DNA of 64,000 nucleotides from a virus. The notes beneath the pieces were generated by a model. The model saw only the letters and a program-made list of their open reading frames with translations, ran no database searches and was not told the origin of the DNA. The position numbers and the translations under genes were made by a program. Positions 1-64,000 of the stretch are shown here, one piece after another. How positions within the stretch are numbered: position 1 is the first letter of the stretch; the number at the start of each line of letters is the position of its first letter. Where the stretch lies: the IMG/VR virus record IMGVR_UViG_3300021407_000013, positions 1 to 64,000 of that record; one strand, given 5' to 3'.

Positions 1-991
1 AAGTAGTTCCATCTACTGGAATAGAAAGAGTATTTGGACTAAGAATATCAACAACAAATTGTTGGCCATTCAATACTGACATGCCACCTGTAATACCAGT
101 AATTGTTTCTAACATTCCATTAGCTAAATTATGATTAGCTACTGTAGTAACCAAAATTGGATTAGTATTTGTCATATTAAATATTTGAATAGGTGTGCGC
201 TCTAATGTTTGAATATCAAATAGAGCATAATAAATACACCAAGCAACCTGATAAGGGTCTCCGCCTCCACAAAGAACAACCCAACGTCCTGTATCAAGAT
301 TTTGTCTAACTGACACGAGGCGCTGCACCACTCCTGGAATATTCCAAAGCAACGTCTTTAAGTATCGGTCCATTCCTGTTGAGGCAGCAAGACCTGCTGT
401 CAACGTTCGACTTCTAAATGAAGATACATCTTCAGTTCCAATAGAAGGAATACCATCTGTTGGATTAATAACGGATAATGGAATATTAAGCGGAACTGAT
501 GTTATAATAGTATTAACGCTGCCAGCAGGAACAGCCCAAGTTCCTACAGTAGTTGAAATAGCATGAATAGGAAGTGATTGACCATTAGTGTTTATAACGC
601 CTCCATCTGAGCAAATATATTGATAAATTTGATCGCCTATAACAAATCCAGGAATAATAATAAATCCTGGCGTTCCAAAAAATATAACATCAACTGCTGT
701 ATTGGTAGCACTCTCTGGCTGTATGCCATATATTTCAATACCTAGTTGATTTAAAATGAATTGATTCGCTCCGTATGGTGTAATGCTATTAATCAGATCT
801 ATCATAAATTGATTAGAGATAACAAGCGCACCAACGTCTGTTGAGGAAATATCTTCAATAAGAGCAGCTGGCAAGTTTGCTGTATATCCAGGATTTGTAG
901 ACGTAACTAAAGTAATCAATTGTTGGCGCAACGTAGCTGGAGACGTAGGGATTGGACCCTGCGGACCCATAATGATAGGAAGTTGAGCCAT
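1..991 (-). CDS. Baseplate J-like protein, 3' end cut by window edge
   Basis: About 330 codons are visible and the frame stays open to position 1, so the C-terminus lies outside the window. The start ATG overlaps the TAA of the upstream gene as TAATG. The N-terminus (PGYTANLPAALIEDISSTDV, then a YGANQFILNQLGIEIYG stretch) has the look of Mu gp47 / P2 gpJ-family baseplate wedge proteins, which link the hub to the tail fibres. Near the visible end is a module reading NGMLETITGITGGMSVLNGQ, a small beta-rich insert seen in many phage virion proteins. It is the last visible gene of the baseplate block, as expected for J. Confidence 0.85.
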   Translation of the reverse strand, partial: MAQLPIIMGPQGPIPTSPATLRQQLITLVTSTNPGYTANLPAALIEDISSTDVGALVISNQFMIDLINSITPYGANQFILNQLGIEIYGIQPESATNTAVDVIFFGTPGFIIIPGFVIGDQIYQYICSDGGVINTNGQSLPIHAISTTVGTWAVPAGSVNTIITSVPLNIPLSVINPTDGIPSIGTEDVSSFRSRTLTAGLAASTGMDRYLKTLLWNIPGVVQRLVSVRQNLDTGRWVVLCGGGDPYQVAWCIYYALFDIQTLERTPIQIFNMTNTNPILVTTVANHNLANGMLETITGITGGMSVLNGQQFVVDILSPNTLSIPVDGTT

Positions 992-1365
992 TAGTAAGGA
1001 ACCACTGTAGACAAATATGCACCATATTTAGTTATGCAGGTGACTGTATAACCAGGCGAAGGAACACCATCGTCATCTAAAGTATTAGGTTGACTCGTTA
1101 TAGACAAGAACATGAAATAACCAGCAAATGTTTGTTGAATATAATTCATATAATAATCTGGAGCAAGTTGAGATACAACAGAAGGATGCGCTGGAATACC
1201 ATAATTGGAATAAAAAGGGCTCTCTCCTAGATTCAATTTTATAACTTGGATTAAAGTAGTTAACCAAACCATATCATCAAAACCATTCGCATCAGTATCC
1301 ACCTCTACCCATTTCTTAACACTTGGGAAGAGTGGATCTGGTACGATGCGCCCCCAAGTTCTCAT
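991..1365 (-). CDS. Baseplate wedge protein, gp25/Mu gp46-like
   Basis: A 124-residue protein between the spike and J genes. The middle reads LNLGESPFYSNYGIPAHPSV, the signature region of the GPW/gp25 and Mu gp46 wedge family (N-L-G-E, then Y..YG). These proteins sit at the wedge-sheath junction and help to start sheath assembly. It overlaps the upstream spike gene by 4 bp and the downstream gene starts on its stop codon, so translation is probably coupled. The family call rests on motif and gene order. Confidence 0.75.
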   Translation of the reverse strand: MRTWGRIVPDPLFPSVKKWVEVDTDANGFDDMVWLTTLIQVIKLNLGESPFYSNYGIPAHPSVVSQLAPDYYMNYIQQTFAGYFMFLSITSQPNTLDDDGVPSPGYTVTCITKYGAYLSTVVPY

Positions 1366-2693
1366 ATTCTAACTGCCCATATATTGCCAGTAACAGTACA
1401 AGCGCCGCCAAATGCTGCTTGACAAATTAAGTAATAATTGGTATTGACTGTTATATTTACATAACAAGGACGCAATGATAAAACCTCTACATTTGTCGAT
1501 GGAGTAGCAGACGGAAAAACAACTTGAGTTCTAGCTGTATTAATTCCTGATAGAGTAGGAAAGGTGGCGCTTGTTAAACCAATTGCTGAATATATGGCAG
1601 TAACACCTGCTGTTGGAGCAAACCAAACTTCTCCTTGAACTTGCCAAATACCAGGTGTTAATGGGATAAATGTAACATTTGCTGGTACACCAGTAGTAAT
1701 AGTTTCTCCAACAGTAATATTGCTGGAGATAACTTGCCCAGACATACCTGCGCCTGGAAAAAATCCTCCTTGTGATCCACCAAATGCACCAGCACTCATT
1801 ACACCGCCAGCAGAGATATTTCCACTAGCAGATATACTTCCAATTACATCAAGCAATGTTTGAGCAGAAGGAACAGGTAAATTTGGTAAAGGAGGTATTG
1901 GAAGTAAAGTATCATCAAGAGTATCTGGCGCATCTAAGAGATCAAAAGTAGACGTTTCTACATCATCACTACTAGACCCTGCTGCGCCAAATTTAAAACT
2001 TGACGCTACCATATTAAATACGCCACTTCCGCTAATAGCGTGAGTTATAGTATTTTGAGCAACTTGCTGTATACTTTGAGCATTACCAGATATAATACCA
2101 GAAAGAGCAGTATGGATAATATTGCTACCGGCAGTATGTGCTATAACGCCTTCAAGAGCTTTATGAATCATATCCTTAATAGAAAGATGATTTATAGCTG
2201 CTGAAGAATTATGTATTATGTTATTGAGCGCATCTAAAAGATGATATGTCGTAGTATCTTGTGTTTGAGTTTTATGACCTGTTGGTCCTCCTGTAACTAG
2301 GAATTGATTTTGATCGCGCTTAGGATTGTTGGTATTGCTAATAGGATGAAATACGCCAGTTGTTAGGTTTGCTCTTTGAAATAAATTGGCTACTCCACCA
2401 CCTAATCCACTTTCACCACCTAAGTTAACATCATTCGGAACCACGTATCCTTTATCACCGACCTGTGTAGGTTCGCGTGAATATTTAGAATACGCCTGAG
2501 GAACAGTCATATTTGGTAAAGTAAATGTAGGATCAGTAATATCGTATGCGATTACAACGGTATCATCATTATTAACTGTTACAACGTGACAAGGTAATTT
2601 CTTAGCTTGATTTTGAAAATTGTCAGCAGTCTTTGTAGCAGTGAAATTATGCTGTTGAACAGCAAGAGAAAATTTTTGGCCGCTCGCGCTCAA
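1362..2693 (-). CDS. Baseplate central spike, gpV/gp45-like
   Basis: 443 residues. The N-terminal third reads like an OB-fold spike base (CHVVTVNNDDTVVIAYDITD) followed by a short segment with GDKGYVVPNDVNLGGESGLG, a feature of phage baseplate assembly protein V/Mu gp45-type spikes. A long stretch of alternating His/Ile helices (residues about 150-225, HNSSAAINHLSIKDMIHKAL) and a Gly/Ser-rich linker follow. The last about 130 residues are beta-rich (GETITTGVPANVTFIPLTPG) and could be an appended tip or carbohydrate-facing domain. The gene lies between the plug-like and gp46-like genes, the normal position for a spike. Confidence 0.7.
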   Translation of the reverse strand: MSASGQKFSLAVQQHNFTATKTADNFQNQAKKLPCHVVTVNNDDTVVIAYDITDPTFTLPNMTVPQAYSKYSREPTQVGDKGYVVPNDVNLGGESGLGGGVANLFQRANLTTGVFHPISNTNNPKRDQNQFLVTGGPTGHKTQTQDTTTYHLLDALNNIIHNSSAAINHLSIKDMIHKALEGVIAHTAGSNIIHTALSGIISGNAQSIQQVAQNTITHAISGSGVFNMVASSFKFGAAGSSSDDVETSTFDLLDAPDTLDDTLLPIPPLPNLPVPSAQTLLDVIGSISASGNISAGGVMSAGAFGGSQGGFFPGAGMSGQVISSNITVGETITTGVPANVTFIPLTPGIWQVQGEVWFAPTAGVTAIYSAIGLTSATFPTLSGINTARTQVVFPSATPSTNVEVLSLRPCYVNITVNTNYYLICQAAFGGACTVTGNIWAVRI

Positions 2694-3178
2694 GGATTAA
2701 CCTCGAAATAACCATTTCTATAAATCATAGTAGATTGAAAATATCCTTTTGTCAAACTTATATAATATTCAATTACTCCCAAAACAGAAGCTGGACCTGG
2801 GTCTGTAGCCATTGGATAAAATATATAATCTTTACTCAATATATAAAGAAAACCACTACCATTATATTGTGATGGAACACAATTAATCACATTCGCCTGT
2901 ATAACTCTTCCAATTCTCATGTAATATTGTATATCAACTTCTGCTAAAACTCTCTGATTAAACTCATCATATTCTAAAGATATAATTTGAAAAGGCTTCA
3001 TATTTCCTACTAACGGAACCATAAAAATTAAATTACCAGATATATCCTTGCAATTGACATAATAGCGTTGTGCGGATATATTCCAATAAATAGTCACATT
3101 ATATAATGCTCCATCAAATGTAGGCATAAATGATTGTGCTTGCCTATTATTTGGAAGAAATTGAAAATAAGTAGTCAT
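2690..3178 (-). CDS. Baseplate plug protein, Pam3 gp18-like
   Basis: 162 residues. The opening FQFLPNNRQAQSFMPTFDGA followed by LYNVTIYWNISAQRYYVNCK resembles the family of cyanophage Pam3 plug proteins, which close the hub beneath the spike: a compact beta-domain with Y-x-V-x-I-x-W-N near residue 30. The C-terminal 50 residues appear appended. It overlaps its neighbours by 4 bp at both ends. The family is recognised from pattern only, so the exact role is inferred from position between Dit-like and spike genes. Confidence 0.6.
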   Translation of the reverse strand: MTTYFQFLPNNRQAQSFMPTFDGALYNVTIYWNISAQRYYVNCKDISGNLIFMVPLVGNMKPFQIISLEYDEFNQRVLAEVDIQYYMRIGRVIQANVINCVPSQYNGSGFLYILSKDYIFYPMATDPGPASVLGVIEYYISLTKGYFQSTMIYRNGYFEVNP

Positions 3179-3900
3179 AAAAGAATAGTCGGATTATTGC
3201 CACCGATATTAACCTGTGGCGCCAAAGGTGCAGTGCCACCGGCACCTGCGGCTTGATTAACACTAGATGCTGGCAACCCTAGAGCAGTCAATGCAGAAGT
3301 CCATTCTGCCGAAGTTTGAACACCGCCTGTTATTTTGGCATACAAATTGTTCTCAGCAAACACTAAATCTTGTTGAGCAATAAGAGGTTTTCTAAAATCC
3401 CATTTCCAAGTATTCTGCGGAAGTGCAATTTGAGGATTAGACATATCACTCAAACCGAGCATAACCATATTGTAATAAGTATATGCTGGCGTAAATACAG
3501 TATAGGTTCCACCCATATTATTATGCGTATCTAATGCTGACTTAAGAGCAGTCATTGTAGCATTTTTAACTGCCCACGCATACTGCGTTTTCATAGGCGT
3601 AACCATAATCATAGAAACTTCAATAGGACTCCTTACCATTGCGTTTGCAGCAACACTCAAATTAGCGAAAGGATACTCAGCAATTTGTTGTTGAATTAAT
3701 GAACCACCAGATGCAGGTTGGAATATACCAAAATAGCTATCCATATTAAAAGTATCACTACCGCCAGAAAACAAAACATTATAAGCATTTGGATTAAGTA
3801 AAGCCATTACAGGAAGTATGCTTCCACCAATATTAGTGGCAATACCATTATTTAAAAATATTGGCGTAATTTGATATAATAGTTGGTACATACTAAGCAT
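3175..3900 (-). CDS. Dit-like/hub adaptor protein
   Basis: 241 residues. The central block (QQQIAEYPFANLSVAANAMV then SPIEVSMIMVTPMKTQYAWA) matches the pattern of Dit-like N-terminal domains of simple myovirus baseplates, where a ring of this protein joins the tail tube to the hub. The tail is Ala/Gly-rich and low in complexity. It lies immediately downstream of the hub gene with abutting stop and start. Function is inferred from domain feel and synteny with Pam3/Mu-type baseplates. Confidence 0.55.
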   Translation of the reverse strand: MLSMYQLLYQITPIFLNNGIATNIGGSILPVMALLNPNAYNVLFSGGSDTFNMDSYFGIFQPASGGSLIQQQIAEYPFANLSVAANAMVRSPIEVSMIMVTPMKTQYAWAVKNATMTALKSALDTHNNMGGTYTVFTPAYTYYNMVMLGLSDMSNPQIALPQNTWKWDFRKPLIAQQDLVFAENNLYAKITGGVQTSAEWTSALTALGLPASSVNQAAGAGGTAPLAPQVNIGGNNPTILL

Positions 3901-5114
3901 TAGTTATGCCCAATGCCTCCGCTAGCACCACCGCTAGGCGTAAAAGTCTGTTCACCAGATACATTTGGAACAGGTATAATATTTCCCTCACTATCACTAC
4001 CTGGAGTTACAGCTTCAATAACTGTTATCCAATTCTGCTCAGCATTTGCGTTTCGGAAGCGCCCCATGTGCCTGACACTAACTACAGTAAATTGTCCTTG
4101 AAATGTAAGAACATTACCATGTTGATATGTATTAAAAACTAAACCTGGCATAAAAGTAAGACCACCAGATTGCGAAGCAGTAGTCAAAATATTGTTCGGC
4201 AATGTTATCTGATTATTAGGAGAAATATCAGATCTGAGAGCAACCTTAAATTGAATCTTGTTCGGGCCTATCCAACATGGCTGTCCTATTAAATCTTGAA
4301 ATTGTATCTGTATTAATGAACTAGGTGCAGTTCCGTCAAATATGTTAAAATTTCCTTTTGATGAATCTGCTTGAACTCCTTGATAACCAGAAGTATAAGG
4401 TGTCCCAAGAACACTATGGCTTAATGTCTTAGCATAATCCATATACTGTTCGAGAGACTGATAAAATCCCTTATCATCATAATTAAGAGTTATATTTGGA
4501 CTAATATTTAAATTAATGCCAATTCCCGGAAATGCTGTACTCAACGCTTGTTGAATTGCTTGTCCTAATGGAGTACCTTTAGGCATATTATGAATAATAT
4601 TTACAGGCTTAGTTGGTCCTCCAGAATTACCCATATTAGGTTTCAAAAAGAACGTAAGACTTAGCTCAGTGCCTGTCCATTCGCTTACACCTGGGAAAAT
4701 CAAAGCGTTACATAATAGACCTTGGTGCGCTACTTGCATGTTGGCTAATGGTAGACCTTCCGTAAATCCTCCATATATAGAAACTTGACAACCTGTAAAG
4801 TAAGAAGATTGAGAAACTAGATTTTGTTGAACTCCATAAATTTTAACATATCCACTTAAAAGCTGGCTACCAGGAGCAATTTGAAGATCTAATTCTATAT
4901 CTAATGCACCAGGATCATTTTCTGCATCAACAATACTGCACCATTGCGCTCCTGAAATACCTGCACCAGATATAGCAGCAAGTGCTGCTGGTACAGGTTG
5001 CCCTGCAATTGATGTTAAACTTTGAATAGTAGTATTGACACTAGCAAGACCAGGTATTTGTGCTAAAGTGGTATAGCCAACTCCTCCAGAAACTGTAAGC
5101 GCATAGAAACGCAT
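3900..5114 (-). CDS. Baseplate hub protein, gp27/gpD/Mu gp44-like
   Basis: 404 residues. It follows the tape-measure gene and precedes the Dit-like and plug genes, the place of the hub in simple contractile baseplates. The protein is beta-rich, with an N-terminal domain rich in Gly and a conserved-looking core (VKIYGVQQNLVSQSSYFTGC, QVSIYGGFTEGLPLANMQVA) as in gp44/gpD hubs, which form the trimer that holds the spike. No enzymatic motif is seen. Start ATG overlaps the upstream stop. Confidence 0.6.
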   Translation of the reverse strand: MRFYALTVSGGVGYTTLAQIPGLASVNTTIQSLTSIAGQPVPAALAAISGAGISGAQWCSIVDAENDPGALDIELDLQIAPGSQLLSGYVKIYGVQQNLVSQSSYFTGCQVSIYGGFTEGLPLANMQVAHQGLLCNALIFPGVSEWTGTELSLTFFLKPNMGNSGGPTKPVNIIHNMPKGTPLGQAIQQALSTAFPGIGINLNISPNITLNYDDKGFYQSLEQYMDYAKTLSHSVLGTPYTSGYQGVQADSSKGNFNIFDGTAPSSLIQIQFQDLIGQPCWIGPNKIQFKVALRSDISPNNQITLPNNILTTASQSGGLTFMPGLVFNTYQHGNVLTFQGQFTVVSVRHMGRFRNANAEQNWITVIEAVTPGSDSEGNIIPVPNVSGEQTFTPSGGASGGIGHN

Positions 5115-8100
5115 TAACCAAAATTGCCTTGTGAAGAGCCAATCATAGCAGTTTGTGTAGCTACATCAGCACCTGCCGGATTGTGAACATTCACTCTAAT
5201 TGCTTGATTATTATGATATTGAGACATATCACCAATATGCGGATGTGGTCCTGTTCGTGATGCAGTTCTTGTTGAACTAGCTCTAGCTGCATCACGTTGT
5301 GTCAAAGGATTGTTTTCGCCGCCAAGGTGTCCACCGCCTGCTACATCAATTGCAGAGTAGTTAGCGGCATCAAGTTCTCCTCTACCACCACCTATCATAT
5401 ATTGATGTTGATTATGTATTCCACGACTATTTTTCCATTGATCTGCAACATTCATACCAATAATTTTACCATTCCTATCCTTAATATAACTTTCAAAGAC
5501 AGCAGCATGATCTTGACCAATACCTGCTCTACCACCAGTACCTCCTGCATAAATGTCCTGGTTTTGTTCTCCATGCAAACCAGCAAATGTAGCAATGGGA
5601 GTTCCTTTAACTAAACCACCTTCTGTTGCTGATTCTCCTTTTCGCCAACTGCTAGTCCAAGCACCTTTTTGTCCACTACCTAATTTGATTCCAACAGAAG
5701 CTGTAGCTAATGAAACACACTGTTCGTTGGTAATCAAACCTTTATTACGAGCAGACTTCAAATGATCTAAAACATCGTCACTGTCTTTAATACCAAAATT
5801 TGCCTCTGGTGCGCCACCAGTTCCTCCAGCACTGGAAGATCCACCACCGCCTCCAGGATTGAATCCTTTTAAATAACCTAGTCGTTGGCTTGTAGCTTGC
5901 GCCACATTACCAGGTCTTTCAAAATCAGAAACAAGAGTACCTGTCATAGATTCAGCACTTCCTCCACCAGAAAGTGCTTGCCAAGTTTTCGGATAAAAAT
6001 TCTTTTGTTCCCAAATCATAGCCTTTGTTTGTTCTGCCACAGTCATATCCTGTGGCATCTTACCAAATTGCTTCATAATACGTGCAGAGCGCGCATCATC
6101 CCAAGATGCAATACCGTGTGCCATTTGGTTAGGATTAGAGCGGCTAGGATCATGATGAACGTCGGCAGGATTTCTTAACGATTCACCAGATGTATTGGCA
6201 ACTAATGCGCGTGCTGCTGTTGGGCTTAATCCTTCTGCAATGGCAGCATTATACATTTCTTGTTGATTTTTTGCCAATGCTCCTTTGGCTATATTGGTAA
6301 CTCCACTTACAACTCCGCCAGTACGACTTACTTCTTTTGGTTGACCAGCTTCATCTAATCCTCCGGAATGATAAACTCCTGCTCCGCCACCAGTGCCGAA
6401 ACCGCCGCCGCCACCTATATTGACGCCATCACCTGCACCACCACCTGCTCCTGCGCCTCCGCCACCGCCGCTAGTGCCGTCACCTTGTCCAAATTTATTA
6501 GCTAAATATTTACCAGAACCTCCTACAAGTATTTGAGAACCTTGCAAAAGCTGTTTATTGAATTCAGCTAAACTCCTAGATGTATCAGTAACATCTTTAT
6601 TCAATTTTCCGATTTTTGGACTAAATATACTAACTCTACTTACACCACCAGTAACACCACCGCCTCCTTCATCTACAACACCGCTGCCATAAATCTCGCT
6701 CTCTAATGGAGGATTGTTCTTTGGAGAACGCAATGTGCGAGCGCCTGGGCTAGCCCTTGTAGAACCAGATGAACGCGCTTTTGGATTAGCTGTAGGACCA
6801 GGCACTGCTGGAGAGCCACCTAAAATAGGGCCACCCCAACCCCAATTGTCTGAATTAAATATACCACCAGGCTTAAGTCCTGGCGCAGCTTCTGGTCCTT
6901 CATTAATCTTATTCATTTGATTTTTAATAAAGTTATCAATAGCAGGAGCAATATCTGCCAATTTATTAATAAAATGAGTTTGTATCTCAGAACTTGCTAG
7001 ATTAAGTGTGGTGCTAAGATTTGTCAACGCTTTCTGTTGTTCTTGAGTAGTTTCTAAATATTTGGCATTTGCTTCAACAGCTTCTGCCGCTTGCCTAGTT
7101 TCATCACCAGACATTCCTACCAATCGAGTAGCTTGTCCAATACCTCCTGGCAAAATTGAACCCAGGTGTTGCGCCTCAAATAAATTACCCATAGATTGTG
7201 GATTATAACCTTTTAATTTCTTTTGCGCTCTTATCATCAACTGTGCGTACATAGTTGATGGATCCATATTCTTAATTTCTTCTGGGGAAAATCCCATAAA
7301 AGTATATGCAGAGAATTCATCTCCAATCATACTTTTGGCCCTATTTGCGGCCTCTAATCCAGGCTGCACAGGGCCAAATCTTGCAAGCTCGACTTGAGCA
7401 GATTTCATTCTGCCAATATCACCACCAATTCCTGTTGCTTGAAGTCTCTGTTGCGCCCCAGTATTTGCTCCTTCAGCAACAGCGTAACCAATCGCGGCGG
7501 CAGTTCCGCCAATTCCAAGCATCTTAAGAAGATTGCCACTAAACATATTTCTCAATATGTTCTGGCTCATTCTACCAGTAGAAAACATCTGGTAGAAGGA
7601 TTCATTCCATTTATCGTTGCCCTTAGCAAATTTTTCAAAAGTAGCTTTAAACTGTCCAGAACCTGTACGGTCGTTTCCTGGACCCCAAGGTAGTCTGTCT
7701 AAATCAGATAGAGCACCTGGCTTAGGAGCTTTTGCCCATCCTCCTGTAAATTGTCCAGAACCTGTATTACTGCGCCCAGGTCCCCAACGCAATCTGTCCA
7801 TATCAGACAGAGAACCTGAAGCAGGAGGCTTTTCCCAACCTGCACTAAATTGACTGCCTGTTCCAGTTTCACTAGGCTGCGACCAAGTTGGGCGCTTGGT
7901 AAACGTACCTTGAGCGTTTCTGTATCGCTTACCTTCTGGGAATATATCCTCTTCTTGAGCTTGTTTTCTTCGCTCTCTTCTGGATTTAGAACCTTCGTTG
8001 GCTAATCTGTTTAAGTCTCTCTGTGCGCCACTGGCTTGTTTTGTAATATCAACATTAGCTCTTAGTAGCGTATTGGATTCAGCAAGAATGGAACGATACT

Positions 8101-8179
8101 TTTCTGCCAACTCAACAAGCGCGTTGAGAGCAGAAGTATCAACTTCTACGTCAATCGTTGATTTGCCTTTAGAAGCCAA
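5114..8179 (-). CDS. Tape-measure-like tail protein with lysozyme and NlpC-like domains
   Basis: 1021 residues from a TTG start that has GGAG 7 nt upstream; no ATG is available in frame. Residues 1-70 are a coiled-coil, followed by three imperfect Gly/Trp/Pro repeats (W..P..TG.GQF). About 340-430 is helical as in tape measures. After Gly-rich linkers, residues about 640-770 resemble a phage tail lysozyme domain (ALVANTSGESL with Glu666, later QTKAMIWEQKNFYPKTW). Residues about 810-930 resemble a BPSL0067/NlpC-type Cys-His peptidase (Cys821 in NEQCVSLA, His891 in QDHAAVF). It probably sets tail length and opens the cell wall during DNA entry. Confidence 0.8.
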   Translation of the reverse strand: MASKGKSTIDVEVDTSALNALVELAEKYRSILAESNTLLRANVDITKQASGAQRDLNRLANEGSKSRRERRKQAQEEDIFPEGKRYRNAQGTFTKRPTWSQPSETGTGSQFSAGWEKPPASGSLSDMDRLRWGPGRSNTGSGQFTGGWAKAPKPGALSDLDRLPWGPGNDRTGSGQFKATFEKFAKGNDKWNESFYQMFSTGRMSQNILRNMFSGNLLKMLGIGGTAAAIGYAVAEGANTGAQQRLQATGIGGDIGRMKSAQVELARFGPVQPGLEAANRAKSMIGDEFSAYTFMGFSPEEIKNMDPSTMYAQLMIRAQKKLKGYNPQSMGNLFEAQHLGSILPGGIGQATRLVGMSGDETRQAAEAVEANAKYLETTQEQQKALTNLSTTLNLASSEIQTHFINKLADIAPAIDNFIKNQMNKINEGPEAAPGLKPGGIFNSDNWGWGGPILGGSPAVPGPTANPKARSSGSTRASPGARTLRSPKNNPPLESEIYGSGVVDEGGGGVTGGVSRVSIFSPKIGKLNKDVTDTSRSLAEFNKQLLQGSQILVGGSGKYLANKFGQGDGTSGGGGGAGAGGGAGDGVNIGGGGGFGTGGGAGVYHSGGLDEAGQPKEVSRTGGVVSGVTNIAKGALAKNQQEMYNAAIAEGLSPTAARALVANTSGESLRNPADVHHDPSRSNPNQMAHGIASWDDARSARIMKQFGKMPQDMTVAEQTKAMIWEQKNFYPKTWQALSGGGSAESMTGTLVSDFERPGNVAQATSQRLGYLKGFNPGGGGGSSSAGGTGGAPEANFGIKDSDDVLDHLKSARNKGLITNEQCVSLATASVGIKLGSGQKGAWTSSWRKGESATEGGLVKGTPIATFAGLHGEQNQDIYAGGTGGRAGIGQDHAAVFESYIKDRNGKIIGMNVADQWKNSRGIHNQHQYMIGGGRGELDAANYSAIDVAGGGHLGGENNPLTQRDAARASSTRTASRTGPHPHIGDMSQYHNNQAIRVNVHNPAGADVATQTAMIGSSQGNFG

Positions 8180-8181
8180 TA

Positions 8182-8879
8182 TTATCTCCGGTTTCTAAAA
8201 TCATAAATCGTTCTATATTCTCCATTATATTGCCACATAAACTCCCTAAAGCCTTCTCCAATTATCCAATTTAGGATGGAATGGACAATGCTCTCGGAGC
8301 CGAAGTTTTCTGGATCGGTTCTGGGCTCTCTCCAGTATTCTCTTCCTGATTCGAGATCGTCAACGAATTGCAGTAATCCATAGCAGTTAATGATGTAGTT
8401 TGCGCCTCCCAAATTGAACTCAAACCTATCATTATGCTCGGCAGTTCGCTTTTTAAATGAATTGCCGAGGCTACAGTAAAATAAACCAGAGCGTTTTCAA
8501 CCTCTCTGATCACTTCCTCGTCCAACATATTTTTCATTTTTATTTCTAAAAATGGCTTTGCTGTCCATTTGTTTGTAACAGGATCAATCATCAATACGAA
8601 TGTAAGACGATATATTTCCTGAATGACAGGCATACTGAGATCAGTTGTACTATCAATTTCCTTAGCCATATCCCTCAACGCAAGGGCGGCAACACGCGGT
8701 GCCATGCCTGGGCCTATACCATTAAAATAAAGGTTTGACAATGTCTTGACGAAAAGCATATAACTTGCTTCAAATACTTCTCTCGATATGGGTGTAGAAT
8801 GAACCCACATCTTTTTGTTTTCGTCAATATCTAACGGAATGACTAGGTTTAGTTTCTTGTTGATCGTTACGCTTGCCAT
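8182..8879 (-). CDS. Tail assembly chaperone, long form by -1 frameshift (gpGT-like)
   Basis: Predicted fusion of residues 1-143 of the short form (8879 down to 8451) with 89 residues in the -1 frame (8451 down to 8182), about 232 in all. The -1 frame has a stop about 16 codons before the slippery site and none after it until 8182, which abuts the SD and TTG of the tape-measure gene. The extension (GGANYIINCYGLLQFVDDLE) lacks a convincing start of its own, which argues for entry by frameshifting. In lambda-like tails the long form recruits the tape measure to the tube. Confidence 0.75.
8271..8879 (-). CDS. Tail assembly chaperone, short form (gpG-like)
   Basis: 202 residues between the tube and tape-measure genes, the place of the gpG/gpGT chaperones that coat the tape measure during tail assembly. 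Read in frame it stops at 8271; a second frame remains open past it to 8182, directly in front of the tape-measure gene. At codon 143 the frame contains T TTA AAA, a classic -1 slippery heptamer. The sequence shows no other recognised motif; the assignment rests on position plus the frameshift signal. Confidence 0.75.
   Translation of the reverse strand: MASVTINKKLNLVIPLDIDENKKMWVHSTPISREVFEASYMLFVKTLSNLYFNGIGPGMAPRVAALALRDMAKEIDSTTDLSMPVIQEIYRLTFVLMIDPVTNKWTAKPFLEIKMKNMLDEEVIREVENALVYFTVASAIHLKSELPSIMIGLSSIWEAQTTSLTAMDYCNSLTISNQEENTGESPEPIQKTSAPRALSIPS
8451..8457 (-). promoter_or_regulatory. -1 ribosomal frameshift slippery site TTTAAAA
   Basis: On the minus strand the zero-frame codons CAT TTA AAA AGC place the heptamer T TTA AAA in exact X XXY YYZ register. 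Slipping by one base lets the ribosome continue in an open frame of 89 codons. It lies 59 codons before the zero-frame stop. Confidence 0.75.
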
Positions 8880-8903
8880 TTGCTACCTGCTACCTTTTGG
8901 CGA

Positions 8904-9383
8904 TTATGTATTGAACATAAACGCGTTGACCTCGTAGTAACCCTTAATCGTCACAACCCAGGTAGGTTCCTCACCTGCGAACGACATTGCATTCACGCTT
9001 TCGAGAACGCAGTTTTGAAGGGTATAAGAACCCAAAACGCCTGCGCCATTAACGAAAGAATTGGCAATTGCCGAAACGTCAGGTTGAACCGTAATCATGC
9101 CAAGAAGTGTATTATCTTCAAACTGCGCCTTAACTTGATTGGATTGCGGTTGTGACTTAAGCAACGCAATCGTCAAAGTAGCAATCTGGAACGGCGCTGG
9201 GGAAGGGACAGCGCCTGTCATTGTCGGGAAATAATCTGTGGCATTTCCCTCAAGAGTCAGTCTTATCCCCTCTCTTCCCAAGAGGTAAGGCGTGATTTGA
9301 AATAGGGTTCCACTTTGAAAAGTGACGAGGGCCGCTACTCTATTGAGTACGCCCTGAGGGACATTAAGATTACCAGCGGCCAT
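8904..9383 (-). CDS. Tail tube protein
   Basis: 159 residues, directly downstream of the sheath gene and upstream of the tail chaperone, the standard place of the tube. The protein is beta-rich with a long hydrophobic/Gln-rich core (QIATLTIALLKSQPQSNQVK) and no charged clusters, like tube proteins that pair with DUF3383 sheaths. The gene is GC-richer than the adjacent baseplate genes, as are the other high-copy virion genes here. Confidence 0.75.
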   Translation of the reverse strand: MAAGNLNVPQGVLNRVAALVTFQSGTLFQITPYLLGREGIRLTLEGNATDYFPTMTGAVPSPAPFQIATLTIALLKSQPQSNQVKAQFEDNTLLGMITVQPDVSAIANSFVNGAGVLGSYTLQNCVLESVNAMSFAGEEPTWVVTIKGYYEVNAFMFNT

Positions 9384-9413
9384 CGTTCTCTCCTATCTCA
9401 AAAACCTTCTTAT

Positions 9414-10865
9414 TTACAGTGTAACGATATTGGTCGCTACGACTGTTACCAAAATGTGGACAAAGCCACGAGCGGGGATGAACAACGTGCTGAGTCCATC
9501 GTATTCGCCGGTGCCATAGTCGGCAGGGTTCAATGCAGTATAGGTGGCGAAAGGCACCGCATTGACATTGCAGACCGTCGCATAAGTGCCAGAATCAATT
9601 GCATCTGACAAATCCGACGGGCCTAGTGAAGTCTGCACAACTGGACCGTTAACCATTCCGTACTGGTTTCCGGTAGTCATCGTGCTCGCCAACACCTGCG
9701 ACAGTTGCGAGACACCATTTTGGTTGTAGTACAAAGGTGAAGTCGGATCATTCGATCCGTTTAACACGGCGTTCGAGATATTCAAATTGATGTTGATCTG
9801 GACCCAGTCGATAGTCCACCACCAATTGAAATAATCGAAGCCATCCGCCGTAACACCCTTGTAGACATTGGTATAAGCAATGCCACCTTGCGCGCCAGTT
9901 TGAATGTAATTCACATTGTTATTTTTGAATCCAACAAGAGTAGGTCCATTGTTCGGAACTGGGTAGGGTGTAACTCCATAGATGTACTTGAAGCACATCG
10001 GCGACACTCTCGTCACCGCAGTCGCCTTGAAGCGCATGGCCCAGTAGAACATACCGGCGATAGTAAATTCAGCGAACTGCCCAGGCACGGAGGCATTTCT
10101 GGCAGCTTGCACGCCTGGCGCTTCCATAAGCTGAATAACAGACTTATTTGTGTTGTCGATCAAACCGACAGCAGCAAGATCATCGAGCGTAACCCAGAAG
10201 TAAGTCATAGCTTCTGGATTGACATATTGCTGGAATAGCTCGATAACTGGGCTATCAGGTCCAAGATTGGCAACATCTGCCCAATAATCAGGCAACAGAT
10301 ACCCATAGTAAGAACCTGGGCTTTGCAGCAGCCAAGTCTCTAGAGCTGAAACCTCATTCGCAAATAGCGGCTGGTAACCAAGCTCCAGGATATTGACGCC
10401 GACCGCAGTTCCCTGTCTGAAGAAGGTAGCAACTTGAGCATTAAGTTGCAGAGCGGAAGTCAACTGCCAAGTGCCAGGAGTAAGGATAGCACCAGGATCT
10501 GCTGTGGCAGGAACAGTAAAGCTTGTTGGGCTTACAACAGAAGCATCAAAAGTTCCATTATATCCAATAGGATTCATACCAGCAATTGAAATCTTCAAAA
10601 GAGAACCAGTAGTTGCATATGAAGGCAACTCACCAGTAATAACAAATGTGATAGTGTCAGTACCGAAAGTGGCACTCGTAATACCTCCAGAGCCTTGCAA
10701 TATTGGCTTTAGATCAGTAAATTGGGTTAAAAACGTCGTAGAATTGGGAGGAACGGTTGTACCTCCAAAAGATAGAATGGCGCCAGTTTGCTGAAGCGTC
10801 GAAGGATAGGGCGCAAGAATGGTAGAAACTTGCACACTAACGATAGCATTTGGATCTTGATACAT
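9414..10865 (-). CDS. Tail sheath protein, DUF3383-like
   Basis: 483 residues, in the size range of DUF3383-type sheaths. The core (WLLQSPGSYYGYLLPDYWAD, and FAEFTIAGMFYWAMRFKATA) has the family look. Residues about 55-125 (FGTDTITFVITGELPSYATT, then GYNGTFDASVVSPTSFTVPA) read as a separate beta-sandwich inserted into the N-terminal part, a decoration domain repeated in many phage virion proteins. DNA in that insert is AT-richer than most of the rest of the gene. The protein contracts to drive the tube through the envelope. Confidence 0.85.
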   Translation of the reverse strand: MYQDPNAIVSVQVSTILAPYPSTLQQTGAILSFGGTTVPPNSTTFLTQFTDLKPILQGSGGITSATFGTDTITFVITGELPSYATTGSLLKISIAGMNPIGYNGTFDASVVSPTSFTVPATADPGAILTPGTWQLTSALQLNAQVATFFRQGTAVGVNILELGYQPLFANEVSALETWLLQSPGSYYGYLLPDYWADVANLGPDSPVIELFQQYVNPEAMTYFWVTLDDLAAVGLIDNTNKSVIQLMEAPGVQAARNASVPGQFAEFTIAGMFYWAMRFKATAVTRVSPMCFKYIYGVTPYPVPNNGPTLVGFKNNNVNYIQTGAQGGIAYTNVYKGVTADGFDYFNWWWTIDWVQININLNISNAVLNGSNDPTSPLYYNQNGVSQLSQVLASTMTTGNQYGMVNGPVVQTSLGPSDLSDAIDSGTYATVCNVNAVPFATYTALNPADYGTGEYDGLSTLFIPARGFVHILVTVVATNIVTL

Positions 10866-10886
10866 AACTTGGCTCCTTAGAACGGA

Positions 10887-11954
10887 TTAAGGCAGAGGTG
10901 AAGACGCTCCTTGAATACAGGCTTTATCTGACGGCGCCACATGCGCTCTCTTATTTCCAACTGTTTCGGTCGTTGCCCAAACATCAATGTCAACTAGCGC
11001 ATGTTTAATAAGCTGGCGTGTTAATCCTGGATCGGCTGATAATGTCTGAATATAAGACACTTTAAACTCAATTACTTTCCTCTGGGCTATCGTCTGTATC
11101 TCTGCCTGAGGTTGTTTCTCATCAACTATGCTAGGCATATTCATAATGCCTATTAGGCTTACATCCAAACTATATTGAACAACAAAATTCAAAAAACCAA
11201 TAATATCATTATTATCTACACCATATGTAGTTACTCTAACAGTATCACAAGCTAATTGGGTGCTTAGAGCAGTTTGACTAAGAAATGGAAAAGCCTGTAA
11301 TGCTTTGGTTTCTTCTATATGAATCGAAGCATACGGAGGCGGCTCATTCTCAGGAACAAGAAATGAAGGAAACATATTCTTAATTGGACAAACAAGCCCG
11401 CCATTAAAATCTGGCAAATAATTTGGAAAAGATAACCAAATTGGTAAAGAATTTGTAACAATCAATGCATTTGCTAAATTATTTAAAACATCAATATCAT
11501 CTACAATCTGTGTACTCATTACAGAAGTAACAGCTACACCAAGATAATGCCATAAATCTGCTTGTTGAAAATACTTGCCTTGTGAACTAAATGTGAAACG
11601 AATACCCTTATATTCAGCTAAATAAAGAAATTGCGGCTCAATTTTATTAAATACATCGCATTGTGTCAATGCAGTAAACACAATAGTATTCATAGAAATA
11701 GTTGATTCTTCTTCTTGCTCAACTTCTACTGAGTAATGAAGCGCCCCTTTAATTTGAAGACTCGCTGGAGGATCACCTGCTACTGGCATTACCAGATTGT
11801 AATTTACCCAAAAAAGAAAGCCATCTAGCGGAAGAACCATCCTCTTATAAAGTGTAAAAGTAATAGTTTGGTTAGCATCAAGTGTATTTACACCTGCTTC
11901 AAGAATAGCTCCTAATGGAGGTTTTCCACCTACAGCTTCATTAACTGTGGGCAT
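10887..11954 (-). CDS. Conserved virion protein between sheath and connector genes
   Basis: 355 residues. I do not recognise a named domain. It is beta-rich (TITFTLYKRMVLPLDGFLFW) with Tyr/Trp-rich segments and no signal peptide or coiled coil. It lies upstream of the sheath and downstream of a small connector-like gene, so a tail terminator, neck or sheath-initiator role is possible. Stop of the preceding gene and start of this one coincide at 11,954, which suggests translational coupling. Confidence 0.45.
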   Translation of the reverse strand: MPTVNEAVGGKPPLGAILEAGVNTLDANQTITFTLYKRMVLPLDGFLFWVNYNLVMPVAGDPPASLQIKGALHYSVEVEQEEESTISMNTIVFTALTQCDVFNKIEPQFLYLAEYKGIRFTFSSQGKYFQQADLWHYLGVAVTSVMSTQIVDDIDVLNNLANALIVTNSLPIWLSFPNYLPDFNGGLVCPIKNMFPSFLVPENEPPPYASIHIEETKALQAFPFLSQTALSTQLACDTVRVTTYGVDNNDIIGFLNFVVQYSLDVSLIGIMNMPSIVDEKQPQAEIQTIAQRKVIEFKVSYIQTLSADPGLTRQLIKHALVDIDVWATTETVGNKRAHVAPSDKACIQGASSPLP

Positions 11955-12460
11955 TATTTAATATCCGCCCAACATCTAAATGATACTCGATAGATACCAG
12001 ATCGTTCAAACGATGGGCGCTGCCGAGTGCTTATGCCACGTTTGCGCTTCTTGCCTCTTGAAACTTTCGTAGGAACACCAGACACCATTCCGTTCATTTC
12101 TTCTTGGTCAAGAAAGCCTCTAAACAGCTTTTCAATTTTATTCGTTTTAGAAGCCATAAACTTAACCATACGCGCGCTGGTAGGTTTTCGCACCTCAGAT
12201 AGCGCATCTACCACAAAATTTTCAAATGTTTCTGTAACAATATCGGAAATTTCTTCATCATAAATATCTGTAAATGTACCAAGAATACCATATTTACTTT
12301 CTAAAATGTCACCTACATCTTCAGCAGTTCGTCTCGGACCTGAGTAACGACGACGCATTTTTGCTTCATGCGCTTTAACAGCAGCCACAGGTGCTGCCAT
12401 ATTCTTCAATGTATATGGAGTATTTAGAAACCCCATATGTATGACAATATCTCTTGCCAC
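11954..12460 (-). CDS. Putative neck or tail-completion protein
   Basis: 168 residues, basic in the middle and C-terminus (RGKKRKRGISTRQRPSFER). Position between Ig-like/anti-defence genes and the sheath block, and size, suit an HK97 gp10-like or tail-terminator protein. No specific motif was found. Starts and stops overlap those of both neighbours. Confidence 0.4.
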   Translation of the reverse strand: MARDIVIHMGFLNTPYTLKNMAAPVAAVKAHEAKMRRRYSGPRRTAEDVGDILESKYGILGTFTDIYDEEISDIVTETFENFVVDALSEVRKPTSARMVKFMASKTNKIEKLFRGFLDQEEMNGMVSGVPTKVSRGKKRKRGISTRQRPSFERSGIYRVSFRCWADIK

Positions 12461-12687
12461 TAGAACAAATCCGCTCCGTTTTGTGGAGGAGGTTCTTCAT
12501 TAACACGTTTTATAGTTGTTGATTGAGAATTTTCTGTTTCTTTATGAGTTATCTCAAAATTGCCCCTGCCTTGAGGAGCAGGCATAGTGGAATTTTCATC
12601 AGATAAAGGCGGCGGATTATCAGCAATAACTACACCAAATCGTAATTTGGCATTTGCTGCGCTAACATTTAGAAGGTGTTGTGGCAT
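12460..12687 (-). CDS. Small protein with C-terminal DLF peptide
   Basis: 75 residues, mostly disordered (Pro, Asn, Gln-rich), ending in QNGADLF. I do not recognise a family. The C-terminal ADLF matches the ends of the phage ligase, primase and others in this window and resembles a sliding-clamp-binding peptide; in a late virion gene this is unexpected. It sits between the Tad2-like gene and a neck gene with tight spacing. Confidence 0.5.
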   Translation of the reverse strand: MPQHLLNVSAANAKLRFGVVIADNPPPLSDENSTMPAPQGRGNFEITHKETENSQSTTIKRVNEEPPPQNGADLF

Positions 12688-12696
12688 AGTATCCTC

Positions 12697-12921
12697 TCAT
12701 ATTGCCCACTCATAGTCGTCAGCAAGTAAATCAGATTGCGTTGGCATCCAAGCAACAAGTTTTTTACCCATTGTAATATAAATATATGGTTCTGTCATCT
12801 TAGAATTAGCATCTGGTTTTTGAATTGCAATACTCCAATCGGCGGGCCATGATATACGACGACATGGTTTACCAGCGCCGATAGTTGATTGCATATGAGC
12901 AATTGCCCAGCCTATATTCAT
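12697..12921 (-). CDS. tad2: Tad2-like (DUF2829) anti-Thoeris protein
   Basis: 74 residues with the DUF2829 layout: N-terminal [20 protein letters not shown] then SW, a short central strand region (EPYIYITM), and the C-terminal signature [20 protein letters not shown]2829 proteins of this size are Tad2, which binds the signalling nucleotide made by Thoeris ThsB and so blocks abortive infection. It lies inside the late structural operon between the Ig-like cassette and the connector genes, overlapping the next gene upstream by 4 bp. The family call is from motif; anti-Thoeris action of this copy is inferred. Confidence 0.75.
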
Positions 12922-13352
12922 GGTATAGTAACCGTATTGGTATTTACTGGAGGATACTGTCTACCTTGAGCATTACTAACAATAACTTGGCAGAAGACTT
13001 CCGCTCCAGAATTTCCTGTTCCAAATAACCAAGTAGATCCTGTTGCGCCAATGGCTGCACCACCATTTAAGAACCATTGATAAGCATAGGCAGTAGGATA
13101 ACCATTCCATAATCCACCAGTGCAAAGAACATAATTTGGATTAAGAGTGCATTGTGGTGGAATCATATTATATAATGGCATATTTAATGGCGGATTAGGC
13201 GTATTGCCTTGCGATAGCCAAACTTGATAAGCCTGCCAATCTGTATTGGCAGGATCATTTGGAATAAACGCACCATCTGAGTTCCGAATAATTACATTCG
13301 GATCAATGGAGTTAGTCATATAACTCCAAACCTGCGTATAGCCTTGGTTCAT
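12918..13352 (-). CDS. Ig-like virion protein with tail-fibre-type N-terminus
   Basis: 144 residues. The first 60 contain [20 protein letters not shown], a segment common near the N-terminus of phage tail-fibre and decoration proteins. The last 75 are one Ig-like domain with the signature G-x-W-x-x-x-P-x-A-Y-x-Y-Q-W-x-x-N-G. It is part of a run of four Ig-like or collagen-like genes downstream of the capsid block, probably displayed on the head or neck and able to bind host or surface glycans. Confidence 0.6.
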
Positions 13353-13720
13353 GGAATAACTATCCCGTTAGATGGAGGCGCGGCTGTAGTACCAATAGTA
13401 TTTGTCGCTGAAACAATACAAGTCAATGTCGTTCCACTATCACCTGCTTGAATAGTGCGATCACCATTAGTTTGAGGCGCCCCAACATTAACACCATTTC
13501 GTTGCCATTGCCAAGCATAGGTGTCAACTAAATCGCCCATATTTTGCCAATTGCCATGCGTACAAAGAACTGTATCTCCAACTTCACCTGTTCCGCTTGT
13601 AACAGACAAATACGGAACATCAATATTAACAGGAGGATCTGTCTCTGGCGGAGGCGCAACATTAATATGCCACAACAATGCTGCTCTTTTTTGAGTCATT
13701 ACCTGCGGATATTGCGGCAT
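13349..13720 (-). CDS. Ig-like virion decoration protein
   Basis: 123 residues, one Ig-like domain ([20 protein letters not shown], then [13 protein letters not shown]) after a 35-residue leader. It shares the W..Q-W-x-R-N-G pattern with its two Ig-like neighbours, so the three are likely paralogues. Overlap of 4 bp with the next gene suggests coupled translation. A surface role on the capsid or neck is inferred. Confidence 0.6.
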
Positions 13721-13729
13721 TTGAAACTC

Positions 13730-14089
13730 CTATGGGGTAGGAACGACTACCCACGCGCCAGCTTGTCGCGCGTACATTTGCCCATCATTGGGCGCATCTT
13801 CAAGTCCGTCAGCTCCAGCTGGACCTGTAGCGCCCGGATCGCCAACTGGACCCTGAGGCCCTTGTGATCCTGTAGCGCCTGTATTGCCAGGTGGACCCTG
13901 AGGACCCTCAGGTCCTTCAGGTCCTTCCGGTCCTTCAGGTCCTGGATCACCCTGGGGTCCTTGTGGACCGGGAGGGCCTGCTGGACCTGCTGGACCGGGA
14001 ACTCCAGGCGCTGCTGCCATTTGGAAGTGCTCCATACTTTCAGCATATGCGATGCCGCCTCTGCTGCCGGGTCCTGGGCCATATGGCAT
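13730..14089 (-). CDS. Collagen-like virion protein
   Basis: 119 residues. From residue about 30 to 95 there is an almost unbroken Gly-X-Y run rich in Pro, Gln and Glu ([20 protein letters not shown]), flanked by a short N-terminal segment and a Trp/Val C-terminal end ([11 protein letters not shown]). Such repeats form triple helices in phage fibres. Neighbours are Ig-like proteins, so a surface-appendage role is likely. The other frames here are long open shadows of the Gly/Pro repeats. Confidence 0.75.
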
Positions 14090-14098
14090 CTAAGGCTC

Positions 14099-15202
14099 CT
14101 ACGTCACATTAATAGTACAAGTGCTTGGAACACCTATACCTACAGAATTTTGAGCATAAAGGGTATAAGTATAAGTACCAACTTCTACGAAACTTGCATT
14201 AGCCACCGTAACTACACCTGAACCATCTATAGTAAATATACCATCTGGTGTACTACCAGTAGGAACAATAGCCCAAGCATCTGGACTATCTGTTCCAAAA
14301 CATTGCCCAACAAAATCACCGTTAGATACTGGAAGAGCAATATCAAAATTTGCAGGATCAATAACAGGTTCAGTAGGAGGATTCACATAAACTTGATTAG
14401 ATGTTGCTGTAGCAATACCACCACCTACGGCATTTGCTGCCTGTGCTACTCCACCAATATATGTTCCTTCATCAGCAGTTGTAGTAATATATGAATTGCT
14501 TGCTTGTCCACTAATAGACGAACCATTTCGTGTCCATCCATAATAGTAACCTGTCGGATTACCAGTCCAATTTCCGTTATTTAAACTTAATGTATCACCA
14601 ACATTTACAGGTCCAACAGGAGTAATTGTTGGCGCAATGATATTAACAGGCGGTCCAGCAATGGATACAGTGTTACTTGTAGGTTCTGCTGAACTTCTAC
14701 CACCATCATTATCAGCTGCTACAGTCGCGCCAATTGTATTGTTTCTATCAGCAATAGTAGTCATATAAGTAATATTATTCGCACCAACAATAGGATTATT
14801 ATTTCTAGTCCATTGAATATCAAATCCTACAGGATTATTAGTCCAAACACCTGTATTGAGTGTTAACAATGTTCCTGAATTTAATGTTCCAGTAGGGGTA
14901 ATAGATGGCGGTGTTGTATTAACAGGAACAGGCGGAGGTCCAGGTGCTGTGTCCCATACAGGCATTGCATTGGGCGCCCCAGATATAACTACTGGAACAG
15001 CATTATTTGCATTTCCTTGGTCAGTACCAAATGGAGGCGTTCCTGCTCCAGCAGCGAAATATACTGGAATTGGACCTGAATAAACACCTGTTGGTCCTGA
15101 TTCTATAGTAATTGGCATTGCTTTAGGTGACGAAGATAGAAAAACTGGTATAGCACCAGCAGGATTTGTCCTGTCATTAGGGTATCTAATGGCAGAAGGC
15201 AT
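14099..15202 (-). CDS. Ig-like repeat virion protein
   Basis: 367 residues from the ATG that overlaps the upstream stop as TGATG; an in-frame start 63 bp further upstream would extend into the preceding gene. After a Pro/Gly-rich N-terminal 100 residues there are two clear Ig-like domains with the pattern N-x-G-x-W-x-x-N-P-x-G-x-x-x-x-W-T-R-N (around 120-205 and 210-290) and a third divergent beta-domain ending the protein (VEVGTYTYTLYAQNSVG). Probably a head or neck decoration fibre. Confidence 0.65.
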   Translation of the reverse strand: MPSAIRYPNDRTNPAGAIPVFLSSSPKAMPITIESGPTGVYSGPIPVYFAAGAGTPPFGTDQGNANNAVPVVISGAPNAMPVWDTAPGPPPVPVNTTPPSITPTGTLNSGTLLTLNTGVWTNNPVGFDIQWTRNNNPIVGANNITYMTTIADRNNTIGATVAADNDGGRSSAEPTSNTVSIAGPPVNIIAPTITPVGPVNVGDTLSLNNGNWTGNPTGYYYGWTRNGSSISGQASNSYITTTADEGTYIGGVAQAANAVGGGIATATSNQVYVNPPTEPVIDPANFDIALPVSNGDFVGQCFGTDSPDAWAIVPTGSTPDGIFTIDGSGVVTVANASFVEVGTYTYTLYAQNSVGIGVPSTCTINVT

Positions 15203-15687
15203 CAGGGTGTCCAACCCCACATAGAGCCGACGCTTTGGGCAATGCCCATATAGATGCGCCCCCAAGGAGTTTTCAACGTCTGCAAGTCCCCAAGCGTTAA
15301 ATTCTCCATACTCTTTAGCAATTGCAATCCAGCACTCGTTCCTTGATCTGCTGCATTATTCACAAGACCTGGAACAAAGCTATTAAGATTCAAACTGCCT
15401 CGTAAATCTGCCCAATATGTAGCCGCGTTATCAGGAGGCGGAACTGCATTTGGATCATCTTGTGCTATATTGACTAAGTAATCTCCAGCTAAATTATAGA
15501 CTGCGACCGTAAAAACACCAGGATTTGCGCACCAAATGTATCTGTTAACAATTTCAAAAGCTATGTCATACGACATTTGAATATAAATACTATCCTCAGG
15601 GAGTACGTTATCTGGTACTCCCATCACAGAATAAACCCAAGCTGTATAGCCCTCTATTGTTGGAGGAGCTAAGTCTTGGAGAGACAT
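15202..15687 (-). CDS. Putative head-tail adaptor protein
   Basis: 161 residues, helical, following the capsid genes by one. Features are an early Trp-Val-Tyr helix (GYTAWVYSVMGVPDNVLPED), a buried AFEIVNRYIWC helix and a GWTP end. Position and size suit the adaptor that attaches to the portal, but I cannot name the family. Start and stop overlap those of the neighbours. Confidence 0.5.
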   Translation of the reverse strand: MSLQDLAPPTIEGYTAWVYSVMGVPDNVLPEDSIYIQMSYDIAFEIVNRYIWCANPGVFTVAVYNLAGDYLVNIAQDDPNAVPPPDNAATYWADLRGSLNLNSFVPGLVNNAADQGTSAGLQLLKSMENLTLGDLQTLKTPWGRIYMGIAQSVGSMWGWTP

Positions 15688-16247
15688 TAGAATACTGACC
15701 TCTTAGCTTGTCCTGTTTTGAATAGGTCAGTAACAATACCTAACGGACCCCTTTCACTAGGGTCTTGAGGCGCACCGCGTTCTTTGGATCGGGTGATTGT
15801 GATTTTTTCGGCGATCTCAGGGTCGCGGTCTTTAGTTGGTTTCTCTGTGATCTCCATTTCAAAACTTGTAAGCTTCTCACCAGCATTTTCCTCGATCTGT
15901 GCATTGACAGCAATAGCTGCCTCAGCGCGAAGTCTTTCACCAGTTTTCTTGCTGACTTCTCGATTGCTGACAACAAGCTCAACAATCTTCTCAGCAGGGA
16001 TAGGTTTATCAATTGAATACATATATGGGATAAAGTATCCTTTAAATTGATCCAATTCCGTAACACGAACCATTCCATATTTTACGTGGAATTGTGCAAT
16101 AATGTCAATCTGCTTCTGGTCTAATTCTCCAGAAAGCTTAATTTGACCTCCAATAGGAATCATTTGTCTGCGATAATTTTTGAAATCAGGCAAACGATAT
16201 TGGAAGTCTATATTTTGATGTGTGCCGTTAGCAACAAACATTTGCAT
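15687..16247 (-). CDS. Head or neck protein of unknown function
   Basis: 186 residues. N-terminal 80 residues are compact (FVANGTHQNIDFQYRLPDFK), the rest is charged and helical (KTGERLRAEAAIAVNAQIEE) with a basic C-terminus (GQAKRSVF). It is the first gene after the major capsid gene and its hairpin. No domain recognised; a virion or assembly role is inferred from location. Confidence 0.45.
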   Translation of the reverse strand: MQMFVANGTHQNIDFQYRLPDFKNYRRQMIPIGGQIKLSGELDQKQIDIIAQFHVKYGMVRVTELDQFKGYFIPYMYSIDKPIPAEKIVELVVSNREVSKKTGERLRAEAAIAVNAQIEENAGEKLTSFEMEITEKPTKDRDPEIAEKITITRSKERGAPQDPSERGPLGIVTDLFKTGQAKRSVF

Positions 16248-16270
16248 TTGGATTAATCCTTGCTACCAAG

Positions 16271-16303
16271 GGACGGCCGTGGGGTAGCAATCCACGACCG
16301 CCC
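16271..16303 (-). terminator. Hairpin after major capsid gene
   Basis: Two 12-nt arms pair fully only in the minus-strand RNA, where two positions are G-U wobbles (they are A-C mismatches on the other strand), so selection acts on the late mRNA. There is no U-tract, so it is more likely an mRNA stabiliser or attenuator than a full terminator. Confidence 0.5.
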
Positions 16304-16345
16304 AGGATCGTCCAGTTTCGAGAAAAAGATCCCTACAGCTGGAGA

Positions 16346-17374
16346 TTACTCGTACTGCATCGTGGCGATAACAATGCACTCAGGACGGACACCCCATCCC
16401 GAAGTGATGCGCCACTCGGACAGCACATCAATGGCGCCGCCGGCGAGCGGAGTGGGAATTTCACGAGGCGCTGCCATATCCGCGTACATCAAAGTGCAAG
16501 CCTCGATGCCAGGCGCAATTTTGGCAATTTCGTTCGTGTTGATCTTGCTGCCGACCGGCTTTTTGACTTCAGGCATAACGATTAGGACAACGTCATTGTT
16601 GCCACCGCCGACGCCCTTGCCGATCAAAGTATCATCATAAACCCAGGAAATAGTATCGCCGTTATTTCCCAGAACCGTCTCGAACATCCCCTTGGTTGAC
16701 ACAGAACCTGCGCCTTCGCGCTGGAACTGGACAACCTGGACGATGTTTTGATATTCCATCGCCGCTAGGGTTCTCTGCGGACCAAGAATTGTAAAGTGCC
16801 GCCCGATACCGAGTTGATTTGTCAAGGTCTTCAGCGCGCTGATCTGTGTGATAAGCCACACACCCAACTCGCCGTTGTCGTATGTCACAACGGTGTCATT
16901 TCCGTTGCTATCAGGCGGCAGCGATACGGCTGTGGCGCCCTGTGCGTTGAGAAGCCCTTCGCCGTTAATGGGATTCATCCCATATAGAAGAGCATTGCGA
17001 GCGAGTTGGAAATGGCCCTGTCTCATGCCGAGGCGTTGCGCCTCAACCATGTTAAGGCCCCAATTGCCCATTGCCGCGGTGTCGTGATGATCATATTCCG
17101 CGCGCACCCTCAGAAGATAGCTGGCGGTAGAGATCATCGAGAGAGCGATGCTGACGCTCGGCAGCTGGTTGTAGGCAGCTTGCCCAGCAGCCATGCGCGT
17201 GCGAACGTCGAGACGCTTCATGTAAACATAAAGGTCTCCATCACTCAATCTGACAAGCGGTTCCTCGCCGGCCAAAGTGCTAAAAGCCCCTGATGCCTGG
17301 ACATAAGGGAGAATGATCCCGGGTTCAACGAACGAAGGATTAACAATGGCATATGACGGATTGACGCTACCCAT
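16346..17374 (-). CDS. Major capsid protein, DUF2184-like
   Basis: 342 residues, HK97-fold type by context. The ordered features are an N-terminal LVRLSDGDLYVYMKRLDVRT, the helix region ARNALLYGMNPINGEGLLNA with the DUF2184-like GxxGLLN segment, and a C-terminal beta-domain (GAIDVLSEWRITSGWGVRPE). It lies directly after the cement candidate, uses GC-richer codons than the baseplate genes, and is followed by a hairpin. These point to the most abundant virion protein. Confidence 0.85.
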   Translation of the reverse strand: MGSVNPSYAIVNPSFVEPGIILPYVQASGAFSTLAGEEPLVRLSDGDLYVYMKRLDVRTRMAAGQAAYNQLPSVSIALSMISTASYLLRVRAEYDHHDTAAMGNWGLNMVEAQRLGMRQGHFQLARNALLYGMNPINGEGLLNAQGATAVSLPPDSNGNDTVVTYDNGELGVWLITQISALKTLTNQLGIGRHFTILGPQRTLAAMEYQNIVQVVQFQREGAGSVSTKGMFETVLGNNGDTISWVYDDTLIGKGVGGGNNDVVLIVMPEVKKPVGSKINTNEIAKIAPGIEACTLMYADMAAPREIPTPLAGGAIDVLSEWRITSGWGVRPECIVIATMQYE

Positions 17375-17430
17375 GGAAGTTCACCTCATATTTTGAGAGG
17401 CGGGTTGCGCCTCAGTTGCACCGTTTTCGA

Positions 17431-18069
17431 TCAGATTTCGAGTAGAATTGTGTCACCTGAGCGGTTCCAAGTTGCGAAACCAGTCGTCGAATTGTAAACG
17501 ACTGTCATCGAGTTTCCAAGATTGTACCCGATAACATTCATGCCAGCCGGCGGCAGAGCAATACCGCCAGCAGCAGTTGCCGTAACCCACTGGTTCGTAA
17601 TATTGAAATACAGTGGGGCAGGTGCCAGTCCAACAGGAACTGGATAACCTGGAGGCGCCAATTGTAGCAAGAGCGCCGGATCCATCGCCATAGGAATACG
17701 CGCACGGCTTCCAAAGCGATAGAAGTTCACAAGCATACCAACATTCGCTTGCGGAACTGGACTCGAAACGCTGTTGATCATAGCGTGATTCTGGTTGAAC
17801 ACGCTGATTCCGGTCGGTGCCACCGCCGCAGTCGCTCTCATGATAGAGTTCTGCAACGCTGGGTCCCAAAGGCTGCCAGTCGGCGGCAGATGCTCAGCAA
17901 TTGGAACGCCGCCAAACATCGGCAGCGTTTCAGTCGGCGCCAATTGACCACCGGTCAACTGATACCGGATTGCGGGATCATCCATTGCCATACCCTGCAT
18001 CATCCCGTCGAGCGAGATTTTGAAGGTACCACTGGCATTTGTGGTAAGAACAGGATTAATATTGATCAT
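17431..18069 (-). CDS. Putative capsid cement/decoration protein
   Basis: 212 residues, rich in Met, Pro, Ala and Gly, beta-type, with no charged helices. It lies between the protease-scaffold gene and the major capsid gene, the usual place of head decoration or structural cement proteins, and shares their GC-rich codon use. No sequence family is recognised, so the role is inferred from place and composition. Confidence 0.55.
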   Translation of the reverse strand: MININPVLTTNASGTFKISLDGMMQGMAMDDPAIRYQLTGGQLAPTETLPMFGGVPIAEHLPPTGSLWDPALQNSIMRATAAVAPTGISVFNQNHAMINSVSSPVPQANVGMLVNFYRFGSRARIPMAMDPALLLQLAPPGYPVPVGLAPAPLYFNITNQWVTATAAGGIALPPAGMNVIGYNLGNSMTVVYNSTTGFATWNRSGDTILLEI

Positions 18070-18107
18070 GACCCAAAAGCTCCTTAATGGTTAAGCCGAC
18101 GACTCCC

Positions 18108-18956
18108 TCAGTTGTTGCTGTTTCGTATGCCAACAAGTTGGCGCTTCGGCGCAGCAAACTGACTCATCCACGCAGACGGTCTGCCGACGAAAGTGGAAAT
18201 CGTGCGACCTGTGGAATCTTGGCTCTTGATCTCCCGTAGGAAGTCCTCACCCATATCTGCTGGGTGCAGACCGGCTTGTTCAGCATCGGAATAGATCGTA
18301 TTCTCGATGTTGGCGAAGGCAGCATCATCCGCAATGACCTTAAGGTCAATATCCTTCCAGGCAGTGGAATGTTGCTTGAGGCCTGTGGCAAGACGACGGC
18401 GATACGCAATCAAGGTCTCCCCATCGAGCGGGCGCGGAGCTTTGCCTCCATGCATCAAATAGACGCGATCCGCCTTGACCTGCGAATCAGCCATTGCTGC
18501 ATAGTCAGCGTCGGTCATCTGGCGCGGCAGTTTAGAGGCCACGTCAGCAACGCTTTTACGGAGCGTTTCAAGCTCGGCCGCATCAGCCTTTGCCTTGGCA
18601 TCGGCCTTTTCTTTTTCCTCGGCATCCGTCTTGGCTTTGGCTTCCGCGTCCGCCTTGGCCTTGGCTTCTGCATCAGCTTTTTCGCGCTCGGCGGCGTCCA
18701 TTTTGGCACGGGCGTCAGCCTTCTCCTTTTCGTCGGCGTCTGCCTTGGCTTTGTCAGCCTTCTCTTTCTCCTTCGCGTCCCAAGCATCGCTTACGGTCTG
18801 CTTGACTGAATCCTTGATAGAATCAGCGAAAGATGCAAAATAAGAATCAAATCGGGCCTTGTCAGCCTTTTCCTTTTCTTCTGCATCAGCCTTTGCCTTG
18901 GCCTCATCTGTCTTGCGAGCGGCTTCAAGAGCCGCAGCTTTATCGTCGTCTGCCAT
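18108..18956 (-). CDS. Nested in-frame scaffold protein (predicted internal start)
   Basis: Met318 of the fusion has AAAAGGAA 7 nt upstream on the mRNA, a good Shine-Dalgarno, giving a separate 282-residue coiled-coil protein beginning MADDDKAAALEAARK. This mirrors lambda C/Nu3 and other phages where the scaffold is made from the 3' part of the protease gene. The DNA shifts from about 40% GC upstream to about 60% downstream of this start (counted over sample lines), as expected if the scaffold is made in larger amounts. Direct evidence of initiation is lacking. Confidence 0.65.
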   Translation of the reverse strand: MADDDKAAALEAARKTDEAKAKADAEEKEKADKARFDSYFASFADSIKDSVKQTVSDAWDAKEKEKADKAKADADEKEKADARAKMDAAEREKADAEAKAKADAEAKAKTDAEEKEKADAKAKADAAELETLRKSVADVASKLPRQMTDADYAAMADSQVKADRVYLMHGGKAPRPLDGETLIAYRRRLATGLKQHSTAWKDIDLKVIADDAAFANIENTIYSDAEQAGLHPADMGEDFLREIKSQDSTGRTISTFVGRPSAWMSQFAAPKRQLVGIRNSNN

Positions 18957-19907
18957 AACAAGTTCCTTTTCTGCGGTTGACACGCCACTCGGCGATAGTC
19001 CTTTATCCCAAACACCCACAAAGCAAACCGCTATGTGGTCTAGCAACCTTGGCTTACCTTCAATAAGTAATTTGTTACCATTCCTCAGTTTAATCTTTTG
19101 ATCTTCGCCGGTAAGAACCACACAAGGCGAAGTGCTTAATTGATTTTCTGCCATTATCTTGGCAGCATGTTCATCCCAAACTTTGACAATAGCCCAAACT
19201 TCATCATCTTTAATATATGGAATAAACACAGAACCAATATTTCTATCAAGATATTCTTTGGTATCTAAAGTTTTCGTACCTGGATGTTCAAAAATAACAG
19301 GAAGCCCATTGCAACGCTCAAGAAACTCTTGATTCAAATAAATCGACTTGTCGCGCCACACATGCTCTTTAATACCACTTCGATACGATAATCCAGTGCC
19401 AGTAATACGAATATTGAACATCGTAAGGTTGGCATAACGCTGCGGTGATACTAGATCACCTGCTGCCATTAATTTGGCAATACCTAATTCGTCAGCATGT
19501 AATTTCTTTAAAGTAACAACCAAACCAGGATGTAATGGCTCGGGCGGCATTTCGAGTGGCGCCCACTTAAATCCTGTATGCTCTTCATCTAGTCTTGGAG
19601 GTACAAATTCGTCATCTACTTCTTGAATATAGGTCGTATAATCAACTATTAAGCTTGGTCTATCACCGTTTCCTTCGTTTGTGGAGATGCGGCGAGAGAG
19701 TTCAAGTAATTCTCCAGAAGGGTAAAATCCAATTTCTTCAGAACATTCTCTAATGGCTGCATCGACTGATGTTTCGTTTGCTTCCCGTTTTCCACCAGGT
19801 AGATCGTAAAATCCAGAATAATCTCCTGATTCTGAACGCTTAAGAAATAATGCCCTCTTGTCAGGTGTGACAAAGAGGATGCCGGAAGCATTGATTGTCT
19901 CCGTCAT
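18108..19907 (-). CDS. Nudix domain - DUF2213-like prohead protease - scaffold fusion
   Basis: 599 residues in three parts. Residues 1-140 are a Nudix hydrolase with a perfect box: Gly39, Glu45, Arg53-Glu54, Glu57-Glu58, Gly60. Residues about 165-315 match DUF2213-type head maturation proteases (GLSYRSGIKEHVWRD, VIFEHP, STSPCVV, LLDHIAVCFVG). From 318 on is a long Ala/Lys/Glu/Asp coiled coil with repeats of EKEKADA, then a compact 130-residue end. Codon GC content jumps at about 18,960, where a nested start is predicted. The Nudix part could hydrolyse nucleotides or nucleotide sugars; the protease would cut scaffold and capsid proteins. Confidence 0.8.
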   Translation of the reverse strand: MTETINASGILFVTPDKRALFLKRSESGDYSGFYDLPGGKREANETSVDAAIRECSEEIGFYPSGELLELSRRISTNEGNGDRPSLIVDYTTYIQEVDDEFVPPRLDEEHTGFKWAPLEMPPEPLHPGLVVTLKKLHADELGIAKLMAAGDLVSPQRYANLTMFNIRITGTGLSYRSGIKEHVWRDKSIYLNQEFLERCNGLPVIFEHPGTKTLDTKEYLDRNIGSVFIPYIKDDEVWAIVKVWDEHAAKIMAENQLSTSPCVVLTGEDQKIKLRNGNKLLIEGKPRLLDHIAVCFVGVWDKGLSPSGVSTAEKELVMADDDKAAALEAARKTDEAKAKADAEEKEKADKARFDSYFASFADSIKDSVKQTVSDAWDAKEKEKADKAKADADEKEKADARAKMDAAEREKADAEAKAKADAEAKAKTDAEEKEKADAKAKADAAELETLRKSVADVASKLPRQMTDADYAAMADSQVKADRVYLMHGGKAPRPLDGETLIAYRRRLATGLKQHSTAWKDIDLKVIADDAAFANIENTIYSDAEQAGLHPADMGEDFLREIKSQDSTGRTISTFVGRPSAWMSQFAAPKRQLVGIRNSNN

Positions 19908-20080
19908 TCTTTCTTACTCAAAGCACCAGTTCTTAGTTCTGAACGCTCGCTTTTATCTGAAAATGGTGCACAATTTTCCTTTTTGGCAGGATTTACAGTC
20001 ACTGCTGCATCTTTTTTGGGCGCAAACAACGCATCCATCATTGAGTCCAATTTTGCCATATGTTCTTTGCTGCACGGCAT
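19904..20080 (-). CDS. Small head-region protein, 58 residues
   Basis: The ATG overlaps the portal stop as TAATG and the stop overlaps the next start as ATGA, so the gene fits exactly between portal and protease. The protein begins MPCSKEHMAKLDSMMDALFA and is Lys-rich and helical with no known family. The precise start-stop coupling on both sides is the main support for it being real. Confidence 0.65.
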   Translation of the reverse strand: MPCSKEHMAKLDSMMDALFAPKKDAAVTVNPAKKENCAPFSDKSERSELRTGALSKKE

Positions 20081-21663
20081 TATTGAGCCTCAGTCGTTTG
20101 TTGTGACGGTAAACGCTGTCTTTCCTTGCGATGTTCAACTTCTTGAAGGTAATCTACCACCGCGCTTTCGAGTGCATCCACGCGCGTGGAACCTGAACGG
20201 CTTAATTCACCAAGTTTATAGTGTGGTTTTCCAGGTTGTCCTGCTGCGCCACCTTCTCCGCCTGGAGTTTCAATTGGAGGCTTAAATTTAGCCATTTTCT
20301 TGTAATCTAGGATCAACGGAGACGGGAACATAGCCTTCAAATCATTAAAATTATCAGATGCCCACTCATAAAGTGTCTCTTTATTTTCATCATCTGCGAG
20401 TGGAAGTAGCAATTCAAGCATAGAAATCACACTTCTTAGCTTGACATTCGCTACTTTTATCTTTTCAGAGTCAGGTTCAGTCAACAAAGATGGCCAAACC
20501 GCAATAAAGTGGTCTGACCATTCTGTAAACGCCTGATTGTAGCTCTTTTTCTTGTATTCGTCAGGAAAATCGTTTTGAACTGTTTCGTAAAATTCCAAAT
20601 TCCAGGCCCGATATTGCACAATTCGAGTGAAAAAATCATATAAAGGCTGCATTGACTCACGTAATTTATCAATATAGCGCGCTATCGCTTTGGCATCCTC
20701 CTCACCCTCAGCAAAGGCAACCGCCAATGTTTCTGAATTTACTAATTTTGCTGGCATTCCAGCTGCTGCTGCTATATTTTCAAGTATGTTTTTTCGTGCT
20801 GTGCGTGATGAGTTGTCTATATTCTGTAGGTTTAAAGATTCAATACTCTCATCGATTGAAATATTCATCACCGAGCCGGTCATTGCCTCCTTAAGCATAC
20901 CACGCTTGATGCCAGCTATCTGTTGCATCACATTATTTATGATGCTGCCAGGTGCTTTCAATTTTGCTACGATGATTCCGGCCTTTTTAGTAACCAAATC
21001 ATCTGTAATCATCGACTGTAGGAATGATTTAAGTGGATAAAGTGCGCGCTGATATACAGAGCGGCCAACATAACCCCAAGCTGAAGTAGTATAATCAAGA
21101 TAAATTGGATCTTCATTCTGATAAATGCTAGTTCGCGTAAAATGATACGATTGTCCTTGGACAGCAATCGTAATTGGCTTCAAAAATACAGGAGAATTTG
21201 GATTTTGGTTTAAAACCAAGCTTCCTGCGGTATTTAATGGATCAAAAACATTAAAAGTCATCGGTTTGTTGGCTAAAGTTGCAAAATCTAATGGTTTTGT
21301 AGGATCTTCTTTTGGAATCATCACCGCTACAGAGGAAATTCCATAAATTCTTGCTAATCTTACCACATTTGCAATGATTCTATCTGCATCTATGTTTTGC
21401 CACTCATCCGTAAACGCTTTTCTGACCCGATCTTCTGGTGATCCAGGGATGTTTATGGTGCGCCCCTGAGATTGCGCCAATTGAACCGGGGTATCTACCA
21501 GTTTTGCGCCGTAAGGATGGTAAGAATAGATGAGTTTGCAGAGTTCATACGACGCTGAAGATCCTAGCTCGATATTATCGGCCATTAGGATTTTCATAAG
21601 CGGCGTACCTAGTGGAGAGCCCCCAAACAAGCCTCCACCAGGTTCTATGACTGCTTCTGCCAT
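20080..21663 (-). CDS. Portal protein, DUF1073-like
   Basis: 527 residues. It has the order expected of the anti-parallel portal family: N-terminal helices (YELCKLIYSYHPYGAKLVDT), a wing region with ARIYGISSVAVMIPKED, a stem region, and the crown helix SETLAVAFAEGEEDAKAIAR. Pro/Gly-rich C-terminus precedes a charged end. It follows TerL and the Pro/Gly protein and precedes the protease, as in DUF1073/DUF2213/DUF2184 head modules. It forms the dodecameric DNA gate. Confidence 0.85.
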   Translation of the reverse strand: MAEAVIEPGGGLFGGSPLGTPLMKILMADNIELGSSASYELCKLIYSYHPYGAKLVDTPVQLAQSQGRTINIPGSPEDRVRKAFTDEWQNIDADRIIANVVRLARIYGISSVAVMIPKEDPTKPLDFATLANKPMTFNVFDPLNTAGSLVLNQNPNSPVFLKPITIAVQGQSYHFTRTSIYQNEDPIYLDYTTSAWGYVGRSVYQRALYPLKSFLQSMITDDLVTKKAGIIVAKLKAPGSIINNVMQQIAGIKRGMLKEAMTGSVMNISIDESIESLNLQNIDNSSRTARKNILENIAAAAGMPAKLVNSETLAVAFAEGEEDAKAIARYIDKLRESMQPLYDFFTRIVQYRAWNLEFYETVQNDFPDEYKKKSYNQAFTEWSDHFIAVWPSLLTEPDSEKIKVANVKLRSVISMLELLLPLADDENKETLYEWASDNFNDLKAMFPSPLILDYKKMAKFKPPIETPGGEGGAAGQPGKPHYKLGELSRSGSTRVDALESAVVDYLQEVEHRKERQRLPSQQTTEAQ

Positions 21664-21760
21664 TTTCTTCTTTTATTTGAAAATAGACTGCGGAGGGGGC
21701 TGTCAGTCCCCCTTGCCAGTTCACAGAGTGTTAATTCACCCCGCCGCAATCATCCCAATA

Positions 21761-22669
21761 TTAACGCTTCGGTTGAGCAGGAGGCGTTCCAGGCGCAATC
21801 GGCTGGGTAGGCTGGCCGGCGCCAATCGGCGGCCGCGGAAGTGGCTGTCCAGGCTGCGGAGGACGCGCTGCTGAACCAGGAGGCCGTGGCTGAGTTGCTA
21901 CAGGCGGACGCCCACCAGGAAGTCCCTGATCAGGATGCTCGCCACCGGCGCCAGCGCCTTCATCGACACCGTAGTCAGGATCGGTTTCATGTTCCGGAAT
22001 GGTGAACTTGCCATAACGGAGGCCGACGCCTTGGATCCAAACGAGGAACATATGCTCGCCAGTAGGTGCATCTGGCGGAAGCGGAGGCCAGATAGAGCCT
22101 GGAGGAAGATCCGGTGGTAGAGGATGACCAGCAACTGGCGGGATTGGATGCTCGGGATGCTCGCCTGGATCACCAGGAAGCGCGTTGTCTGGCTGCCCAG
22201 GAATGTGAATCGGATGCTCCGGCGTGTCGATTGGCGCATCAACACCCCAATCCGGATCGGTCGGTCCCGGAGGCCATTCCGGCTTCGGCGGCTTGGGTTT
22301 GCCAGCCCACGGAGGACGATGACCAGGATGAAGATCGCCCTGTCCAAAGCCAGGATCGACAGGACGCCCAGGACGGGCAGGACCGCCGCCAACATGTGGA
22401 GGCCGCTCAGGACGATTGGGACCGCCAGGAAGACCCTGATCAGGACGACCGCCTTCACCTACGCCCCAACCTGGATCGACAGGACGCCCAGGACGCGCAG
22501 GACCGCCGCCAACATGCGGAGGACGACCAGGAACGCCATATCCAGGATCGACAGGTAGACGACTTCCGCCAGGAAGACCCTGATCAGGATGCGCGCCTTC
22601 ATCGACGCCGTAGTCAGGATCAGTCGGACGACCGCTCCTATCGAGGAATTGAATATATGCGAGAGGCAT
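21761..22669 (-). CDS. Pro/Gly-rich repeat protein
   Basis: 302 residues built from repeats of DPDYGVDEGA, HPDQGLPGG, RPPHVGGGPARPGRPVDPG and related blocks. A single normal-looking segment (TGEHMFLVWIQGVGLRYGKF) sits near residue 210. Repeats make long open shadows on the other strand. It lies between TerL and portal, so it may be a virion-associated or packaging protein. No family is recognised. Composition is far more GC-rich than either neighbour. Confidence 0.6.
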   Translation of the reverse strand: MPLAYIQFLDRSGRPTDPDYGVDEGAHPDQGLPGGSRLPVDPGYGVPGRPPHVGGGPARPGRPVDPGWGVGEGGRPDQGLPGGPNRPERPPHVGGGPARPGRPVDPGFGQGDLHPGHRPPWAGKPKPPKPEWPPGPTDPDWGVDAPIDTPEHPIHIPGQPDNALPGDPGEHPEHPIPPVAGHPLPPDLPPGSIWPPLPPDAPTGEHMFLVWIQGVGLRYGKFTIPEHETDPDYGVDEGAGAGGEHPDQGLPGGRPPVATQPRPPGSAARPPQPGQPLPRPPIGAGQPTQPIAPGTPPAQPKR

Positions 22670-22834
22670 CAGTTTCTCCTTAGACGGTTAGGTTTCTTCG
22701 TGGTCTGGCTATTTATACGCGTGGCGTCCCAGACAAAAGTGCAGGGTGGAATCCAATCGACGGGAGGCCGAGACCGCTCAATTGCCGCGAGTTGGGAGGT
22801 ATTCTGCGACAATTTCACCCCTGCTGAAGTTTAT

Positions 22835-24340
22835 TTACCAAAGCTCTGAATCACCCAGAGAAGTACATACTCCGTAGCAAAAGCAATCAACCAAATCGTC
22901 TTCTTGGTCTGGCACGCCAACATTAAAACTATGAACTTGCTTAATGAGATGATTAGCGTGTCTTTGTTTAAAATCCACAGTCTTGTTATAAGCTTGAGCA
23001 GAGTATTTCACCTTGCCAACGGAAACATATCCACTAGCATTGAGAGCACGCGGTTGTTTGCCAAGTTGTACCAACTTAGCGTCAATACCAGTTGCCAAAA
23101 AGTTGCGTCGATTACATTGTTGCAAAAGGACAATTCCAGAGCCCTTTTCTTCAATCAATGTTCCGATTGACCCTCGCCGCGCCCTACAAGTTCTGGCATA
23201 TTCTTCAAGTTTCAAATAAATATTGGGTATCCAATCTATCAACAAATCAGCAGGAACTTGCAATATATCATAATCAAGTATTGTTAAAGGATGCTCAAAA
23301 CGCTCATTAATGGCCCAATAAATTACTGCGGTAGCATCATGTTTCGCGTCAGCTTTAATGCCAGTATCAATAGTGGCAAAGACGCAATCAGTCCACTCAG
23401 GAAAGTTGACAGGATGTCCGTCAATAAGTAAGTCTTTTTCGAGGAAAAACGTACCACCAGGCGGCTGCGGATTTTGCTGATAAAGCGATTCAAAATCTCT
23501 GATTCCCAGGATTGTTCGCTTTCGTTCCAAAGCCTGTGCGTCTTCCCATTTAGGCCAAAGTGCCTCTCCAACGGGGCGTTCCAAAGGATCATCAGCGGTT
23601 GCAAAGGCTGGAAGATTTATAACCGTCCATTGATCTCCGCCCTTTTCTGCTTCGTGAAGAAGCATCCCACCCAGATCTTCTAAATGCCATCTAGTCTGGA
23701 TAAGGATAATTCTAGCATCTGGCTTAAGGCGCGTGACCAAATCCGATTTGTACCATTCATAAGTTTTGGTGCGCACCGTTTCGGATTCAGCGTCCTCTCT
23801 GGACTTAACGGGATCATCAATAATTGCGAGATCAGCGCGTCTTCCAGTAATTGCGCCTCCCACTCCCGCCGCGTAATATTCACCTCCGTTTGTGGTTTCC
23901 CATCGAGAAGCGGCTCTGTTTGATTCATCTAGCGAATAGCCTAAAATTGGTGCCTTCAGAAGTATTCTGTTACGCACCTTACGGCCAAAACGCTCAGCAA
24001 GCTCTCCTGTATGTGAACAACCAATTACGGAAGAACGTGGAAATTTTTTAAACCAATAAGGTGGTAGTAACTCTGATGTATAAGTAGACTTGGCGCTCCC
24101 AGGAGGAGCAAATATCATTAAGCGATCAATTTCTCCGGATATGACCTTTTCGAGGGCTTTGATAATATGTTTATGATGACGTGCTGGTTCAAAACCAAAA
24201 TCGTGTACGCACTCTTCACACCAAGAAAGTAAATCGCTCTGACAAGAACGACGCCAAGCTTCAGCACGGTATTTGTAAATTTGACGCTTTCGTATTGTGT
24301 CAAATTGGGATGGTTGTGAAGGTTCAAATCCCATTGACAC
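22835..24340 (-). CDS. terL: Terminase large subunit
   Basis: 501 residues. ATPase: Walker A-like FAPPGSAKST at 77-86, Walker B LAIIDDP at 171-177 and the coupling region IILIQTRWHLEDLGG at 211-225. Nuclease: FATIDTGIKAD with Asp325 in the first acidic motif, and a C-terminal DDLVDCFCYG with the last acidic residues. The protein pumps DNA into the prohead through the portal and cuts it. The gene starts 3 bp after the small upstream gene ends. Confidence 0.92.
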   Translation of the reverse strand: MSMGFEPSQPSQFDTIRKRQIYKYRAEAWRRSCQSDLLSWCEECVHDFGFEPARHHKHIIKALEKVISGEIDRLMIFAPPGSAKSTYTSELLPPYWFKKFPRSSVIGCSHTGELAERFGRKVRNRILLKAPILGYSLDESNRAASRWETTNGGEYYAAGVGGAITGRRADLAIIDDPVKSREDAESETVRTKTYEWYKSDLVTRLKPDARIILIQTRWHLEDLGGMLLHEAEKGGDQWTVINLPAFATADDPLERPVGEALWPKWEDAQALERKRTILGIRDFESLYQQNPQPPGGTFFLEKDLLIDGHPVNFPEWTDCVFATIDTGIKADAKHDATAVIYWAINERFEHPLTILDYDILQVPADLLIDWIPNIYLKLEEYARTCRARRGSIGTLIEEKGSGIVLLQQCNRRNFLATGIDAKLVQLGKQPRALNASGYVSVGKVKYSAQAYNKTVDFKQRHANHLIKQVHSFNVGVPDQEDDLVDCFCYGVCTSLGDSELW

Positions 24341-24343
24341 AAT

Positions 24344-24691
24344 TTAGAAACCTGAGCGAGAACCGCTTTCCTTGCGCTCTGTGGCGCTATCACTGGAAGG
24401 ATTGCTGTCGCGATAGCGAGTCTGTTCAGACTCAGGATCGTCGACCAAACCAGGTTCAACCTCGCCAATCGCCGCGGCAATAGCAGTTCGATACTTTTCA
24501 AATTGTGCTTGAGCTTGTCCCTGATTGCCCATATCGGAAGCTGGCAACATGCCAATAGATTGCGTCCCGATCAAATCGAGAGCATTGGCAAATGCAGGTT
24601 CATTGGGGAAACGAGACGAAAAATTCCTCAAAATAGAAATTTGTTCCTCAGTAACGAGGTAGACACGTAGGGCTCTTTGAGCTTCAGCCAT
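24344..24691 (-). CDS. First late gene, possible terminase partner
   Basis: 115 residues, helical N-terminus (RALRVYLVTEEQISILRNFS) and a charged, disordered C-terminus (SDSATERKESGSRSGF). It is immediately upstream of TerL and is the first gene after the divergent control region, the usual place of a small terminase subunit. However, no HTH is evident, and a better TerS-like protein is found at 34.7 kb, so I leave the function open. Confidence 0.5.
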   Translation of the reverse strand: MAEAQRALRVYLVTEEQISILRNFSSRFPNEPAFANALDLIGTQSIGMLPASDMGNQGQAQAQFEKYRTAIAAAIGEVEPGLVDDPESEQTRYRDSNPSSDSATERKESGSRSGF

Positions 24692-25000
24692 TTATTCAAA
24701 ATCCTTTATAGAGACACTTCGTCCAATCTGATTTTACAGTTTTGGGCCCTTATTTTGGCCTCGTTCCCTGCTTTAGCAGGACTGACTTAACTGGCGCAGT
24801 AGGCCAATGATAGAGCGCCTGGGCCCCACGGAGGGCGTCTGGGAGGCCCAGGCATTACTAAACCCCGTCACTAGGGGGACTGGAAACGGGGTTCGAGGCG
24901 GCCTCAAAGCACGCGACATGAGGAAAAGACGCGCTGAGAGACCTTTGAGCATGGGTGGTAATTGCGGTTTTTGTAGGGCATAGCAAGAATCGTGCCGCAT
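24692..25000 (-). other. Late-transcript leader with strong hairpins
   Basis: No gene is supported here. Three hairpins stand out: 24,817-24,853 (9-bp perfect arms, GCCTGGGCC), 24,861-24,893 (8-bp arms, AACCCCGT) and a small CCTGC/GCAGG loop near 24,770. If late transcription starts near 24,970 they form the 5' leader of the late operon mRNA. Their role (stability, or recognition by an antiterminator) is not known. Confidence 0.4.
24977..24985 (-). promoter_or_regulatory. Candidate late promoter -10 (TGCTATGCC)
   Basis: On the minus strand TGC directly precedes TATGCC, like the extended -10 of the early promoters, but no good -35 lies 17 bp upstream. A late promoter needing an activator would look like this. 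Evidence is weak. Confidence 0.3.
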
Positions 25001-25030
25001 TAAATTTTGTTAATGTTTACTCTGTTACCG

Positions 25031-25059
25031 TAGACTTCACAATCATTTTGTGCTATACT
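25031..25059 (+). promoter_or_regulatory. Early promoter, extended -10
   Basis: TAGACT (25,031-25,036), a 17-bp spacer ending in TGC, and TATACT (25,054-25,059). The TTTTGTGCTATACT end matches the family of promoters found across the early region. Start of transcription would be near 25,066, about 27 nt before the first early gene. Confidence 0.7.
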
Positions 25060-25092
25060 ATTTATTAAGAAAAGCAAGTTTTGGAGGTACCA

Positions 25093-25620
25093 TTGCAAGA
25101 CCTGTTCACGCCGCAAGCCCAAAATGACTTTAAGTGGGTAGTGGCAGTTTTCGCTAATACTGGAGCAACAGAAGCCATTAGAAAGGCTAATGAAGTACCA
25201 CTTAAAACATTCTATCCAATACGATTTAATCACAAAGGACTACCAGTGCCTTTGTGGCGCCACTACTTATTCATTGAGTTCCGCAATTCCATAACAGCTC
25301 AAGTATGTCGGAGCACTACTAAATTCATTAAAGTCCTCACAATGCGCGATGAGGAAGGTATAGAATATCCAGTAATGGTACGTAAAAATGCTATTGATGA
25401 ACATATGGGATTATTATTAGCTGGTAGATTCAATAGTAGATCAACTGTTAGACGCTATTATGGAAGAGGATCATTAGTTAGAGTATTGGAAGGTAATTTT
25501 ATTGACAAGAAAGTACGATTAGAATCAGCTGTAACACCAGATATGCCTGGTACCCGTAAGGTAGCCATAGATATAAATGGTTGGAAGGGTAGCATAGAAA
25601 TCTGGAAGTTGGCGCTGTAA
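25093..25620 (+). CDS. NusG/RfaH-like transcription factor
   Basis: About 175 residues from TTG at 25,093, which has GGAGG 5 nt upstream; an in-frame TTG at 25,081 has no SD. No ATG is available near. The N-terminal part (FKWVVAVFANTGATEAIRKA, PIRFNHKG, WRHYLFIEF) reads like the NGN domain of NusG, including the hydrophobic strand before a run of charged residues. The C-terminal 70 residues (RGSLVRVLEGNFIDKKVRLE) resemble a KOW motif (V-x-V-x-x-G-x-F). As first early gene behind a strong promoter it is a good candidate antiterminator acting on host RNA polymerase. Confidence 0.55.
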   Translation: MQDLFTPQAQNDFKWVVAVFANTGATEAIRKANEVPLKTFYPIRFNHKGLPVPLWRHYLFIEFRNSITAQVCRSTTKFIKVLTMRDEEGIEYPVMVRKNAIDEHMGLLLAGRFNSRSTVRRYYGRGSLVRVLEGNFIDKKVRLESAVTPDMPGTRKVAIDINGWKGSIEIWKLAL

Positions 25621-25621
25621 A

Positions 25622-25771
25622 ATGTACGATCATAACGACGAAGATGAAGATTTTCACGAATATCCTCCATTCACGCATCCTTGGCGTGAATTCTTTACTT
25701 TCATGTGTTTCCTAATAGCAATAATCTGGGTGCTATGGAAGGCTATATCATGGCTAATACAAGCACTATAA
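25622..25771 (+). CDS. Small single-span membrane protein, 49 residues
   Basis: An acidic N-terminus (MYDHNDEDEDFHEYPPF) precedes a hydrophobic, Trp-rich segment at about 27-45 (FMCFLIAIIWVLWKAISW), so it should cross the membrane once. It starts one base after the NusG-like stop and its end overlaps the next gene by 22 bp. Function unknown; early phage membrane peptides often modify host envelope functions. Confidence 0.6.
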   Translation: MYDHNDEDEDFHEYPPFTHPWREFFTFMCFLIAIIWVLWKAISWLIQAL

Positions 25772-25959
25772 TCAAAGAGATCAGAGATAATATCAACTCT
25801 GCACTAGAGGGAGGGTTCACATTTGACGATTATACGGATGAAGACCTTGCGGGTGATCTTATCGCGTATGCTGAGGACATGGAGAATAAGACGTTTGAAC
25901 AAGTTCTTCAAGCAGTCAAAGCAGTCCGCGCTGAAGGAATAGCTTGTCAAAAGAGGTAG
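25750..25959 (+). CDS. Early protein of unknown function
   Basis: 69 residues from ATG 25,750, chosen because GGAAGG lies 7 nt upstream; an in-frame upstream start would lie in the previous gene. The protein is acidic and helical (DDYTDEDLAGDLIAYAEDME). It resembles small acidic phage early proteins but has no motif that I can name. Confidence 0.55.
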   Translation: MANTSTIIKEIRDNINSALEGGFTFDDYTDEDLAGDLIAYAEDMENKTFEQVLQAVKAVRAEGIACQKR

Positions 25960-25962
25960 CAA

Positions 25963-26481
25963 ATGGATGACTCTTGGGAATACTGGGAGAAGAATCACTT
26001 CTTTATTTTAGTGGGAAAAATTGCAGTTCCATCTAATATGGAAGGTTGGTCTGCTTGGTTTGAAAAAGCCTACGGCACTAATGAAACCCAAGTAGCATTT
26101 ACCAAAACAGATATTGTTGAAGTTTCAACTGTATTCCTAGGAATCAATCATAACTTCCGCTTCGATGGGAGCGCACCAATTCTGTTTGAGACTATGGCGT
26201 TCCATAAGCTCGATACTCCCAAGAATGTTCTAGGTCACGAAATAGAATGGGATGGTGAAGAATGTATGCGTTGTGGTACTTGGGAAGAAGCTGAGCTACA
26301 ACATAAGATAATGGTAGCAGAAGTTATCAGTAATCATTATCTTGGTACTCCAGAACAGCTTAAAGAAATGGTAGAAAAAATCTTCAAGGAGAGCACAGAA
26401 TGGCAAACGATCTCGGACCAATCGGACCCACCAACGACTATCCCAAAGGGAAACTCAACAATGAAGACGAAGGAGGATTGA
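25963..26481 (+). CDS. Conserved phage early protein
   Basis: 172 residues. The region VSTVFLGINHNFRFDGSAPI, LFETMAF and the later TWEEAELQHKIMV follow a pattern that is common in short proteins of many phages (a G-x-N-H-N-F loop, an acidic WEEAE turn). Function is unknown. The C-terminal 25 residues overlap the next gene in another frame and may be less constrained. Confidence 0.55.
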   Translation: MDDSWEYWEKNHFFILVGKIAVPSNMEGWSAWFEKAYGTNETQVAFTKTDIVEVSTVFLGINHNFRFDGSAPILFETMAFHKLDTPKNVLGHEIEWDGEECMRCGTWEEAELQHKIMVAEVISNHYLGTPEQLKEMVEKIFKESTEWQTISDQSDPPTTIPKGNSTMKTKED

Positions 26482-26654
26482 TCACAGGCGTTAGTCATGA
26501 TAAAGGAAATGTCATTATTAACTTCGGTAAACCAGTAGCATGGGTAGCATTTCCTCCAGAAATGGCATTTCAATTCGCTCGATCAATTGCCACACACGCC
26601 CATGCTGCTATGACTGATATTACGGAGACTACTGATGGGAACGAAAAAGGATGA
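26400..26654 (+). CDS. Early protein of unknown function
   Basis: 84 residues. ATG 26,400 has AAGGAG upstream even though it lies inside the preceding gene; the 82-bp overlap is large, but the middle of the protein (NVIINFGKPVAWVAFPPEMA, then QFARSIATHAHAA) looks like a folded domain. No function known. Confidence 0.5.
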   Translation: MANDLGPIGPTNDYPKGKLNNEDEGGLITGVSHDKGNVIINFGKPVAWVAFPPEMAFQFARSIATHAHAAMTDITETTDGNEKG

Positions 26655-26883
26655 GACTGTAATATGCTGTATGAGGGCCTCGCCAAAAGGCCCAAATACT
26701 GACAGCATCTTATCCAGTTGCAACAAATGTGGCCATCCTATCTGGATCGCCAAAAGCACTCCAATCATTGAAGGTGCGCGCTTTCTGTGTATGCAATGCG
26801 TTCCATGGAACGAAGTGACAGATGTAGCACCGCCGACGATGGATCAAATGTCTGACGTTCTGAGATCCAAAAATAGCAGGTAA
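26635..26883 (+). CDS. Zinc-ribbon protein
   Basis: 82 residues with two Cys pairs, SCNKCG and LCMQC, about 20 residues apart, a zinc-ribbon layout. It overlaps the upstream gene by 20 bp. Target (nucleic acid or protein) unknown. Confidence 0.55.
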   Translation: MGTKKDETVICCMRASPKGPNTDSILSSCNKCGHPIWIAKSTPIIEGARFLCMQCVPWNEVTDVAPPTMDQMSDVLRSKNSR

Positions 26884-26887
26884 CGAA

Positions 26888-27361
26888 ATGAAACTCTTAG
26901 AGGTAGCAAGCGAAGGTGACTTACGTTACTGGATCCAAGAATGGATATTTGAATGTGAAGGGAGGCTTTCGTTAGAGTGGGTTGAACCTATGATGTATGG
27001 GAGCACTGTTGGCGCTCCAGATTGCAAAATCAAATTTGCCAATCATACCATAGGATTAGAACTCAAATATCTATTGAGTACGAAGAAGGGCATAAAATGG
27101 ACAGTGCGTCCAGCTCAAAGGCGCTACCATCATATGAACGTAAGAAATGGTGGTCGAAGTGCGTTATTAGCATGGATAGCAGCCAAAGAAGAACTTGTGC
27201 TAGTACGTGGCGATCATATACCACTACGAGACTACGCCTCAGATAAGGAGTCTGGTTGCGCCCACGGATTAGTCAAATTGGACTCATTTGGTATGTCAGA
27301 TAAACAAGCCATATTTAGTTTAGAAAAATTGATCTTCAACGACGAGTATTGGGAGAGATAG
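26888..27361 (+). CDS. PD-(D/E)XK nuclease, VRR-NUC-like
   Basis: 157 residues. The active-site pattern is clear: GAPDCKIKF with Pro44-Asp45, then GLELK with Glu58 and Lys60, followed by VRPAQRRYH, the QxxxY/H helix of VRR-NUC and Holliday-junction-resolvase-like enzymes. It should cut branched or other structured DNA. It sits among small early genes; a role in recombination, host DNA attack or packaging is possible. Confidence 0.65.
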   Translation: MKLLEVASEGDLRYWIQEWIFECEGRLSLEWVEPMMYGSTVGAPDCKIKFANHTIGLELKYLLSTKKGIKWTVRPAQRRYHHMNVRNGGRSALLAWIAAKEELVLVRGDHIPLRDYASDKESGCAHGLVKLDSFGMSDKQAIFSLEKLIFNDEYWER

Positions 27362-27607
27362 ATGGTTAAGATGATTCCGCCACAATACAAAAGAGGAGGA
27401 TCACACGCCATGCCACCAAATGACAAGATCGCTCATCATACTCTGCACCAGAAGGTCCAGAAGCTCGATGGCTACAAATATCCAGGCATTATTGTGGCTA
27501 TATTCACTACCACAGAAGGTCGAGTCCGTTACGTGGTGGAAGCTGACCATCCCGATTTTCGTGGTATGCTTCATATATTCTCTGATTCTCAACTTGAGGA
27601 AAGGTAA
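27362..27607 (+). CDS. Small KOW/SH3-like phage protein
   Basis: 81 residues from ATG 27,362 (GGGAG upstream), or 65 from ATG 27,410 (AGGAGG 10 nt upstream). The core KVQKLDGYKYPGIIVAIFTT and VVEADHPDFRGMLHIFSDSQL are a common short phage domain, probably an SH3-like barrel. Function is not known. Confidence 0.6.
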   Translation: MVKMIPPQYKRGGSHAMPPNDKIAHHTLHQKVQKLDGYKYPGIIVAIFTTTEGRVRYVVEADHPDFRGMLHIFSDSQLEER

Positions 27608-27853
27608 ATGAAGTGCCAAGTTTGCCAAGGCAAAACATATCTTGAAAGATGGGCTTGCCCAGAATGTCTTGGCAGCGGCATAACGTCATGTTGTGAAGGA
27701 AACCCAAATACAAATAAGTGGTTTGAAGCGCCCATCTCAGACCGATTAAAAGAAGCTGAAATATTGATTGTCAGTACAAAATTTGATAAAGATGGTAATT
27801 TAGTAAAAATCAAAACTCTCGTAGATCAAAAACAGGATGATAAAAATGAATGA
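27608..27853 (+). CDS. Zinc-finger protein, DnaJ-type CxxCxG
   Basis: 81 residues. Two motifs, CQVCQGKTY and CPECLGSG, follow the C-x-x-C-x-G pattern of DnaJ central domains, with a later CC pair that may also bind metal. The C-terminal half is charged. Similar mini-zinc proteins recur in this cluster. Confidence 0.55.
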   Translation: MKCQVCQGKTYLERWACPECLGSGITSCCEGNPNTNKWFEAPISDRLKEAEILIVSTKFDKDGNLVKIKTLVDQKQDDKNE

Positions 27854-28058
27854 GCCAGAACGCCCGATGTTTGAGTGTGACGCAGAAGTCTATACATGCC
27901 CATATTGTATGAAAGCTGTTGTGGTATATGTAGAATTAGATGGCAGTGGTATCATTTCCAGACCTGAATATGATTTAATTGCTAATTGGGTTTATCATTC
28001 CGCGTGTTGGGATAAACAGATGAGAGAGCATCCGCCAGGAGAACCAAATGTCAAATGA
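27846..28058 (+). CDS. Small Cys-containing early protein
   Basis: 70 residues from ATG 27,846 (AGGAT 8 nt upstream). It has TCPYCMKAVVVYVELD, a C-x-x-C knuckle, and a later VYHSACWDK that could complete a metal site. Overlaps the preceding gene by 8 bp. Function unknown. Confidence 0.5.
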   Translation: MNEPERPMFECDAEVYTCPYCMKAVVVYVELDGSGIISRPEYDLIANWVYHSACWDKQMREHPPGEPNVK

Positions 28059-28368
28059 TAAAGCAGAGCTCAGAGCGTTTCTCAAAGAGCGCGATGATTT
28101 ATTCAAAAATCCAACACTAGAAGCAGCGCAATCTTGGTGGCTCAAGGCTGGTCATCCGCAATGGGCAAGAGAAGATGTACCACTAGCCGCGGTCCACAAG
28201 GCACGATTACAGTGGTTAGAATCCACAGATGCTATGATAGAAGAATCTATCAAATGGCTACAAGAGCATGATTATTCAATCGAATGGCAAGGAGCGCCAC
28301 CACTCACGCCAGAACGCCGCGATGCTGATAGAGTGTCTTTGGGCAAGAAACCGCTAGGTCAAACATGA
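28048..28368 (+). CDS. Early protein of unknown function
   Basis: 106 residues, charged and helical with several Trp (AQSWWLKAGHPQWAREDVPL). Overlaps both neighbours slightly. No family recognised. Confidence 0.5.
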   Translation: MSNDKAELRAFLKERDDLFKNPTLEAAQSWWLKAGHPQWAREDVPLAAVHKARLQWLESTDAMIEESIKWLQEHDYSIEWQGAPPLTPERRDADRVSLGKKPLGQT

Positions 28369-28541
28369 AGAGACTCATCATAGCTCTATTCACAGTGTGG
28401 TTTTTATTTGTCGCAGCAATGGTCTACTCAGTTTTGGCTTATGGACCATCAGACCATTCTAATAGTGCTATGGACTATGATGAGTCACAATTCCTATTCT
28501 GGCACGTAATCATGCCAGTTCTGCACTCAAATATGAACTAG
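28365..28541 (+). CDS. Small membrane or exported protein, 58 residues
   Basis: ATG overlaps the preceding stop as ATGA. The N-terminus MKRLIIALFTVWFLFVAAMV is a typical signal anchor, followed by a short polar tail rich in Ser, Asp and His. A periplasmic or inner-membrane peptide; holin-like or superinfection functions are possible but nothing shows this. Confidence 0.55.
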   Translation: MKRLIIALFTVWFLFVAAMVYSVLAYGPSDHSNSAMDYDESQFLFWHVIMPVLHSNMN

Positions 28542-28550
28542 GAGGTCGCT

Positions 28551-28973
28551 ATGGGAGAAGCCAAACGTAAATATCTTCTTGTCAAAGTTGTATCCAAAAA
28601 ACCTGAATTCCAAACGACAAGGCTCAGCACAGGCTGCAATTGTCTGAACTGTGGCATCTTGATTGACGCCGCCACCAGCGTTAACCATAAGCATACACCA
28701 TACCCAGGTGCCATAGCCATCTGTATGATCTGCTCTCATATAATGGCATATGACGAGAGAATTCATCTGCGAGAGCTCAATGATGAAGAAATATTGTTAA
28801 TAGCTGGTGACAAAGATATACTCTTCTTGATCAACGGCCTTGGTGGCGCCAAGAAAGAGTGGGAATCAAAACATGGCGAAGGATCGTGGGGTAAAACCAG
28901 CAGGGACCGGCTCGCACAAGCGCAAGCCAGAGTTGAAGCTAAACAGGAAGCGGCCAGGACTAAGGGAGAATGA
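28551..28973 (+). CDS. Early protein with zinc-like Cys cluster
   Basis: 140 residues beginning MGEAKRK, a start seen in many host and phage small proteins. Cys clusters GCNCLNCG and CMICSHIMAYDE could bind zinc. SD AGGAGG lies 6-8 nt upstream. The last third is charged and helical and overlaps the next gene by 100 bp. Function unknown. Confidence 0.5.
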   Translation: MGEAKRKYLLVKVVSKKPEFQTTRLSTGCNCLNCGILIDAATSVNHKHTPYPGAIAICMICSHIMAYDERIHLRELNDEEILLIAGDKDILFLINGLGGAKKEWESKHGEGSWGKTSRDRLAQAQARVEAKQEAARTKGE

Positions 28974-29172
28974 ATATGAATGCGCCGCCTGCCATAAGGT
29001 CTTCACCAAAGGAGTGTCGGATGAAGAAGCTCTGGCGGAAGCTGCGGTATTATTTCCTACTGTACCAATTGAAGAAACCAGTCTAGTCTGCGAGGACTGT
29101 TTTCAGGAAATGATGGCAGACATCAAAGCCAGGCCATGGGCCTACCCACCTTTACCAGATGAGGATAAATAA
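28873..29172 (+). CDS. Zinc-ribbon early protein
   Basis: 99 residues from ATG 28,873; an upstream in-frame start at 28,840 is possible. A basic N-terminus (HKRKPELKLNRKRP) leads to a zinc ribbon, CAACHKVF and later VCEDCFQEM. The 100-bp overlap with the previous gene is unusual, but both frames carry Cys pairs. DNA or RNA binding is plausible. Confidence 0.5.
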   Translation: MAKDRGVKPAGTGSHKRKPELKLNRKRPGLRENEYECAACHKVFTKGVSDEEALAEAAVLFPTVPIEETSLVCEDCFQEMMADIKARPWAYPPLPDEDK

Positions 29173-29810
29173 TGGCATATGACCTGTTTGATAAGGATGG
29201 CAAGCGCAAACGGCGTGAGGGCTCTGGGGTAGCGCCCAGACCACTCGATGAAGTAGAGCGTGAAATCGTCAGAGCCGACATGGCTGAGTTAATCGCCAGA
29301 GAAAAAGAAAATGGTGATTGGGCTAAGTGGGAGGAATCGCAGCGCCCAATTTCGCAACTGCGATCCCTTGACCGCGATATAGTACATATCACTGTTACAC
29401 TGACAATTGACGGCCACATCATCCCAAACCCACCAGACACAGAAGATGTAGTCAGACGTGAGATGGAATCACGCTTCCTCCGCTATGAGCGCCAAGAAAT
29501 GCCCAGTCGCATTATGGCCCTCGAACATGACAGGAGGTTACATCGACCTGCACCAGAGGTTGGTGATAGAGGAATATTCAATGGTTATATCGCACCAAGT
29601 TCTCCACGTTTCTATACGGGTCAGATTACTCCTGAGATCTGGGAACTCTTTGTAGGGCGCGCTCCAGTCAATGATGACATAGAGCGCGCCAACTGCTACC
29701 AAGAAGGTATGCTTGGCCATCAAAGCTGCGGTTGGTGCCACGACTGCATGAAGCCACGCTATGCTTGCGGCCATCTATGTTTCCCAAGTAGTTCCACACC
29801 AAGTAGGTGA
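29172..29810 (+). CDS. Early protein with C-terminal Cys/His cluster
   Basis: 212 residues. Charged helical N-terminus (EREIVRADMAELIAREKENG), a central region without known fold, and a C-terminal GHQSCGWCHDCMKPRYACGH that should bind zinc. Overlaps the preceding stop by one base. Function unknown. Confidence 0.5.
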   Translation: MAYDLFDKDGKRKRREGSGVAPRPLDEVEREIVRADMAELIAREKENGDWAKWEESQRPISQLRSLDRDIVHITVTLTIDGHIIPNPPDTEDVVRREMESRFLRYERQEMPSRIMALEHDRRLHRPAPEVGDRGIFNGYIAPSSPRFYTGQITPEIWELFVGRAPVNDDIERANCYQEGMLGHQSCGWCHDCMKPRYACGHLCFPSSSTPSR

Positions 29811-29813
29811 CTC

Positions 29814-30116
29814 ATGAAAAAGAAAACCAAGAAAATAATCAAACTCAGAAAACTCATCCGCGAAACCATTAGTGAGTCTATGGACTACAACTTCCACGGC
29901 CCTAGAGGCGCCACTGGTCCGCAAGGTCCAATGGGTCCTCAAGGTCCGCCAGGCCCACCAAACACTTCAATTCATGGCCTAGCCGAAGAACTGGCATGGT
30001 TGAAGAATGAAGTAGCTCTGATGAAGTCAGAGATTGACGATCGCGCACCACGCCCATCCAAACGTAAAGTCAGGGAGTTTACACATGAAAATAAAGGACT
30101 ACCACCCAAAAACTGA
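29814..30116 (+). CDS. Short collagen-like protein in early cluster
   Basis: 100 residues: a Lys-rich N-terminus (MKKKTKKIIKLRKLIRETI), seven Gly-X-Y triplets (GPRGATGPQGPMGPQGPPGP), then a coiled-coil-like helix (GLAEELAWLKNEVALMKSEI). Collagen-like phage proteins are normally virion fibres; here it lies in the early region, far from the fibre genes. Confidence 0.55.
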   Translation: MKKKTKKIIKLRKLIRETISESMDYNFHGPRGATGPQGPMGPQGPPGPPNTSIHGLAEELAWLKNEVALMKSEIDDRAPRPSKRKVREFTHENKGLPPKN

Positions 30117-30300
30117 AGAAGAGGCCGTCGGTTGGTTGATGGAAGAATCATGCGAAGTGGTTCTCACTATAGGTCGCTGCATGAGGTTTGGAATTGAAAC
30201 TGTGCATGAGGGCCGCACCAATCGTCAGATTCTCCTCGATGAGATGAATGACCTTCGCAATGCCCTGTTTGAGGCTGAGACATGGATAGCGAGGAAGTGA
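30085..30300 (+). CDS. MazG-like pyrophosphohydrolase-related protein
   Basis: 71 residues from ATG 30,085. The pattern WLMEESCEVVLTIGRCMRFG then LLDEMNDLRNAL has the E-E-x-x-E and D-E-x-x-D acidic positions of all-alpha NTP pyrophosphatases (MazG/MazZ type). It is half the usual length, so it may dimerise or be an inactive relative. Substrate would be an (d)NTP. Confidence 0.5.
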   Translation: MKIKDYHPKTEEEAVGWLMEESCEVVLTIGRCMRFGIETVHEGRTNRQILLDEMNDLRNALFEAETWIARK

Positions 30301-30479
30301 TGACTAAGGAGCAAATCAAAATGACTAGTTGCGCCCAGTGCAAGAAAGAGTTCCAGCCTAAGACACCACAGCATAGGTTTTGTTCAATGGACTGTTCCAA
30401 ACGGTTCTATCGCCAACTACGAATGTTAAAGCGAGATGAAAGATGGCAGAAGATTAATGGATTGAATTTACGTGAATAA
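30300..30479 (+). CDS. Zinc-finger protein, CxxC...RFCS..C type
   Basis: 59 residues from ATG 30,300, overlapping the preceding stop as TGATG. SCAQCKKEFQPKTPQHRFCS then DCSKRFYRQ gives a treble-clef-like C4 site. The same layout occurs in the gene at 34,072-34,254, so the two are probably paralogues. Confidence 0.55.
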   Translation: MTKEQIKMTSCAQCKKEFQPKTPQHRFCSMDCSKRFYRQLRMLKRDERWQKINGLNLRE

Positions 30480-30767
30480 TCTGTAGTAATGAGGGTGAGT
30501 GAATTTTTGAGGGATAAATTCTGACGGTCACCACCAAAGGTGGCCCTGAAACAGGTAAAACAGTAGACGGCCCCGACCTTTCGGCTGACCAGAAAACGCG
30601 CATAAACGACCGTACACGGGCGCGGACGCGCGGACGCATATTCCCTAGCGCGAATAGTCCGAGGGCAATGGGCCAGCCTCTAATGCGATTTAAACGCATA
30701 TCGCAAACGAGCGCATAGGCGACACATAGGCGACAAGCCTGTCAGTACATTACAAAAAATTAATGTT

Positions 30768-30784
30768 CGCAAACGTCGTTTGCG
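30768..30784. promoter_or_regulatory. 17-bp palindrome, operator-like
   Basis: CGCAAACG-T-CGTTTGCG is a perfect 8+1+8 palindrome that ends one base before the -35 hexamer of the adjacent promoter. It looks like a repressor or activator site for the GC-rich gene. Confidence 0.5.
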
Positions 30785-30785
30785 C

Positions 30786-30814
30786 TTGTATCGCACAAGC
30801 TAACGTGCTTTATA
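30786..30814 (+). promoter_or_regulatory. Promoter of GC-rich gene
   Basis: TTGTAT, 17-bp spacer ending in GTGC, then TTTATA. It belongs to the same promoter family as others in the early region though its -10 is weaker. Confidence 0.5.
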
Positions 30815-30820
30815 GGCGTT

Positions 30821-30839
30821 GCACCGCAAAACGCGGTGC
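30821..30839 (+). other. Leader hairpin 1 of the GC-rich gene
   Basis: GCACCGC-AAAAC-GCGGTGC, seven perfect base pairs, a few bases downstream of the predicted transcription start. Confidence 0.5.
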
Positions 30840-30862
30840 GGGCGGCAGCTATGCGCTCCGGC

Positions 30863-30879
30863 CCTTTTCTAGCAAAAGG
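30863..30879 (+). promoter_or_regulatory. Shine-Dalgarno-sequestering hairpin
   Basis: CCTTTT-CTAGC-AAAAGG. The AAAAGG arm is the only SD candidate for the ATG at 30,889, so this hairpin would hide it. Suggests translational control. Confidence 0.45.
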
Positions 30880-30888
30880 TCTAGTACA

Positions 30889-31383
30889 ATGCAAAACGAC
30901 AAGGTTAAGACTGCGGACGCTATCGCGCAAGTTAGCGCGGAAAACGCGGAATTGCGCGCTAGCGTTATTGCGCTCGTTAGTGCAATGCCTGCCGCTATCG
31001 CGGACGCCGTTAAGGCGGCAATCCCTGCCCCGACAACGCGCGCGCCTCGCACGGCTCGCGTTGCGGTGCAAATGTCCCCTGCGGACGCGGACGCCGCTAT
31101 GTGCGGTTTCGTTAAGAAAGGGCCGCGTCGCGATTTCTTTCTTGCGTTGCGCGGTCTCGCGGACGGCGTATATCCTTTGTCCGATTTCGCGGGCGTTTCG
31201 CTCGCGGACGCACAAGTTGTGTATCGTCGCCTTAGCGGCAATCGGACGGGCGGGCGCGTTACGGAAAGCTTTTTCGACCGATTAGGCTTTTCGCTCGCAA
31301 TCGACAACGAAACGCGCGGCAAGGCGGACGTTATCGTTACGCGCAAGGCGGACGAAAAGGCGGCTGACGAGGTCGTCGCCTAA
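30889..31383 (+). CDS. GC-rich moron-like gene of unknown function
   Basis: 164 residues from ATG 30,889; the frame extends upstream but through the promoter and hairpins. Predicted coiled coil at the start (IAQVSAENAELRASVIALVS), an Ala/Pro linker, then a compact C-terminal domain (RRDFFLALRGLADGVYPLSD, FAGVSLADAQVVYRRL). No family is recognised. Codons are dominated by GCG, GAC, CGC and GTT, with about 60-70% GC and very many CpG, unlike the neighbours. It has its own promoter, palindrome and terminator, so it looks like a recently acquired independent cassette. Confidence 0.65.
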   Translation: MQNDKVKTADAIAQVSAENAELRASVIALVSAMPAAIADAVKAAIPAPTTRAPRTARVAVQMSPADADAAMCGFVKKGPRRDFFLALRGLADGVYPLSDFAGVSLADAQVVYRRLSGNRTGGRVTESFFDRLGFSLAIDNETRGKADVIVTRKADEKAADEVVA

Positions 31384-31393
31384 CGCGAAACGG

Positions 31394-31420
31394 GCGGGCG
31401 CGCAAGCGCCCGCTCTTTTC
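31394..31420 (+). terminator. Intrinsic terminator of the GC-rich gene
   Basis: GCGGGCGC-GCAA-GCGCCCGC, eight perfect pairs with a GCAA tetraloop, followed by TCTTTTC. Ends the cassette 10 bp after the stop codon. Confidence 0.8.
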
Positions 31421-31448
31421 TTGCCCTCTAACTTCAGGACCAACAAAC

Positions 31449-31724
31449 ATGTCACGATCATTCTTCATAGGCGTCGCTGTGGTAGGCTCACTGATGGCGC
31501 ACCAAGTGGACCGAGCTCATGCTCAACTCACTCACATTCAACCGAGCGAACTGGTTGACGACTCAGTAGCTCAAGGCCATTTCAGGGAATGTTTGAGAAC
31601 CAGAAAGGACATTCACGGAAACGTGGACGCTTTTGGATGCAATCAGATACTCAAAACTGAGACCAGGAATCCCACCTGGAGTTGCTCCAACAATCTGTCC
31701 ATCCAGACCTGCGATCAGGACTAA
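31449..31724 (+). CDS. Secreted small Cys protein
   Basis: 91 residues with a signal peptide (MSRSFFIGVAVVGSLMAHQV, likely cut at AHA-QL). The mature part has four Cys (FRECL, FGCNQ, WSCSN, QTCDQ) and could form two disulfides in the periplasm. It is followed by a terminator. No family recognised; a periplasmic inhibitor or superinfection factor is possible. Confidence 0.55.
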   Translation: MSRSFFIGVAVVGSLMAHQVDRAHAQLTHIQPSELVDDSVAQGHFRECLRTRKDIHGNVDAFGCNQILKTETRNPTWSCSNNLSIQTCDQD

Positions 31725-31727
31725 CTG

Positions 31728-31749
31728 ATGGGGCGCAAGCCCCATTTTT
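31728..31749 (+). terminator. Intrinsic terminator
   Basis: ATGGGGC-GCAA-GCCCCAT followed by TTTTC, directly after the secreted Cys protein gene. Confidence 0.8.
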
Positions 31750-32051
31750 CATGCCCAGTTCGTTCAAACCATGACTTGAGTTTGATGATGATGAGTCCAT
31801 GACTGTCAACCCATGATTTGAATTTGATTCAAAGATCATTCACCATGGTCATTTTCATCCATTGACTGGTGATATCATGAGTGTCATTGGCTGATGGCTG
31901 TGCACCAACGTAGATTGATGATGATGATTTCATGGTGACCATTGGCTGATGGGAGCGCCAAATCATGGTCTGAAAATGTCACCGACGTCGTCACTACCAT
32001 TGATCTACTGAAATTCCGAAATTGACCAGAAGCGCCCCATACTATCCTATT

Positions 32052-32090
32052 TGTCCTGTTTGTCTTATTTCAATAAAAATAAACAGGACA
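32052..32090. repeat. 10-bp inverted repeat
   Basis: TGTCCTGTTT at 32,052-32,061 and AAACAGGACA at 32,081-32,090, perfect arms around a 19-bp AT-rich spacer, within the candidate origin. Confidence 0.6.
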
Positions 32091-32125
32091 CGAAAAGCGC
32101 AACGATTACAAGGGGTTACCACTGA

Positions 32126-32152
32126 TTGTCCGGTTTGTCCGGTTTGTCCGTT
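32126..32152. repeat. Three tandem 9-bp iterons (TTGTCCGGT)
   Basis: Two perfect copies and a third with one change (TTGTCCGTT) in direct tandem, followed by an A/T run. The word TTTGTCC also occurs in the adjacent inverted repeat, so one protein may bind both. Confidence 0.6.
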
Positions 32153-32298
32153 TATTTTTCATACCTTTCGCGCGAAGCCTGATATACAGCTAACTGCCCC
32201 ACGCAAACAGGACTCAATTGGTGAGCCCGAAAACCCTTATATCCCAGTAACTTACGCTCGTCTGTTAATGTAAAACATTAACCGTACAATTCTACTGA

Positions 32299-33870
32299 TC
32301 AGAAACGTACATGGCCACTCATGATACTGGTCTCTGTAAAAGTAGGATATTCCCACTCTTGGCTACCATTACCATAATCATATTCTGTTTTGATTCTAAA
32401 ATTCATCAATTCTCTACAGACTACCAATTTCGGAATAACATGCACATTCATTCGCTCGCTATTACCTGGGCTACCACTGGTATATTTATCACTACCAACA
32501 ATATTGAGTGGTCTACCATTTTTAGAATATTGTATCAAACCATTAACTACTAATGGCATCAATTCTTTAAATTGGATACCAAATTCACGCTCATTTAATT
32601 TATGTCTGAATTGGGCAGTAGCATTATAATCCATCAATAGTTTCTCCTTGATAACCAAATAGCCCTTGTCCTCGTAATATTTGACAAATGGTAATTTACC
32701 TGAACATAGAATATCAAACCACCATCGCTCTACACCAGCCATGGACGCTGTTTTTTGGTCAATTTGCGCCTCAGTAACGAGGGCAGTTCTGAGATTGACA
32801 TCAATTTTATAATTCAATAGATAATGCATGAGCGCTTCAAGACCGTCATTATTGAGCATTTCATATTCTAATGAATCAAAATACTCTTTCATATCTTTCT
32901 GGGCACTACTGACATTCAATACAAAGAACCTACGCTCATCATGAGATGCTGGTACTATCCAATCAGCATTACCTATAATGATAGATCTGATATAATTTAT
33001 GACACTGCGACCTGGCAAGTTCTTTGGATTGATAAATAGACTATCTCCAGTAATAATATGTTTCAATGTGGACTCATGGGCTTTATCACCAGCCCAAATG
33101 GCTTCTTCCAGACATAACAATATGACCTTCTCAAGATGATCATTATGATTGCCAAATATGCTATTCTTATTATCAATTGGGAGATATAATTTTGTCTTAC
33201 GCTCATTATTCTTTCCATTCATCAACCTGCCTAATATGAGGGCGAAATATGATTTGCCAATACCTTTGAGACCTTTCAACACAACTGATGTGCCGAGTTT
33301 ATTCCACGGCTCTTGTATTAACTGGGCGCACCAACACATAAGCCAATGATAATGGGTTTCGTTACCGCTGCATATGATATTCTTCACATAATCCAAAAAT
33401 AATACACATGAACCTTCTTTTGGATCAATTGCAAATCCTGGCCATGTATTATATACACCAGATCGCATTGTTTTGGAATCAAATTTATATTTGGGATCGA
33501 ATACTATTCCACGCTCATACGTGCGCCTCATGTGGTATTCCAACCACAATTTGCTTACTGGAAATGGCTTTGCATTTCCTTCATCATCTTTGGTAACAAT
33601 CTTAACATTTTCCAATGAATCTATAAAATCCTTCTTGGTCATTAAATAGTATTCACCATCTATCCTCTCATTTAGAATCATAAATTTGCCTAATACCAAT
33701 ATGATAGCGTAATGTTGATCTACCCAATCAATAGCTCCTTGTTTGGAATCTAATTTGGGCGCGCCATGACTGGTTGTTTGGCTCGTTTGAAATCTAGGAT
33801 CATCAACGATCTTTTTGATGCGTTCTGAATTTGGGAATAGGTCTTCATCAGCCATGGTGCGCCCGCCCAT
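32299..33870 (-). CDS. SF3-type replicative helicase, DUF5906-like
   Basis: 523 residues; ATG 33,855 is an alternative start. Walker A is GLKGIGKS at 200-207. It is followed by FGNHNDHLEKVILLCLEEAI (Walker B), ITGDSLFINPKN and IIIGNADWIVPASHDERRFF, the sensor and arginine-finger region of the NrS-1-type helicase family (DUF5906). No primase active site is visible; the primase is encoded separately at 51 kb. The C-terminal 130 residues may bind DNA. It should unwind DNA at the phage fork. Confidence 0.8.
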   Translation of the reverse strand: MGGRTMADEDLFPNSERIKKIVDDPRFQTSQTTSHGAPKLDSKQGAIDWVDQHYAIILVLGKFMILNERIDGEYYLMTKKDFIDSLENVKIVTKDDEGNAKPFPVSKLWLEYHMRRTYERGIVFDPKYKFDSKTMRSGVYNTWPGFAIDPKEGSCVLFLDYVKNIICSGNETHYHWLMCWCAQLIQEPWNKLGTSVVLKGLKGIGKSYFALILGRLMNGKNNERKTKLYLPIDNKNSIFGNHNDHLEKVILLCLEEAIWAGDKAHESTLKHIITGDSLFINPKNLPGRSVINYIRSIIIGNADWIVPASHDERRFFVLNVSSAQKDMKEYFDSLEYEMLNNDGLEALMHYLLNYKIDVNLRTALVTEAQIDQKTASMAGVERWWFDILCSGKLPFVKYYEDKGYLVIKEKLLMDYNATAQFRHKLNEREFGIQFKELMPLVVNGLIQYSKNGRPLNIVGSDKYTSGSPGNSERMNVHVIPKLVVCRELMNFRIKTEYDYGNGSQEWEYPTFTETSIMSGHVRF

Positions 33871-33876
33871 ACGTGA

Positions 33877-34056
33877 TTAGTTATTGGTTATATTAACTTT
33901 CACATTCTTAAGTTTTTCTCTCAAATCATCTTTTGTTATTATTTTATTATGCTTCATATCAATAACACATTCTTTGCCTTTGATAATAACAGTGGCGTAA
34001 CGCTCATTCATCCATTCCATAGCTTCTTTTTGTGATTTGAAGATGATATCTGGCAT
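33877..34056 (-). CDS. Small helicase-operon protein, 59 residues
   Basis: ATG at 34,056 is preceded by GGAGGTAGC. The protein (MPDIIFKSQKEAMEWMNERY, then a Lys-rich end) is short, helical and basic at the C-terminus. It lies between the zinc protein and helicase genes with close spacing, so it is part of the same operon. Function unknown. Confidence 0.6.
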   Translation of the reverse strand: MPDIIFKSQKEAMEWMNERYATVIIKGKECVIDMKHNKIITKDDLREKLKNVKVNITNN

Positions 34057-34071
34057 TGCTACCTCCCATTA

Positions 34072-34254
34072 TTATGCTGCGAATAGGTCACGCTTCTTGG
34101 GCGCCTCAGCCTCTTTTTTAGCTTTTTTGGCCTTCCAATAGAAGCGCCCTCTGCATGGATCTGAACAAAATCTTTGTGTTGGTTGAACTTTAACAAATTC
34201 AGTGCCACAATAGGCACATTTAACGATGAATTTGCTCATATCTAAATCTGACAT
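34072..34254 (-). CDS. Zinc-finger protein ending in DLFAA
   Basis: About 60 residues; ATG 34,254 has AGGAGG 5 nt upstream. KCAYCGTEFVKVQPTQRFCS and DPCRGRFYW form a C4 site, the same layout as the protein at 30,300. A Lys-rich tail ends KKRDLFAA, like the C-termini of ligase, primase and the phosphatase in this window, which may bind the sliding clamp. First gene of the helicase operon. Confidence 0.6.
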   Translation of the reverse strand: MSDLDMSKFIVKCAYCGTEFVKVQPTQRFCSDPCRGRFYWKAKKAKKEAEAPKKRDLFAA

Positions 34255-34281
34255 CATCACCTCCTGCTACCGGGAACGGAC

Positions 34282-34310
34282 AGAATAGCGCAATTCGCGA
34301 CGTTAGGCAA
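34282..34310 (-). promoter_or_regulatory. Promoter of helicase operon
   Basis: On the minus strand TTGCCT, 17-bp spacer ending in GCGC, TATTCT. Start of transcription would be about 20 nt before the zinc protein gene. Divergent from the TerS-like operon promoter. Confidence 0.6.
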
Positions 34311-34374
34311 GAAGAATCGTATTTACGTCTTAATTATGTTGATTATCAGCCTTAATTTCGCCGCAATTCTCAGA

Positions 34375-34380
34375 TATAAT
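34375..34380 (+). promoter_or_regulatory. Perfect -10 (TATAAT) directly before a start codon
   Basis: TATAAT ends six bases before ATG 34,387, so the mRNA would begin at or within a base or two of the start codon. The -35 (TTAATT at 34,352) is poor. ATTATCAGC at 34,342 recurs in the inverted repeat near 37,004 and may be an operator. Confidence 0.5.
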
Positions 34381-34386
34381 ATTGAT

Positions 34387-34677
34387 ATGTCCGAAGATTC
34401 ACCCGAGACAGCCAGACAGCGCGCCACAAGGATCTGGCGGAATGCGTGGATTCAAGGCCGTACTGAGACTCAAGATCAGGAAGAAGAATTAGCCAAAGTA
34501 ATTGAGCAAGAGAGGTTACTCAATCAGGGGCGGACTGCTCTCATTAGAGCTATTACAAAGGTGATATCTGAGCAGAGGCACTCATTCAATTTGGTACATT
34601 ATAAGTCAATGATTAGTAGGCGGAAGCGGAAATTATTGGAAGAGAAATTGAGGCGGTTGGAGGCTGAGAATGACTAA
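34387..34677 (+). CDS. Small basic protein upstream of TerS-like gene
   Basis: 96 residues from ATG 34,387, chosen because the predicted transcript starts there; an in-frame ATG at 34,336 would precede the promoter. No SD is present. The protein is Arg/Lys-rich and helical (KSMISRRKRKLLEEKLRRLE) and overlaps the TerS-like gene by 8 bp. Likely binds nucleic acid or partners TerS. Confidence 0.5.
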   Translation: MSEDSPETARQRATRIWRNAWIQGRTETQDQEEELAKVIEQERLLNQGRTALIRAITKVISEQRHSFNLVHYKSMISRRKRKLLEEKLRRLEAEND

Positions 34678-35314
34678 TCCAATACATGACATAGATCCAG
34701 AACCTACTGTCATGTGGGAAGAGGACTATGAACGCCTCAAGAAACGACAGAAAATGGACGCTGCAATTGAGCGCTCCAATAAGGAGAAAGCTGACGCTAT
34801 TGCTCGTGAATTATATAAAGAGCAATTGAAGATCAAAGATAAGATTGAATATACAGAAGAGTTGGCGACAGAGATTTGTGAGAGGATCAGTGCTGGTGAG
34901 CTATTGATCAACATATGTCGTGATTCACATATGCCAACCGTGCGCCGCTGTTCAGCATGGCTCAAATCTGAAGCTGATTTCCAAGCACTCTATAATATGG
35001 CTATTGCAGATAGATTGACTATATTTGAAGAGGAAGTGATCTCAATTGCTGATGATGCAGCACGTGATATGAAAGAAATACAGAAATCTGGGAAAACGAT
35101 TAGAGTTCAAGATGCTGAGGTCATTGCGCGAGCGAAGCTCAGAGTTGAGGTGCGCTTCAGGCATTTGAAAGCTGGGCGACCTGGTAAATGGGGTGATAGC
35201 ACCACTCTCATCACTAAATCAGAAGATGAAAATATTGCTGAGATGCCATTGTCTGAGCTGGAAAAGAAGATTGCTGAACTTGAACACAAGGATCGGGTGG
35301 TCAAGGCAGTGTGA
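34670..35314 (+). CDS. Terminase small subunit-like DNA-binding protein
   Basis: 214 residues. After a charged helical N-terminus comes ATEICERISAGELLINICRD-SHMPTVRRCSAWLKSEADF, the HTH pattern of phage TerS proteins, then YNMAIADRLTIFEEEVISIA and a C-terminal RVEVRFRHLKAGRPGKWGDS, also typical of that family. It lies 10 kb from TerL on the other strand. It would recognise the packaging site; a transcription role is an alternative. Confidence 0.65.
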   Translation: MTNPIHDIDPEPTVMWEEDYERLKKRQKMDAAIERSNKEKADAIARELYKEQLKIKDKIEYTEELATEICERISAGELLINICRDSHMPTVRRCSAWLKSEADFQALYNMAIADRLTIFEEEVISIADDAARDMKEIQKSGKTIRVQDAEVIARAKLRVEVRFRHLKAGRPGKWGDSTTLITKSEDENIAEMPLSELEKKIAELEHKDRVVKAV

Positions 35315-35315
35315 T

Positions 35316-35336
35316 GGGGGCGCCACAAGCGCCCCC
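35316..35336. terminator. Bidirectional hairpin between convergent genes
   Basis: GGGGGCGC-CACAA-GCGCCCCC, eight perfect pairs, between the ends of the TerS-like gene and the next minus-strand gene. U-tracts are poor on both sides. Confidence 0.55.
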
Positions 35337-35341
35337 TGTTA

Positions 35342-35581
35342 TTATAGTGATTTTGCCTTTTCAACAAAATCTGATAGTAATTTTTTGCCAGATATATCTT
35401 CTTTGATATAATTCTCCTTTAGCTCTTGGAGAATATCAGATGCCCATTTGAGATGTCTCTCTGCATTATTCAATGCAGCTACATCTAATGGTTCTGATTT
35501 TGAAAATCTAAGAGCATTTCTCAGATTTTCCCTTAGTTCAGTAGTATAATATTGAGTATCACGCACTGTTTTGGTTGCCAT
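35342..35581 (-). CDS. Small helical protein
   Basis: 79 residues, all-helical and charged (ELRENLRNALRFSKSEPLDV, AERHLKWASDILQELKENYI). No family recognised. It is the last gene of the minus-strand group that includes the DUF3631-type ATPase, separated from it by an inverted repeat. Confidence 0.45.
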   Translation of the reverse strand: MATKTVRDTQYYTTELRENLRNALRFSKSEPLDVAALNNAERHLKWASDILQELKENYIKEDISGKKLLSDFVEKAKSL

Positions 35582-35635
35582 ATTATTCTCCGTTCATTTG
35601 GCAAAATTGCCTATCAAATGAATTGAGTATCATGG

Positions 35636-35658
35636 TGTTACACTTGTACACTTTTTCG
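35636..35658. repeat. Inverted repeat, left copy, flanking DUF3631-type gene
   Basis: TGTTACACTTGTACACTTTTT followed by CG; the reverse complement occurs at 36,686-36,709 with one extra A/T. The two copies bracket the ATPase gene and may be operators or mark an insertion. Confidence 0.7.
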
Positions 35659-35668
35659 GTCGATTTTC

Positions 35669-36670
35669 TTATGCATATCTCTCCCACATCTCAGCAAAGT
35701 CTTCTTTAAAATACCATCTTGCTAATTTTCCTTCGTGTCTTTGAACTCTATTCTCGATCTCAAAATCTCTGAGTATTCGAGCAAGTTTGCCTGTTGACAA
35801 TTTATAGTCTGACCAATTTACATCGCTAAAATCTGAATTTATCAAAAACTCTACTAATTGATTATTGGTAATTGCGTCTTTCTTGCTATTGGTGAATATC
35901 TCTTGAACATCAGATAGCAACGACTCTCTGACATCTGGAATAACTCTTTCTTTATAGAAATCAGCCATTGCCTCATATGCAGTCTTCGCACGATCTACGG
36001 CATGGCCTATCGCAATGAGTGGGCGCCACTTGTCTGCGTAGCGCCCTATAATTTGTGGAGGCATTAATGGATTTGGATTGAGATTTACACCTTCTGCCCA
36101 TCGCGCAACCTCTGCGTGATAAAAAGCCTCTCTTGGATTAAATATCTCCATTTGTTTATTTGAGCGATGCATTTTAACCATTATGGATCTACTCATAAGC
36201 GATACTGGTAAATGGCCTATACTTGCAAGAGCGAGTGGGCCATATACAGGAGTTAATATGACTTCTTTACCTATTTTCCTGGGTACACTTCCTCCAATTT
36301 CGTGTCCTGCATTTAGAATGGCTTTCATACTTCTTACTATGGACATATTATCTACTTCATCAATTAGCAATGTATGACTATTAGCTAGAGCAAATGCAGT
36401 AGCTGGAGTTGGATCTATTACTTTCTCTGGGCGCCACACAATTGAGTTTAAAATATTGAGTACAGAACTTTTACCGCAGTTTGGTAATGGGCTGAAAATT
36501 AGCAGTCTAGGTGATTTATCATATCTTCTATGTATGTGGGTATGTAGCGCCCAGAGACCTAGACCTACAATATGATGTGGTTTTGCGTCTATACATCTGG
36601 CAAAAGCACCGCATACTTGGTCAAGAATGTTAGTATCAGCGTGCAATTTGGTTGATGATAACGTGGGCAT
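35669..36670 (-). CDS. DUF3631-type P-loop ATPase
   Basis: 333 residues. Walker A PLPNCGKS at 61-68, Walker B LLIDEVD near 105, then a region SIGHLPVSLMSRSIMVKMHR and ALANSHT typical of the DUF3631 proteins of phages and mobile elements, which accompany primase or replicase functions. The C-terminal 90 residues look like a winged helix (NNQLVEFLINSDFSDVNWSD). Flanked on both sides by the inverted repeat. A helicase-loading or replication-initiation role is likely. Confidence 0.7.
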   Translation of the reverse strand: MPTLSSTKLHADTNILDQVCGAFARCIDAKPHHIVGLGLWALHTHIHRRYDKSPRLLIFSPLPNCGKSSVLNILNSIVWRPEKVIDPTPATAFALANSHTLLIDEVDNMSIVRSMKAILNAGHEIGGSVPRKIGKEVILTPVYGPLALASIGHLPVSLMSRSIMVKMHRSNKQMEIFNPREAFYHAEVARWAEGVNLNPNPLMPPQIIGRYADKWRPLIAIGHAVDRAKTAYEAMADFYKERVIPDVRESLLSDVQEIFTNSKKDAITNNQLVEFLINSDFSDVNWSDYKLSTGKLARILRDFEIENRVQRHEGKLARWYFKEDFAEMWERYA

Positions 36671-36685
36671 TAGCCTTCTCCTTGT

Positions 36686-36709
36686 CGAAAAAAGTGTACA
36701 AGTGTAACA
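36686..36709. repeat. Inverted repeat, right copy
   Basis: CGAAAAAAGTGTACAAGTGTAACA, the reverse complement of the left copy except for one extra A. It lies just upstream of the ATPase gene in the intergenic space. Confidence 0.7.
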
Positions 36710-36725
36710 TTCATCTTTCTTCTCC

Positions 36726-36959
36726 TCAATTCATTCGTTTCTGCATGTATAATGAAGCTTCTTCCTTGGTTAAATCTTGCGCTACTATTCCAACCAAAGG
36801 TTTATTTTCTTCAGCTATATCTTTTGCAAGAACTTCAATTGCTTTTTCTCCCATATGCATATTGAAATGCAAGCCTTCTTCAATTTCTCCTTCTCTCATA
36901 CCTGTAAATACAGGTGTACCATTATATCGTAGTACCTCGTAAATAAACCATTTGGACAT
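36726..36959 (-). CDS. Small protein of the ATPase operon
   Basis: 77 residues (KWFIYEVLRYNGTPVFTGMR, GEKAIEVLAKDIAEENKPLV) with an alpha-beta pattern. First gene downstream of the promoter at 37,177-37,205. Function unknown. Confidence 0.5.
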   Translation of the reverse strand: MSKWFIYEVLRYNGTPVFTGMREGEIEEGLHFNMHMGEKAIEVLAKDIAEENKPLVGIVAQDLTKEEASLYMQKRMN

Positions 36960-36985
36960 TTTTCTCTCCTAGTTGATCTCGTCAG

Positions 36986-37002
36986 GTAGTGTATTACACT
37001 AC
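36986..37002. promoter_or_regulatory. 17-bp palindrome, operator-like
   Basis: GTAGTGTA-T-TACACTAC, perfect 8+1+8, in the leader of the ATPase operon. Part of it (TTACAC) also occurs in the flanking inverted repeats. Confidence 0.5.
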
Positions 37003-37003
37003 T

Positions 37004-37038
37004 ATTATCAGCTCATAATTATAGCGTAAGCTGATAAT
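37004..37038. repeat. 10-bp inverted repeat (ATTATCAGCT)
   Basis: ATTATCAGCT at 37,004-37,013 and AGCTGATAAT at 37,029-37,038. ATTATCAGC occurs again before the TerS-like operon at 34,342, so both may be bound by one regulator. Confidence 0.55.
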
Positions 37039-37176
37039 TTCGATCTCAGGAAACGACGCAACCATTTTGGTAGTTACTTAACCGCATGGCATTCTTCTAA
37101 TACCAGGTTTGTGTCGCTTTTCGTCGAAATGACTGCGCCCGAGTTTTCTCTCGGGTGAAATTCCTGCTTACAACCT

Positions 37177-37205
37177 ATAGTAGCACATTTTCGTTGCCAA
37201 AGCAA
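37177..37205 (-). promoter_or_regulatory. Promoter of ATPase operon
   Basis: Minus strand TTGCTT, 17-bp spacer with GAAAATGTGC, TACTAT. The spacer end matches the ligase promoter at 53,722 base for base. Confidence 0.65.
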
Positions 37206-37238
37206 GTCTTTTTTATTATTGAATGAGATGATACGTTG

Positions 37239-37271
37239 AAACCCTTGCAGCACTGGGTGGCGCTGCAAGGG
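37239..37271 (-). terminator. Intrinsic terminator
   Basis: Minus strand arms CCCTTGCAGC and GCTGCAAGGG, ten perfect pairs with a 9-nt loop, followed by TTTC. Located 9 bp after the stop of the upstream minus-strand gene. Confidence 0.7.
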
Positions 37272-37279
37272 GATTATGG

Positions 37280-37549
37280 TTAGTTGGTCATACCCGGCTG
37301 TTCGCGCCGTTCCATATTGTAGTATGCCTTGAGAGAGCTATATGGAGACCTGTTAAGTTCCTTGATCAAATAACGATCCGAGGCGTCTTGACTTTCTAGC
37401 ATCATGCGCTCGCCTCTGGCAGATTGCTCTTCTCTGATAAGCTCGATCTTTCTATGAAAACGTGATGCAATGCGCTCCCGAGCTTGAGCAATCTCGTCTA
37501 TTCTATAGTTGATGTCGTTGACTTTATCGTAATTTTCTGTCTTGACCAT
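37280..37549 (-). CDS. Small coiled-coil protein
   Basis: 89 residues from ATG 37,549, which has AAGGAG 7 nt upstream; an in-frame start 24 bp upstream lacks an SD. The protein is charged and helical (RERIASRFHRKIELIREEQS). It has its own promoter and terminator and so is a monocistronic unit. Function unknown. Confidence 0.55.
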   Translation of the reverse strand: MVKTENYDKVNDINYRIDEIAQARERIASRFHRKIELIREEQSARGERMMLESQDASDRYLIKELNRSPYSSLKAYYNMERREQPGMTN

Positions 37550-37588
37550 ATCTAACTCCTTCTGTATGGGCACTCGCCCTTACCTGCT

Positions 37589-37617
37589 ACCCTAGCACTT
37601 TTTCCGAAAGAAAGCAA
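37589..37617 (-). promoter_or_regulatory. Promoter of small coiled-coil gene
   Basis: Minus strand TTGCTT, 17-bp spacer ending in GTGC, TAGGGT. The -35 and spacer start TTGCTTTCTTT are shared with other promoters here. Confidence 0.55.
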
Positions 37618-37768
37618 GCATTTTCTTTTTATCAAAATCACCATTCCTCATTCATTGGCTGAATAATGGCTGATGAAATCATTTCATTCAACATTTGAAG
37701 CTTCATGGGTCAGTGATAATCATGGTATTTTCCCCTTTTGTTCCCTTAAAGTTCTGCTTTTGTTCCCC

Positions 37769-37797
37769 TTGCTTTCTTTTCCGGGACGTGCTACGGT
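37769..37797 (+). promoter_or_regulatory. Promoter of the hammerhead-containing early cluster
   Basis: TTGCTT, 17-bp spacer (TCTTTTCCGGGACGTGC) and TACGGT. The first 16 bases from the -35 are identical to the primase-operon promoter at 52,630-52,658. It would drive the 38-43 kb cluster. Confidence 0.6.
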
Positions 37798-38050
37798 TTT
37801 CTTTCCGCGGAGGAAACCGCGGCGCAGCCTGAGACTTGGCGAAAAGCGAAACAAACCCGGCAAGATGACTCGCCGAGCGGTTAAGTAAGTGGTTAGGCAG
37901 TCTCTCCCCAAAGGGCAATAAGCACCAGGGAGAAAAACCGGCCATTTGCGTCGTTTCGGCGGACGGAAATATCCGCCTGAGATAACAACACAGAGCACAG
38001 CGCCCTGAGAAGGGTGCTGTGTTCGCTGGAGTTATTTCTAGCAAGGAAAA
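37798..38050 (+). ncRNA. Structured leader RNA candidate
   Basis: The predicted transcript starts near 37,804 and runs about 250 nt before the first gene. Hairpins include CCGCGG-AGGAAA-CCGCGG at its 5' end and, at about 37,990-38,025, an 11-bp stem with one G-U pair capped by a GAGA tetraloop. Local GC is higher than in the next genes. It may regulate the cluster or be a stand-alone RNA; no known class was recognised. Confidence 0.45.
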
Positions 38051-38052
38051 GT

Positions 38053-38436
38053 ATGATGTCTAGTAAAAAACGCGCATTGATAAGGCATATGAAGGCAAAT
38101 CCGTTAGATAGTGTGAGATCTGCACATAAAAATATGGACATTACTCCGAAGCGGATGACATATCGAATTGATCCGAATAAAGAATTGAAGGAACGGGACG
38201 AAAAACCGCTTGAAGAAGTAAAGATTAATCAGAATTACGATATTTGGAGAGTAGACGTAAAAATATTAAAAAGATCTGGTAAGAAAGTTATAAAATATGT
38301 GAAGAATAATCCGCCTGGAAAGCGGTATTATCCTCTATCTGAGTCTAAAATAGCGAAAGGTGATCAGATAGAAGGCAAAACGGTGACAGGAACTACGTTT
38401 GCTGATTACAACAACAAGCGTAAAAGTGAGGAGTAA
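38053..38436 (+). CDS. Basic early protein
   Basis: 127 residues from ATG 38,053 (AAGGAAAAG upstream). Lys-rich with a small beta-like domain (NYDIWRVDVKILKRSGKKVI). First gene after the leader RNA. Function unknown; the charge suggests RNA or DNA binding. Confidence 0.55.
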   Translation: MMSSKKRALIRHMKANPLDSVRSAHKNMDITPKRMTYRIDPNKELKERDEKPLEEVKINQNYDIWRVDVKILKRSGKKVIKYVKNNPPGKRYYPLSESKIAKGDQIEGKTVTGTTFADYNNKRKSEE

Positions 38437-38441
38437 GGGTT

Positions 38442-38621
38442 ATGTCAGAGCGTAAATTGAAAGATAGGAGCATTTTCAGGAAACAGCCAAAAATGCCGCC
38501 ACTACAGCGATTGTTTGTCAGCGCAGCAACTGGACATGCCAATCGCAGCAAAAAACTAAAAGTCTCAGTTGCACCTATGCAATTCACCAAACAGGAGAAG
38601 AAAAATGACGAAGATGTTTAA
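38442..38621 (+). CDS. Small basic protein, 59 residues
   Basis: Starts six bases after the preceding stop (AAGGGTT upstream of ATG). Begins MSERKLKDRSIFRKQPKMPP and is rich in Lys and Arg. Its end overlaps the next start by 17 bp. No family. Confidence 0.45.
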   Translation: MSERKLKDRSIFRKQPKMPPLQRLFVSAATGHANRSKKLKVSVAPMQFTKQEKKNDEDV

Positions 38622-38937
38622 CCAGGAAGTACATGACAACCTCATTGCTCTCGGATACACGTATCTATTCAGATACAAGAATAGATACGATGAGTATAAC
38701 CATCCTATTAACGACGACTGGATTAGCATAGACAAAGTTGGGCGTGTAGATTTCCCAGATATATGCTCCTATATTGATACTCCAAAGCATAAAGCTAAAA
38801 TCCAGAGGGATATGACACCTGCTATGGCATTAAGAATAGCAGTTAATATGAAGAAAATATTTGAACAAAAGAATTTGCCATACCAATTAGATATAGATGG
38901 TCATAAAATAAAATTAGGAATAATGACTCAACATTAG
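38605..38937 (+). CDS. Early protein before first hammerhead
   Basis: 110 residues from ATG 38,605 (AGGAG upstream). Contains EVHDNLIALGYTYLFRYKNR-YDEY, an N-terminal part that resembles the protein at 47,887 (LHSFLLKKGYKYTENIRYDR-YDHA), so the two may be paralogues. The TAG stop lies in the first hammerhead. Function unknown. Confidence 0.5.
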   Translation: MTKMFNQEVHDNLIALGYTYLFRYKNRYDEYNHPINDDWISIDKVGRVDFPDICSYIDTPKHKAKIQRDMTPAMALRIAVNMKKIFEQKNLPYQLDIDGHKIKLGIMTQH

Positions 38938-39000
38938 ACCGAAACTGGTGCGCCATATAGGGCGTTCCAGTCCTAGCGTGAGGCGCTAGCTGACGAGGTC
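38937..39000 (+). ncRNA. Type II hammerhead ribozyme 1
   Basis: Order GAAA (38,941-38,944), stem III with CTGG/CCAG, a small internal loop and a CGCC/GGCG upper helix, cleavage site GTC (cut after C38,972), stem I CTAGCG/CGCTAG with a 5-nt loop, core CTGACGA (38,990-38,996), and stem II formed by the outer ends GACC and GGTC. All core nucleotides of the hammerhead are present; the open helix is stem II, hence type II. The G of the upstream TAG is in stem II. Confidence 0.93.
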
Positions 39001-39019
39001 AGTAACAGGAGAAAGTACA

Positions 39020-39241
39020 ATGGCACGGGTAATTGTTCAGGTTAAGCTTGCAGACATCAATGGAAACGAATACACGGAAGGTGAGTTGCTTCGTGAATTT
39101 ACAGTAGTAACCAAAGGTCGCGGTGCAATAAATATACAGTCGATGGCATCAATTATACAAGGTACAATCGAAGCTTATGAGGACAAATTTAGGGTTGAAA
39201 ATACCAAAACATATTCAGTAACAAATCGCCGAACTGGTTAA
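39020..39241 (+). CDS. Early protein between hammerheads 1 and 2
   Basis: 73 residues, beta-rich (RVIVQVKLADINGNEYTEGE). The only gene between the first two ribozymes, so it would end up on a monocistronic mRNA. SD ACAGGAG. Function unknown. Confidence 0.5.
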   Translation: MARVIVQVKLADINGNEYTEGELLREFTVVTKGRGAINIQSMASIIQGTIEAYEDKFRVENTKTYSVTNRRTG

Positions 39242-39244
39242 CCA

Positions 39245-39303
39245 GGCCGAAACTGGCAGGTGCGATCTGCCAGTCCTAGCGTAAATCGCTAGCTGACGAG
39301 GTC
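39245..39303 (+). ncRNA. Type II hammerhead ribozyme 2
   Basis: GAAA (39,249-39,252), stem III of nine pairs (CTGGCAG/CTGCCAG plus closing A-U) with loop GTGCGAT, GTC cut after C39,275, stem I CTAGCG/CGCTAG with loop TAAAT, CTGACGA (39,293-39,299), stem II GGCC/GGTC with one G-U pair. Starts three bases after the TAA of the upstream gene. Confidence 0.93.
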
Positions 39304-39322
39304 AGTAACCAGGAGAACTAAA

Positions 39323-39610
39323 ATGGCACAGATAGAAGATGAGCAATTACTCGCGATGTATTCGCGGGATTTTACCACTGATAAGTCCTATGGACAGCTC
39401 AGTGTTGTCTCCATACTCACAGAGAGTGTGGAGCAACTAACAGATCTCATACCAGAGATCGCTACGCTCCCAGTTGAGCGTAAGGCACAGATTGAAGAGC
39501 AGATTGTGCTCTTCACTCTTTCGCTCTACCACGAAGGTAGATTGCGCGGTGAAGCTGCGGAGCGTTCCACACAAGAGGCTGATTCTGATCGCCTCTCAAA
39601 TTACGAGTGA
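39323..39610 (+). CDS. Helical early protein
   Basis: 95 residues, acidic and helical (ESVEQLTDLIPEIATLPVER). First gene after hammerhead 2 with AGGAG in front. Function unknown. Confidence 0.5.
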   Translation: MAQIEDEQLLAMYSRDFTTDKSYGQLSVVSILTESVEQLTDLIPEIATLPVERKAQIEEQIVLFTLSLYHEGRLRGEAAERSTQEADSDRLSNYE

Positions 39611-39618
39611 GGTAGCAA

Positions 39619-39858
39619 ATGACAACCATTACAATCGAACTAGAGATAGTTCAGGCCCAAGAACTTGCCGCAGTAGCACGTGGCAAAGCTAAGGGCATCG
39701 ACTGGGTTCTGGAGAATAAACCTCCAATTCCCAAGAAGGCGTTAGAGCTTGATGAGCGAGCTAAGGTGCTCATACAAGCAGCCACTACCATTGAGACAGC
39801 GCTCCATGCAAGGGCGCTCTCCAATGTCGTTCCGTTGGGAGGTAAAAATGCCGGCTGA
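39619..39858 (+). CDS. Early protein of unknown function
   Basis: 79 residues, Ala-rich helices with a beta-start (TTITIELEIVQAQELAAVAR). GAGGTAGC SD. Overlaps the next gene by 11 bp. No family. Confidence 0.5.
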   Translation: MTTITIELEIVQAQELAAVARGKAKGIDWVLENKPPIPKKALELDERAKVLIQAATTIETALHARALSNVVPLGGKNAG

Positions 39859-40144
39859 TCCCTGGATCGTATGCCCAGTCTGCGATGGCGAAGGCAAGAC
39901 TGTCAATCCGAACATTGATTCGAACGGATTGACCAGAGAAGACTTCGATGAAGACCCAGACTTCAGAGAAGATTATATGAGCGGCGTATATGATATTACG
40001 TGCGCTGCTTGCTCTGGGAAGCGTGTTGTGAAAGCAGCACGTATCGAGGAGCTTCAACAAAATGCTGAAGATCGACGCCTCGCCGCTCGTGAGAACGGTG
40101 ATTATGAATCATACTGCGGTGCAGGCGACTGGAGGTATGGGTAA
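39848..40144 (+). CDS. Zinc-finger protein, DnaJ-type
   Basis: 98 residues from ATG 39,848. CPVCDGEGKTV and CAACSGKRVV are two C-x-x-C-x-G knuckles, about 40 residues apart, with an acidic insert (DFDEDPDFREDY). Could act as a protein- or nucleic-acid-binding adaptor. Confidence 0.55.
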   Translation: MPADPWIVCPVCDGEGKTVNPNIDSNGLTREDFDEDPDFREDYMSGVYDITCAACSGKRVVKAARIEELQQNAEDRRLAARENGDYESYCGAGDWRYG

Positions 40145-40383
40145 TGGACAAGCAAATAGAAAATCGCGCCAAGTACCCATACATCTGCGCTTGGGGTATG
40201 CGACTTGGTTCTTTTCAATATTATATCGACGGAGAAATTAAAAGAGCCATCGAGGACGGCGCTCCTGAGCGTGCCATTTACAAGAGCGGTTCAGGAGAGT
40301 GGCGCACCATTGATGATTGTGCGAACCCCAATGCTAAAGAAGAATGTGAGGCGTGGGTAGCTAAAAAATACCCTGGCAAATAG
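40144..40383 (+). CDS. Early protein before hammerhead 3
   Basis: 79 residues with several aromatic residues (KYPYICAWGMRLGSFQYYID). Stop and start overlap the preceding gene; its own TAG contributes its G to stem II of hammerhead 3. Function unknown. Confidence 0.5.
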   Translation: MDKQIENRAKYPYICAWGMRLGSFQYYIDGEIKRAIEDGAPERAIYKSGSGEWRTIDDCANPNAKEECEAWVAKKYPGK

Positions 40384-40439
40384 ATCGAAACTGGCAGTGC
40401 GATTGCCAGTCGCGTTGTAATGCAACGCCTGACGAGGTC
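40383..40439 (+). ncRNA. Type II hammerhead ribozyme 3
   Basis: GAAA (40,387-40,390), stem III CTGGCA/TGCCAG with loop GTGCGAT, GTC cut after C40,411, stem I GCGTTG/CAACGC with loop TAATG, CTGACGA (40,429-40,435), stem II GATC/GGTC with one U-G pair. Stem I differs at several pairs from ribozymes 1 and 2 yet stays fully paired. Confidence 0.93.
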
Positions 40440-40464
40440 AGTTACCCAAACCAGGACTACGAAA

Positions 40465-40677
40465 ATGGCTATCCAAAATACAACATTATATGAGGATAAC
40501 TATGGCTTCTACTGTGTAGAGGAGCCAGATGAAGAAGCCTTCTACGTCCACATCGTAAAGCAGAGTGTGGCGAAGAAGTGCTCGCGTTGCCAAAAGAAGG
40601 TGCGCTTGTTGAAGCATATCAAAATGTGCGCTTCGTGTTCTAATGCCATCGAGTTTGGCGCATCGGAGTCAATATAA
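40465..40677 (+). CDS. Zinc-ribbon early protein
   Basis: 70 residues from ATG 40,465. Acidic N-terminus (EEPDEEAFYVHIVKQ) and a ribbon KCSRCQKKVRLLKHIKMCAS-CSN. Overlaps the next start by one base. First gene after hammerhead 3. Confidence 0.55.
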   Translation: MAIQNTTLYEDNYGFYCVEEPDEEAFYVHIVKQSVAKKCSRCQKKVRLLKHIKMCASCSNAIEFGASESI

Positions 40678-40961
40678 TGTCAAACGAAATTTTAGAAGCT
40701 GTGCCAGACACAGAAGCCAAGCCGCGTATGGTTAAGATACAGGTGTGGTGTTGGAAGACCTATACCAAAAAATACAAAGATGAAGTTGTTAGCTTCATGT
40801 CAGAAGAATACAGCGCTGATGCTTACAAGTCGGAAGGTGACATTATAAATCATCATCTTACAAACGGCCACTACCAATTGCATCGTATTGATTGCTTCTA
40901 CACTTTAATACATGAAGGTGGTTCTACTGATATACTGCAATGGAGGTTCGAGCAGTCATGA
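40677..40961 (+). CDS. Early protein of unknown function
   Basis: 94 residues, alpha-beta, with a central VWCWKTYTKKYKDEVVSFMS. The stop overlaps the next start as ATGA. No family recognised. Confidence 0.5.
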   Translation: MSNEILEAVPDTEAKPRMVKIQVWCWKTYTKKYKDEVVSFMSEEYSADAYKSEGDIINHHLTNGHYQLHRIDCFYTLIHEGGSTDILQWRFEQS

Positions 40962-41260
40962 AAGAAGGTAATCACATCATTACCATTGAAGAGCTATTTT
41001 TATTATCTGTCATGCTTCGACAGTTCCAAGAAAAAGTAGAAGCAATTGACAAAGACAAAACAATTTCATCTTTCGTTGCCTTGTTTCCATTGGAGCAAGA
41101 CAAGTCAGAAGATCCACATGAAATTGCTAAAGTTTCTCTCCAGAATTTATTGGAGGGATTCGAGAAAACCGAGCGTCAAATTCGCGATACAAACTACCAG
41201 TTGTTCAAAGTTAGAACATTTCTGGAAGCCCTAAAGGATGGCGCCTCAGATTGGAAATAG
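40958..41260 (+). CDS. Early protein before hammerhead 4
   Basis: 100 residues from ATG 40,958 (ATGA overlap). Helical, with TIEELFLLSVMLRQFQEKVE and a C-terminal charged helix. Its TAG ends on the first base of hammerhead 4. Function unknown. Confidence 0.5.
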   Translation: MKEGNHIITIEELFLLSVMLRQFQEKVEAIDKDKTISSFVALFPLEQDKSEDPHEIAKVSLQNLLEGFEKTERQIRDTNYQLFKVRTFLEALKDGASDWK

Positions 41261-41326
41261 ATCGAAACTATGGGGCGCACCAAAAGCGTTCCATAGTCGC
41301 GGCGTTACTCGCCGCCTGACGAGATC
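41260..41326 (+). ncRNA. Type II hammerhead ribozyme 4
   Basis: GAAA (41,264-41,267), stem III CTATGG/CCATAG with two G-U pairs and CGC/GCG above, GTC cut after C41,298, stem I GCGGCG/CGCCGC with loop TTACT, CTGACGA (41,316-41,322), stem II GATC/GATC. Relative to ribozymes 1 and 5 both sides of stem II changed together, a compensatory pair change. Confidence 0.93.
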
Positions 41327-41345
41327 AGAAAAAGGAGTAGGTAGC

Positions 41346-41555
41346 ATGACGAAAGTAGATCCAAAATCTGCCTTTGAAGGGGACACCATTACTCCCATCG
41401 AAAAGCCCAAAACAAGGCAACAGAAAATTGTTGAGTATAGAGCAGCTCACGAAGCTGAGTATCGTAAGGCGTGCCACGAAGAGCAATGCACCTGCACACC
41501 AACGCGGGCGCAAATGCTCATTATGGAGAATTACAACCATCCACCGATCGACTAA
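41346..41555 (+). CDS. Early protein after hammerhead 4
   Basis: 69 residues from ATG 41,346 (AAGGAG upstream); an upstream in-frame start would run through the ribozyme. Charged, with CHEEQCTCTPTRAQ near the end. Followed by a terminator. Function unknown. Confidence 0.5.
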   Translation: MTKVDPKSAFEGDTITPIEKPKTRQQKIVEYRAAHEAEYRKACHEEQCTCTPTRAQMLIMENYNHPPID

Positions 41556-41574
41556 GAAAATTTATTGAACTTAG

Positions 41575-41597
41575 TGGGGCTTCGGCCCCATTCTTTT
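41575..41597 (+). terminator. Intrinsic terminator inside the cluster
   Basis: TGGGGC-TTCG-GCCCCA and then TTCTTTT, a UUCG tetraloop terminator. The next gene on the same strand follows 35 bp later with no clear promoter, so readthrough is probably regulated. Confidence 0.75.
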
Positions 41598-41631
41598 AGG
41601 TCATTTAAGGCCACTAACCAGGAGAGTAAAA

Positions 41632-41928
41632 ATGGAAATCCACGACAATCTTCACTATACTGATTCTACATACGGAAACCCAGAACGTAAATGGCAGATG
41701 CGTTCTGATCACATTCTCAAGCTGTTCGATCTACCACCGAATGGTCCAATTCCTCCTGATCATTTCGATTCTAGGGTTATTGGCAATGTGCAGGTTATGA
41801 TCGTTCCGCGCGGTTATTTCAAAATCAAGCGTCGTGTGGTCGCGTATTGCCCCAAGTGCAAGAAAATTGTGTGCGCTGGTCATTTAATGCAGCACATGAA
41901 GGTCCACAAGAAGGACCAGGAGATTTAA
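41632..41928 (+). CDS. Zinc-finger protein
   Basis: 98 residues. N-terminal alpha-beta part and a C-terminal CPKCKKIVCAGHLMQHMKVH, a C2H2-type arrangement that could bind nucleic acid. AGGAGAG SD follows the terminator closely. Confidence 0.55.
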   Translation: MEIHDNLHYTDSTYGNPERKWQMRSDHILKLFDLPPNGPIPPDHFDSRVIGNVQVMIVPRGYFKIKRRVVAYCPKCKKIVCAGHLMQHMKVHKKDQEI

Positions 41929-41929
41929 G

Positions 41930-42073
41930 ATGACTCAATTAGATTTTCATTCCGCCTGTATTTTGGTCCTCGGTCTTGGAGGCTTCGCCAATACCGTTGC
42001 CAATTATCTGCTATCAAAACGAGTCCGCTATTTGGAGCATAAACGCAAGGTTATGTTCTGGGAAAGGGAGTAA
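41930..42073 (+). CDS. Small membrane protein, 47 residues
   Basis: MTQLDFHSACILVLGLGGFA, one hydrophobic span, then a basic tail (KRVRYLEHKRKVMFW). It starts two bases after one stop and the next start follows its stop directly. Topology N-out is suggested by the basic C-terminus. Function unknown. Confidence 0.5.
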   Translation: MTQLDFHSACILVLGLGGFANTVANYLLSKRVRYLEHKRKVMFWERE

Positions 42074-42301
42074 ATGACCGAACAGGAAGAAGCATTTGAT
42101 CTATGGAAATCCAGAGTAGACGTTTATCTGGAGCAGATGGTTAAAAAGCTAAGTGGAGATTTTCGTTACGATTTTTTGAAAGACTTCAACGATAAGGTTC
42201 CACCTAGCGTAACAGCAACCAGAGTTGTTAAAAGTCAATACAAAGGAGCTAGAAATGGCAGAGTACGAAGTCAAATCAAACGGGAAGAAGCTCCTCGATG
42301 A
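42074..42301 (+). CDS. Early protein of unknown function
   Basis: 75 residues, charged and helical (EEAFDLWKSRVDVYLEQMVK). The last 15 codons overlap the next gene. No family. Confidence 0.45.
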   Translation: MTEQEEAFDLWKSRVDVYLEQMVKKLSGDFRYDFLKDFNDKVPPSVTATRVVKSQYKGARNGRVRSQIKREEAPR

Positions 42302-42485
42302 GTATCGAGGAGACCGCGTTTTTGGAGATTGTTATGTCATTCTTAAGGATGGAAAGGAATCGTATGAAGTCGTCCTTTCTACCATAGTTGACAGTTGCAA
42401 TTGCCCAGGATTTACACATCACGGGCATTGTAAGCATATTGATATGACTTACGAGAAAGCATTTGTTTCTGAAGTAGATCAATAG
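42255..42485 (+). CDS. SWIM zinc-finger mini-protein 1
   Basis: 76 residues from ATG 42,255 (AAAGGAG upstream). SCNCPGFTHHGHCKHIDMT is a C-x-C-xn-C-x-H SWIM finger, used to bind DNA or proteins. A relative is at 48,591. Its TAG supplies the first base of hammerhead 5. Confidence 0.6.
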   Translation: MAEYEVKSNGKKLLDEYRGDRVFGDCYVILKDGKESYEVVLSTIVDSCNCPGFTHHGHCKHIDMTYEKAFVSEVDQ

Positions 42486-42549
42486 ACCGAAACTTGGTGC
42501 GCCACAAAGGCGTTCCAAGTCGTGCTGTTAGGCAGCACCTGACGAGGTC
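42485..42549 (+). ncRNA. Type II hammerhead ribozyme 5
   Basis: GAAA (42,489-42,492), stem III CTTGG/CCAAG with a two-nt internal loop and CGCC/GGCG above, GTC cut after C42,521, stem I GTGCTG/CAGCAC with loop TTAGG, CTGACGA (42,539-42,545), stem II GACC/GGTC. The internal loop of stem III is shared with ribozyme 1. Confidence 0.93.
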
Positions 42550-42573
42550 AGAAATGCCAAGGAGGTAGCACGT

Positions 42574-42720
42574 ATGGGTGACCCAGAAGAGCATAAAGAC
42601 GAAGAGTTGAGCGTAAAGGCTGATACTCCTGCTCCAAAGGAGGAAGGTCCGTCTGAACCAAAAGAACCAGAAGCGGATCCAATCCGTAAAGGTGAAGGCG
42701 ATCAGCCTGAAGTAGCGTAA
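42574..42720 (+). CDS. Small acidic protein, 48 residues
   Basis: GGAGGTAGC precedes ATG 42,574. Begins MGDPEEHKDEELSVKADTPA and is disordered, rich in Glu, Asp, Pro and Lys. Last gene before a strong terminator. Function unknown. Confidence 0.5.
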   Translation: MGDPEEHKDEELSVKADTPAPKEEGPSEPKEPEADPIRKGEGDQPEVA

Positions 42721-42727
42721 GCATAGG

Positions 42728-42762
42728 CCGCTCCCATTTGGGAGGATGGGAGCGGTTTCTTT
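42728..42762 (+). terminator. Intrinsic terminator
   Basis: CCGCTCCCAT and ATGGGAGCGG, ten perfect pairs, 8-nt loop, then TTTCTTT. Closes the hammerhead-containing unit. Confidence 0.85.
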
Positions 42763-42777
42763 AACCAGGAGAACAAA

Positions 42778-42966
42778 ATGCCTAAAAGTGAAGCGTTAAA
42801 ATATATATCAGTACCTCGTAACGAATATCAAATTCTTACAAGCGCCATGCGTATCTATGTGGCTCTTCTCACAGAGGAATACGGCAATCAGCCTTCTTCT
42901 GAGAGGAAAACCGCTATGGAAGATGCGATCTCTTTATTGACAAGGATGAAAAATGGCAAACTTTAA
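42778..42966 (+). CDS. Early protein of unknown function
   Basis: 62 residues, helical (EYQILTSAMRIYVALLTEEY). AGGAGAAC SD just after the terminator. Overlaps the next gene by 14 bp. Confidence 0.45.
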   Translation: MPKSEALKYISVPRNEYQILTSAMRIYVALLTEEYGNQPSSERKTAMEDAISLLTRMKNGKL

Positions 42967-43153
42967 AGACCATCCTCCGTTAAAGCCGTGCCATTGCGGC
43001 TCTGGTCTGGAGCGCCACGCAGAAAAAGATGCTCGTGGTATCTTTCTTTGCTATGTCTGTGAGAAATGCAGAGATGAGAAGCTCTCTCATTATCGACCAG
43101 ACGTTCTTACTGACCCAAACTATTGGCACGACGAGCCAATCGACGAGCCATAA
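42953..43153 (+). CDS. Cys-rich zinc-binding protein
   Basis: 66 residues. PCHCGSGLERHAEKDARGIF followed by LCYVCEKCRDEK gives two C-x-C/C-x-x-C clusters, a zinc-ribbon layout often annotated in phage genomes. Function unknown. Confidence 0.5.
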   Translation: MANFKDHPPLKPCHCGSGLERHAEKDARGIFLCYVCEKCRDEKLSHYRPDVLTDPNYWHDEPIDEP

Positions 43154-43154
43154 A

Positions 43155-43298
43155 ATGCAAACAATCCTCTTGTTTCTCATTCTTATGGCACTTTCGCCTA
43201 GATTGGCGCGAGCGTTCGGCAAGTTCATCGTCATGCTTGTGTTGTTTTTCATCGGCATACTGGTTTTAGCAGCATGGCCGCATGTAGGGCATCCGTAA
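43155..43298 (+). CDS. Small two-span membrane protein, 47 residues
   Basis: MQTILLFLILMALSPRLARA and FIVMLVLFFIGILVLAAW are two hydrophobic segments with a short basic hinge between. Starts one base after the preceding stop. A hairpin topology like small holins is possible, but nothing else supports lysis. Confidence 0.5.
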   Translation: MQTILLFLILMALSPRLARAFGKFIVMLVLFFIGILVLAAWPHVGHP

Positions 43299-43357
43299 TG
43301 CATGGCTTCATTGTCTTTTTGCTCGTGATCATTATTCTAATGCTCATGTGCAAATGA
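43298..43357 (+). CDS. Tiny membrane peptide, 19 residues (tentative)
   Basis: The ATG overlaps the preceding stop as TAATG. The peptide MHGFIVFLLVIIILMLMCK is entirely one hydrophobic span. Reinitiation at the overlap would express it. Its small size makes this tentative. Confidence 0.3.
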   Translation: MHGFIVFLLVIIILMLMCK

Positions 43358-43394
43358 GTTAAGGCGCGGTAACAGCGCCAGCCGCCAAAGACTA

Positions 43395-43428
43395 GCCATC
43401 CACAGCCCCCCGTTCGGATGGCATTTTT
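43395..43428 (+). terminator. Intrinsic terminator
   Basis: GCCATCC and GGATGGC around a 14-nt loop, then ATTTTTAT. First of two terminators in a 210-bp gene-free gap. Confidence 0.65.
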
Positions 43429-43495
43429 ATCAATTTAGCGAACCCTCTGGTCATTTAGAATCGCCCCCCGGTTCCTATGGGCCAGAGGTAGACTT

Positions 43496-43532
43496 GCCGC
43501 TCCACTCCCCACAAGAGTGGAGCGGCCCTTTT
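43496..43532 (+). terminator. Second intrinsic terminator
   Basis: GCCGCTCCACTC and GAGTGGAGCGGC, twelve perfect pairs, then CCTTTT. A 7-bp stem (CCTCTGG/CCAGAGG) at 43,444-43,488 lies between the two terminators, so a short RNA may be made here. Confidence 0.75.
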
Positions 43533-43567
43533 AGGCAATTTAGCCACAAACTAGGATTTAAAATGTC

Positions 43568-44581
43568 ATGTACCTTATGGATCACATCGTAGAAACAGTT
43601 CATCAAGCGAAGAAACGAAAGTTGATGCAACATCCTGTTGTCAGAATCTTTCCAGAATTGGAAGAGAAACTGAAAGGATGCCCGCGTTTCTTGTTTGACG
43701 AGAACGCAATCAGAACGGCTGTGGAACTTACTCTGGGGCGCCCCAAGGTGCTTAGGGAAGCCATGGCACATCTTACCATTCCATACACTAAGTTGTGGGT
43801 AGAATGGCCAGAAAGCGGCAGAGAAAAATTGAGACAGACGTTCTCAATCGACTCTTACGAGTATCCTGAGCGCCCATTACCAACTCGTTTGGGCTTTCTG
43901 CTAGAGACAGATGAGTCTGGTAGAAAAGGTCAGGTTACTTGGGTTTGGAGTAATCATTTTATCAAGAAAGGTGAGCCTCCGAATGTTGGTCCAATATCTG
44001 CGTTCTTTGATTTGGATTTTAACTATAGCAAGTTGGTAAGCCCGAGCTTTGTGAAAAGTTTTTTGGATGCTAACCTAGCGCATATCTGGAAGGACAACAA
44101 AATCCAACTGGAGGCGCTCCTTAGTATTTGGGATACATCTTATCATCAACCGTCCGAATGGGGACAGAAGTTTCTGAAAATTCCTGTTCCAGGATCGCCG
44201 TATGGTAACGATGATCAACGTGTAGCCAATTTCTATGCGGACGTTTATGGCGAATACATTATGGTTTGGTCTTGCTTGTTACTGTTGACATCTTCCAAGA
44301 AGATTGTAAATTTGGAAGAAGTTGATATGTCTCCGCTCAATAAAATACGCAGGCGGATGGATAAGCCTCAAAAACTAGATCATACCATTGTTAGCATGTA
44401 TATAAATGAAGAAACTCGTATGCACCAACAAGGTATGCCTCTTGGGTATACCAGAAAGAGTCCACGTATCCATATGGTTGGGTCATATCTTAACAGACGT
44501 GGCGATAAACATTGGATAGTTCAGCCTTTCTGGCGAGGCGAAGGCGAAGTTATCAGCAGACACGTAAAAGTGAAAGGATAG
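43568..44581 (+). CDS. Conserved phage early protein, 337 residues
   Basis: The largest gene of the 38-51 kb cluster. The C-terminus KSPRIHMVGSYLNRRGDKHW and IVQPFWRGEGE resembles a motif found at the end of many uncharacterised phage proteins; the N-terminal half is helical with RFLFDENAIRTAVELTLGRP. No catalytic motif. It follows two terminators without a clear promoter. Function unknown. Confidence 0.5.
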   Translation: MYLMDHIVETVHQAKKRKLMQHPVVRIFPELEEKLKGCPRFLFDENAIRTAVELTLGRPKVLREAMAHLTIPYTKLWVEWPESGREKLRQTFSIDSYEYPERPLPTRLGFLLETDESGRKGQVTWVWSNHFIKKGEPPNVGPISAFFDLDFNYSKLVSPSFVKSFLDANLAHIWKDNKIQLEALLSIWDTSYHQPSEWGQKFLKIPVPGSPYGNDDQRVANFYADVYGEYIMVWSCLLLLTSSKKIVNLEEVDMSPLNKIRRRMDKPQKLDHTIVSMYINEETRMHQQGMPLGYTRKSPRIHMVGSYLNRRGDKHWIVQPFWRGEGEVISRHVKVKG

Positions 44582-44584
44582 CAC

Positions 44585-44800
44585 ATGCCATCACATTACT
44601 ATTCACTTCTCGGAATAGTAAGAGCTACTCCAATAAAGCACGGATGGAACGTCGAAGTATCCTACAAGGATGAAGATGTCCATTCCGGTCCTTACAAGAC
44701 TACCACTAAATGGCATCCTGTAAAGGAAGTCACTACTGTTGACGAGTTAAATGATCTTGTTCTAAAACTATGCAGTGAGGAGACTAAACGTGAAACGTAG
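44585..44800 (+). CDS. Early protein of unknown function
   Basis: 71 residues, beta-rich (HYYSLLGIVRATPIKHGWNV). Overlaps the following secreted protein gene by 11 bp. No family. Confidence 0.5.
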   Translation: MPSHYYSLLGIVRATPIKHGWNVEVSYKDEDVHSGPYKTTTKWHPVKEVTTVDELNDLVLKLCSEETKRET

Positions 44801-45164
44801 CCTAATCATAATGGCGCTGCTCATATCAGGTAGCGCCCAAGCAGAGATGTGTGACTTTGAGCACAAATGTTACCCAGATCAGCCTTATTACGATCTGCAA
44901 GGAAAAAGAATTCCACCACCAGCACCGCAATATCCACAGCCTAAGCCATTACCAACACCATCTGCACAAGTTACCATTAATTCAAACATTTGCAAGTTGG
45001 CGAAGATCAGAGTTTCCCCTGAGGCGCCACAAACGATAATTGAAATCTGTACCATGTCAGATGACGAAGAAAGAATGTATCGTCAGCGGCAGAGAGATCA
45101 TCAAATCTCAATTCCACAGATGTATATGAAGAACTATCTCGTACCACCGGAAGGGAACTACTAA
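44790..45164 (+). CDS. Exported Pro-rich protein
   Basis: 124 residues from GTG 44,790, which has GAGGAG 7 nt upstream. Signal peptide MKRSLIIMALLISGSAQA, then a mature part with CDFEHKC, a Pro-rich stretch (RIPPPAPQYPQPKPLPTPSA) and two more Cys. It should reach the periplasm. A role in envelope interaction or superinfection exclusion is only a guess. Confidence 0.55.
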   Translation: MKRSLIIMALLISGSAQAEMCDFEHKCYPDQPYYDLQGKRIPPPAPQYPQPKPLPTPSAQVTINSNICKLAKIRVSPEAPQTIIEICTMSDDEERMYRQRQRDHQISIPQMYMKNYLVPPEGNY

Positions 45165-45448
45165 TGGGTAAGTTTGAACCGTCTATTGATGAAACGGAAA
45201 GGCTTACGTTCTTTCCAGACGGAACCGCTATGGTTATACGTTACTCAGTGTTAACTGGCAAATTCAACAAATGTACGTTGAATCTTACCCAACAGCAATA
45301 CGACGATTGGAAAATTAGGCGTCGTCTAATCCAAGATGTCATGCCTCATTTGGATAAAGATGAACGCGAGTTTCTTATGACAGGCTATACGCCAGAAGAT
45401 TGGGCTAAAATGTTCCCTCCAGAGAAAGGGGATGAAGATGCCATCTGA
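45164..45448 (+). CDS. Conserved small phage protein
   Basis: 94 residues. The C-terminal pattern LIQDVMPHLDKDEREFLMTG-YTPEDWAKMF is a common phage motif (I-Q-x-x-x-P-x-L-x-x-x-E-R-E-F-L-x-T-G-x-T-x-x-x-W). Function unknown, but the family is widespread in phage early regions. Confidence 0.6.
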   Translation: MGKFEPSIDETERLTFFPDGTAMVIRYSVLTGKFNKCTLNLTQQQYDDWKIRRRLIQDVMPHLDKDEREFLMTGYTPEDWAKMFPPEKGDEDAI

Positions 45449-45815
45449 GCATAAGCTACCAAAAAAGTCTAAGATGGAGTTCCCGAAAGCGCCAGCTACT
45501 GGCAGTTATATGTATATCATTAAACCTACTGATACTACATATGCTGAAGGTAAGGTGCTCACAACATTACCAACACTCGATATGTTGGTTTTTGGTGTCG
45601 AAGGTCATATAGAGATCGTACCACGCTTTCATAAATTTGGCGGCCGTACTTGTGTGGCTTTTTGTAATGAAGAAGGCAAAATGCAAGGCAAACTCCCAAA
45701 TCATCTAGCCCAGATTTTATGGGAAGAGAATGTGGGGCGCATCATAAACGAGGATCAACTCGTTGGTAACATAGTAATCATCGTTGCTGATCCCAGCTTT
45801 CTAGCGAGGATGTGA
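45438..45815 (+). CDS. DUF3846-like protein
   Basis: 125 residues from ATG 45,438 (AAAGGGG 6 nt upstream). LDMLVFGVEGHIEIVPRFHK then VAFCNEEGKMQGKLPNHLAQ and LVGNIVIIV follow the order seen in DUF3846 proteins (a V-G-G-x-I-E start, an N-E-E-G-K turn, a G-N-V-V-I end). Their function is not established. Confidence 0.6.
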   Translation: MPSEHKLPKKSKMEFPKAPATGSYMYIIKPTDTTYAEGKVLTTLPTLDMLVFGVEGHIEIVPRFHKFGGRTCVAFCNEEGKMQGKLPNHLAQILWEENVGRIINEDQLVGNIVIIVADPSFLARM

Positions 45816-46102
45816 TGAAGACTCTCTCAGTTGTAGCACTAACCATAGGTATGATAAATGCAGCGGACGCTCACTGTTATTCTCGCTGGTACTATCCGTA
45901 TCCTCAGAAATGTGGAGGAGTTTATTCTCGTCAAAGTAACAGACCTCCAATTGTACGTAGCGTTAATTTCAATCCTCCTCTTCCTCCTGATCCTAGCGAT
46001 ATTCCACTCCCGGATCTAAGTGCGAATTGGGGAGGCACACTTGACACGCAATTGGAACTCCAGTTGCGCCTCAGAGCATTAGGCTACCAAACTGATCGTT
46101 AG
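45815..46102 (+). CDS. Exported small protein
   Basis: 95 residues from ATG 45,815 (TGATG overlap). Signal peptide MKTLSVVALTIGMINAADA, a Tyr/Trp/Pro-rich mature part (CYSRWYYPYPQKCGG) with two Cys, and a Pro-rich middle. Third exported small protein of the early region. Function unknown. Confidence 0.55.
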   Translation: MKTLSVVALTIGMINAADAHCYSRWYYPYPQKCGGVYSRQSNRPPIVRSVNFNPPLPPDPSDIPLPDLSANWGGTLDTQLELQLRLRALGYQTDR

Positions 46103-46124
46103 GCACTTTGCCAAGGAGACTATT

Positions 46125-46454
46125 ATGAAAAAAGAGAACCTGAAAATTCTCAAGGATGCTATCCAAGTCCTTACTGATCAAAATCACAAGTTCGACACTC
46201 TTGTTGCTGATACCATAGGTATCATTGACAAGGAGCTAGAGAACATTGGAAATCTAGCGGACAATCTTCAATCTGAATTCGACGATATGTCTGAGAAGCA
46301 GCAGGAGAGTGATAAGGGTTCTGAACTTGAGGAAGCTATCAGCAAGGTAGATGAAATCAAGACGGAACTTGAAGAGCTTAAGGATGAACTCGACGATGCA
46401 CCATTCGACGATCTCATTACTAAGCTAGAGGAATTGGATCCAGGGTCCAAGTAA
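46125..46454 (+). CDS. Acidic coiled-coil protein
   Basis: 109 residues, nearly all heptad-like (GIIDKELENIGNLADNLQSE, ISKVDEIKTELEELKDELDD), strongly acidic. A DNA-mimic or an assembly/inhibitor role is possible, but nothing specific shows it. Followed by a hairpin. Confidence 0.5.
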   Translation: MKKENLKILKDAIQVLTDQNHKFDTLVADTIGIIDKELENIGNLADNLQSEFDDMSEKQQESDKGSELEEAISKVDEIKTELEELKDELDDAPFDDLITKLEELDPGSK

Positions 46455-46460
46455 AAAATT

Positions 46461-46487
46461 TTGGGCGCTGCTTTCTGTGGCGCCCAA
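46461..46487 (+). terminator. Hairpin without clear U-tract
   Basis: TTGGGCGC and GCGCCCAA, eight perfect pairs with an 11-nt loop between two genes. The following TCTCTC is not a strong U-tract, so it may be a stability element. Confidence 0.45.
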
Positions 46488-46504
46488 TCTCTCAGGAGTG
46501 TACA

Positions 46505-46705
46505 ATGGCTAATAGAGAGATATCAGTCGATAGTAAATCTTGGGATCTTGCAGAATATTTTTTGGAAGAAGAACCTATTAAAGATGAAGATAGAAAAAGA
46601 GTCACAGATATGTTAGCTCAAGAAATACAACAATGCGTTGAAGACTTTATCTATTTAACTATGCCACATCTAGGAGTGTTGAAAGATGCCGACAGGTCCA
46701 GGTAA
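46505..46705 (+). CDS. Early protein of unknown function
   Basis: 66 residues, acidic and helical (EEEPIKDEDRKRVTDMLAQE). Overlaps the next gene by 20 bp. No family. Confidence 0.45.
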   Translation: MANREISVDSKSWDLAEYFLEEEPIKDEDRKRVTDMLAQEIQQCVEDFIYLTMPHLGVLKDADRSR

Positions 46706-46919
46706 ATATGACGCAGAAGCCTCATTCGTGCAGGCACGCACTCAAGCACAAGGCGTATTATTGATAATATTAGAAGGAACTAAAGGTAATGGTTTTTCAA
46801 TAGCTACTTTCGATATTCAAGCAACTCTTGAAATTACATTATCTTTGCCAAAATTACTTAGAGAAATGGCAAATCAAATAGATGCTGATATAAAGGAACA
46901 AGGTCTTGGCCAAACCTAG
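46686..46919 (+). CDS. Early protein of unknown function
   Basis: 77 residues, mixed alpha-beta (QGVLLIILEGTKGNGFSIAT). AGGAGTG SD inside the preceding gene. No family. Confidence 0.45.
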   Translation: MPTGPGKYDAEASFVQARTQAQGVLLIILEGTKGNGFSIATFDIQATLEITLSLPKLLREMANQIDADIKEQGLGQT

Positions 46920-47139
46920 TAATCAAGAAGTACAATTCAGATTATTGCAAATGCCATGTTGCGGCATATTGATCTGCTGGGTCAACCCGAGGCGTCCAAT
47001 GCGCTGTCCTGAGTGCGGAGAGCGCGTTTTTCATGCTTTCCCTAAAGCTAGATGGGAAGAGCAATATTCAAAAGCTTGGTTGCGCGTCGAAGATTATGAC
47101 AAAGCAACCTGGGTGAATTTGCCTGACGTACCAGCCTGA
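46906..47139 (+). CDS. Zinc-ribbon protein with TTG start
   Basis: 77 residues from TTG 46,906, with AAGGAACAAGG upstream and no ATG in place. CCGILICWVN and MRCPECGERVF are a zinc ribbon. Ends at 47,139 before a structured gap. Confidence 0.5.
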   Translation: MAKPSNQEVQFRLLQMPCCGILICWVNPRRPMRCPECGERVFHAFPKARWEEQYSKAWLRVEDYDKATWVNLPDVPA

Positions 47140-47267
47140 GGGGGCGACCCCCGCCCAGCACACCAGGAACTGGCGTCTATTGGAAGCAGCTAGACGAAAG
47201 TCAAGGCAAGGGTGGGAGGGTGAGTCCGCAAAGTCACTCTCCCACTTTCCTCTAAATAGGAACGGAT
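47140..47267 (+). ncRNA. Structured intergenic RNA candidate ending in terminator-like hairpin
   Basis: A gene-free gap with hairpins GGGGG/CCCCC, CCAG/CTGG, CGTCTA/TAGACG in tandem. At 47,212-47,245 lies a 12-bp stem, with one G-U pair that works only on the plus strand, followed by TTTCCTCT as in a terminator. It may be a small RNA or an attenuator; no known class recognised. Confidence 0.4.
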
Positions 47268-47525
47268 ATGAAAAGGTCTAAGCAGTCAAAAGAAGAGCAT
47301 GAAAAAACCTGCTTTCGTTGCAGACTTCATGCATTAGTTGAAGAATTGTATCCCAACGGAGTAACTGACGAATCTGAGGGGCGCTTCATTTTAGTCGCAC
47401 TAGCTGAAGCAGCAGGTCAGATGTTAGCTGATTATGATGTGCAAGAATTCATGCTATTTATGACAGCTGTATCGAAATTTCACAACGATAAATGTGAAGA
47501 AGACGCGTCTGAAACTAAACACTAA
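47268..47525 (+). CDS. Early protein with CxxC motif
   Basis: 85 residues with TCFRCRLHALVEELY and an acidic helical remainder (FILVALAEAAGQMLADYDVQ). A similar pattern occurs in phage proteins of unknown role. AGGAACGG SD. Confidence 0.5.
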   Translation: MKRSKQSKEEHEKTCFRCRLHALVEELYPNGVTDESEGRFILVALAEAAGQMLADYDVQEFMLFMTAVSKFHNDKCEEDASETKH

Positions 47526-47543
47526 CCAGGAGAGGTAGCACTC

Positions 47544-47885
47544 ATGGAATTTTCAGAAGAGAAAATCGAAAACGCCCTTCAACTAAAACGCATACCAGAA
47601 CGTATGCACCCTGGTATAATTAAATGGATTCTAGTAGGACAAATGCCAGGACATTTTTTAAGCGCAGTCATTAAAAATGATTTGCGAGAATGTATTGAGA
47701 AAGCAGATGATGAAAATATACTATTGCTTTCGGCATATATTCAATTCTTTTATAATCATTCTCCAACAGGTTGTTGGGGATCGAAAGAGAAAGTCTTGCA
47801 ATGGGAGCAAGCTGGAGGTCTGAGAAAAGTAAAGTCAGTACCTCTAAGATTAGTTGACGGAGACATATTTGACGACGGAGAATAA
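47544..47885 (+). CDS. Early protein of unknown function
   Basis: 113 residues, helical, mixed charge (ERMHPGIIKWILVGQMPGHF). GAGGTAGC SD. No family recognised. Confidence 0.45.
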   Translation: MEFSEEKIENALQLKRIPERMHPGIIKWILVGQMPGHFLSAVIKNDLRECIEKADDENILLLSAYIQFFYNHSPTGCWGSKEKVLQWEQAGGLRKVKSVPLRLVDGDIFDDGE

Positions 47886-47886
47886 A

Positions 47887-48096
47887 ATGAAATCTTCTCC
47901 GTACAATGCAAAACTTCATTCCTTTTTATTGAAGAAGGGATATAAATATACTGAGAATATACGTTATGATAGATACGATCACGCTGGGGATGGCGTAACA
48001 GTATTCTACTATATCAATAGTTATATAATGATATTGGACCGCAATGGGGAACCCGCGTCTAAACATGTGACTCGTGAAATCGAGAAAGCTCTTTAG
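47887..48096 (+). CDS. Small paralogue of the gene at 38,605
   Basis: 69 residues from ATG 47,887. KLHSFLLKKGYKYTENIRYD and YINSYIMILDRNGEP resemble the start of the 38,605 protein (HDNLIALGYTYLFRYKNRYD). Ends with a short acidic helix. Function unknown. Confidence 0.45.
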   Translation: MKSSPYNAKLHSFLLKKGYKYTENIRYDRYDHAGDGVTVFYYINSYIMILDRNGEPASKHVTREIEKAL

Positions 48097-48105
48097 GAGA
48101 ACCAG

Positions 48106-48309
48106 ATGCCGCGTATGACAATAAACATCAATCAGCCGAATGTTGAAGTTCTCGAATATTCGGCCGAAGTGATTAACAAATGGATAGAGAGAGAAAATTT
48201 CCAAGACGAGATACAGACTAAGTTTGAACATGCTATGGACGAAGCGCAAGCAGACATAGCGAATGGTAGCACGGACGTTCAATATGTCATAATAAAAATC
48301 ACAAAATAG
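48106..48309 (+). CDS. Early protein of unknown function
   Basis: 67 residues, alpha-beta, acidic (NQPNVEVLEYSAEVINKWIE). Tight spacing to both neighbours. No family. Confidence 0.45.
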   Translation: MPRMTININQPNVEVLEYSAEVINKWIERENFQDEIQTKFEHAMDEAQADIANGSTDVQYVIIKITK

Positions 48310-48318
48310 GGGCGCTCC

Positions 48319-48594
48319 ATGTACGGTATCATAACATTCGTGGGAGACTTTCCGGTGGAAGGTCAACCGGAATGGACAACAGAATATCTCTCAATAGTAG
48401 AAGCAATTGGTGCTGCCTCAAAGCAGCACCAAGAGCTAAAAGATTCGGAAAATGATCAACACTATACCGTAGTTTTGGACTTAGATCCTAACGTAGATGA
48501 TGACGTAAAATGGATCATCTATCAAGACAAGGAAACGGTAGGTGAAGAAGCGCAAATGCTAGCTGACAAGTTAGCATACGGAGAGGTGCCATGA
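48319..48594 (+). CDS. Early protein of unknown function
   Basis: 91 residues, acidic (DSENDQHYTVVLDLDPNVDD). GGGGCGC precedes the start rather than a strong SD. Overlaps the SWIM protein by 4 bp. Confidence 0.45.
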   Translation: MYGIITFVGDFPVEGQPEWTTEYLSIVEAIGAASKQHQELKDSENDQHYTVVLDLDPNVDDDVKWIIYQDKETVGEEAQMLADKLAYGEVP

Positions 48595-48791
48595 AAGAAG
48601 ACTATGAATACTATCCACACCAGATCGACGAAGATCACTGGGTAGTATTCAAAGTCAATACATATCATTATAAGGAACCTGAGAAAGTGTATGTAATAAA
48701 ACGTTGGGGAGGCGAGATGCACTGTGATTGCCCAGCAGGAGGGCGCTGCAAGCATTTAAGTATGATACAACCAAAGAAAGAACTATTCTGA
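48591..48791 (+). CDS. SWIM zinc-finger mini-protein 2
   Basis: 66 residues. HCDCPAGGRCKHLSMIQ is a SWIM finger; the preceding 45 residues form small beta-strands (EDHWVVFKVNTYHYKEPEKV). Likely related to the protein at 42,255. Binding partner unknown. Confidence 0.6.
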   Translation: MKEDYEYYPHQIDEDHWVVFKVNTYHYKEPEKVYVIKRWGGEMHCDCPAGGRCKHLSMIQPKKELF

Positions 48792-49297
48792 TGCGCAAGT
48801 GTGGTGAATGTACTTTATGTTGTAAGCTAGTTCCAGTTAAGGAGATTGATAAGCCTGCTAATACACGTTGTAAGCATCAACGTCAAATTAAGGGCTGTCT
48901 AGTTTATCATACTAAACAAATGCCATTTTCTTGTCATGTTTGGAATTGTCGTTGGCTAGTTAATAATGACACAGCCAATATGGCGCGCCCAGATAGGTCG
49001 CATTTCGTCATCGACGTTATGCCTGACTTTGTTATTGCTTTGGAAGGCGATAAGAAAATCCAAATTCAAGTTGTGCAGATTTGGTGCGACGCTAATTATC
49101 GTGATGCTTGGAAGACTCCTAGTATGCACGATTATATGATGCGTCGTGGTTCAGAAGGCATTGCATCTATGATTCGTTATAGTTCGGATGATGCCATAAT
49201 TGTTTTTCCGCCTAATATGACACTTGAAAAGCAGTGGATTATTAGGTCAGGAAATATGAAAGAAAAAGAGGAGCTTTATAAAATTCTGGAGGAGTAA
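48791..49297 (+). CDS. YkgJ/UPF0153-like zinc/iron-cluster protein
   Basis: 168 residues from ATG 48,791 (TGATG overlap). MRKCGECTLCCKLVPVKEID, NTRCKHQ, KGCLVYHT and PFSCHVWNCRWLV follow the order of Cys in the YkgJ family (C-G-x-C-x-x-C-C ... C.x-Y ... C). These proteins bind metal, but their reaction is not known. The rest is alpha-beta. Confidence 0.65.
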   Translation: MRKCGECTLCCKLVPVKEIDKPANTRCKHQRQIKGCLVYHTKQMPFSCHVWNCRWLVNNDTANMARPDRSHFVIDVMPDFVIALEGDKKIQIQVVQIWCDANYRDAWKTPSMHDYMMRRGSEGIASMIRYSSDDAIIVFPPNMTLEKQWIIRSGNMKEKEELYKILEE

Positions 49298-49300
49298 ACT

Positions 49301-49501
49301 ATGGATGTTAGCGAGCGTGAGAAACGTATTTGGGATATTGCAGAGAAATTGAATCTTTATATCATTGATTTAGATGAGTGGCCAAATCCTGTATCAGAAG
49401 GATATTGCGCCTCATTCAGTTCATTAGACGTAACAGGAAATGGAGCAACTCCAGAATTAGCTCTTGAAGATTTAATTGTTAAATTGGAACAAAGGGATTA
49501 G
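49301..49501 (+). CDS. Early protein of unknown function
   Basis: 66 residues, alpha-beta with an acidic centre (LYIIDLDEWPNPVSEGYCAS). AGGAG SD. The pattern ATPELALEDLI is like HicB-type folds, but it is too weak to name. Confidence 0.45.
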   Translation: MDVSEREKRIWDIAEKLNLYIIDLDEWPNPVSEGYCASFSSLDVTGNGATPELALEDLIVKLEQRD

Positions 49502-49554
49502 TGGTGTAACCCCTCGCCACTAATAAAACTCTCACAGGGGTCTTGGAGTACACA

Positions 49555-49944
49555 ATGGAAAGCACTGAGCTTACTTGGCACTTGCCGAGGGTACTTCCCG
49601 AGGTGAGTAATCCACGGAGTTTTCTGGATCATGTTCACTCGATCTTGAAGAAACTGTGGTCAAACGACGAATTTTATCAGTACATCGATGGTGTGACTAA
49701 CAAGCTGTCGGTTACTGGTAACTTTCTTGTTGATCGAGGGTTTGCTGCAAGGCAGATTCAAGATGTAGCCAAGGAGGATGGCATTGCTGATGTTGCGACA
49801 TGCAAATTGTCGAAGATCATGCGTGCCATCGAGACCATCCTGCGCCGCCCTGAGTATGCCATGGGCAGAAAGGAGCGCCTCGTTAACCTCAAGTTGTTGG
49901 AGGCGCAGCAGGCGACGCAAGAAGCTCAAGTTGCTGCTGAGTAA
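49555..49944 (+). CDS. Early protein of unknown function
   Basis: 129 residues from ATG 49,555 (TTGGAG upstream). Helical; SFLDHVHSILKKLWSNDEFY, then a region KEDGIADVATCKLSKIMRAI. GC is higher than in its neighbours. Followed by a perfect 10-bp hairpin. No family. Confidence 0.5.
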   Translation: MESTELTWHLPRVLPEVSNPRSFLDHVHSILKKLWSNDEFYQYIDGVTNKLSVTGNFLVDRGFAARQIQDVAKEDGIADVATCKLSKIMRAIETILRRPEYAMGRKERLVNLKLLEAQQATQEAQVAAE

Positions 49945-49958
49945 GGCGTAGCGTAAAC

Positions 49959-49984
49959 GGGGGCCAGGGTAAAACCTGGCCCCC
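49959..49984 (+). terminator. Strong hairpin without U-tract
   Basis: GGGGGCCAGG and CCTGGCCCCC, ten perfect pairs with loop GTAAAA, between two genes; no U-run follows, so it may stabilise upstream mRNA. Confidence 0.5.
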
Positions 49985-50004
49985 ACCCAACTAGGAGAAT
50001 AAAA

Positions 50005-50538
50005 ATGGATGTCACTGTTGTGGAAAAGAACACAAACGTGAAGATTTATGATGCACTTATATTTATTCAGGCTTATGAGACAGATAAAAATGAACTGCCT
50101 ACAATAAATCAAATCGCTAAAGCTGTAGGTTGTTCCAAAAGCACAGCATCAGAAGCATTACATGAAAATAAAAGTTTGCAAGCTGGATTGCTAGGTCCAG
50201 TCAAATTAAGCAAAGCACAAGAATATCATATCAATGCGATAATAGCTAGAAGAAAAAGGGAATTTGAAACAGAATTTAATGAGCGTGTCAGACTAGCTAT
50301 GTTGGAGCATAACGAAAGTTATAGGGCTGGATTAGAAAAGCTCAAAATAGAGGCGCAAAAGAAATTTGATCTGTACGAAAAATTGGTTAACAAGCATAAG
50401 CCATTATTTACGGAGGCAGAATTTACGATGATTATCACGTGTTTACATCCAGATAATGTAGCATCAAAAGAGAAGCGTGACGAAGCATTTAAGCTCGTCA
50501 ATCTTAACAAACTCGCACTAATGGGAAAGGGAAAGTGA
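50005..50538 (+). CDS. HTH protein with J-domain-like end
   Basis: 177 residues. TINQIAKAVGCSKSTASEAL is a helix-turn-helix. A coiled-coil arm (ERVRLAMLEHNESYRAGLEK) leads to FTMIITCLHPDNVASKEKRD, which resembles an HPD-containing J-domain-like end found in some phage replication proteins. Likely binds DNA and may recruit a chaperone or replication factor. Confidence 0.55.
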   Translation: MDVTVVEKNTNVKIYDALIFIQAYETDKNELPTINQIAKAVGCSKSTASEALHENKSLQAGLLGPVKLSKAQEYHINAIIARRKREFETEFNERVRLAMLEHNESYRAGLEKLKIEAQKKFDLYEKLVNKHKPLFTEAEFTMIITCLHPDNVASKEKRDEAFKLVNLNKLALMGKGK

Positions 50539-50539
50539 A

Positions 50540-51130
50540 ATGGAAACAACCAGATTTTATACAACTGCTGACGGAGTAAAATTTCCGCTATATGAAGCAA
50601 TGTATGACTATCACTTTACTGTCCATAAAGTTGATTGTGTAAAAGCCAAAATCGCAGACCCTGAGGGTTGTTTATTGGCTTTAGGTATCAAACATGATAA
50701 GAAAGTTTTGGCAGCATATATTGGCAGTGGCAGAGATGCTTATATTATCTTCAAGGCCAGACCTGGTGCTCCACATTCTTTTCAACATGTGGCACATGCT
50801 GTGCATTTTATGATACCAACTACTTCTGGTAGAGTACGTGACTATTTCGATGCCCATGAAGGTAAAGAAATTTTAGCATTGAAACTAACTCCACCTACTG
50901 CTACTCAAACAAAAGACGCAAAAGCAACTTATGATAAAGTTCGTGCTGAAAGAATTAAAAATGGAGAAATTGTACCTGTTCCAAGAAGACAACCTAGAAG
51001 TACAAGAATTACCAGATTAGGTGTTCCGCATCGGCCAAAGGCAATAATTTCAAGAGAAGGAGTAACTGTTCCTGAAAGAGCAGATACTCTAAGAGACAGT
51101 GACATTGTAGACAATGTTATGAATAACTAA
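50540..51130 (+). CDS. Early protein of unknown function
   Basis: 196 residues: an alpha-beta domain (AYIGSGRDAYIIFKARPGAP, HVAHAVHFMIPTTSGRVRD) and a basic, Pro/Arg-rich C-terminus (VPVPRRQPRSTRITRLGVPH). Its stop overlaps the convergent primase stop. No family recognised. Confidence 0.45.
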   Translation: METTRFYTTADGVKFPLYEAMYDYHFTVHKVDCVKAKIADPEGCLLALGIKHDKKVLAAYIGSGRDAYIIFKARPGAPHSFQHVAHAVHFMIPTTSGRVRDYFDAHEGKEILALKLTPPTATQTKDAKATYDKVRAERIKNGEIVPVPRRQPRSTRITRLGVPHRPKAIISREGVTVPERADTLRDSDIVDNVMNN

Positions 51131-52365
51131 CCAAATAAATCCTTATCAGTTTGAGAGATAGATGTTTTCTGTCTCTCAAGTTCTTCTTTCATTTTGATGT
51201 AGTCTTCTTCCCACATGACTTCACCTATCCACGGCGGCTTAAATCCATTTTCCTTTGCTGCCCAAATAAGACCTCCAAGACTTTTAGTCCCATTTCTAGG
51301 AAATTCTGGGCGATGCGATTTCCACTGTCGCATGAAGTAGCCCTGTCCGCGACCCAATACACCGTATCTGGCGCCGCCAGAAACTGCTTCAAGAAATAGC
51401 TCTGTGGCTTCATCTATCGTTAGATTATTTGCCTCGTTTTCATCATGTATTGCACCTATTAATGGTAACATTACATGAAGTGTATACCATTCGTTTGTAT
51501 CTGCCAACCCTTCGTCTCTAATGAACTCTATACATGCCAACGCTTTCTTATACGCTGTCCACTTAGAATCTTTGCGAGGTATAAATGGTTGTCTCTGCGA
51601 CTGTGCGCGAGTTGGCGTTATATGTGGCACTATTGATCTCAATACATCAATGCTATATTTACAACAATAATTTTTGGCTATGTATGCTAACGCTACTTGC
51701 TGGCCTTTGGTTTGCTTCTCTAGTTTTGGATAATTTACCGTTCCTGGAAGACGCATCACTCGGTCTACGTTGGACATATTATCAACTTTAACTGGAAGGT
51801 GCGCTACCTTGGAGCGCAAGAACGTCTCGAAATCATGCCCAAGATTAGTAACGAATGAGCGCATCTTAATGGCCCATTGGTTTTCTTCTTTCTTCTTCTC
51901 AGTATCTGCTGGAAGATGTAATCTGATTCCTTCCCTTCTATCAAGTAGATAGATAAGATGGAAACCACCGCCTGTGTTAATGACTAGCGATGGTTTTAAT
52001 CCAAGTTCTTTATCTATAAAATCCAAAACTTTTTCTTGATCTCTTTCAAAAGATGTAAAATCTATATCAAACGCTAAGGCTCTAATGCCTATGATATCAT
52101 CTATGTTATTTTTGCCACCTTTGCCTTGTCTGTCATAAATATGACAAGGTATGTTGACACTATAATATACATTGGATTTGCGAGCTTGGCGCTTCTTGAT
52201 GTCTGCTATGAGCAAGTCTCTTTGTTGCGCCTCAAAAGTGCGTCCAGCTTCCCAAACGGGTCCGTTATCAGGCCCTCCGAATGGTGCTTCAGAAGCAATC
52301 GTGTGGCGCCCATTAGGTTCTAGGATGTCAAGAAACTGAAGAGCTTGTTCTATTTTGAGTTCCAT
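51127..52365 (-). CDS. AEP-family DNA primase
   Basis: 412 residues. The catalytic set of archaeo-eukaryotic primases is visible: ALAFDID with Asp100 and Asp102, NTGGGFHLIY with His136, and VDRVMRLPGTVN with Asp201 and Arg205. A helical C-terminal domain follows, ending SQTDKDLFG, a possible clamp-binding peptide. It makes primers for the C-family polymerase; the helicase is a separate gene at 32-34 kb. Confidence 0.8.
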   Translation of the reverse strand: MELKIEQALQFLDILEPNGRHTIASEAPFGGPDNGPVWEAGRTFEAQQRDLLIADIKKRQARKSNVYYSVNIPCHIYDRQGKGGKNNIDDIIGIRALAFDIDFTSFERDQEKVLDFIDKELGLKPSLVINTGGGFHLIYLLDRREGIRLHLPADTEKKKEENQWAIKMRSFVTNLGHDFETFLRSKVAHLPVKVDNMSNVDRVMRLPGTVNYPKLEKQTKGQQVALAYIAKNYCCKYSIDVLRSIVPHITPTRAQSQRQPFIPRKDSKWTAYKKALACIEFIRDEGLADTNEWYTLHVMLPLIGAIHDENEANNLTIDEATELFLEAVSGGARYGVLGRGQGYFMRQWKSHRPEFPRNGTKSLGGLIWAAKENGFKPPWIGEVMWEEDYIKMKEELERQKTSISQTDKDLFG

Positions 52366-52366
52366 T

Positions 52367-52600
52367 TTATTCTCCTTTCTTTACGGATTTGATTTGTATT
52401 GATCTTAGGTTCTTGGCTGTTTTAATTGTCTTAGATTGTTGATCGCTAAATTCTTTATATGATTCAGTAAGTTCCGAAAATTGATGCTTTAACATGATGT
52501 AAATTGCATCATATAAACGAATAGTCTCATCGTAATTTTCCTTAGCTTTCTCCCATCTATTTTTAGCGCGTTCGTATTCATCCGTAAACAGATCTGGCAT
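52367..52600 (-). CDS. Small coiled-coil protein of primase operon
   Basis: 77 residues, first gene of the primase operon. After MPDLFTDEY it is one long helix (AKNRWEKAKENYDETIRLYD, FSELTESYKEFSDQQSKT). The N-terminal PDLF may be clamp-binding too. A primase or helicase partner is likely. Confidence 0.5.
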   Translation of the reverse strand: MPDLFTDEYERAKNRWEKAKENYDETIRLYDAIYIMLKHQFSELTESYKEFSDQQSKTIKTAKNLRSIQIKSVKKGE

Positions 52601-52629
52601 AATTTCTATTTCTCCCTATTACTTGCGTA

Positions 52630-52658
52630 AGCATAGCATAAACCGGAAAAGAAAGCAA
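52630..52658 (-). promoter_or_regulatory. Promoter of primase operon
   Basis: Minus strand TTGCTT, 17-bp spacer (TCTTTTCCGGTTTATGC), TATGCT. It lies about 25 nt before the operon. Confidence 0.7.
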
Positions 52659-52709
52659 CACACGAAAATGTTACCTGCTAAATCATCCAAACCCAAGAGG
52701 AACGTATAA

Positions 52710-53048
52710 ATGGCGAGCTTCACTTACAAATCCTACAATTTTGTGGATAAAGATCCTATAATTGATGAAATCCGAACTGTCTATCAAGACAGCGGAGTCA
52801 ATTATAAATGGATAGAAGATAACAGTGGCGTAGGCGCAAAGACGCTATCGAATTGGTTTAGCGGCAAGACTAAAAAGCCACAAGCTGCAACTATCAATGC
52901 TGTACTTAGATCATTAGGTTACAAGCTAGGCATTGTTGAATATGGTAAACAAGTTAAAGTATTTCCAATAATGGAACAACCTAAGCCAGTTAAAACATCT
53001 GTACGCCATGTCGTGCAGATGAGCAAATACAAAAAGAGACACAAGTGA
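52710..53048 (+). CDS. XRE-like HTH regulator
   Basis: 112 residues. NYKWIEDNSGVGAKTLSNWF-SGKTKKPQAATINAVLRSLG is a typical XRE/lambda repressor HTH. The C-terminus is basic. It lies divergent to the primase operon across 110 bp and could repress that promoter or its own. SD AGAGGAAC. Confidence 0.65.
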   Translation: MASFTYKSYNFVDKDPIIDEIRTVYQDSGVNYKWIEDNSGVGAKTLSNWFSGKTKKPQAATINAVLRSLGYKLGIVEYGKQVKVFPIMEQPKPVKTSVRHVVQMSKYKKRHK

Positions 53049-53266
53049 ATCCCACGGAGGATACAACCCCAGCAGCGGTCGCGTGACAACCGGCTAGTGA
53101 TGGACCCTTAGTAAATGGCCTGCAAGCAAGGCTATATTGAACGGGAGTTTTGGCACTACAAGACATGATTCAGGTCCTCTCGTGGGGTTAGACATTGCCT
53201 GTGAAATCATGTAACGTCGCGTATTGAGGCTGTCGCCGGAATGGGCCGGTGGCAGCCTCTCTTATT
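53049..53266 (+). ncRNA. Structured noncoding RNA or attenuator
   Basis: An outer stem pairs CCCACG and AGGA near 53,053-53,064 with TCCT and CGTGGG near 53,176-53,186, enclosing about 110 nt that includes the hairpin GCCT-AGGC. ACATGATT near 53,163 can pair with AATCATGT near 53,207. It ends in a 14-bp stem (53,226-53,259; two wobble pairs, right only on this strand) followed by TCTTATT, a terminator. I do not recognise a known RNA class. Confidence 0.5.
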
Positions 53267-53286
53267 ACTCAAACAGGAGAAGAAAG

Positions 53287-53712
53287 ATGAAGTACAAAGT
53301 AGAGTTTTCAGGTAACGCAGAAATCATGTTTGCTATGATGGCAAAGCTTTTGCCAGACGAACTTAATGTTCATGTCGAAGAACTGCCTGAACCCAAAGAA
53401 GAACATTTCTCTAAAGTGGCGCAACTCGTATCTAATAACCAAAAACTAATGGCTCCTCCAAAGATAAAGCCAAAACGTATGGAGCATTATAAACATCCAA
53501 GCGGCAAGACTGTTCAAGATTTTGTCATTGAGTTTCTTAAGACCCGCCCATCAGCAACATGGGCAGAAATGAGCAAATATACTGTAGAGATTGGTTATAA
53601 TAAAAGCTCAATCAATAATGCAGTAACTAGATTGATGTACAAAAAGGTTCTTGAGAAGGTGGCACCTGGAGTATATAGACTCACAAAGAAATCACACGAT
53701 AAACAAGTATAA
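53287..53712 (+). CDS. Winged-helix DNA-binding protein
   Basis: 141 residues from ATG 53,287 (CAGGAG upstream); an in-frame upstream start would cross the terminator. The C-terminal half (TVQDFVIEFLKTRPSATWAE, INNAVTRLMYKKVLEKVAPG, VYRLT) is a winged helix. The N-terminal part is short and acidic. A local transcription regulator or replication factor is likely. Confidence 0.55.
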   Translation: MKYKVEFSGNAEIMFAMMAKLLPDELNVHVEELPEPKEEHFSKVAQLVSNNQKLMAPPKIKPKRMEHYKHPSGKTVQDFVIEFLKTRPSATWAEMSKYTVEIGYNKSSINNAVTRLMYKKVLEKVAPGVYRLTKKSHDKQV

Positions 53713-53721
53713 ATTTTTCGT

Positions 53722-53750
53722 TTGCTTTCGTGCCGAAAATGTGCTATGCT
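53722..53750 (+). promoter_or_regulatory. Promoter of DNA metabolism genes
   Basis: TTGCTT, 17-bp spacer (TCGTGCCGAAAATGTGC), TATGCT. The best match to the family consensus. Transcription would start about 15 nt before the ligase gene. Confidence 0.75.
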
Positions 53751-53771
53751 TAACAGTAGAGGATGAATTTG

Positions 53772-54917
53772 ATGTTGCTAGACTGGATATACAAAAAAGA
53801 TGTCTCAGGTAATACAAGAATATGGCAAGCAGAGGTTGGGGAAGGAGAATGGGAAGGTTGCTGGAGATCGCATTACGGTACTTTGGGTGGTCAAATAATA
53901 ACAACAGAATGGACCCAAGTAGAGTTGAAATCACAATCATCTATAATGGAGCAAGCTATATTTTATGCCAATGCGGAAATGAAAAAGAAATTGAAAATAG
54001 ATTATAAGCTCAATATAGCAGATATAAATGAAGCTCGTCAAAGTTTTATTAAGCCGATGCTTGCCCAAAAATATGTAGGCTGGCAGCGCCCTTGTTTTGC
54101 TCAACCTAAGTTAGATGGTGTGCGCTGTTTGGCGAACGTAGATGGACTATGGACGCGCACCAATAAACAAATCATTTCTACGCCTCATATCGAAGCAGAA
54201 TTGAAGGCGTTCTTTGAAGAACATCCGCACATTATTTTGGACGGAGAATTGTATAATCACGATCTAAGTGATAATTTCAATAAGATAATTTCTTTGGCTA
54301 GGAAAACTAAGCCAGAATTTGCTGACCTAGAAGAATCAGCAGAACTTATCGAATATTGGATTTACGATATGTTTGATTTAGATAATCCAGAAACTATATA
54401 TGAAGAAAGATGGGATTATATACATGATAATTTATTCAATATAGATCATAATATAAATATGACAAAGGCAGTTCCAACCAAATTTGTTACAACCGAAGAT
54501 GAATTGGATATATACAATCAAGAACTCTTATTGGCAGGATATGAAGGGCAAATGGTACGCCACAATGTCGCGTATCAACAGAAGCGCACAGATAAACTTC
54601 TCAAGCGCAAAGAGTTCGTTGACGAAGAATATGAGCTTAAGTCGATTGAGGAAGGAGCAGGACAGTGGAGCGGCTATGCCAAAATAGCTGTTTGCCAACT
54701 ACCTGATGGCAGAGAGTTTAGAGCAGGCATTTCTGGAACACAAGAGTTCACATTACAGCTTTTGGAGGAAAGAGAGCAATATCATTCTGTTACGATTAAG
54801 TATCAAGCGTTAACACCGGATGGAATTCCTCGTTTCCCAATCGCTATAAAATTTTGGGAAGAAATGTTCGATAGACTAGACGAAGTGATCAAACCAAAAC
54901 GCGATCTTTTCGCATAG
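53772..54917 (+). CDS. ATP-dependent DNA ligase with WGR-like N-terminus
   Basis: 381 residues from ATG 53,772, which has GAGGA 8 nt upstream; the ATG at 53,763 is too close to the SD. Residues 1-70 resemble a WGR domain (GEWEGCWRSHYGTLGGQIIT). The ligase core has KLDGVR with the AMP-accepting Lys113, then HIILDGELYNH, EYWIYDMFD, YEGQMVRHN and LLKRKEF in motif order. An OB-fold end finishes in KRDLFA, like a clamp-binding peptide. Seals nicks during phage replication. Confidence 0.88.
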   Translation: MLLDWIYKKDVSGNTRIWQAEVGEGEWEGCWRSHYGTLGGQIITTEWTQVELKSQSSIMEQAIFYANAEMKKKLKIDYKLNIADINEARQSFIKPMLAQKYVGWQRPCFAQPKLDGVRCLANVDGLWTRTNKQIISTPHIEAELKAFFEEHPHIILDGELYNHDLSDNFNKIISLARKTKPEFADLEESAELIEYWIYDMFDLDNPETIYEERWDYIHDNLFNIDHNINMTKAVPTKFVTTEDELDIYNQELLLAGYEGQMVRHNVAYQQKRTDKLLKRKEFVDEEYELKSIEEGAGQWSGYAKIAVCQLPDGREFRAGISGTQEFTLQLLEEREQYHSVTIKYQALTPDGIPRFPIAIKFWEEMFDRLDEVIKPKRDLFA

Positions 54918-54926
54918 GAGCGCCAA

Positions 54927-55745
54927 ATGAACGAAGTGCAAACAACACCCCAACGTAGTCTAGCACTAGATGATGAACTCTTGTCACTTGGCGGCATGGG
55001 TACTGAGAACGTAAAATCCAAAGACGTTCTTATTCCACGCCTAGTTATTCTTCAAGCTCTGTCTCCTCAATTGAATAAGAAAAAAGCAGAATATATTGAG
55101 GGTGCAGAGATTGGTGATTTCTGCAATGTGGCAACAGGTGACATCTATAAGGAATCAGTTGTTGTTGTTCCTTGCCATTTTGCGACAGACTATATTGAGT
55201 GGACAAAGAACCGTGGTGGTCTAGCGCAGAACTACGGAGATGACGCAACTATCCTGAAGCAGACTGTTAAGAATGACAAGAACGAAAACATCTTGCCAAA
55301 TGGAAATAGCGTCCAAGAGACGGCACAGTGGTATTGCCTTCTGCAAGATGGCGCTTCTTGGTCAAGAATTTTCTTTCCGCTAAAATCAACTAACCTAAAG
55401 CACTCACGTAAATGGCTTACGTTGTGTAGAGCTGAAGTAGTGCAACTTCCGAATAACGAGCTTTGGAAGCCACCTCTTTTTTGGCGTTCTTGGAAATTGG
55501 ATATTGTCAGCGATGGCAATGACCAAGGCGACTGGTACACTTTTAGACCAGTTAAGGGTGAACTCATCATGGATGTCGATCCAAGTAAGCAACTAATTAG
55601 ACTATGCAAATCATTCCACGAAGATATTCGTACCAATGTTGTTCGTCCTGATATTGAAACAACTCAGGATGAAAGTCAAGGCCCCATAATTGAAGGGAGG
55701 GTTAATCGGAAAACAGATCCAAATGATAAGGATATACCATTCTAA
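54927..55745 (+). CDS. ssDNA-binding protein-like, with SSB-type tail
   Basis: 272 residues directly after ligase. The body is beta-rich (ESVVVVPCHFATDYIEWTKN, WYCLLQDGASWSRIFFPLKS). The last residues NDKDIPF match the acidic D-D-I-P-F tail by which bacterial SSB proteins recruit partners. This tail and the place in the replication cluster suggest the phage SSB, though the fold itself was not recognised. Confidence 0.6.
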   Translation: MNEVQTTPQRSLALDDELLSLGGMGTENVKSKDVLIPRLVILQALSPQLNKKKAEYIEGAEIGDFCNVATGDIYKESVVVVPCHFATDYIEWTKNRGGLAQNYGDDATILKQTVKNDKNENILPNGNSVQETAQWYCLLQDGASWSRIFFPLKSTNLKHSRKWLTLCRAEVVQLPNNELWKPPLFWRSWKLDIVSDGNDQGDWYTFRPVKGELIMDVDPSKQLIRLCKSFHEDIRTNVVRPDIETTQDESQGPIIEGRVNRKTDPNDKDIPF

Positions 55746-55754
55746 GGAGAAGAC

Positions 55755-56204
55755 ATGAGCTTTATTGAAAACGATCCGCATGATCCACATGGCGCAACTC
55801 GTGCTATTGAAGAGAAATTGCGTGAAGATGTTAGGCCAAGGTTGTTGAGGCCAGTAATGCCTCGACAACCGGAACCTGAACCGGAACCTGTTGTGGAACA
55901 AACTCCATTGCCAGAACCAGTTAAAATAGATCATACATTAATTCCTATCGACGCACTTGAAGAAGTGAGTCGGGCTCTTATGTATGGAAGAGAAAAGCAT
56001 GGCGCTTGGGGTTGGGTTGAAAATCCAAAGACCTATACTGAGCTGTTAGCTAAAACGCAGCGCCACATCTTCGAGTTTCAACGCGGAGTAACGGTTGATC
56101 CTACTACGCAGTTGTCACATATAGCTTGCGCTATTTGTGACCTCATGTTCCTACAGTCCAATATCTTAAAGGGACGTGGAACAGACGACAGATTGAAGAG
56201 TTAA
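55755..56204 (+). CDS. dATP/dGTP diphosphohydrolase N-terminal-like protein
   Basis: 149 residues. After a disordered Pro/Glu-rich start, IDALEEVSRALMYGREKHGA-WGWVENPKTY, TQRHIFEFQRG and DPTTQLSHIACAICDLMFL follow the pattern of the dATP/dGTP diphosphohydrolase N-terminal family (DUF5664, related to MazG). It is likely to adjust nucleotide pools. In some phages such enzymes serve base-modification pathways. Confidence 0.65.
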   Translation: MSFIENDPHDPHGATRAIEEKLREDVRPRLLRPVMPRQPEPEPEPVVEQTPLPEPVKIDHTLIPIDALEEVSRALMYGREKHGAWGWVENPKTYTELLAKTQRHIFEFQRGVTVDPTTQLSHIACAICDLMFLQSNILKGRGTDDRLKS

Positions 56205-56402
56205 TAGCTTGGCGCGATCCAGCACAGAGCTTGGGTACAATGGCTTTTCCATCGAAGCTAATATCTGATGGTGCATGTGATGGCATCCCTGATGACGCGC
56301 CAATTTAGACCCTGGGCAAAGGGAAGGTTCAAGTGGTCCGGTAGAAGTCCGGTGAAAGGCCCTGCATCGAGCCCCGCCACATTTATTGAAAAGGAAGAAG
56401 TT
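56205..56402 (+). ncRNA. Structured noncoding RNA candidate
   Basis: An 8-bp perfect outer stem, TTGGCGCG at 56,209-56,216 with CGCGCCAA at 56,296-56,303, encloses an AGCTT/AAGCT plus ATGG/CCAT hairpin and a GATG/CATC arm. A second domain follows (GGGC...GCCC with a CCGG/CCGG loop). The reading frame of the next gene stays open through it, but its SD and best start are downstream. No known class recognised. Confidence 0.45.
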
Positions 56403-56678
56403 GTGGACGCTAGAGAATTTGATTGTATAGATTGCAATTCCCATGTTTATACTTGGTCAGATGACACAAGAGAACGCTGTGCCGTTTGCACATGGATTCA
56501 TAATTTGCCAGATTTAACACAGGCAGAAATTGACGAAATACGTGTATTGACTGCCACTCCTATACTTCAAAAATATAGGGATGATAGTTTCCCAGAAAGA
56601 AATTGTGACTACTGCGGGAACCTATACAAAGGTCCAGCAGTTTATTGCAGTCATGTATGTGCTCTGAAGGACGCATAA
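56403..56678 (+). CDS. Zinc-binding protein with GTG start
   Basis: 91 residues from GTG 56,403 with AAGGAAG about 7 nt upstream; the frame is open from 56,268 but that part covers the structured RNA. FDCIDCNSHVY, RCAVCTW and NCDYCGNLYKGPAVYCSHVC are two zinc sites. Function unknown. Confidence 0.5.
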   Translation: MDAREFDCIDCNSHVYTWSDDTRERCAVCTWIHNLPDLTQAEIDEIRVLTATPILQKYRDDSFPERNCDYCGNLYKGPAVYCSHVCALKDA

Positions 56679-56679
56679 G

Positions 56680-57234
56680 ATGAATGAAGATGTCCGTGAT
56701 ATGTTTGGTTTTGTAGCGCCATCGCAAGAGCAATTGACGTCCATATCGAAATGGGCGAGCAAGGCTTTAGAGCTACAAGCTGAGATTGAGCAAGTTGAGG
56801 CGCACCTAAAAGAATTGAATAGAGAATTAGCTCAAATCGAAGAAGTCGATTTACCCAGAGCTATGATGTCTGCTGGCTCCGAAGAATTTACTATGACCGG
56901 AGGCGGTAAGATTTCAATAGACGATGTTATCCAGGGCAGTCTCGCTAAAGGTGAAGAAAAGCGGGAATATGCGATCCAGTGGGTGGCAGAAAATGACGGC
57001 CAAGAAATTATAAAAAGGCATTTCGAGATAGACTACACCAGAGGTCAACATAGCTACGCTATGGCTTTGCGTAAACTGCTAGAAGAAAATCAAGTACACT
57101 TCGACGAATTTGAGAGTATTCATACAAGTACCTTCAAAGCATTCTTACGTGAGAAGTTGCGTAAGAATATCATGCCTCCGTTTGATAAGATGGGCTTTAG
57201 GTTCTTCAAAAAAGCCATCATTAAGCCGAAGTAA
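56680..57234 (+). CDS. Conserved phage coiled-coil protein
   Basis: 184 residues. Coiled coil in the first third (ALELQAEIEQVEAHLKELNR), then an alpha-beta domain that includes MTGGGKISIDDVIQGSLAKG, REYAIQWVAENDGQEIIKRH and TSTFKAFLREKL. A pattern widely seen in phage early/replication clusters. The start has RDMFGF, another DLF-like peptide. Function unknown. Confidence 0.55.
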   Translation: MNEDVRDMFGFVAPSQEQLTSISKWASKALELQAEIEQVEAHLKELNRELAQIEEVDLPRAMMSAGSEEFTMTGGGKISIDDVIQGSLAKGEEKREYAIQWVAENDGQEIIKRHFEIDYTRGQHSYAMALRKLLEENQVHFDEFESIHTSTFKAFLREKLRKNIMPPFDKMGFRFFKKAIIKPK

Positions 57235-57238
57235 GAAC

Positions 57239-58120
57239 ATGACAGAGATTCAAATCATAGGCGCTGGTATGGCAGGATTATTGGCTGCCAATATCTTGAG
57301 GCGCCACAGAGTAACGGTCTTTGAAAAGCAGGCAGAACTGCCAAATAATCATCACGCAGTCTTGCGATTTAAAAACCCAGAAATAGGCAATCTTTTGGGT
57401 ATTCCTTTTAAAAAAGTTAATATGATTAAAACTTACATGCCATCTATGAATGTAGTAGCTGACAGTCTTACATATTCAAAGAAAGTAACTGGTAAGTATC
57501 TATCAAATAGATCCATTATAGAAGGTACTGTTCAAGCAGAACGGTATATTGCGCCAACAAATCTAATTGAACAAATGGCACAGAACGTGCTAGTTAGTTA
57601 TGGCACAGATTTCAAACCATTGCAAAATAAAGCGAATATTCCAATCAAAGTTATTTCAACTATACCTATGCCAACATTAATGGCACTGCTAGAATACGAA
57701 CATGAGATTGATTTCGAGAGCAGACCTGGAATAGTATTCACAGGTAGAGTGTTGAACTGTGATGCTTATGTTTCTGTTTTATTTCCAGGTGGAGAACCTT
57801 ATAGTCGCGCCACTATAACAGGCGACCAGCTAATGATAGAGTTTCCAAATACGACAGAACTTCCTGAAACTATTGATATAGCTCGCGCCTATTGGGCATT
57901 AGGTCTTTCAGATTCAGTTGTTTTAGACGCTGATTTTAAAAAACAAGGCTACTTCAAAATCAGCGAGATAGATGAAGCTGAACGCAAGGCGTTTATGCGT
58001 TGGGCAACTGTCACGCACGGTATCTATTCTCTGGGGCGCTACGCGACTTGGCGACCAAAACTGTTATTGGACGATCTAGTCCACGATATTCGCAAGATAG
58101 AAGGATGGATCTGTAAATGA
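57239..58120 (+). CDS. FAD-dependent oxidoreductase-like protein
   Basis: 293 residues from ATG 57,239. The Rossmann dinucleotide motif IIGAGMAGLLAANIL is at residues 5-19, followed by HRVTVFEKQAE (Glu at the end of strand 2, for the ribose). The rest is a divergent substrate domain. The C-terminus LGRYATWRPKLLLDDLVHDI resembles flavin amine oxidase and UDP-galactopyranose mutase-type ends. Reaction unknown; its place before ThyX suggests nucleotide or base chemistry. Confidence 0.6.
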   Translation: MTEIQIIGAGMAGLLAANILRRHRVTVFEKQAELPNNHHAVLRFKNPEIGNLLGIPFKKVNMIKTYMPSMNVVADSLTYSKKVTGKYLSNRSIIEGTVQAERYIAPTNLIEQMAQNVLVSYGTDFKPLQNKANIPIKVISTIPMPTLMALLEYEHEIDFESRPGIVFTGRVLNCDAYVSVLFPGGEPYSRATITGDQLMIEFPNTTELPETIDIARAYWALGLSDSVVLDADFKKQGYFKISEIDEAERKAFMRWATVTHGIYSLGRYATWRPKLLLDDLVHDIRKIEGWICK

Positions 58121-58392
58121 AAAAGCCACCGCCTTTAGGTGATCAAGCAATACAACCAGAATACAAAGAGAAGATGATAGCTCTAGCGCAAGCTGTCGAT
58201 GAACTCTTTAATGGAGAAGCCAAAGGCAAAGACAAAAAAGTTGGCTTTGTATTGCTCGTATTTCCATTTGGAAACGAAGATGGGCGCTGCAATTATATCA
58301 GCAACGGTGCTGATAGAAAAGACATTGTTGTTATGATGAAAGAGCAGATTAAACGATTTGAAGGCCAAAAAGAAGAAGTTGGGAGAGCATAA
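58117..58392 (+). CDS. Conserved small phage protein
   Basis: 91 residues. VGFVLLVFPFGNEDGRCNYI-SNGADRKDIVVMMKEQIKRF-EGQ is a motif common to short phage proteins (GFxLLVFPF...GRCNYISNGxDR). Function unknown. Overlaps the oxidoreductase gene and adjoins ThyX. Confidence 0.6.
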   Translation: MKKPPPLGDQAIQPEYKEKMIALAQAVDELFNGEAKGKDKKVGFVLLVFPFGNEDGRCNYISNGADRKDIVVMMKEQIKRFEGQKEEVGRA

Positions 58393-59135
58393 TGAAAGTC
58401 ACACTAATCGACGGAACAGGTTTTGGATCTCCAAATCCAAGTCGTTATGCTGCAAATATGATCGCATATACTCGATCAACAAGACTCAATATGTCTCCAG
58501 GATTACTTGCTGAAATACAAGCCAAAGAGGATTATGAAGTCCTTAAAGAACTAGAATTGGCAGCAGGTACTATTCCATCTAGTTGGGAGTTCGTGCAATT
58601 TACATTCGTCATAGAGAAGGTGACGCGAGCATTCACCCATCAATTGGTGCGTACCAGACACGCCTCATATGCCCAACAAGCTATGCGTATTGTTGAGATG
58701 AAAGATTTTGAGTACGCAACAGGTCCAACATTAACTGGACATTATAAAGGCATGTATGAAGATACTATGAAGAAAATAGCAGAGACATATGAATTTCTTG
58801 TTGATACAGAAGGAGTAGCTGCTGAAGACGCTCGTGGATTATTGCCAACAAATATTCTCACCAATATCTGTATGCACATCAACATGCGTAATTTTGTTAA
58901 TTTGACAAGAAAGCGTGTCAGCAAACGAGTGCAAGATGAGTACAGGAATGTGCTTGATGCCTCAATAATGGAGGTCGAGAAAGTATATCCGTGGTTCTAT
59001 CTTTTTTATAAGAACGACGGTTTCAAAGCCAGAGTAGATCTGCAAAATATGATCTATGACAACAAGAAACTATCTTCTGAAGAAAAGGTTGACATGGTTA
59101 AGAAATTGGATATAATAGGAGGGCAAGAACTATAA
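58392..59135 (+). CDS. thyX: Flavin-dependent thymidylate synthase-like (ThyX)
   Basis: 247 residues. The ThyX motif region is RTRHASYAQQAMR at residues 87-99, against RHRxxSxxxxSxR in most enzymes: the second His is Thr88, the late Ser is Ala97, while Arg87, Arg89, Ser92 and Arg99 are kept. Helices and a C-terminal MNMRNFVNLTRKRVS region (NLRNLIHFLxxR-like) also match. It should convert dUMP to dTMP with methylene-THF and FAD, unless the changes have altered its substrate. Confidence 0.8.
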   Translation: MKVTLIDGTGFGSPNPSRYAANMIAYTRSTRLNMSPGLLAEIQAKEDYEVLKELELAAGTIPSSWEFVQFTFVIEKVTRAFTHQLVRTRHASYAQQAMRIVEMKDFEYATGPTLTGHYKGMYEDTMKKIAETYEFLVDTEGVAAEDARGLLPTNILTNICMHINMRNFVNLTRKRVSKRVQDEYRNVLDASIMEVEKVYPWFYLFYKNDGFKARVDLQNMIYDNKKLSSEEKVDMVKKLDIIGGQEL

Positions 59136-59320
59136 TGGAACTCAAACTTAGCTGGGCAGAAGAAATAGCCCTAGATGTCTCAATGTGTTATCAACAAGGT
59201 AAAACTGCGCGACAGAGAGGTGAGAGTAGATTTACCAATCCCTATACCAAAGTAAAGTTCACTTACGAGCAAGCTTGGGATACAGGTTGGACTGACGAGG
59301 ACGGCCTTATAAACCAATGA
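59135..59320 (+). CDS. Small protein of nucleotide metabolism cluster
   Basis: 61 residues, begins at the ThyX stop, helical with ARQRGESRFTNPY in the middle and GWTDEDGLINQ at the end. Typical of short phage proteins that follow nucleotide genes. Function unknown. Confidence 0.45.
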   Translation: MELKLSWAEEIALDVSMCYQQGKTARQRGESRFTNPYTKVKFTYEQAWDTGWTDEDGLINQ

Positions 59321-59763
59321 TTGTAGTAGTTGATCTCGATCATACTGTGTCTGACGCGTTTTGGCGCGACAGTATGATTGGCATCAATCCTTGGGATGAA
59401 TATTACGAAAATGCTAAGTATGATAAGCCATTTAAGAATGTAGCCAATTTAATTAATTCTCTTTCTGCTATGAATTATGAGATTATAGCATTTACTGGAA
59501 GGCCGGAAAAATTCAGAACACTAACTGTTAGTTGGTTAGTGCGGAATAGAATTGACATAGACACTATCTTGATGCGCCCAGACGAGGATTATACCAAAAA
59601 CAGCGAATTGAAACTTAGAATGATCAAAGATCATTTTAAGGGTATTTATCATCAAATTCATTTTATTATAGATGATAACGAAGAATCAGTATTAGAGTTT
59701 TACAAATTGGGAATACCTACTCTGCAAATCAGAAATGTAAGACCAAAGGATCTGTTTGCATGA
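59317..59763 (+). CDS. HAD phosphatase, Pnkp 3'-phosphatase-like
   Basis: 148 residues. DLDHTVSD (Asp6, Asp8) is the nucleophile loop, AFTGRPEKFR the second motif, ILMRPDEDYTKNSELKLRMI the Lys region and IIDDNEES the acid pair. The R-P-D-E-D-Y-x-x-N run is characteristic of polynucleotide 3'-phosphatases like the C-terminal half of T4 Pnk. Ends PKDLFA, a possible clamp-binding tail. It could remove 3' or cyclic phosphates, including those made by the hammerheads. Confidence 0.65.
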   Translation: MIVVVDLDHTVSDAFWRDSMIGINPWDEYYENAKYDKPFKNVANLINSLSAMNYEIIAFTGRPEKFRTLTVSWLVRNRIDIDTILMRPDEDYTKNSELKLRMIKDHFKGIYHQIHFIIDDNEESVLEFYKLGIPTLQIRNVRPKDLFA

Positions 59764-60047
59764 CAACAGAAACAGAACGCGCCATAATGTTAGCTGAGAC
59801 ATTAATAGGAATTATGAAAGAGCGCGAAAAGAAATATGGTAGCAATGAAAGTAAAACAGCCCAGATATTGATGATATTATTTCCAGATGGATTCAAAATT
59901 GAACATGAGGAGGCAGCGGCAAAATTCAAACTCTTAATCTATGTCATAGATAAACTTAGTAGATATTCAAAAGAAGGAGACGTAGATTCATTATTAGATT
60001 TAGCTGGTTATGCGTTAAGACTAGCAGCGTTTGATCCACGGGAGTAG
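59760..60047 (+). CDS. MazG/DUF1599-like small protein
   Basis: 95 residues. ETLIGIMKEREKKYGSNESK, LIYVIDKLSRYSKEGDVDSL and LLDLAGYALRL follow a K-Y-G ... K-x-S-R-Y ... D-x-L-D-L-A-G-Y-A pattern common in phage nucleotide-pool proteins. Overlaps the phosphatase gene by 4 bp. Likely nucleotide metabolism, not proven. Confidence 0.5.
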   Translation: MTTETERAIMLAETLIGIMKEREKKYGSNESKTAQILMILFPDGFKIEHEEAAAKFKLLIYVIDKLSRYSKEGDVDSLLDLAGYALRLAAFDPRE

Positions 60048-60052
60048 TAGCC

Positions 60053-60328
60053 ATGCCTGTAGCTGATAAGACACTAGCATACGTCAAATCTCTTCCGAAT
60101 ATGGAAGATGTGGAACTCATCGATCAATTTTTTAAAAAGAAAGGCCCAATTTCTAGGGCTGAAGTAGCTCTTCAAGTTGAAAGAAAAGCTAGCATCCAAA
60201 GCAAAAAACATTTAATTTGGATGCGTGATGCATTATTGGCAGCGTTTCCTTTACAACCGCCTCGATCCATACAACTACATGAACGAAATCAAGCACCAAT
60301 ATACAAAGCATTTGATACAAATAAATGA
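60053..60328 (+). CDS. Early protein of unknown function
   Basis: 91 residues, helical, basic (SRAEVALQVERKASIQSKKH). Overlaps the exonuclease gene by 4 bp. No family recognised. Confidence 0.45.
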   Translation: MPVADKTLAYVKSLPNMEDVELIDQFFKKKGPISRAEVALQVERKASIQSKKHLIWMRDALLAAFPLQPPRSIQLHERNQAPIYKAFDTNK

Positions 60329-60858
60329 TAGCTACAGTCTTTGACACAGAAACAACGGGGTTAATCATTAACCCCGCTCGTAAATTGGATACGCAGCCAG
60401 AAATTATATCGCTGGCTATGCAATCATTAATTGTGCCTAGTGGTGAATTACAAGTATCATATTATAAAGTCTTCAAACCAAAGAAGCCTATCCCTGAAGA
60501 GATTACGAAAATAACTGGATTCACTAATGACTCCGTCTCTGAGGCGCCACCAATTAAAGATCACTTGGATGATATAATTGTTTTCTTAGAAACATCAGAA
60601 TTAATTATTGGCCAAAACCTCGGCTTCGATATGAGTATGATAGAATTAGAATGCCAAAGAGAAAACAGAAAAATTAAATGGCCAAGAAAACTTGATCTTG
60701 TTGCCAGCACTATACACCTCAAAGGTTATCGTTTGAGTCTTAAGAACCTTCATACAGAATTGTTTGGAGTTGCGTTTGAAGATTCACATACCGCAGATGC
60801 AGACGTTGCAGCAACCGTGAGATGCACTGTGGAATTATATAAGCGCGGCTTGTTATGA
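60325..60858 (+). CDS. DnaQ-like 3'-5' exonuclease
   Basis: 177 residues, DEDDh type. ExoI: FDTETTG with Asp7 and Glu9. ExoII: IGQNLGFDMSMI. ExoIII: HTADADVAAT, with the catalytic His and Asp near the C-terminus. It should proofread for the DNA polymerase two genes downstream, which has no exonuclease of its own in the visible part. Confidence 0.85.
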   Translation: MIATVFDTETTGLIINPARKLDTQPEIISLAMQSLIVPSGELQVSYYKVFKPKKPIPEEITKITGFTNDSVSEAPPIKDHLDDIIVFLETSELIIGQNLGFDMSMIELECQRENRKIKWPRKLDLVASTIHLKGYRLSLKNLHTELFGVAFEDSHTADADVAATVRCTVELYKRGLL

Positions 60859-61121
60859 AGAAGGTGAAGTATTACGTGTCCAGATACAACAAGCAGGAAG
60901 CTGAAATCCCAGAGACATGGGAAGAGGCACATGAAATGCTAGAGCACGTAATGAGAAATTATAATAGCCATCGAGGCGGCAATAATGAGCGCCTCTCAGT
61001 TGCATGTCGTGTTGCATTTGGTATGTTTAATAGAGATAATTTAATACCAGATCCAACACATGCCTTAATGTTTTTGATGTTAAAGATTTGTGAACGCAAA
61101 GGAGCAGGGCTTGACAAATGA
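60855..61121 (+). CDS. Small protein between exonuclease and polymerase
   Basis: 88 residues, helical (NYNSHRGGNNERLSVACRVA). Overlaps both neighbours by a few bases, so it is translated with the polymerase. Function unknown. Confidence 0.5.
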   Translation: MKKVKYYVSRYNKQEAEIPETWEEAHEMLEHVMRNYNSHRGGNNERLSVACRVAFGMFNRDNLIPDPTHALMFLMLKICERKGAGLDK

Positions 61122-64000
61122 GAATCAAGTCAGAATATAGCTTTCGTCACGCATACGGAAAGATTGAAGACGTTCATAATCGGGTGCTTCAATGCGACTG
61201 GCTAGCAGCGCCCATCTCAGATCGTTTAAGCACATTTGGGTTTACAGATTGGGAAAAACTGTGCGACGAAGTTAAAGTTAAACCAGTGTTTGGTGTAGAG
61301 CTTGGAGTGACACCAATTCTAGGCCAGAAGAAACCGCCAGTGTCTTACTGGACCTTTTTCGCCACGAGCAAGCTCCGCACCATTAATGAATTAGTTCTCA
61401 AAGCTACATCCAAGACAGGCTATTATCCAGTCCTATCTTATGAAGAAGCTACTTCTACTCCAATAGAAGATGTCATAATAATTGTTGACAATAAAGTATT
61501 GCTAGAACAATTGGCTTTTTGTAATCATCCAAATAATCTATATATAGCATTATCTCCATCTACTCCAATTGGATTATTTAGAGAGGCAAAGAAATGGGGC
61601 TATAGATTTATTGCATCTTCAGATAATGTTTTTACATACCCAGATGACAAGCTGCCATATCATACGTTAATAGGAAAGAATTCTGAAACATCTTTGTTTC
61701 CTCAATACATTCTAACAGATGATGAATGGCGTGAGGCGCTACCATATGTAGTAACTGACGAAGATGCCCAAATGGCTATTATCAATAGAGATTTTGCATT
61801 GGACGTATGCAATGCAAAATTGCTTAAGGCTGACATATTCCGATCTACTCATAACTATTCATTAAGACAGATGTGCGAAGATGGCGCAGCAAAGTTGGGA
61901 ATAGATCTAAACGATCCAGTCTATGCAGAACGATTGGATAGAGAAATTCAATTAATTGAAGAAAAGAAATTCCAAGACTATTTCTTTATTGTGGCAGATT
62001 TGGTTGCTTATGCCAAAGAACACATGATAGTGGGGCCTGGTCGTGGATCTTCATCTGGTTCTCTGCTCTGTTACCTTTGTGGTATTACAAACGTCAATCC
62101 TATTAAATTTGGCTTACTCTTCGAGAGATTTATCGACGTCACAAGGGCGGACCTTCCTGACATTGATCTTGACTTTAGCGACGCTAAACGGCATTTGGTA
62201 TTTGATTATATCAAAGATAAATATGGGATAGAACATGTGGCGCGTCTAGGCTCAGTAATGAGCTATAAGCCAAGATCAATTCTCAATACGGCAGGACAGT
62301 CTTTGGGTATACCAAAATGGCTGTGCGACAAAGTAGCTGACACACTTATTGAGCGATCATCAAAAGATTCTCGGGCGCTACAATCATTTGAGGAGACTTT
62401 CTCTGACACAGAAATCGGAAGGAAACTACTCACGGAATATCCAGAGATTTCAGCAGTTTTTGAAGCTGAAGATCATGCAACTAATGCTGGCCAGCATGCA
62501 GCCGGTATCGCCATTACTAGTGGTGAAGTATTGGACTATGTTGCTATTGATGGTCGGACTGGCGGAATCATGGCAGATAAATATGATGCAGAAGTTCTCA
62601 ACATTCTTAAAATTGATATTTTGGGCCTATCTCAATTATCCGTTTTTGAACGAGCTTTAGAACTAATAGGTGAGGAACCCAAGAACGGCTTTCTTGAGGC
62701 GCTCCCATTAGATGATCAAAAGGCGTTCGATGTATTGAATAAGAAACAGTTCTCAGGTATCTTCCAGGCGAATGGAAAGAGCTTGCAGATTTTGTTTCAA
62801 TCTATTCATACGGATAGATTAGGAGATTTGGTAGCTATCACTTCTTTGTCGCGCCCAGGTCCAGTTGCTGCTGGTGGGGCAGTCCGTTGGACACGTAAGA
62901 GGATGGGAACAGAGCCAGCTACATATCATCATCCTATGTTAATTCCATTTTTGGAAGTTACATATGGCGAAGTAGTTTATCAAGAGCAGGTTATGAGTAT
63001 TTGTCGCGATGTTGGTAAGATGGATTTTCGCGGCGTTACTAAAATCAGAAAAGCTATGTCCAAATCTTTGGGCGTAGAAGAAATGAAGACTTTAGGCGAA
63101 CCTTTTATGAAGGGTGCGCTTGAGAATGGATTAGATCAAAAAACGGCAGATACTATTTGGGCAGAACTAATCCAAATGGGTGCTTGGTCGTTTAATCTAT
63201 CACATGCGCTTTCATATTCACTTATAACGTATTGGTGTTGCTGGCTTAAGGCATATCATCCTGTCGAGTTCGCAGCAGCCACTTTAGATAATGAGTACGA
63301 GCCTATGAAGCAACTCAGATTGCTTCGAGAGCTAGACATGGAAGGTATCAAATATAAGCCGTTAGATATTGAGGCATCTACCGATAGATGGAACATTAAA
63401 GTAGAGAATGACAAAAAGATCCTAGTTGGTCCTCTTACGAATATCAAAGGTGTCGGTCCAGTTACGGTGCGGAAGATATTAGAATCACGCAAACCTGGTG
63501 GCGCACCATTAACTCCTGCCATAATGGCTAAGCTAGAAACTGCGTCAACTAAGATAGATTCACTCACTCCGATTAGGGATGCAATCAATAAGATACATCC
63601 AGATTTGAGCAAGATCAATATTATATCAGAGCCTACTCCTATATGTGATCTCTATGCAGGGTTGAATGATCAATATACAATACTTGGGCTTGTCAAAAAG
63701 ATACAGCCTCGGGATGAGAATGATCTTCATTCGTTAGCAAAGAGAGATGGCAGAAGAATAGAAGGTCCATCTTGGAGTCTCAATCTGTTCGTGCATGACG
63801 ATACAGATGAGATATTATGTAAGATTGATAGATATGATTATTCAACTTCCGGTAAGAAAATTGAAGAGATTGCTGGTGCAGGCGACTCTTTGTATGCCAT
63901 TCGAGGGCGCATCCCAAGAGGCTTTAGAATGATTTTAATTTCAAATATAAGATATTTGGGTAAAATGTCTGATCTTGAAATTAAGGCGCAACCAAAACTG
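61118..64000 (+). CDS. dnaE: DNA polymerase III alpha subunit, 3' end cut by window edge
   Basis: 961 codons are visible and the frame is open at the edge. The PHP domain is degenerate (YSFRHAYGKIEDV, with most metal His missing). Palm: FFIVADLVAYAK, GPGRGSSSGSLLCY, then PDIDLDF with Asp348 and Asp350, and LKIDILGL with Asp500 as third carboxylate. Fingers and a helix-hairpin-helix region follow (LVGPLTNIKGVGPVTVRKIL), then the start of an OB-fold. This is the replicative polymerase of the phage. Confidence 0.9.
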   Translation, partial: MRIKSEYSFRHAYGKIEDVHNRVLQCDWLAAPISDRLSTFGFTDWEKLCDEVKVKPVFGVELGVTPILGQKKPPVSYWTFFATSKLRTINELVLKATSKTGYYPVLSYEEATSTPIEDVIIIVDNKVLLEQLAFCNHPNNLYIALSPSTPIGLFREAKKWGYRFIASSDNVFTYPDDKLPYHTLIGKNSETSLFPQYILTDDEWREALPYVVTDEDAQMAIINRDFALDVCNAKLLKADIFRSTHNYSLRQMCEDGAAKLGIDLNDPVYAERLDREIQLIEEKKFQDYFFIVADLVAYAKEHMIVGPGRGSSSGSLLCYLCGITNVNPIKFGLLFERFIDVTRADLPDIDLDFSDAKRHLVFDYIKDKYGIEHVARLGSVMSYKPRSILNTAGQSLGIPKWLCDKVADTLIERSSKDSRALQSFEETFSDTEIGRKLLTEYPEISAVFEAEDHATNAGQHAAGIAITSGEVLDYVAIDGRTGGIMADKYDAEVLNILKIDILGLSQLSVFERALELIGEEPKNGFLEALPLDDQKAFDVLNKKQFSGIFQANGKSLQILFQSIHTDRLGDLVAITSLSRPGPVAAGGAVRWTRKRMGTEPATYHHPMLIPFLEVTYGEVVYQEQVMSICRDVGKMDFRGVTKIRKAMSKSLGVEEMKTLGEPFMKGALENGLDQKTADTIWAELIQMGAWSFNLSHALSYSLITYWCCWLKAYHPVEFAAATLDNEYEPMKQLRLLRELDMEGIKYKPLDIEASTDRWNIKVENDKKILVGPLTNIKGVGPVTVRKILESRKPGGAPLTPAIMAKLETASTKIDSLTPIRDAINKIHPDLSKINIISEPTPICDLYAGLNDQYTILGLVKKIQPRDENDLHSLAKRDGRRIEGPSWSLNLFVHDDTDEILCKIDRYDYSTSGKKIEEIAGAGDSLYAIRGRIPRGFRMILISNIRYLGKMSDLEIKAQPKL

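What the first reader, a model, noticed from the sequence alone, without database searches (positions are those of the whole stretch)
38937..42549. Five type II hammerhead ribozymes between early genes
Five intergenic elements (38,937-39,000; 39,245-39,303; 40,383-40,439; 41,260-41,326; 42,485-42,549) all contain GAAA, a stem III, GTC, a stem I and CTGACGA in the order of a hammerhead opened at stem II. Stems I and III differ in sequence but keep pairing, and stem II shows joint changes (GACC/GGTC, GGCC/GGTC, GATC/GGTC, GATC/GATC). Stem I is 6 bp with a 5-nt loop starting with U in every copy. Such a regular array within one phage transcription unit is remarkable.
Basis: partly seen in the sequence, partly recalled or inferred. 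Interest (0 to 1): 0.95.

Follow-up and report, generated by a model that had tools for sequence, protein, structure and literature searches.

The report
Phage gene-separating hammerhead ribozyme array
This phage carries six self-cutting RNA motifs (type II hammerheads), five placed between consecutive small genes, which very probably cut its long messenger RNA into gene-sized pieces; the motif class is known, but the way the copies share the stop codon of the gene before them and mark the joints of swappable gene cassettes seems not to have been described.

Summary
All five plus-strand elements are type II hammerheads with an intact core. Rfam's Hammerhead_II model misses all six. A covariance model built only from 60 distant viral elements finds exactly these six in the 75-kb record (E 1e-15 to 3e-12) and nothing else. 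It also finds the Burkholderia phage Bcep176 hammerhead, which has the same architecture and is published as cleaving in vitro. The same design recurs in 356 elements on 216 loci, in same-strand arrays of up to ten. Family-wide features: a 4-bp stem II, a 6-bp stem I with a U-first loop, an A 5' of stem II (98%), and usually the upstream gene's stop codon touching or overlapping stem II. A 3' tail, UCAG, can pair with the catalytic CUGA. The loop I-tail pseudoknot typical of type II is absent. In relatives the ribozymes delimit gene cassettes; a 97%-identical relative lacks one gene and has the two flanking ribozymes fused into one hybrid. Most likely role: self-cleavage that separates cistron groups into independent mRNAs. 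Cleavage in this phage is untested.

The parts
38937..39000 (+). HHR1, type II hammerhead; predicted cleavage 38972/38973; TAG stop of the upstream gene at 38935-38937
   Evidence: (60.0 bits, E 5e-15)
39245..39303 (+). HHR2, type II hammerhead; predicted cleavage 39275/39276; TAA stop at 39239-39241
   Evidence: (61.8 bits)
40383..40439 (+). HHR3, type II hammerhead; predicted cleavage 40411/40412; TAG stop at 40381-40383
   Evidence: (61.9 bits)
41260..41326 (+). HHR4, type II hammerhead; predicted cleavage 41298/41299; TAG stop at 41258-41260
   Evidence: (60.0 bits)
42485..42549 (+). HHR5, type II hammerhead; predicted cleavage 42521/42522; TAG stop at 42483-42485
   Evidence: (59.4 bits)
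36975..37045 (-). HHR6, sixth type II hammerhead on the minus strand (H17 = A at 37003), 15 nt upstream of the start codon of ORF 36726-36959 (-)
   Evidence: (50.6 bits, E 2.6e-12)
38936..38936 (+). conserved A immediately 5' of stem II (here the A of the TAG stop); the same in the other copies at 39244, 40382, 41259, 42484
   Evidence: 349/356 family elements have A here; 179/181 where the stop codon does not supply it
38999..39002 (+). UCAG formed by the 3' edge of stem II and the tail, complementary to core CUGA (38990-38993): alternative CUGAC-GAG-GUCAG hairpin; equivalent in HHR2, 3, 5 and (4 bp) HHR4
39020..39241 (+). 73-aa gene: cassette between HHR1 and HHR2, absent in relative G002, which has one hybrid ribozyme instead
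39323..40383 (+). gene block HHR2-HHR3: 39323-39610, 39619-39858, a gene ending at 40144, 40144-40383
40465..41260 (+). gene block HHR3-HHR4: 40465-40677, 40677-40961, 40964-41260
41346..42485 (+). gene block HHR4-HHR5: 41346-41555, 41632-41928, 41930-42073, 42074-42301, and a gene ending at 42485
42574..42720 (+). 48-aa gene after HHR5; the CTTGG/GTGCTG-type ribozyme precedes its homologue in all five compared phages

Best explanation
Six type II hammerhead ribozymes act as mRNA-separating joints. A polycistronic phage transcript cleaves itself after the GUC (AUA in HHR6) of each element, between the stop codon of one gene and the ribosome-binding site of the next. The upstream piece ends a few tens of nucleotides after its stop codon in the stem III hairpin with a 2',3'-cyclic phosphate. 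The downstream piece starts with a 5'-OH and the stem I hairpin, followed by the ribosome-binding site. After cleavage the freed CUGA can pair with the UCAG tail, which would stack a second small hairpin on stem I and help prevent religation (inferred). The result is that each gene block becomes its own mRNA, insulated from its neighbours, so that blocks can be gained and lost with the ribozyme as the joint. Shown here: architecture, covariation, independent model hits, family distribution, stop/start placement, cassette indels at ribozymes with a hybrid ribozyme. Shown elsewhere: in-vitro cleavage of a same-architecture phage element (Bcep176) and in-vivo cleavage of a prophage triple array (A. 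tumefaciens). Inferred: cleavage of these copies in infected cells, mRNA insulation, and the product-trap role of the tail.
For: Exact core and three stems in all copies, 0 such hits in 100 shuffles. Independent CM R1: six hits in 75 kb, E 1.5e-15 to 2.6e-12, no others. Family covariation: 98.1% of cells paired, covariation score 0.913 against 0.185 in shuffles, 14/16 pairs with double changes. Unfiltered control: 203/212 viral matches to a stem II+core pattern form stems I and III, against 1/11 for a similar pattern in cellular genomes. HHR3 versus its orthologue in the 97%-identical relative G002: stem III CTGGC/GCCAG becomes CAGCC/GGCTG, i.e. two compensatory double changes in otherwise near-identical elements. 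Placement between stop and start: first start codon 19-25 nt downstream for HHR1-5. Cassette indels at ribozymes. The published Bcep176 ribozyme is hit by R1 (46.9 bits); it cleaves in vitro, its C6A version (consensus core, as here) cleaves more efficiently and a GUUU mutant is dead (PMC7151607). In-vivo cleavage of the A. tumefaciens triple array (PMC3088659).
Against: No wet-lab data on these copies. The alternative CUGA/UCAG hairpin competes with stem II and is predicted slightly more stable than the hammerhead in the plus-strand copies when tertiary contacts are ignored, so cleavage could be slow, partial or regulated. Of the structural differences from G002, at least one gene replacement (40,677-40,961) and a replaced block before 37.6 kb are not bounded by ribozymes on both sides. 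Terminator-like hairpins within the region may also separate transcripts.
Confidence: 0.72

Rival explanations
1. Translation-gated cutters: the terminating ribosome sits on stem II/GAAA, because the stop codon touches or overlaps stem II, and blocks folding; cleavage happens only when no ribosome is terminating. Cleavage is thus coupled to translation of the upstream gene, with the UCAG tail as the off-state partner.
For: TAG stop with its G as first base of stem II in 116/356 elements; 240 of 306 elements with an identified upstream ORF have the stop starting within -9..-5 of G12. TAG is enriched among genes followed by a ribozyme (15/30 versus 17/88, p = 0.002, related phages). Alternative hairpin conserved.
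Against: Stop adjacency could simply reflect compact phage genomes plus the need for an A 5' of stem II, which TAG/TAA/TGA supply. HHR6 has no adjacent stop. No ribosome data.
Confidence: 0.22
2. Chiefly a DNA-level recombination joint: repeated ribozyme sequences provide short homology for gaining, losing and swapping gene cassettes, with RNA cleavage secondary.
For: Ribozyme junctions are rarely conserved between relatives (10/116 pairwise versus 130/264 at other junctions; distinct junctions 3/25 versus 13/34, p = 0.04). Hybrid ribozyme in G002 at the edges of the missing cassette.
Against: Stems diverge freely while pairing is kept; a pure recombination site would conserve sequence, not pairing. 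The core is invariant at catalytic positions.
Confidence: 0.12
3. The ribozyme-bounded pieces (5'-OH and 2',3'-cyclic phosphate) are ligated by host RtcB into circular mRNAs or are marked to resist decay.
For: Two same-strand ribozymes around a gene block produce exactly these ends (established hammerhead chemistry).
Against: Circular or spliced products were looked for and not detected in the tested bacterial arrays (PMC3088659).
Confidence: 0.06
4. Chance or decayed motifs without cleavage activity.
For: No Rfam match for any window copy.
Against: Everything under covariation, shuffles, independent model and orthologous compensatory changes.
Confidence: 0.02

Closest known systems
Type II hammerhead ribozymes in bacteria and prophages (Perreault et al. 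2011, PMC3088659; Rfam RF02276)
   Same: Open at stem II, same catalytic core, several copies close together flanking phage genes, suggested processing of long phage RNAs; in-vivo cleavage shown for one triple array.
   Different: No loop I to 3'-tail pseudoknot above shuffled expectation here, although the published consensus has one in most members; below the reach of the Rfam model; stop codon fused to stem II; UCAG tail; five to ten copies per array.
Burkholderia phage Bcep176 hammerhead (PMC7151607)
   Same: A 5' of stem II, 4-bp stem II, 6-bp stem I with 5-nt U-first loop UUAUG, tail AG after GAUC, stop codon of gp32 a few nt upstream; cleaves in vitro.
   Different: Only one copy was hit in that genome; core variant CUGCUGA (C6) with a preference for Mn2+.
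Promoter/stem-loop 'mobile regulatory cassettes' of T4-type phages
   Same: Works like: a repeated regulatory element at gene boundaries that accompanies shuffling of small gene modules (from memory; the library search only returned papers citing the study).
   Different: Those elements carry promoters and stem-loops, not self-cleaving ribozymes; no homology is claimed.

Membership tests
Hammerhead ribozyme | Core C3U4G5A6N7G8A9 - G12A13A14 - A15.1:U16.1 - H17 joined by three helices | tested here: met
   All six copies
Hammerhead ribozyme | Helices kept by compensatory change | tested here: met
   14/16 pairs with double changes in 60 distant sequences; two double changes at one orthologous site
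Hammerhead ribozyme | Self-cleavage 3' of H17 | not testable with these tools
   Only by analogy: Bcep176 element of the same architecture cleaves in vitro (PMC7151607)
Type II hammerhead (circular permutation) | Stems I and III closed by loops, 5' and 3' ends in stem II | tested here: met
Type II hammerhead consensus of Perreault et al. | Pseudoknot between loop I and 3' tail (present in most, not all, members) | tested here: not met
   Longest loop I-tail complement equals shuffled expectation in 343 elements; window copies 2-4 nt. The authors state that many members lack it, so it is not strictly defining
Rfam RF02276 Hammerhead_II | Score at or above the gathering cut-off (37 bits) | tested here: not met
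   No hit in window even at E 10; many siblings of the same design hit at about 23-46 bits
Clustered phage hammerheads flanking genes | Several copies, same strand, between ORFs | tested here: met
   Five on +, each between a stop and a start codon; 137/140 adjacent pairs on one strand family-wide

The most novel reading that the evidence does not exclude
A widespread phage device in which the stop codon of each gene block is built into a hammerhead (supplying the conserved A and often the first base of stem II), so that a terminating ribosome gates self-cleavage, and a conserved UCAG tail refolds onto the spent CUGA core to trap the cut product; the device makes gene blocks expression-independent and thereby exchangeable as ribozyme-bounded cassettes.
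Probability: 0.2. Interest if true: 0.82.

Novelty: new member of a known kind. Interest (0 to 1): 0.6.

Why it matters
The role of hammerheads in bacteria and phages has been an open question since 2011. This array and its relatives make it directly testable: ribozymes at defined gene joints, a 97%-identical relative with a missing cassette and a fused hybrid ribozyme, and hundreds of comparable elements. The stop-codon overlap and the UCAG alternative pairing give two concrete, mutable predictions about how cleavage may be coupled to translation and made irreversible.

Tried and rejected
Rfam scans at gathering and at E 10, on the window and on short loci: no hammerhead hit; resolved by showing that the model does score siblings and by building an independent model. 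Loop I-tail pseudoknot: tested and rejected. Megablast of the region against isolate phages: nothing; blastn of single ribozymes against isolates gave only chance-level pieces. Terminase tblastn: no isolate above 60% identity, so the host stays unknown. Ribozyme pattern in 84,980 cellular genomes: 11 hits, only one folds (a 25-kb contig of a Bacteroidetes MAG), so no host inference. PaP3, also published as carrying a hammerhead, is not hit by R1. A protein from the HHR3-HHR4 block found no relatives. PHROGs gave no confident function for the cassette genes. The claim that every structural change is at a ribozyme was rejected: at least one gene replacement is not.
Full report
WHAT IS THERE. The window is the first 64 kb of a 75,145-bp IMG/VR virus record. 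A structural scan of both strands finds these five and a sixth on the minus strand at 36,975-37,045, with H17 = A; 100 dinucleotide shuffles give no hit at all. Isolated, every element has the hammerhead as its minimum-free-energy fold, z -2.4 to -5.4.

COVARIANCE TEST. Rfam finds no hammerhead. I therefore collected elements from viral contigs with sequence patterns that fix stem II and core but not stems I or III. 203 of 212 distinct matches form both stems, whereas 10 of 11 matches of a similar pattern in 84,980 cellular genomes do not. Sixty diverse elements, none from this phage or its near relatives, were aligned: 98.1% of cells pair, covariation score 0.913 against 0.185 shuffled, 14 of 16 pairs with double changes, slid controls at 28-42% paired. 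These rows had been filtered for pairing by the scanner, so the unfiltered 203/212 is the cleaner control. The model built from them (R1) finds exactly six places in the whole 75-kb record: five at 59-62 bits and the minus-strand copy at 50.6 bits, E 1.5e-15 to 2.6e-12. RF02276 itself scores many siblings, three elements of one virus above its cut-off and one in close relative G007 at 25 bits, so the window copies fall just outside that model.

AN EXPERIMENTALLY TESTED RELATIVE. R1 also hits Burkholderia phage Bcep176 at 12,167-12,239 (46.9 bits). The matched sequence is the ribozyme assayed in PMC7151607: the natural C6 form cleaves (0.31 per min at 1 mM Mn2+), the C6A form with the consensus core cleaves more efficiently, and GAAA to GUUU abolishes cleavage. 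It shares the A before stem II, the 4-bp stem II, the 6-bp stem I with a U-first 5-nt loop and the AG tail.

FAMILY FEATURES. Scanning all fetched loci gives 356 distinct elements on 216 loci; the 309 from the two patterns that did not specify flanks give the same picture. Stem II is 4 bp in 343. The base 5' of stem II is A in 349, and in 179 of 181 cases where no identified upstream stop codon supplies it. Loop I starts with U in 346; in 5-nt loops position 3 is A in 226 of 296 and position 5 is G or U in 283. These invariants suggest a fixed tertiary contact between loop I and the open end of stem II (inference), by analogy with the conserved reverse Hoogsteen pair of type I and III hammerheads (PMC6155905). 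The Watson-Crick pseudoknot reported for most type II hammerheads is not there: loop I-tail complementarity equals the shuffled expectation.

STOP CODON. In four of five plus-strand copies the upstream gene ends in a TAG whose G is the first base of stem II; in HHR2 a TAA ends three nucleotides before it. In the family, TAG sits at that exact place in 116 elements, TAA or TGA one base further out in 50, and 240 of 306 elements with an identified upstream ORF have the stop starting within -9 to -5 of G12. Among five related phages TAG ends 15 of 30 genes followed by a ribozyme but 17 of 88 others (p = 0.002, not phylogenetically corrected).

ALTERNATIVE PAIRING. Stem II plus tail usually spells UCAG, the complement of the core CUGA. 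In 29 elements the tail AG is missing but a displaced UCAG follows a few bases later; in all 29 the base before it pairs with core position 7 (T7 with A 21, T7 with G 3, C7 with G 5; p = 0.0005 for C/T against G/A). This supports a CUGAN:N'UCAG hairpin, which is incompatible with the hammerhead. For HHR1-5 it is predicted in the 3' product; HHR6 lacks it. A product trap after cleavage and an off-state are both compatible. Relatedness among the sequences weakens the statistics.

CONTEXT AND MOSAICISM. The five ribozymes separate blocks of one to five small ORFs with no confident PHROGs assignment. Five phages (window, G002, G012, G014, G007) share flanking genes on both sides but differ in the blocks between. 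Against 97%-identical G002, the 73-aa gene between HHR1 and HHR2 is absent there. G002's single ribozyme has the 5' part of HHR1 (91/95 identical with its upstream flank) and the 3' part of HHR2 (123/128 identical with its downstream flank), each far less like the other parent. Conversely G002 has a two-gene block with a ribozyme on each side where the window has only HHR5. Ribozyme junctions are less often conserved between relatives than others (10/116 against 130/264 pairwise; 3/25 against 13/34 distinct junctions, p = 0.04; comparisons are not independent). At least one gene replacement (40,677-40,961) is not at a ribozyme.

MECHANISM. The best-supported reading is mRNA segmentation: each cut leaves the upstream message ending shortly after its stop codon in the stem III hairpin, and the downstream message starting with a 5'-OH and stem I hairpin ahead of its ribosome-binding site. 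Processing of long phage RNAs by clustered hammerheads was proposed in 2011 with in-vivo cleavage of a prophage triple array (PMC3088659). The further steps, ribosome gating through the stop codon and trapping by UCAG, are hypotheses raised by the sequence.

NOVELTY. The ribozyme class, its type II form and its clustering in phages are known. This is a new, large array. I found no mention of the stop-codon fusion, the conserved UCAG pairing or the ribozyme-bounded cassette exchange in the searched open-access library; subscription papers could not be checked.

Noticed in passing
window 35669-37045 (-): The DUF3631 gene (35669-36670) and the minus-strand ribozyme lie in a block oriented opposite to the related gene of G002, G012 and G014, which is on the plus strand there; the block looks replaced or inverted in this phage.
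   Followed up: partly
window 41573-41592 and about 42725-42762: Terminator-like GC hairpins with T-rich tails inside and after the array, so transcript ends may also be set by termination (second hairpin read by eye).
   Followed up: no
L275, L284, L168, L147, L229: Other viral contigs carry 7 to 10 type II hammerheads in one orientation, about 140-1,900 bp apart.
   Followed up: partly
L061 5734-5787: A Bacteroidetes MAG contig of 25 kb carries one element of the same design, with AATAGACC before the core; possibly a phage contig binned with the MAG.
   Followed up: no
L069, L071, L072, L007 and window, stem III of several copies: The distal part of stem III recurs as a few sequence types (GGCGCCACAAAGGCGTT, CAGTGCGATTG, GCAGGTGCGATCTGC) at different sites, suggesting copying between ribozymes within or between genomes.
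   Followed up: no
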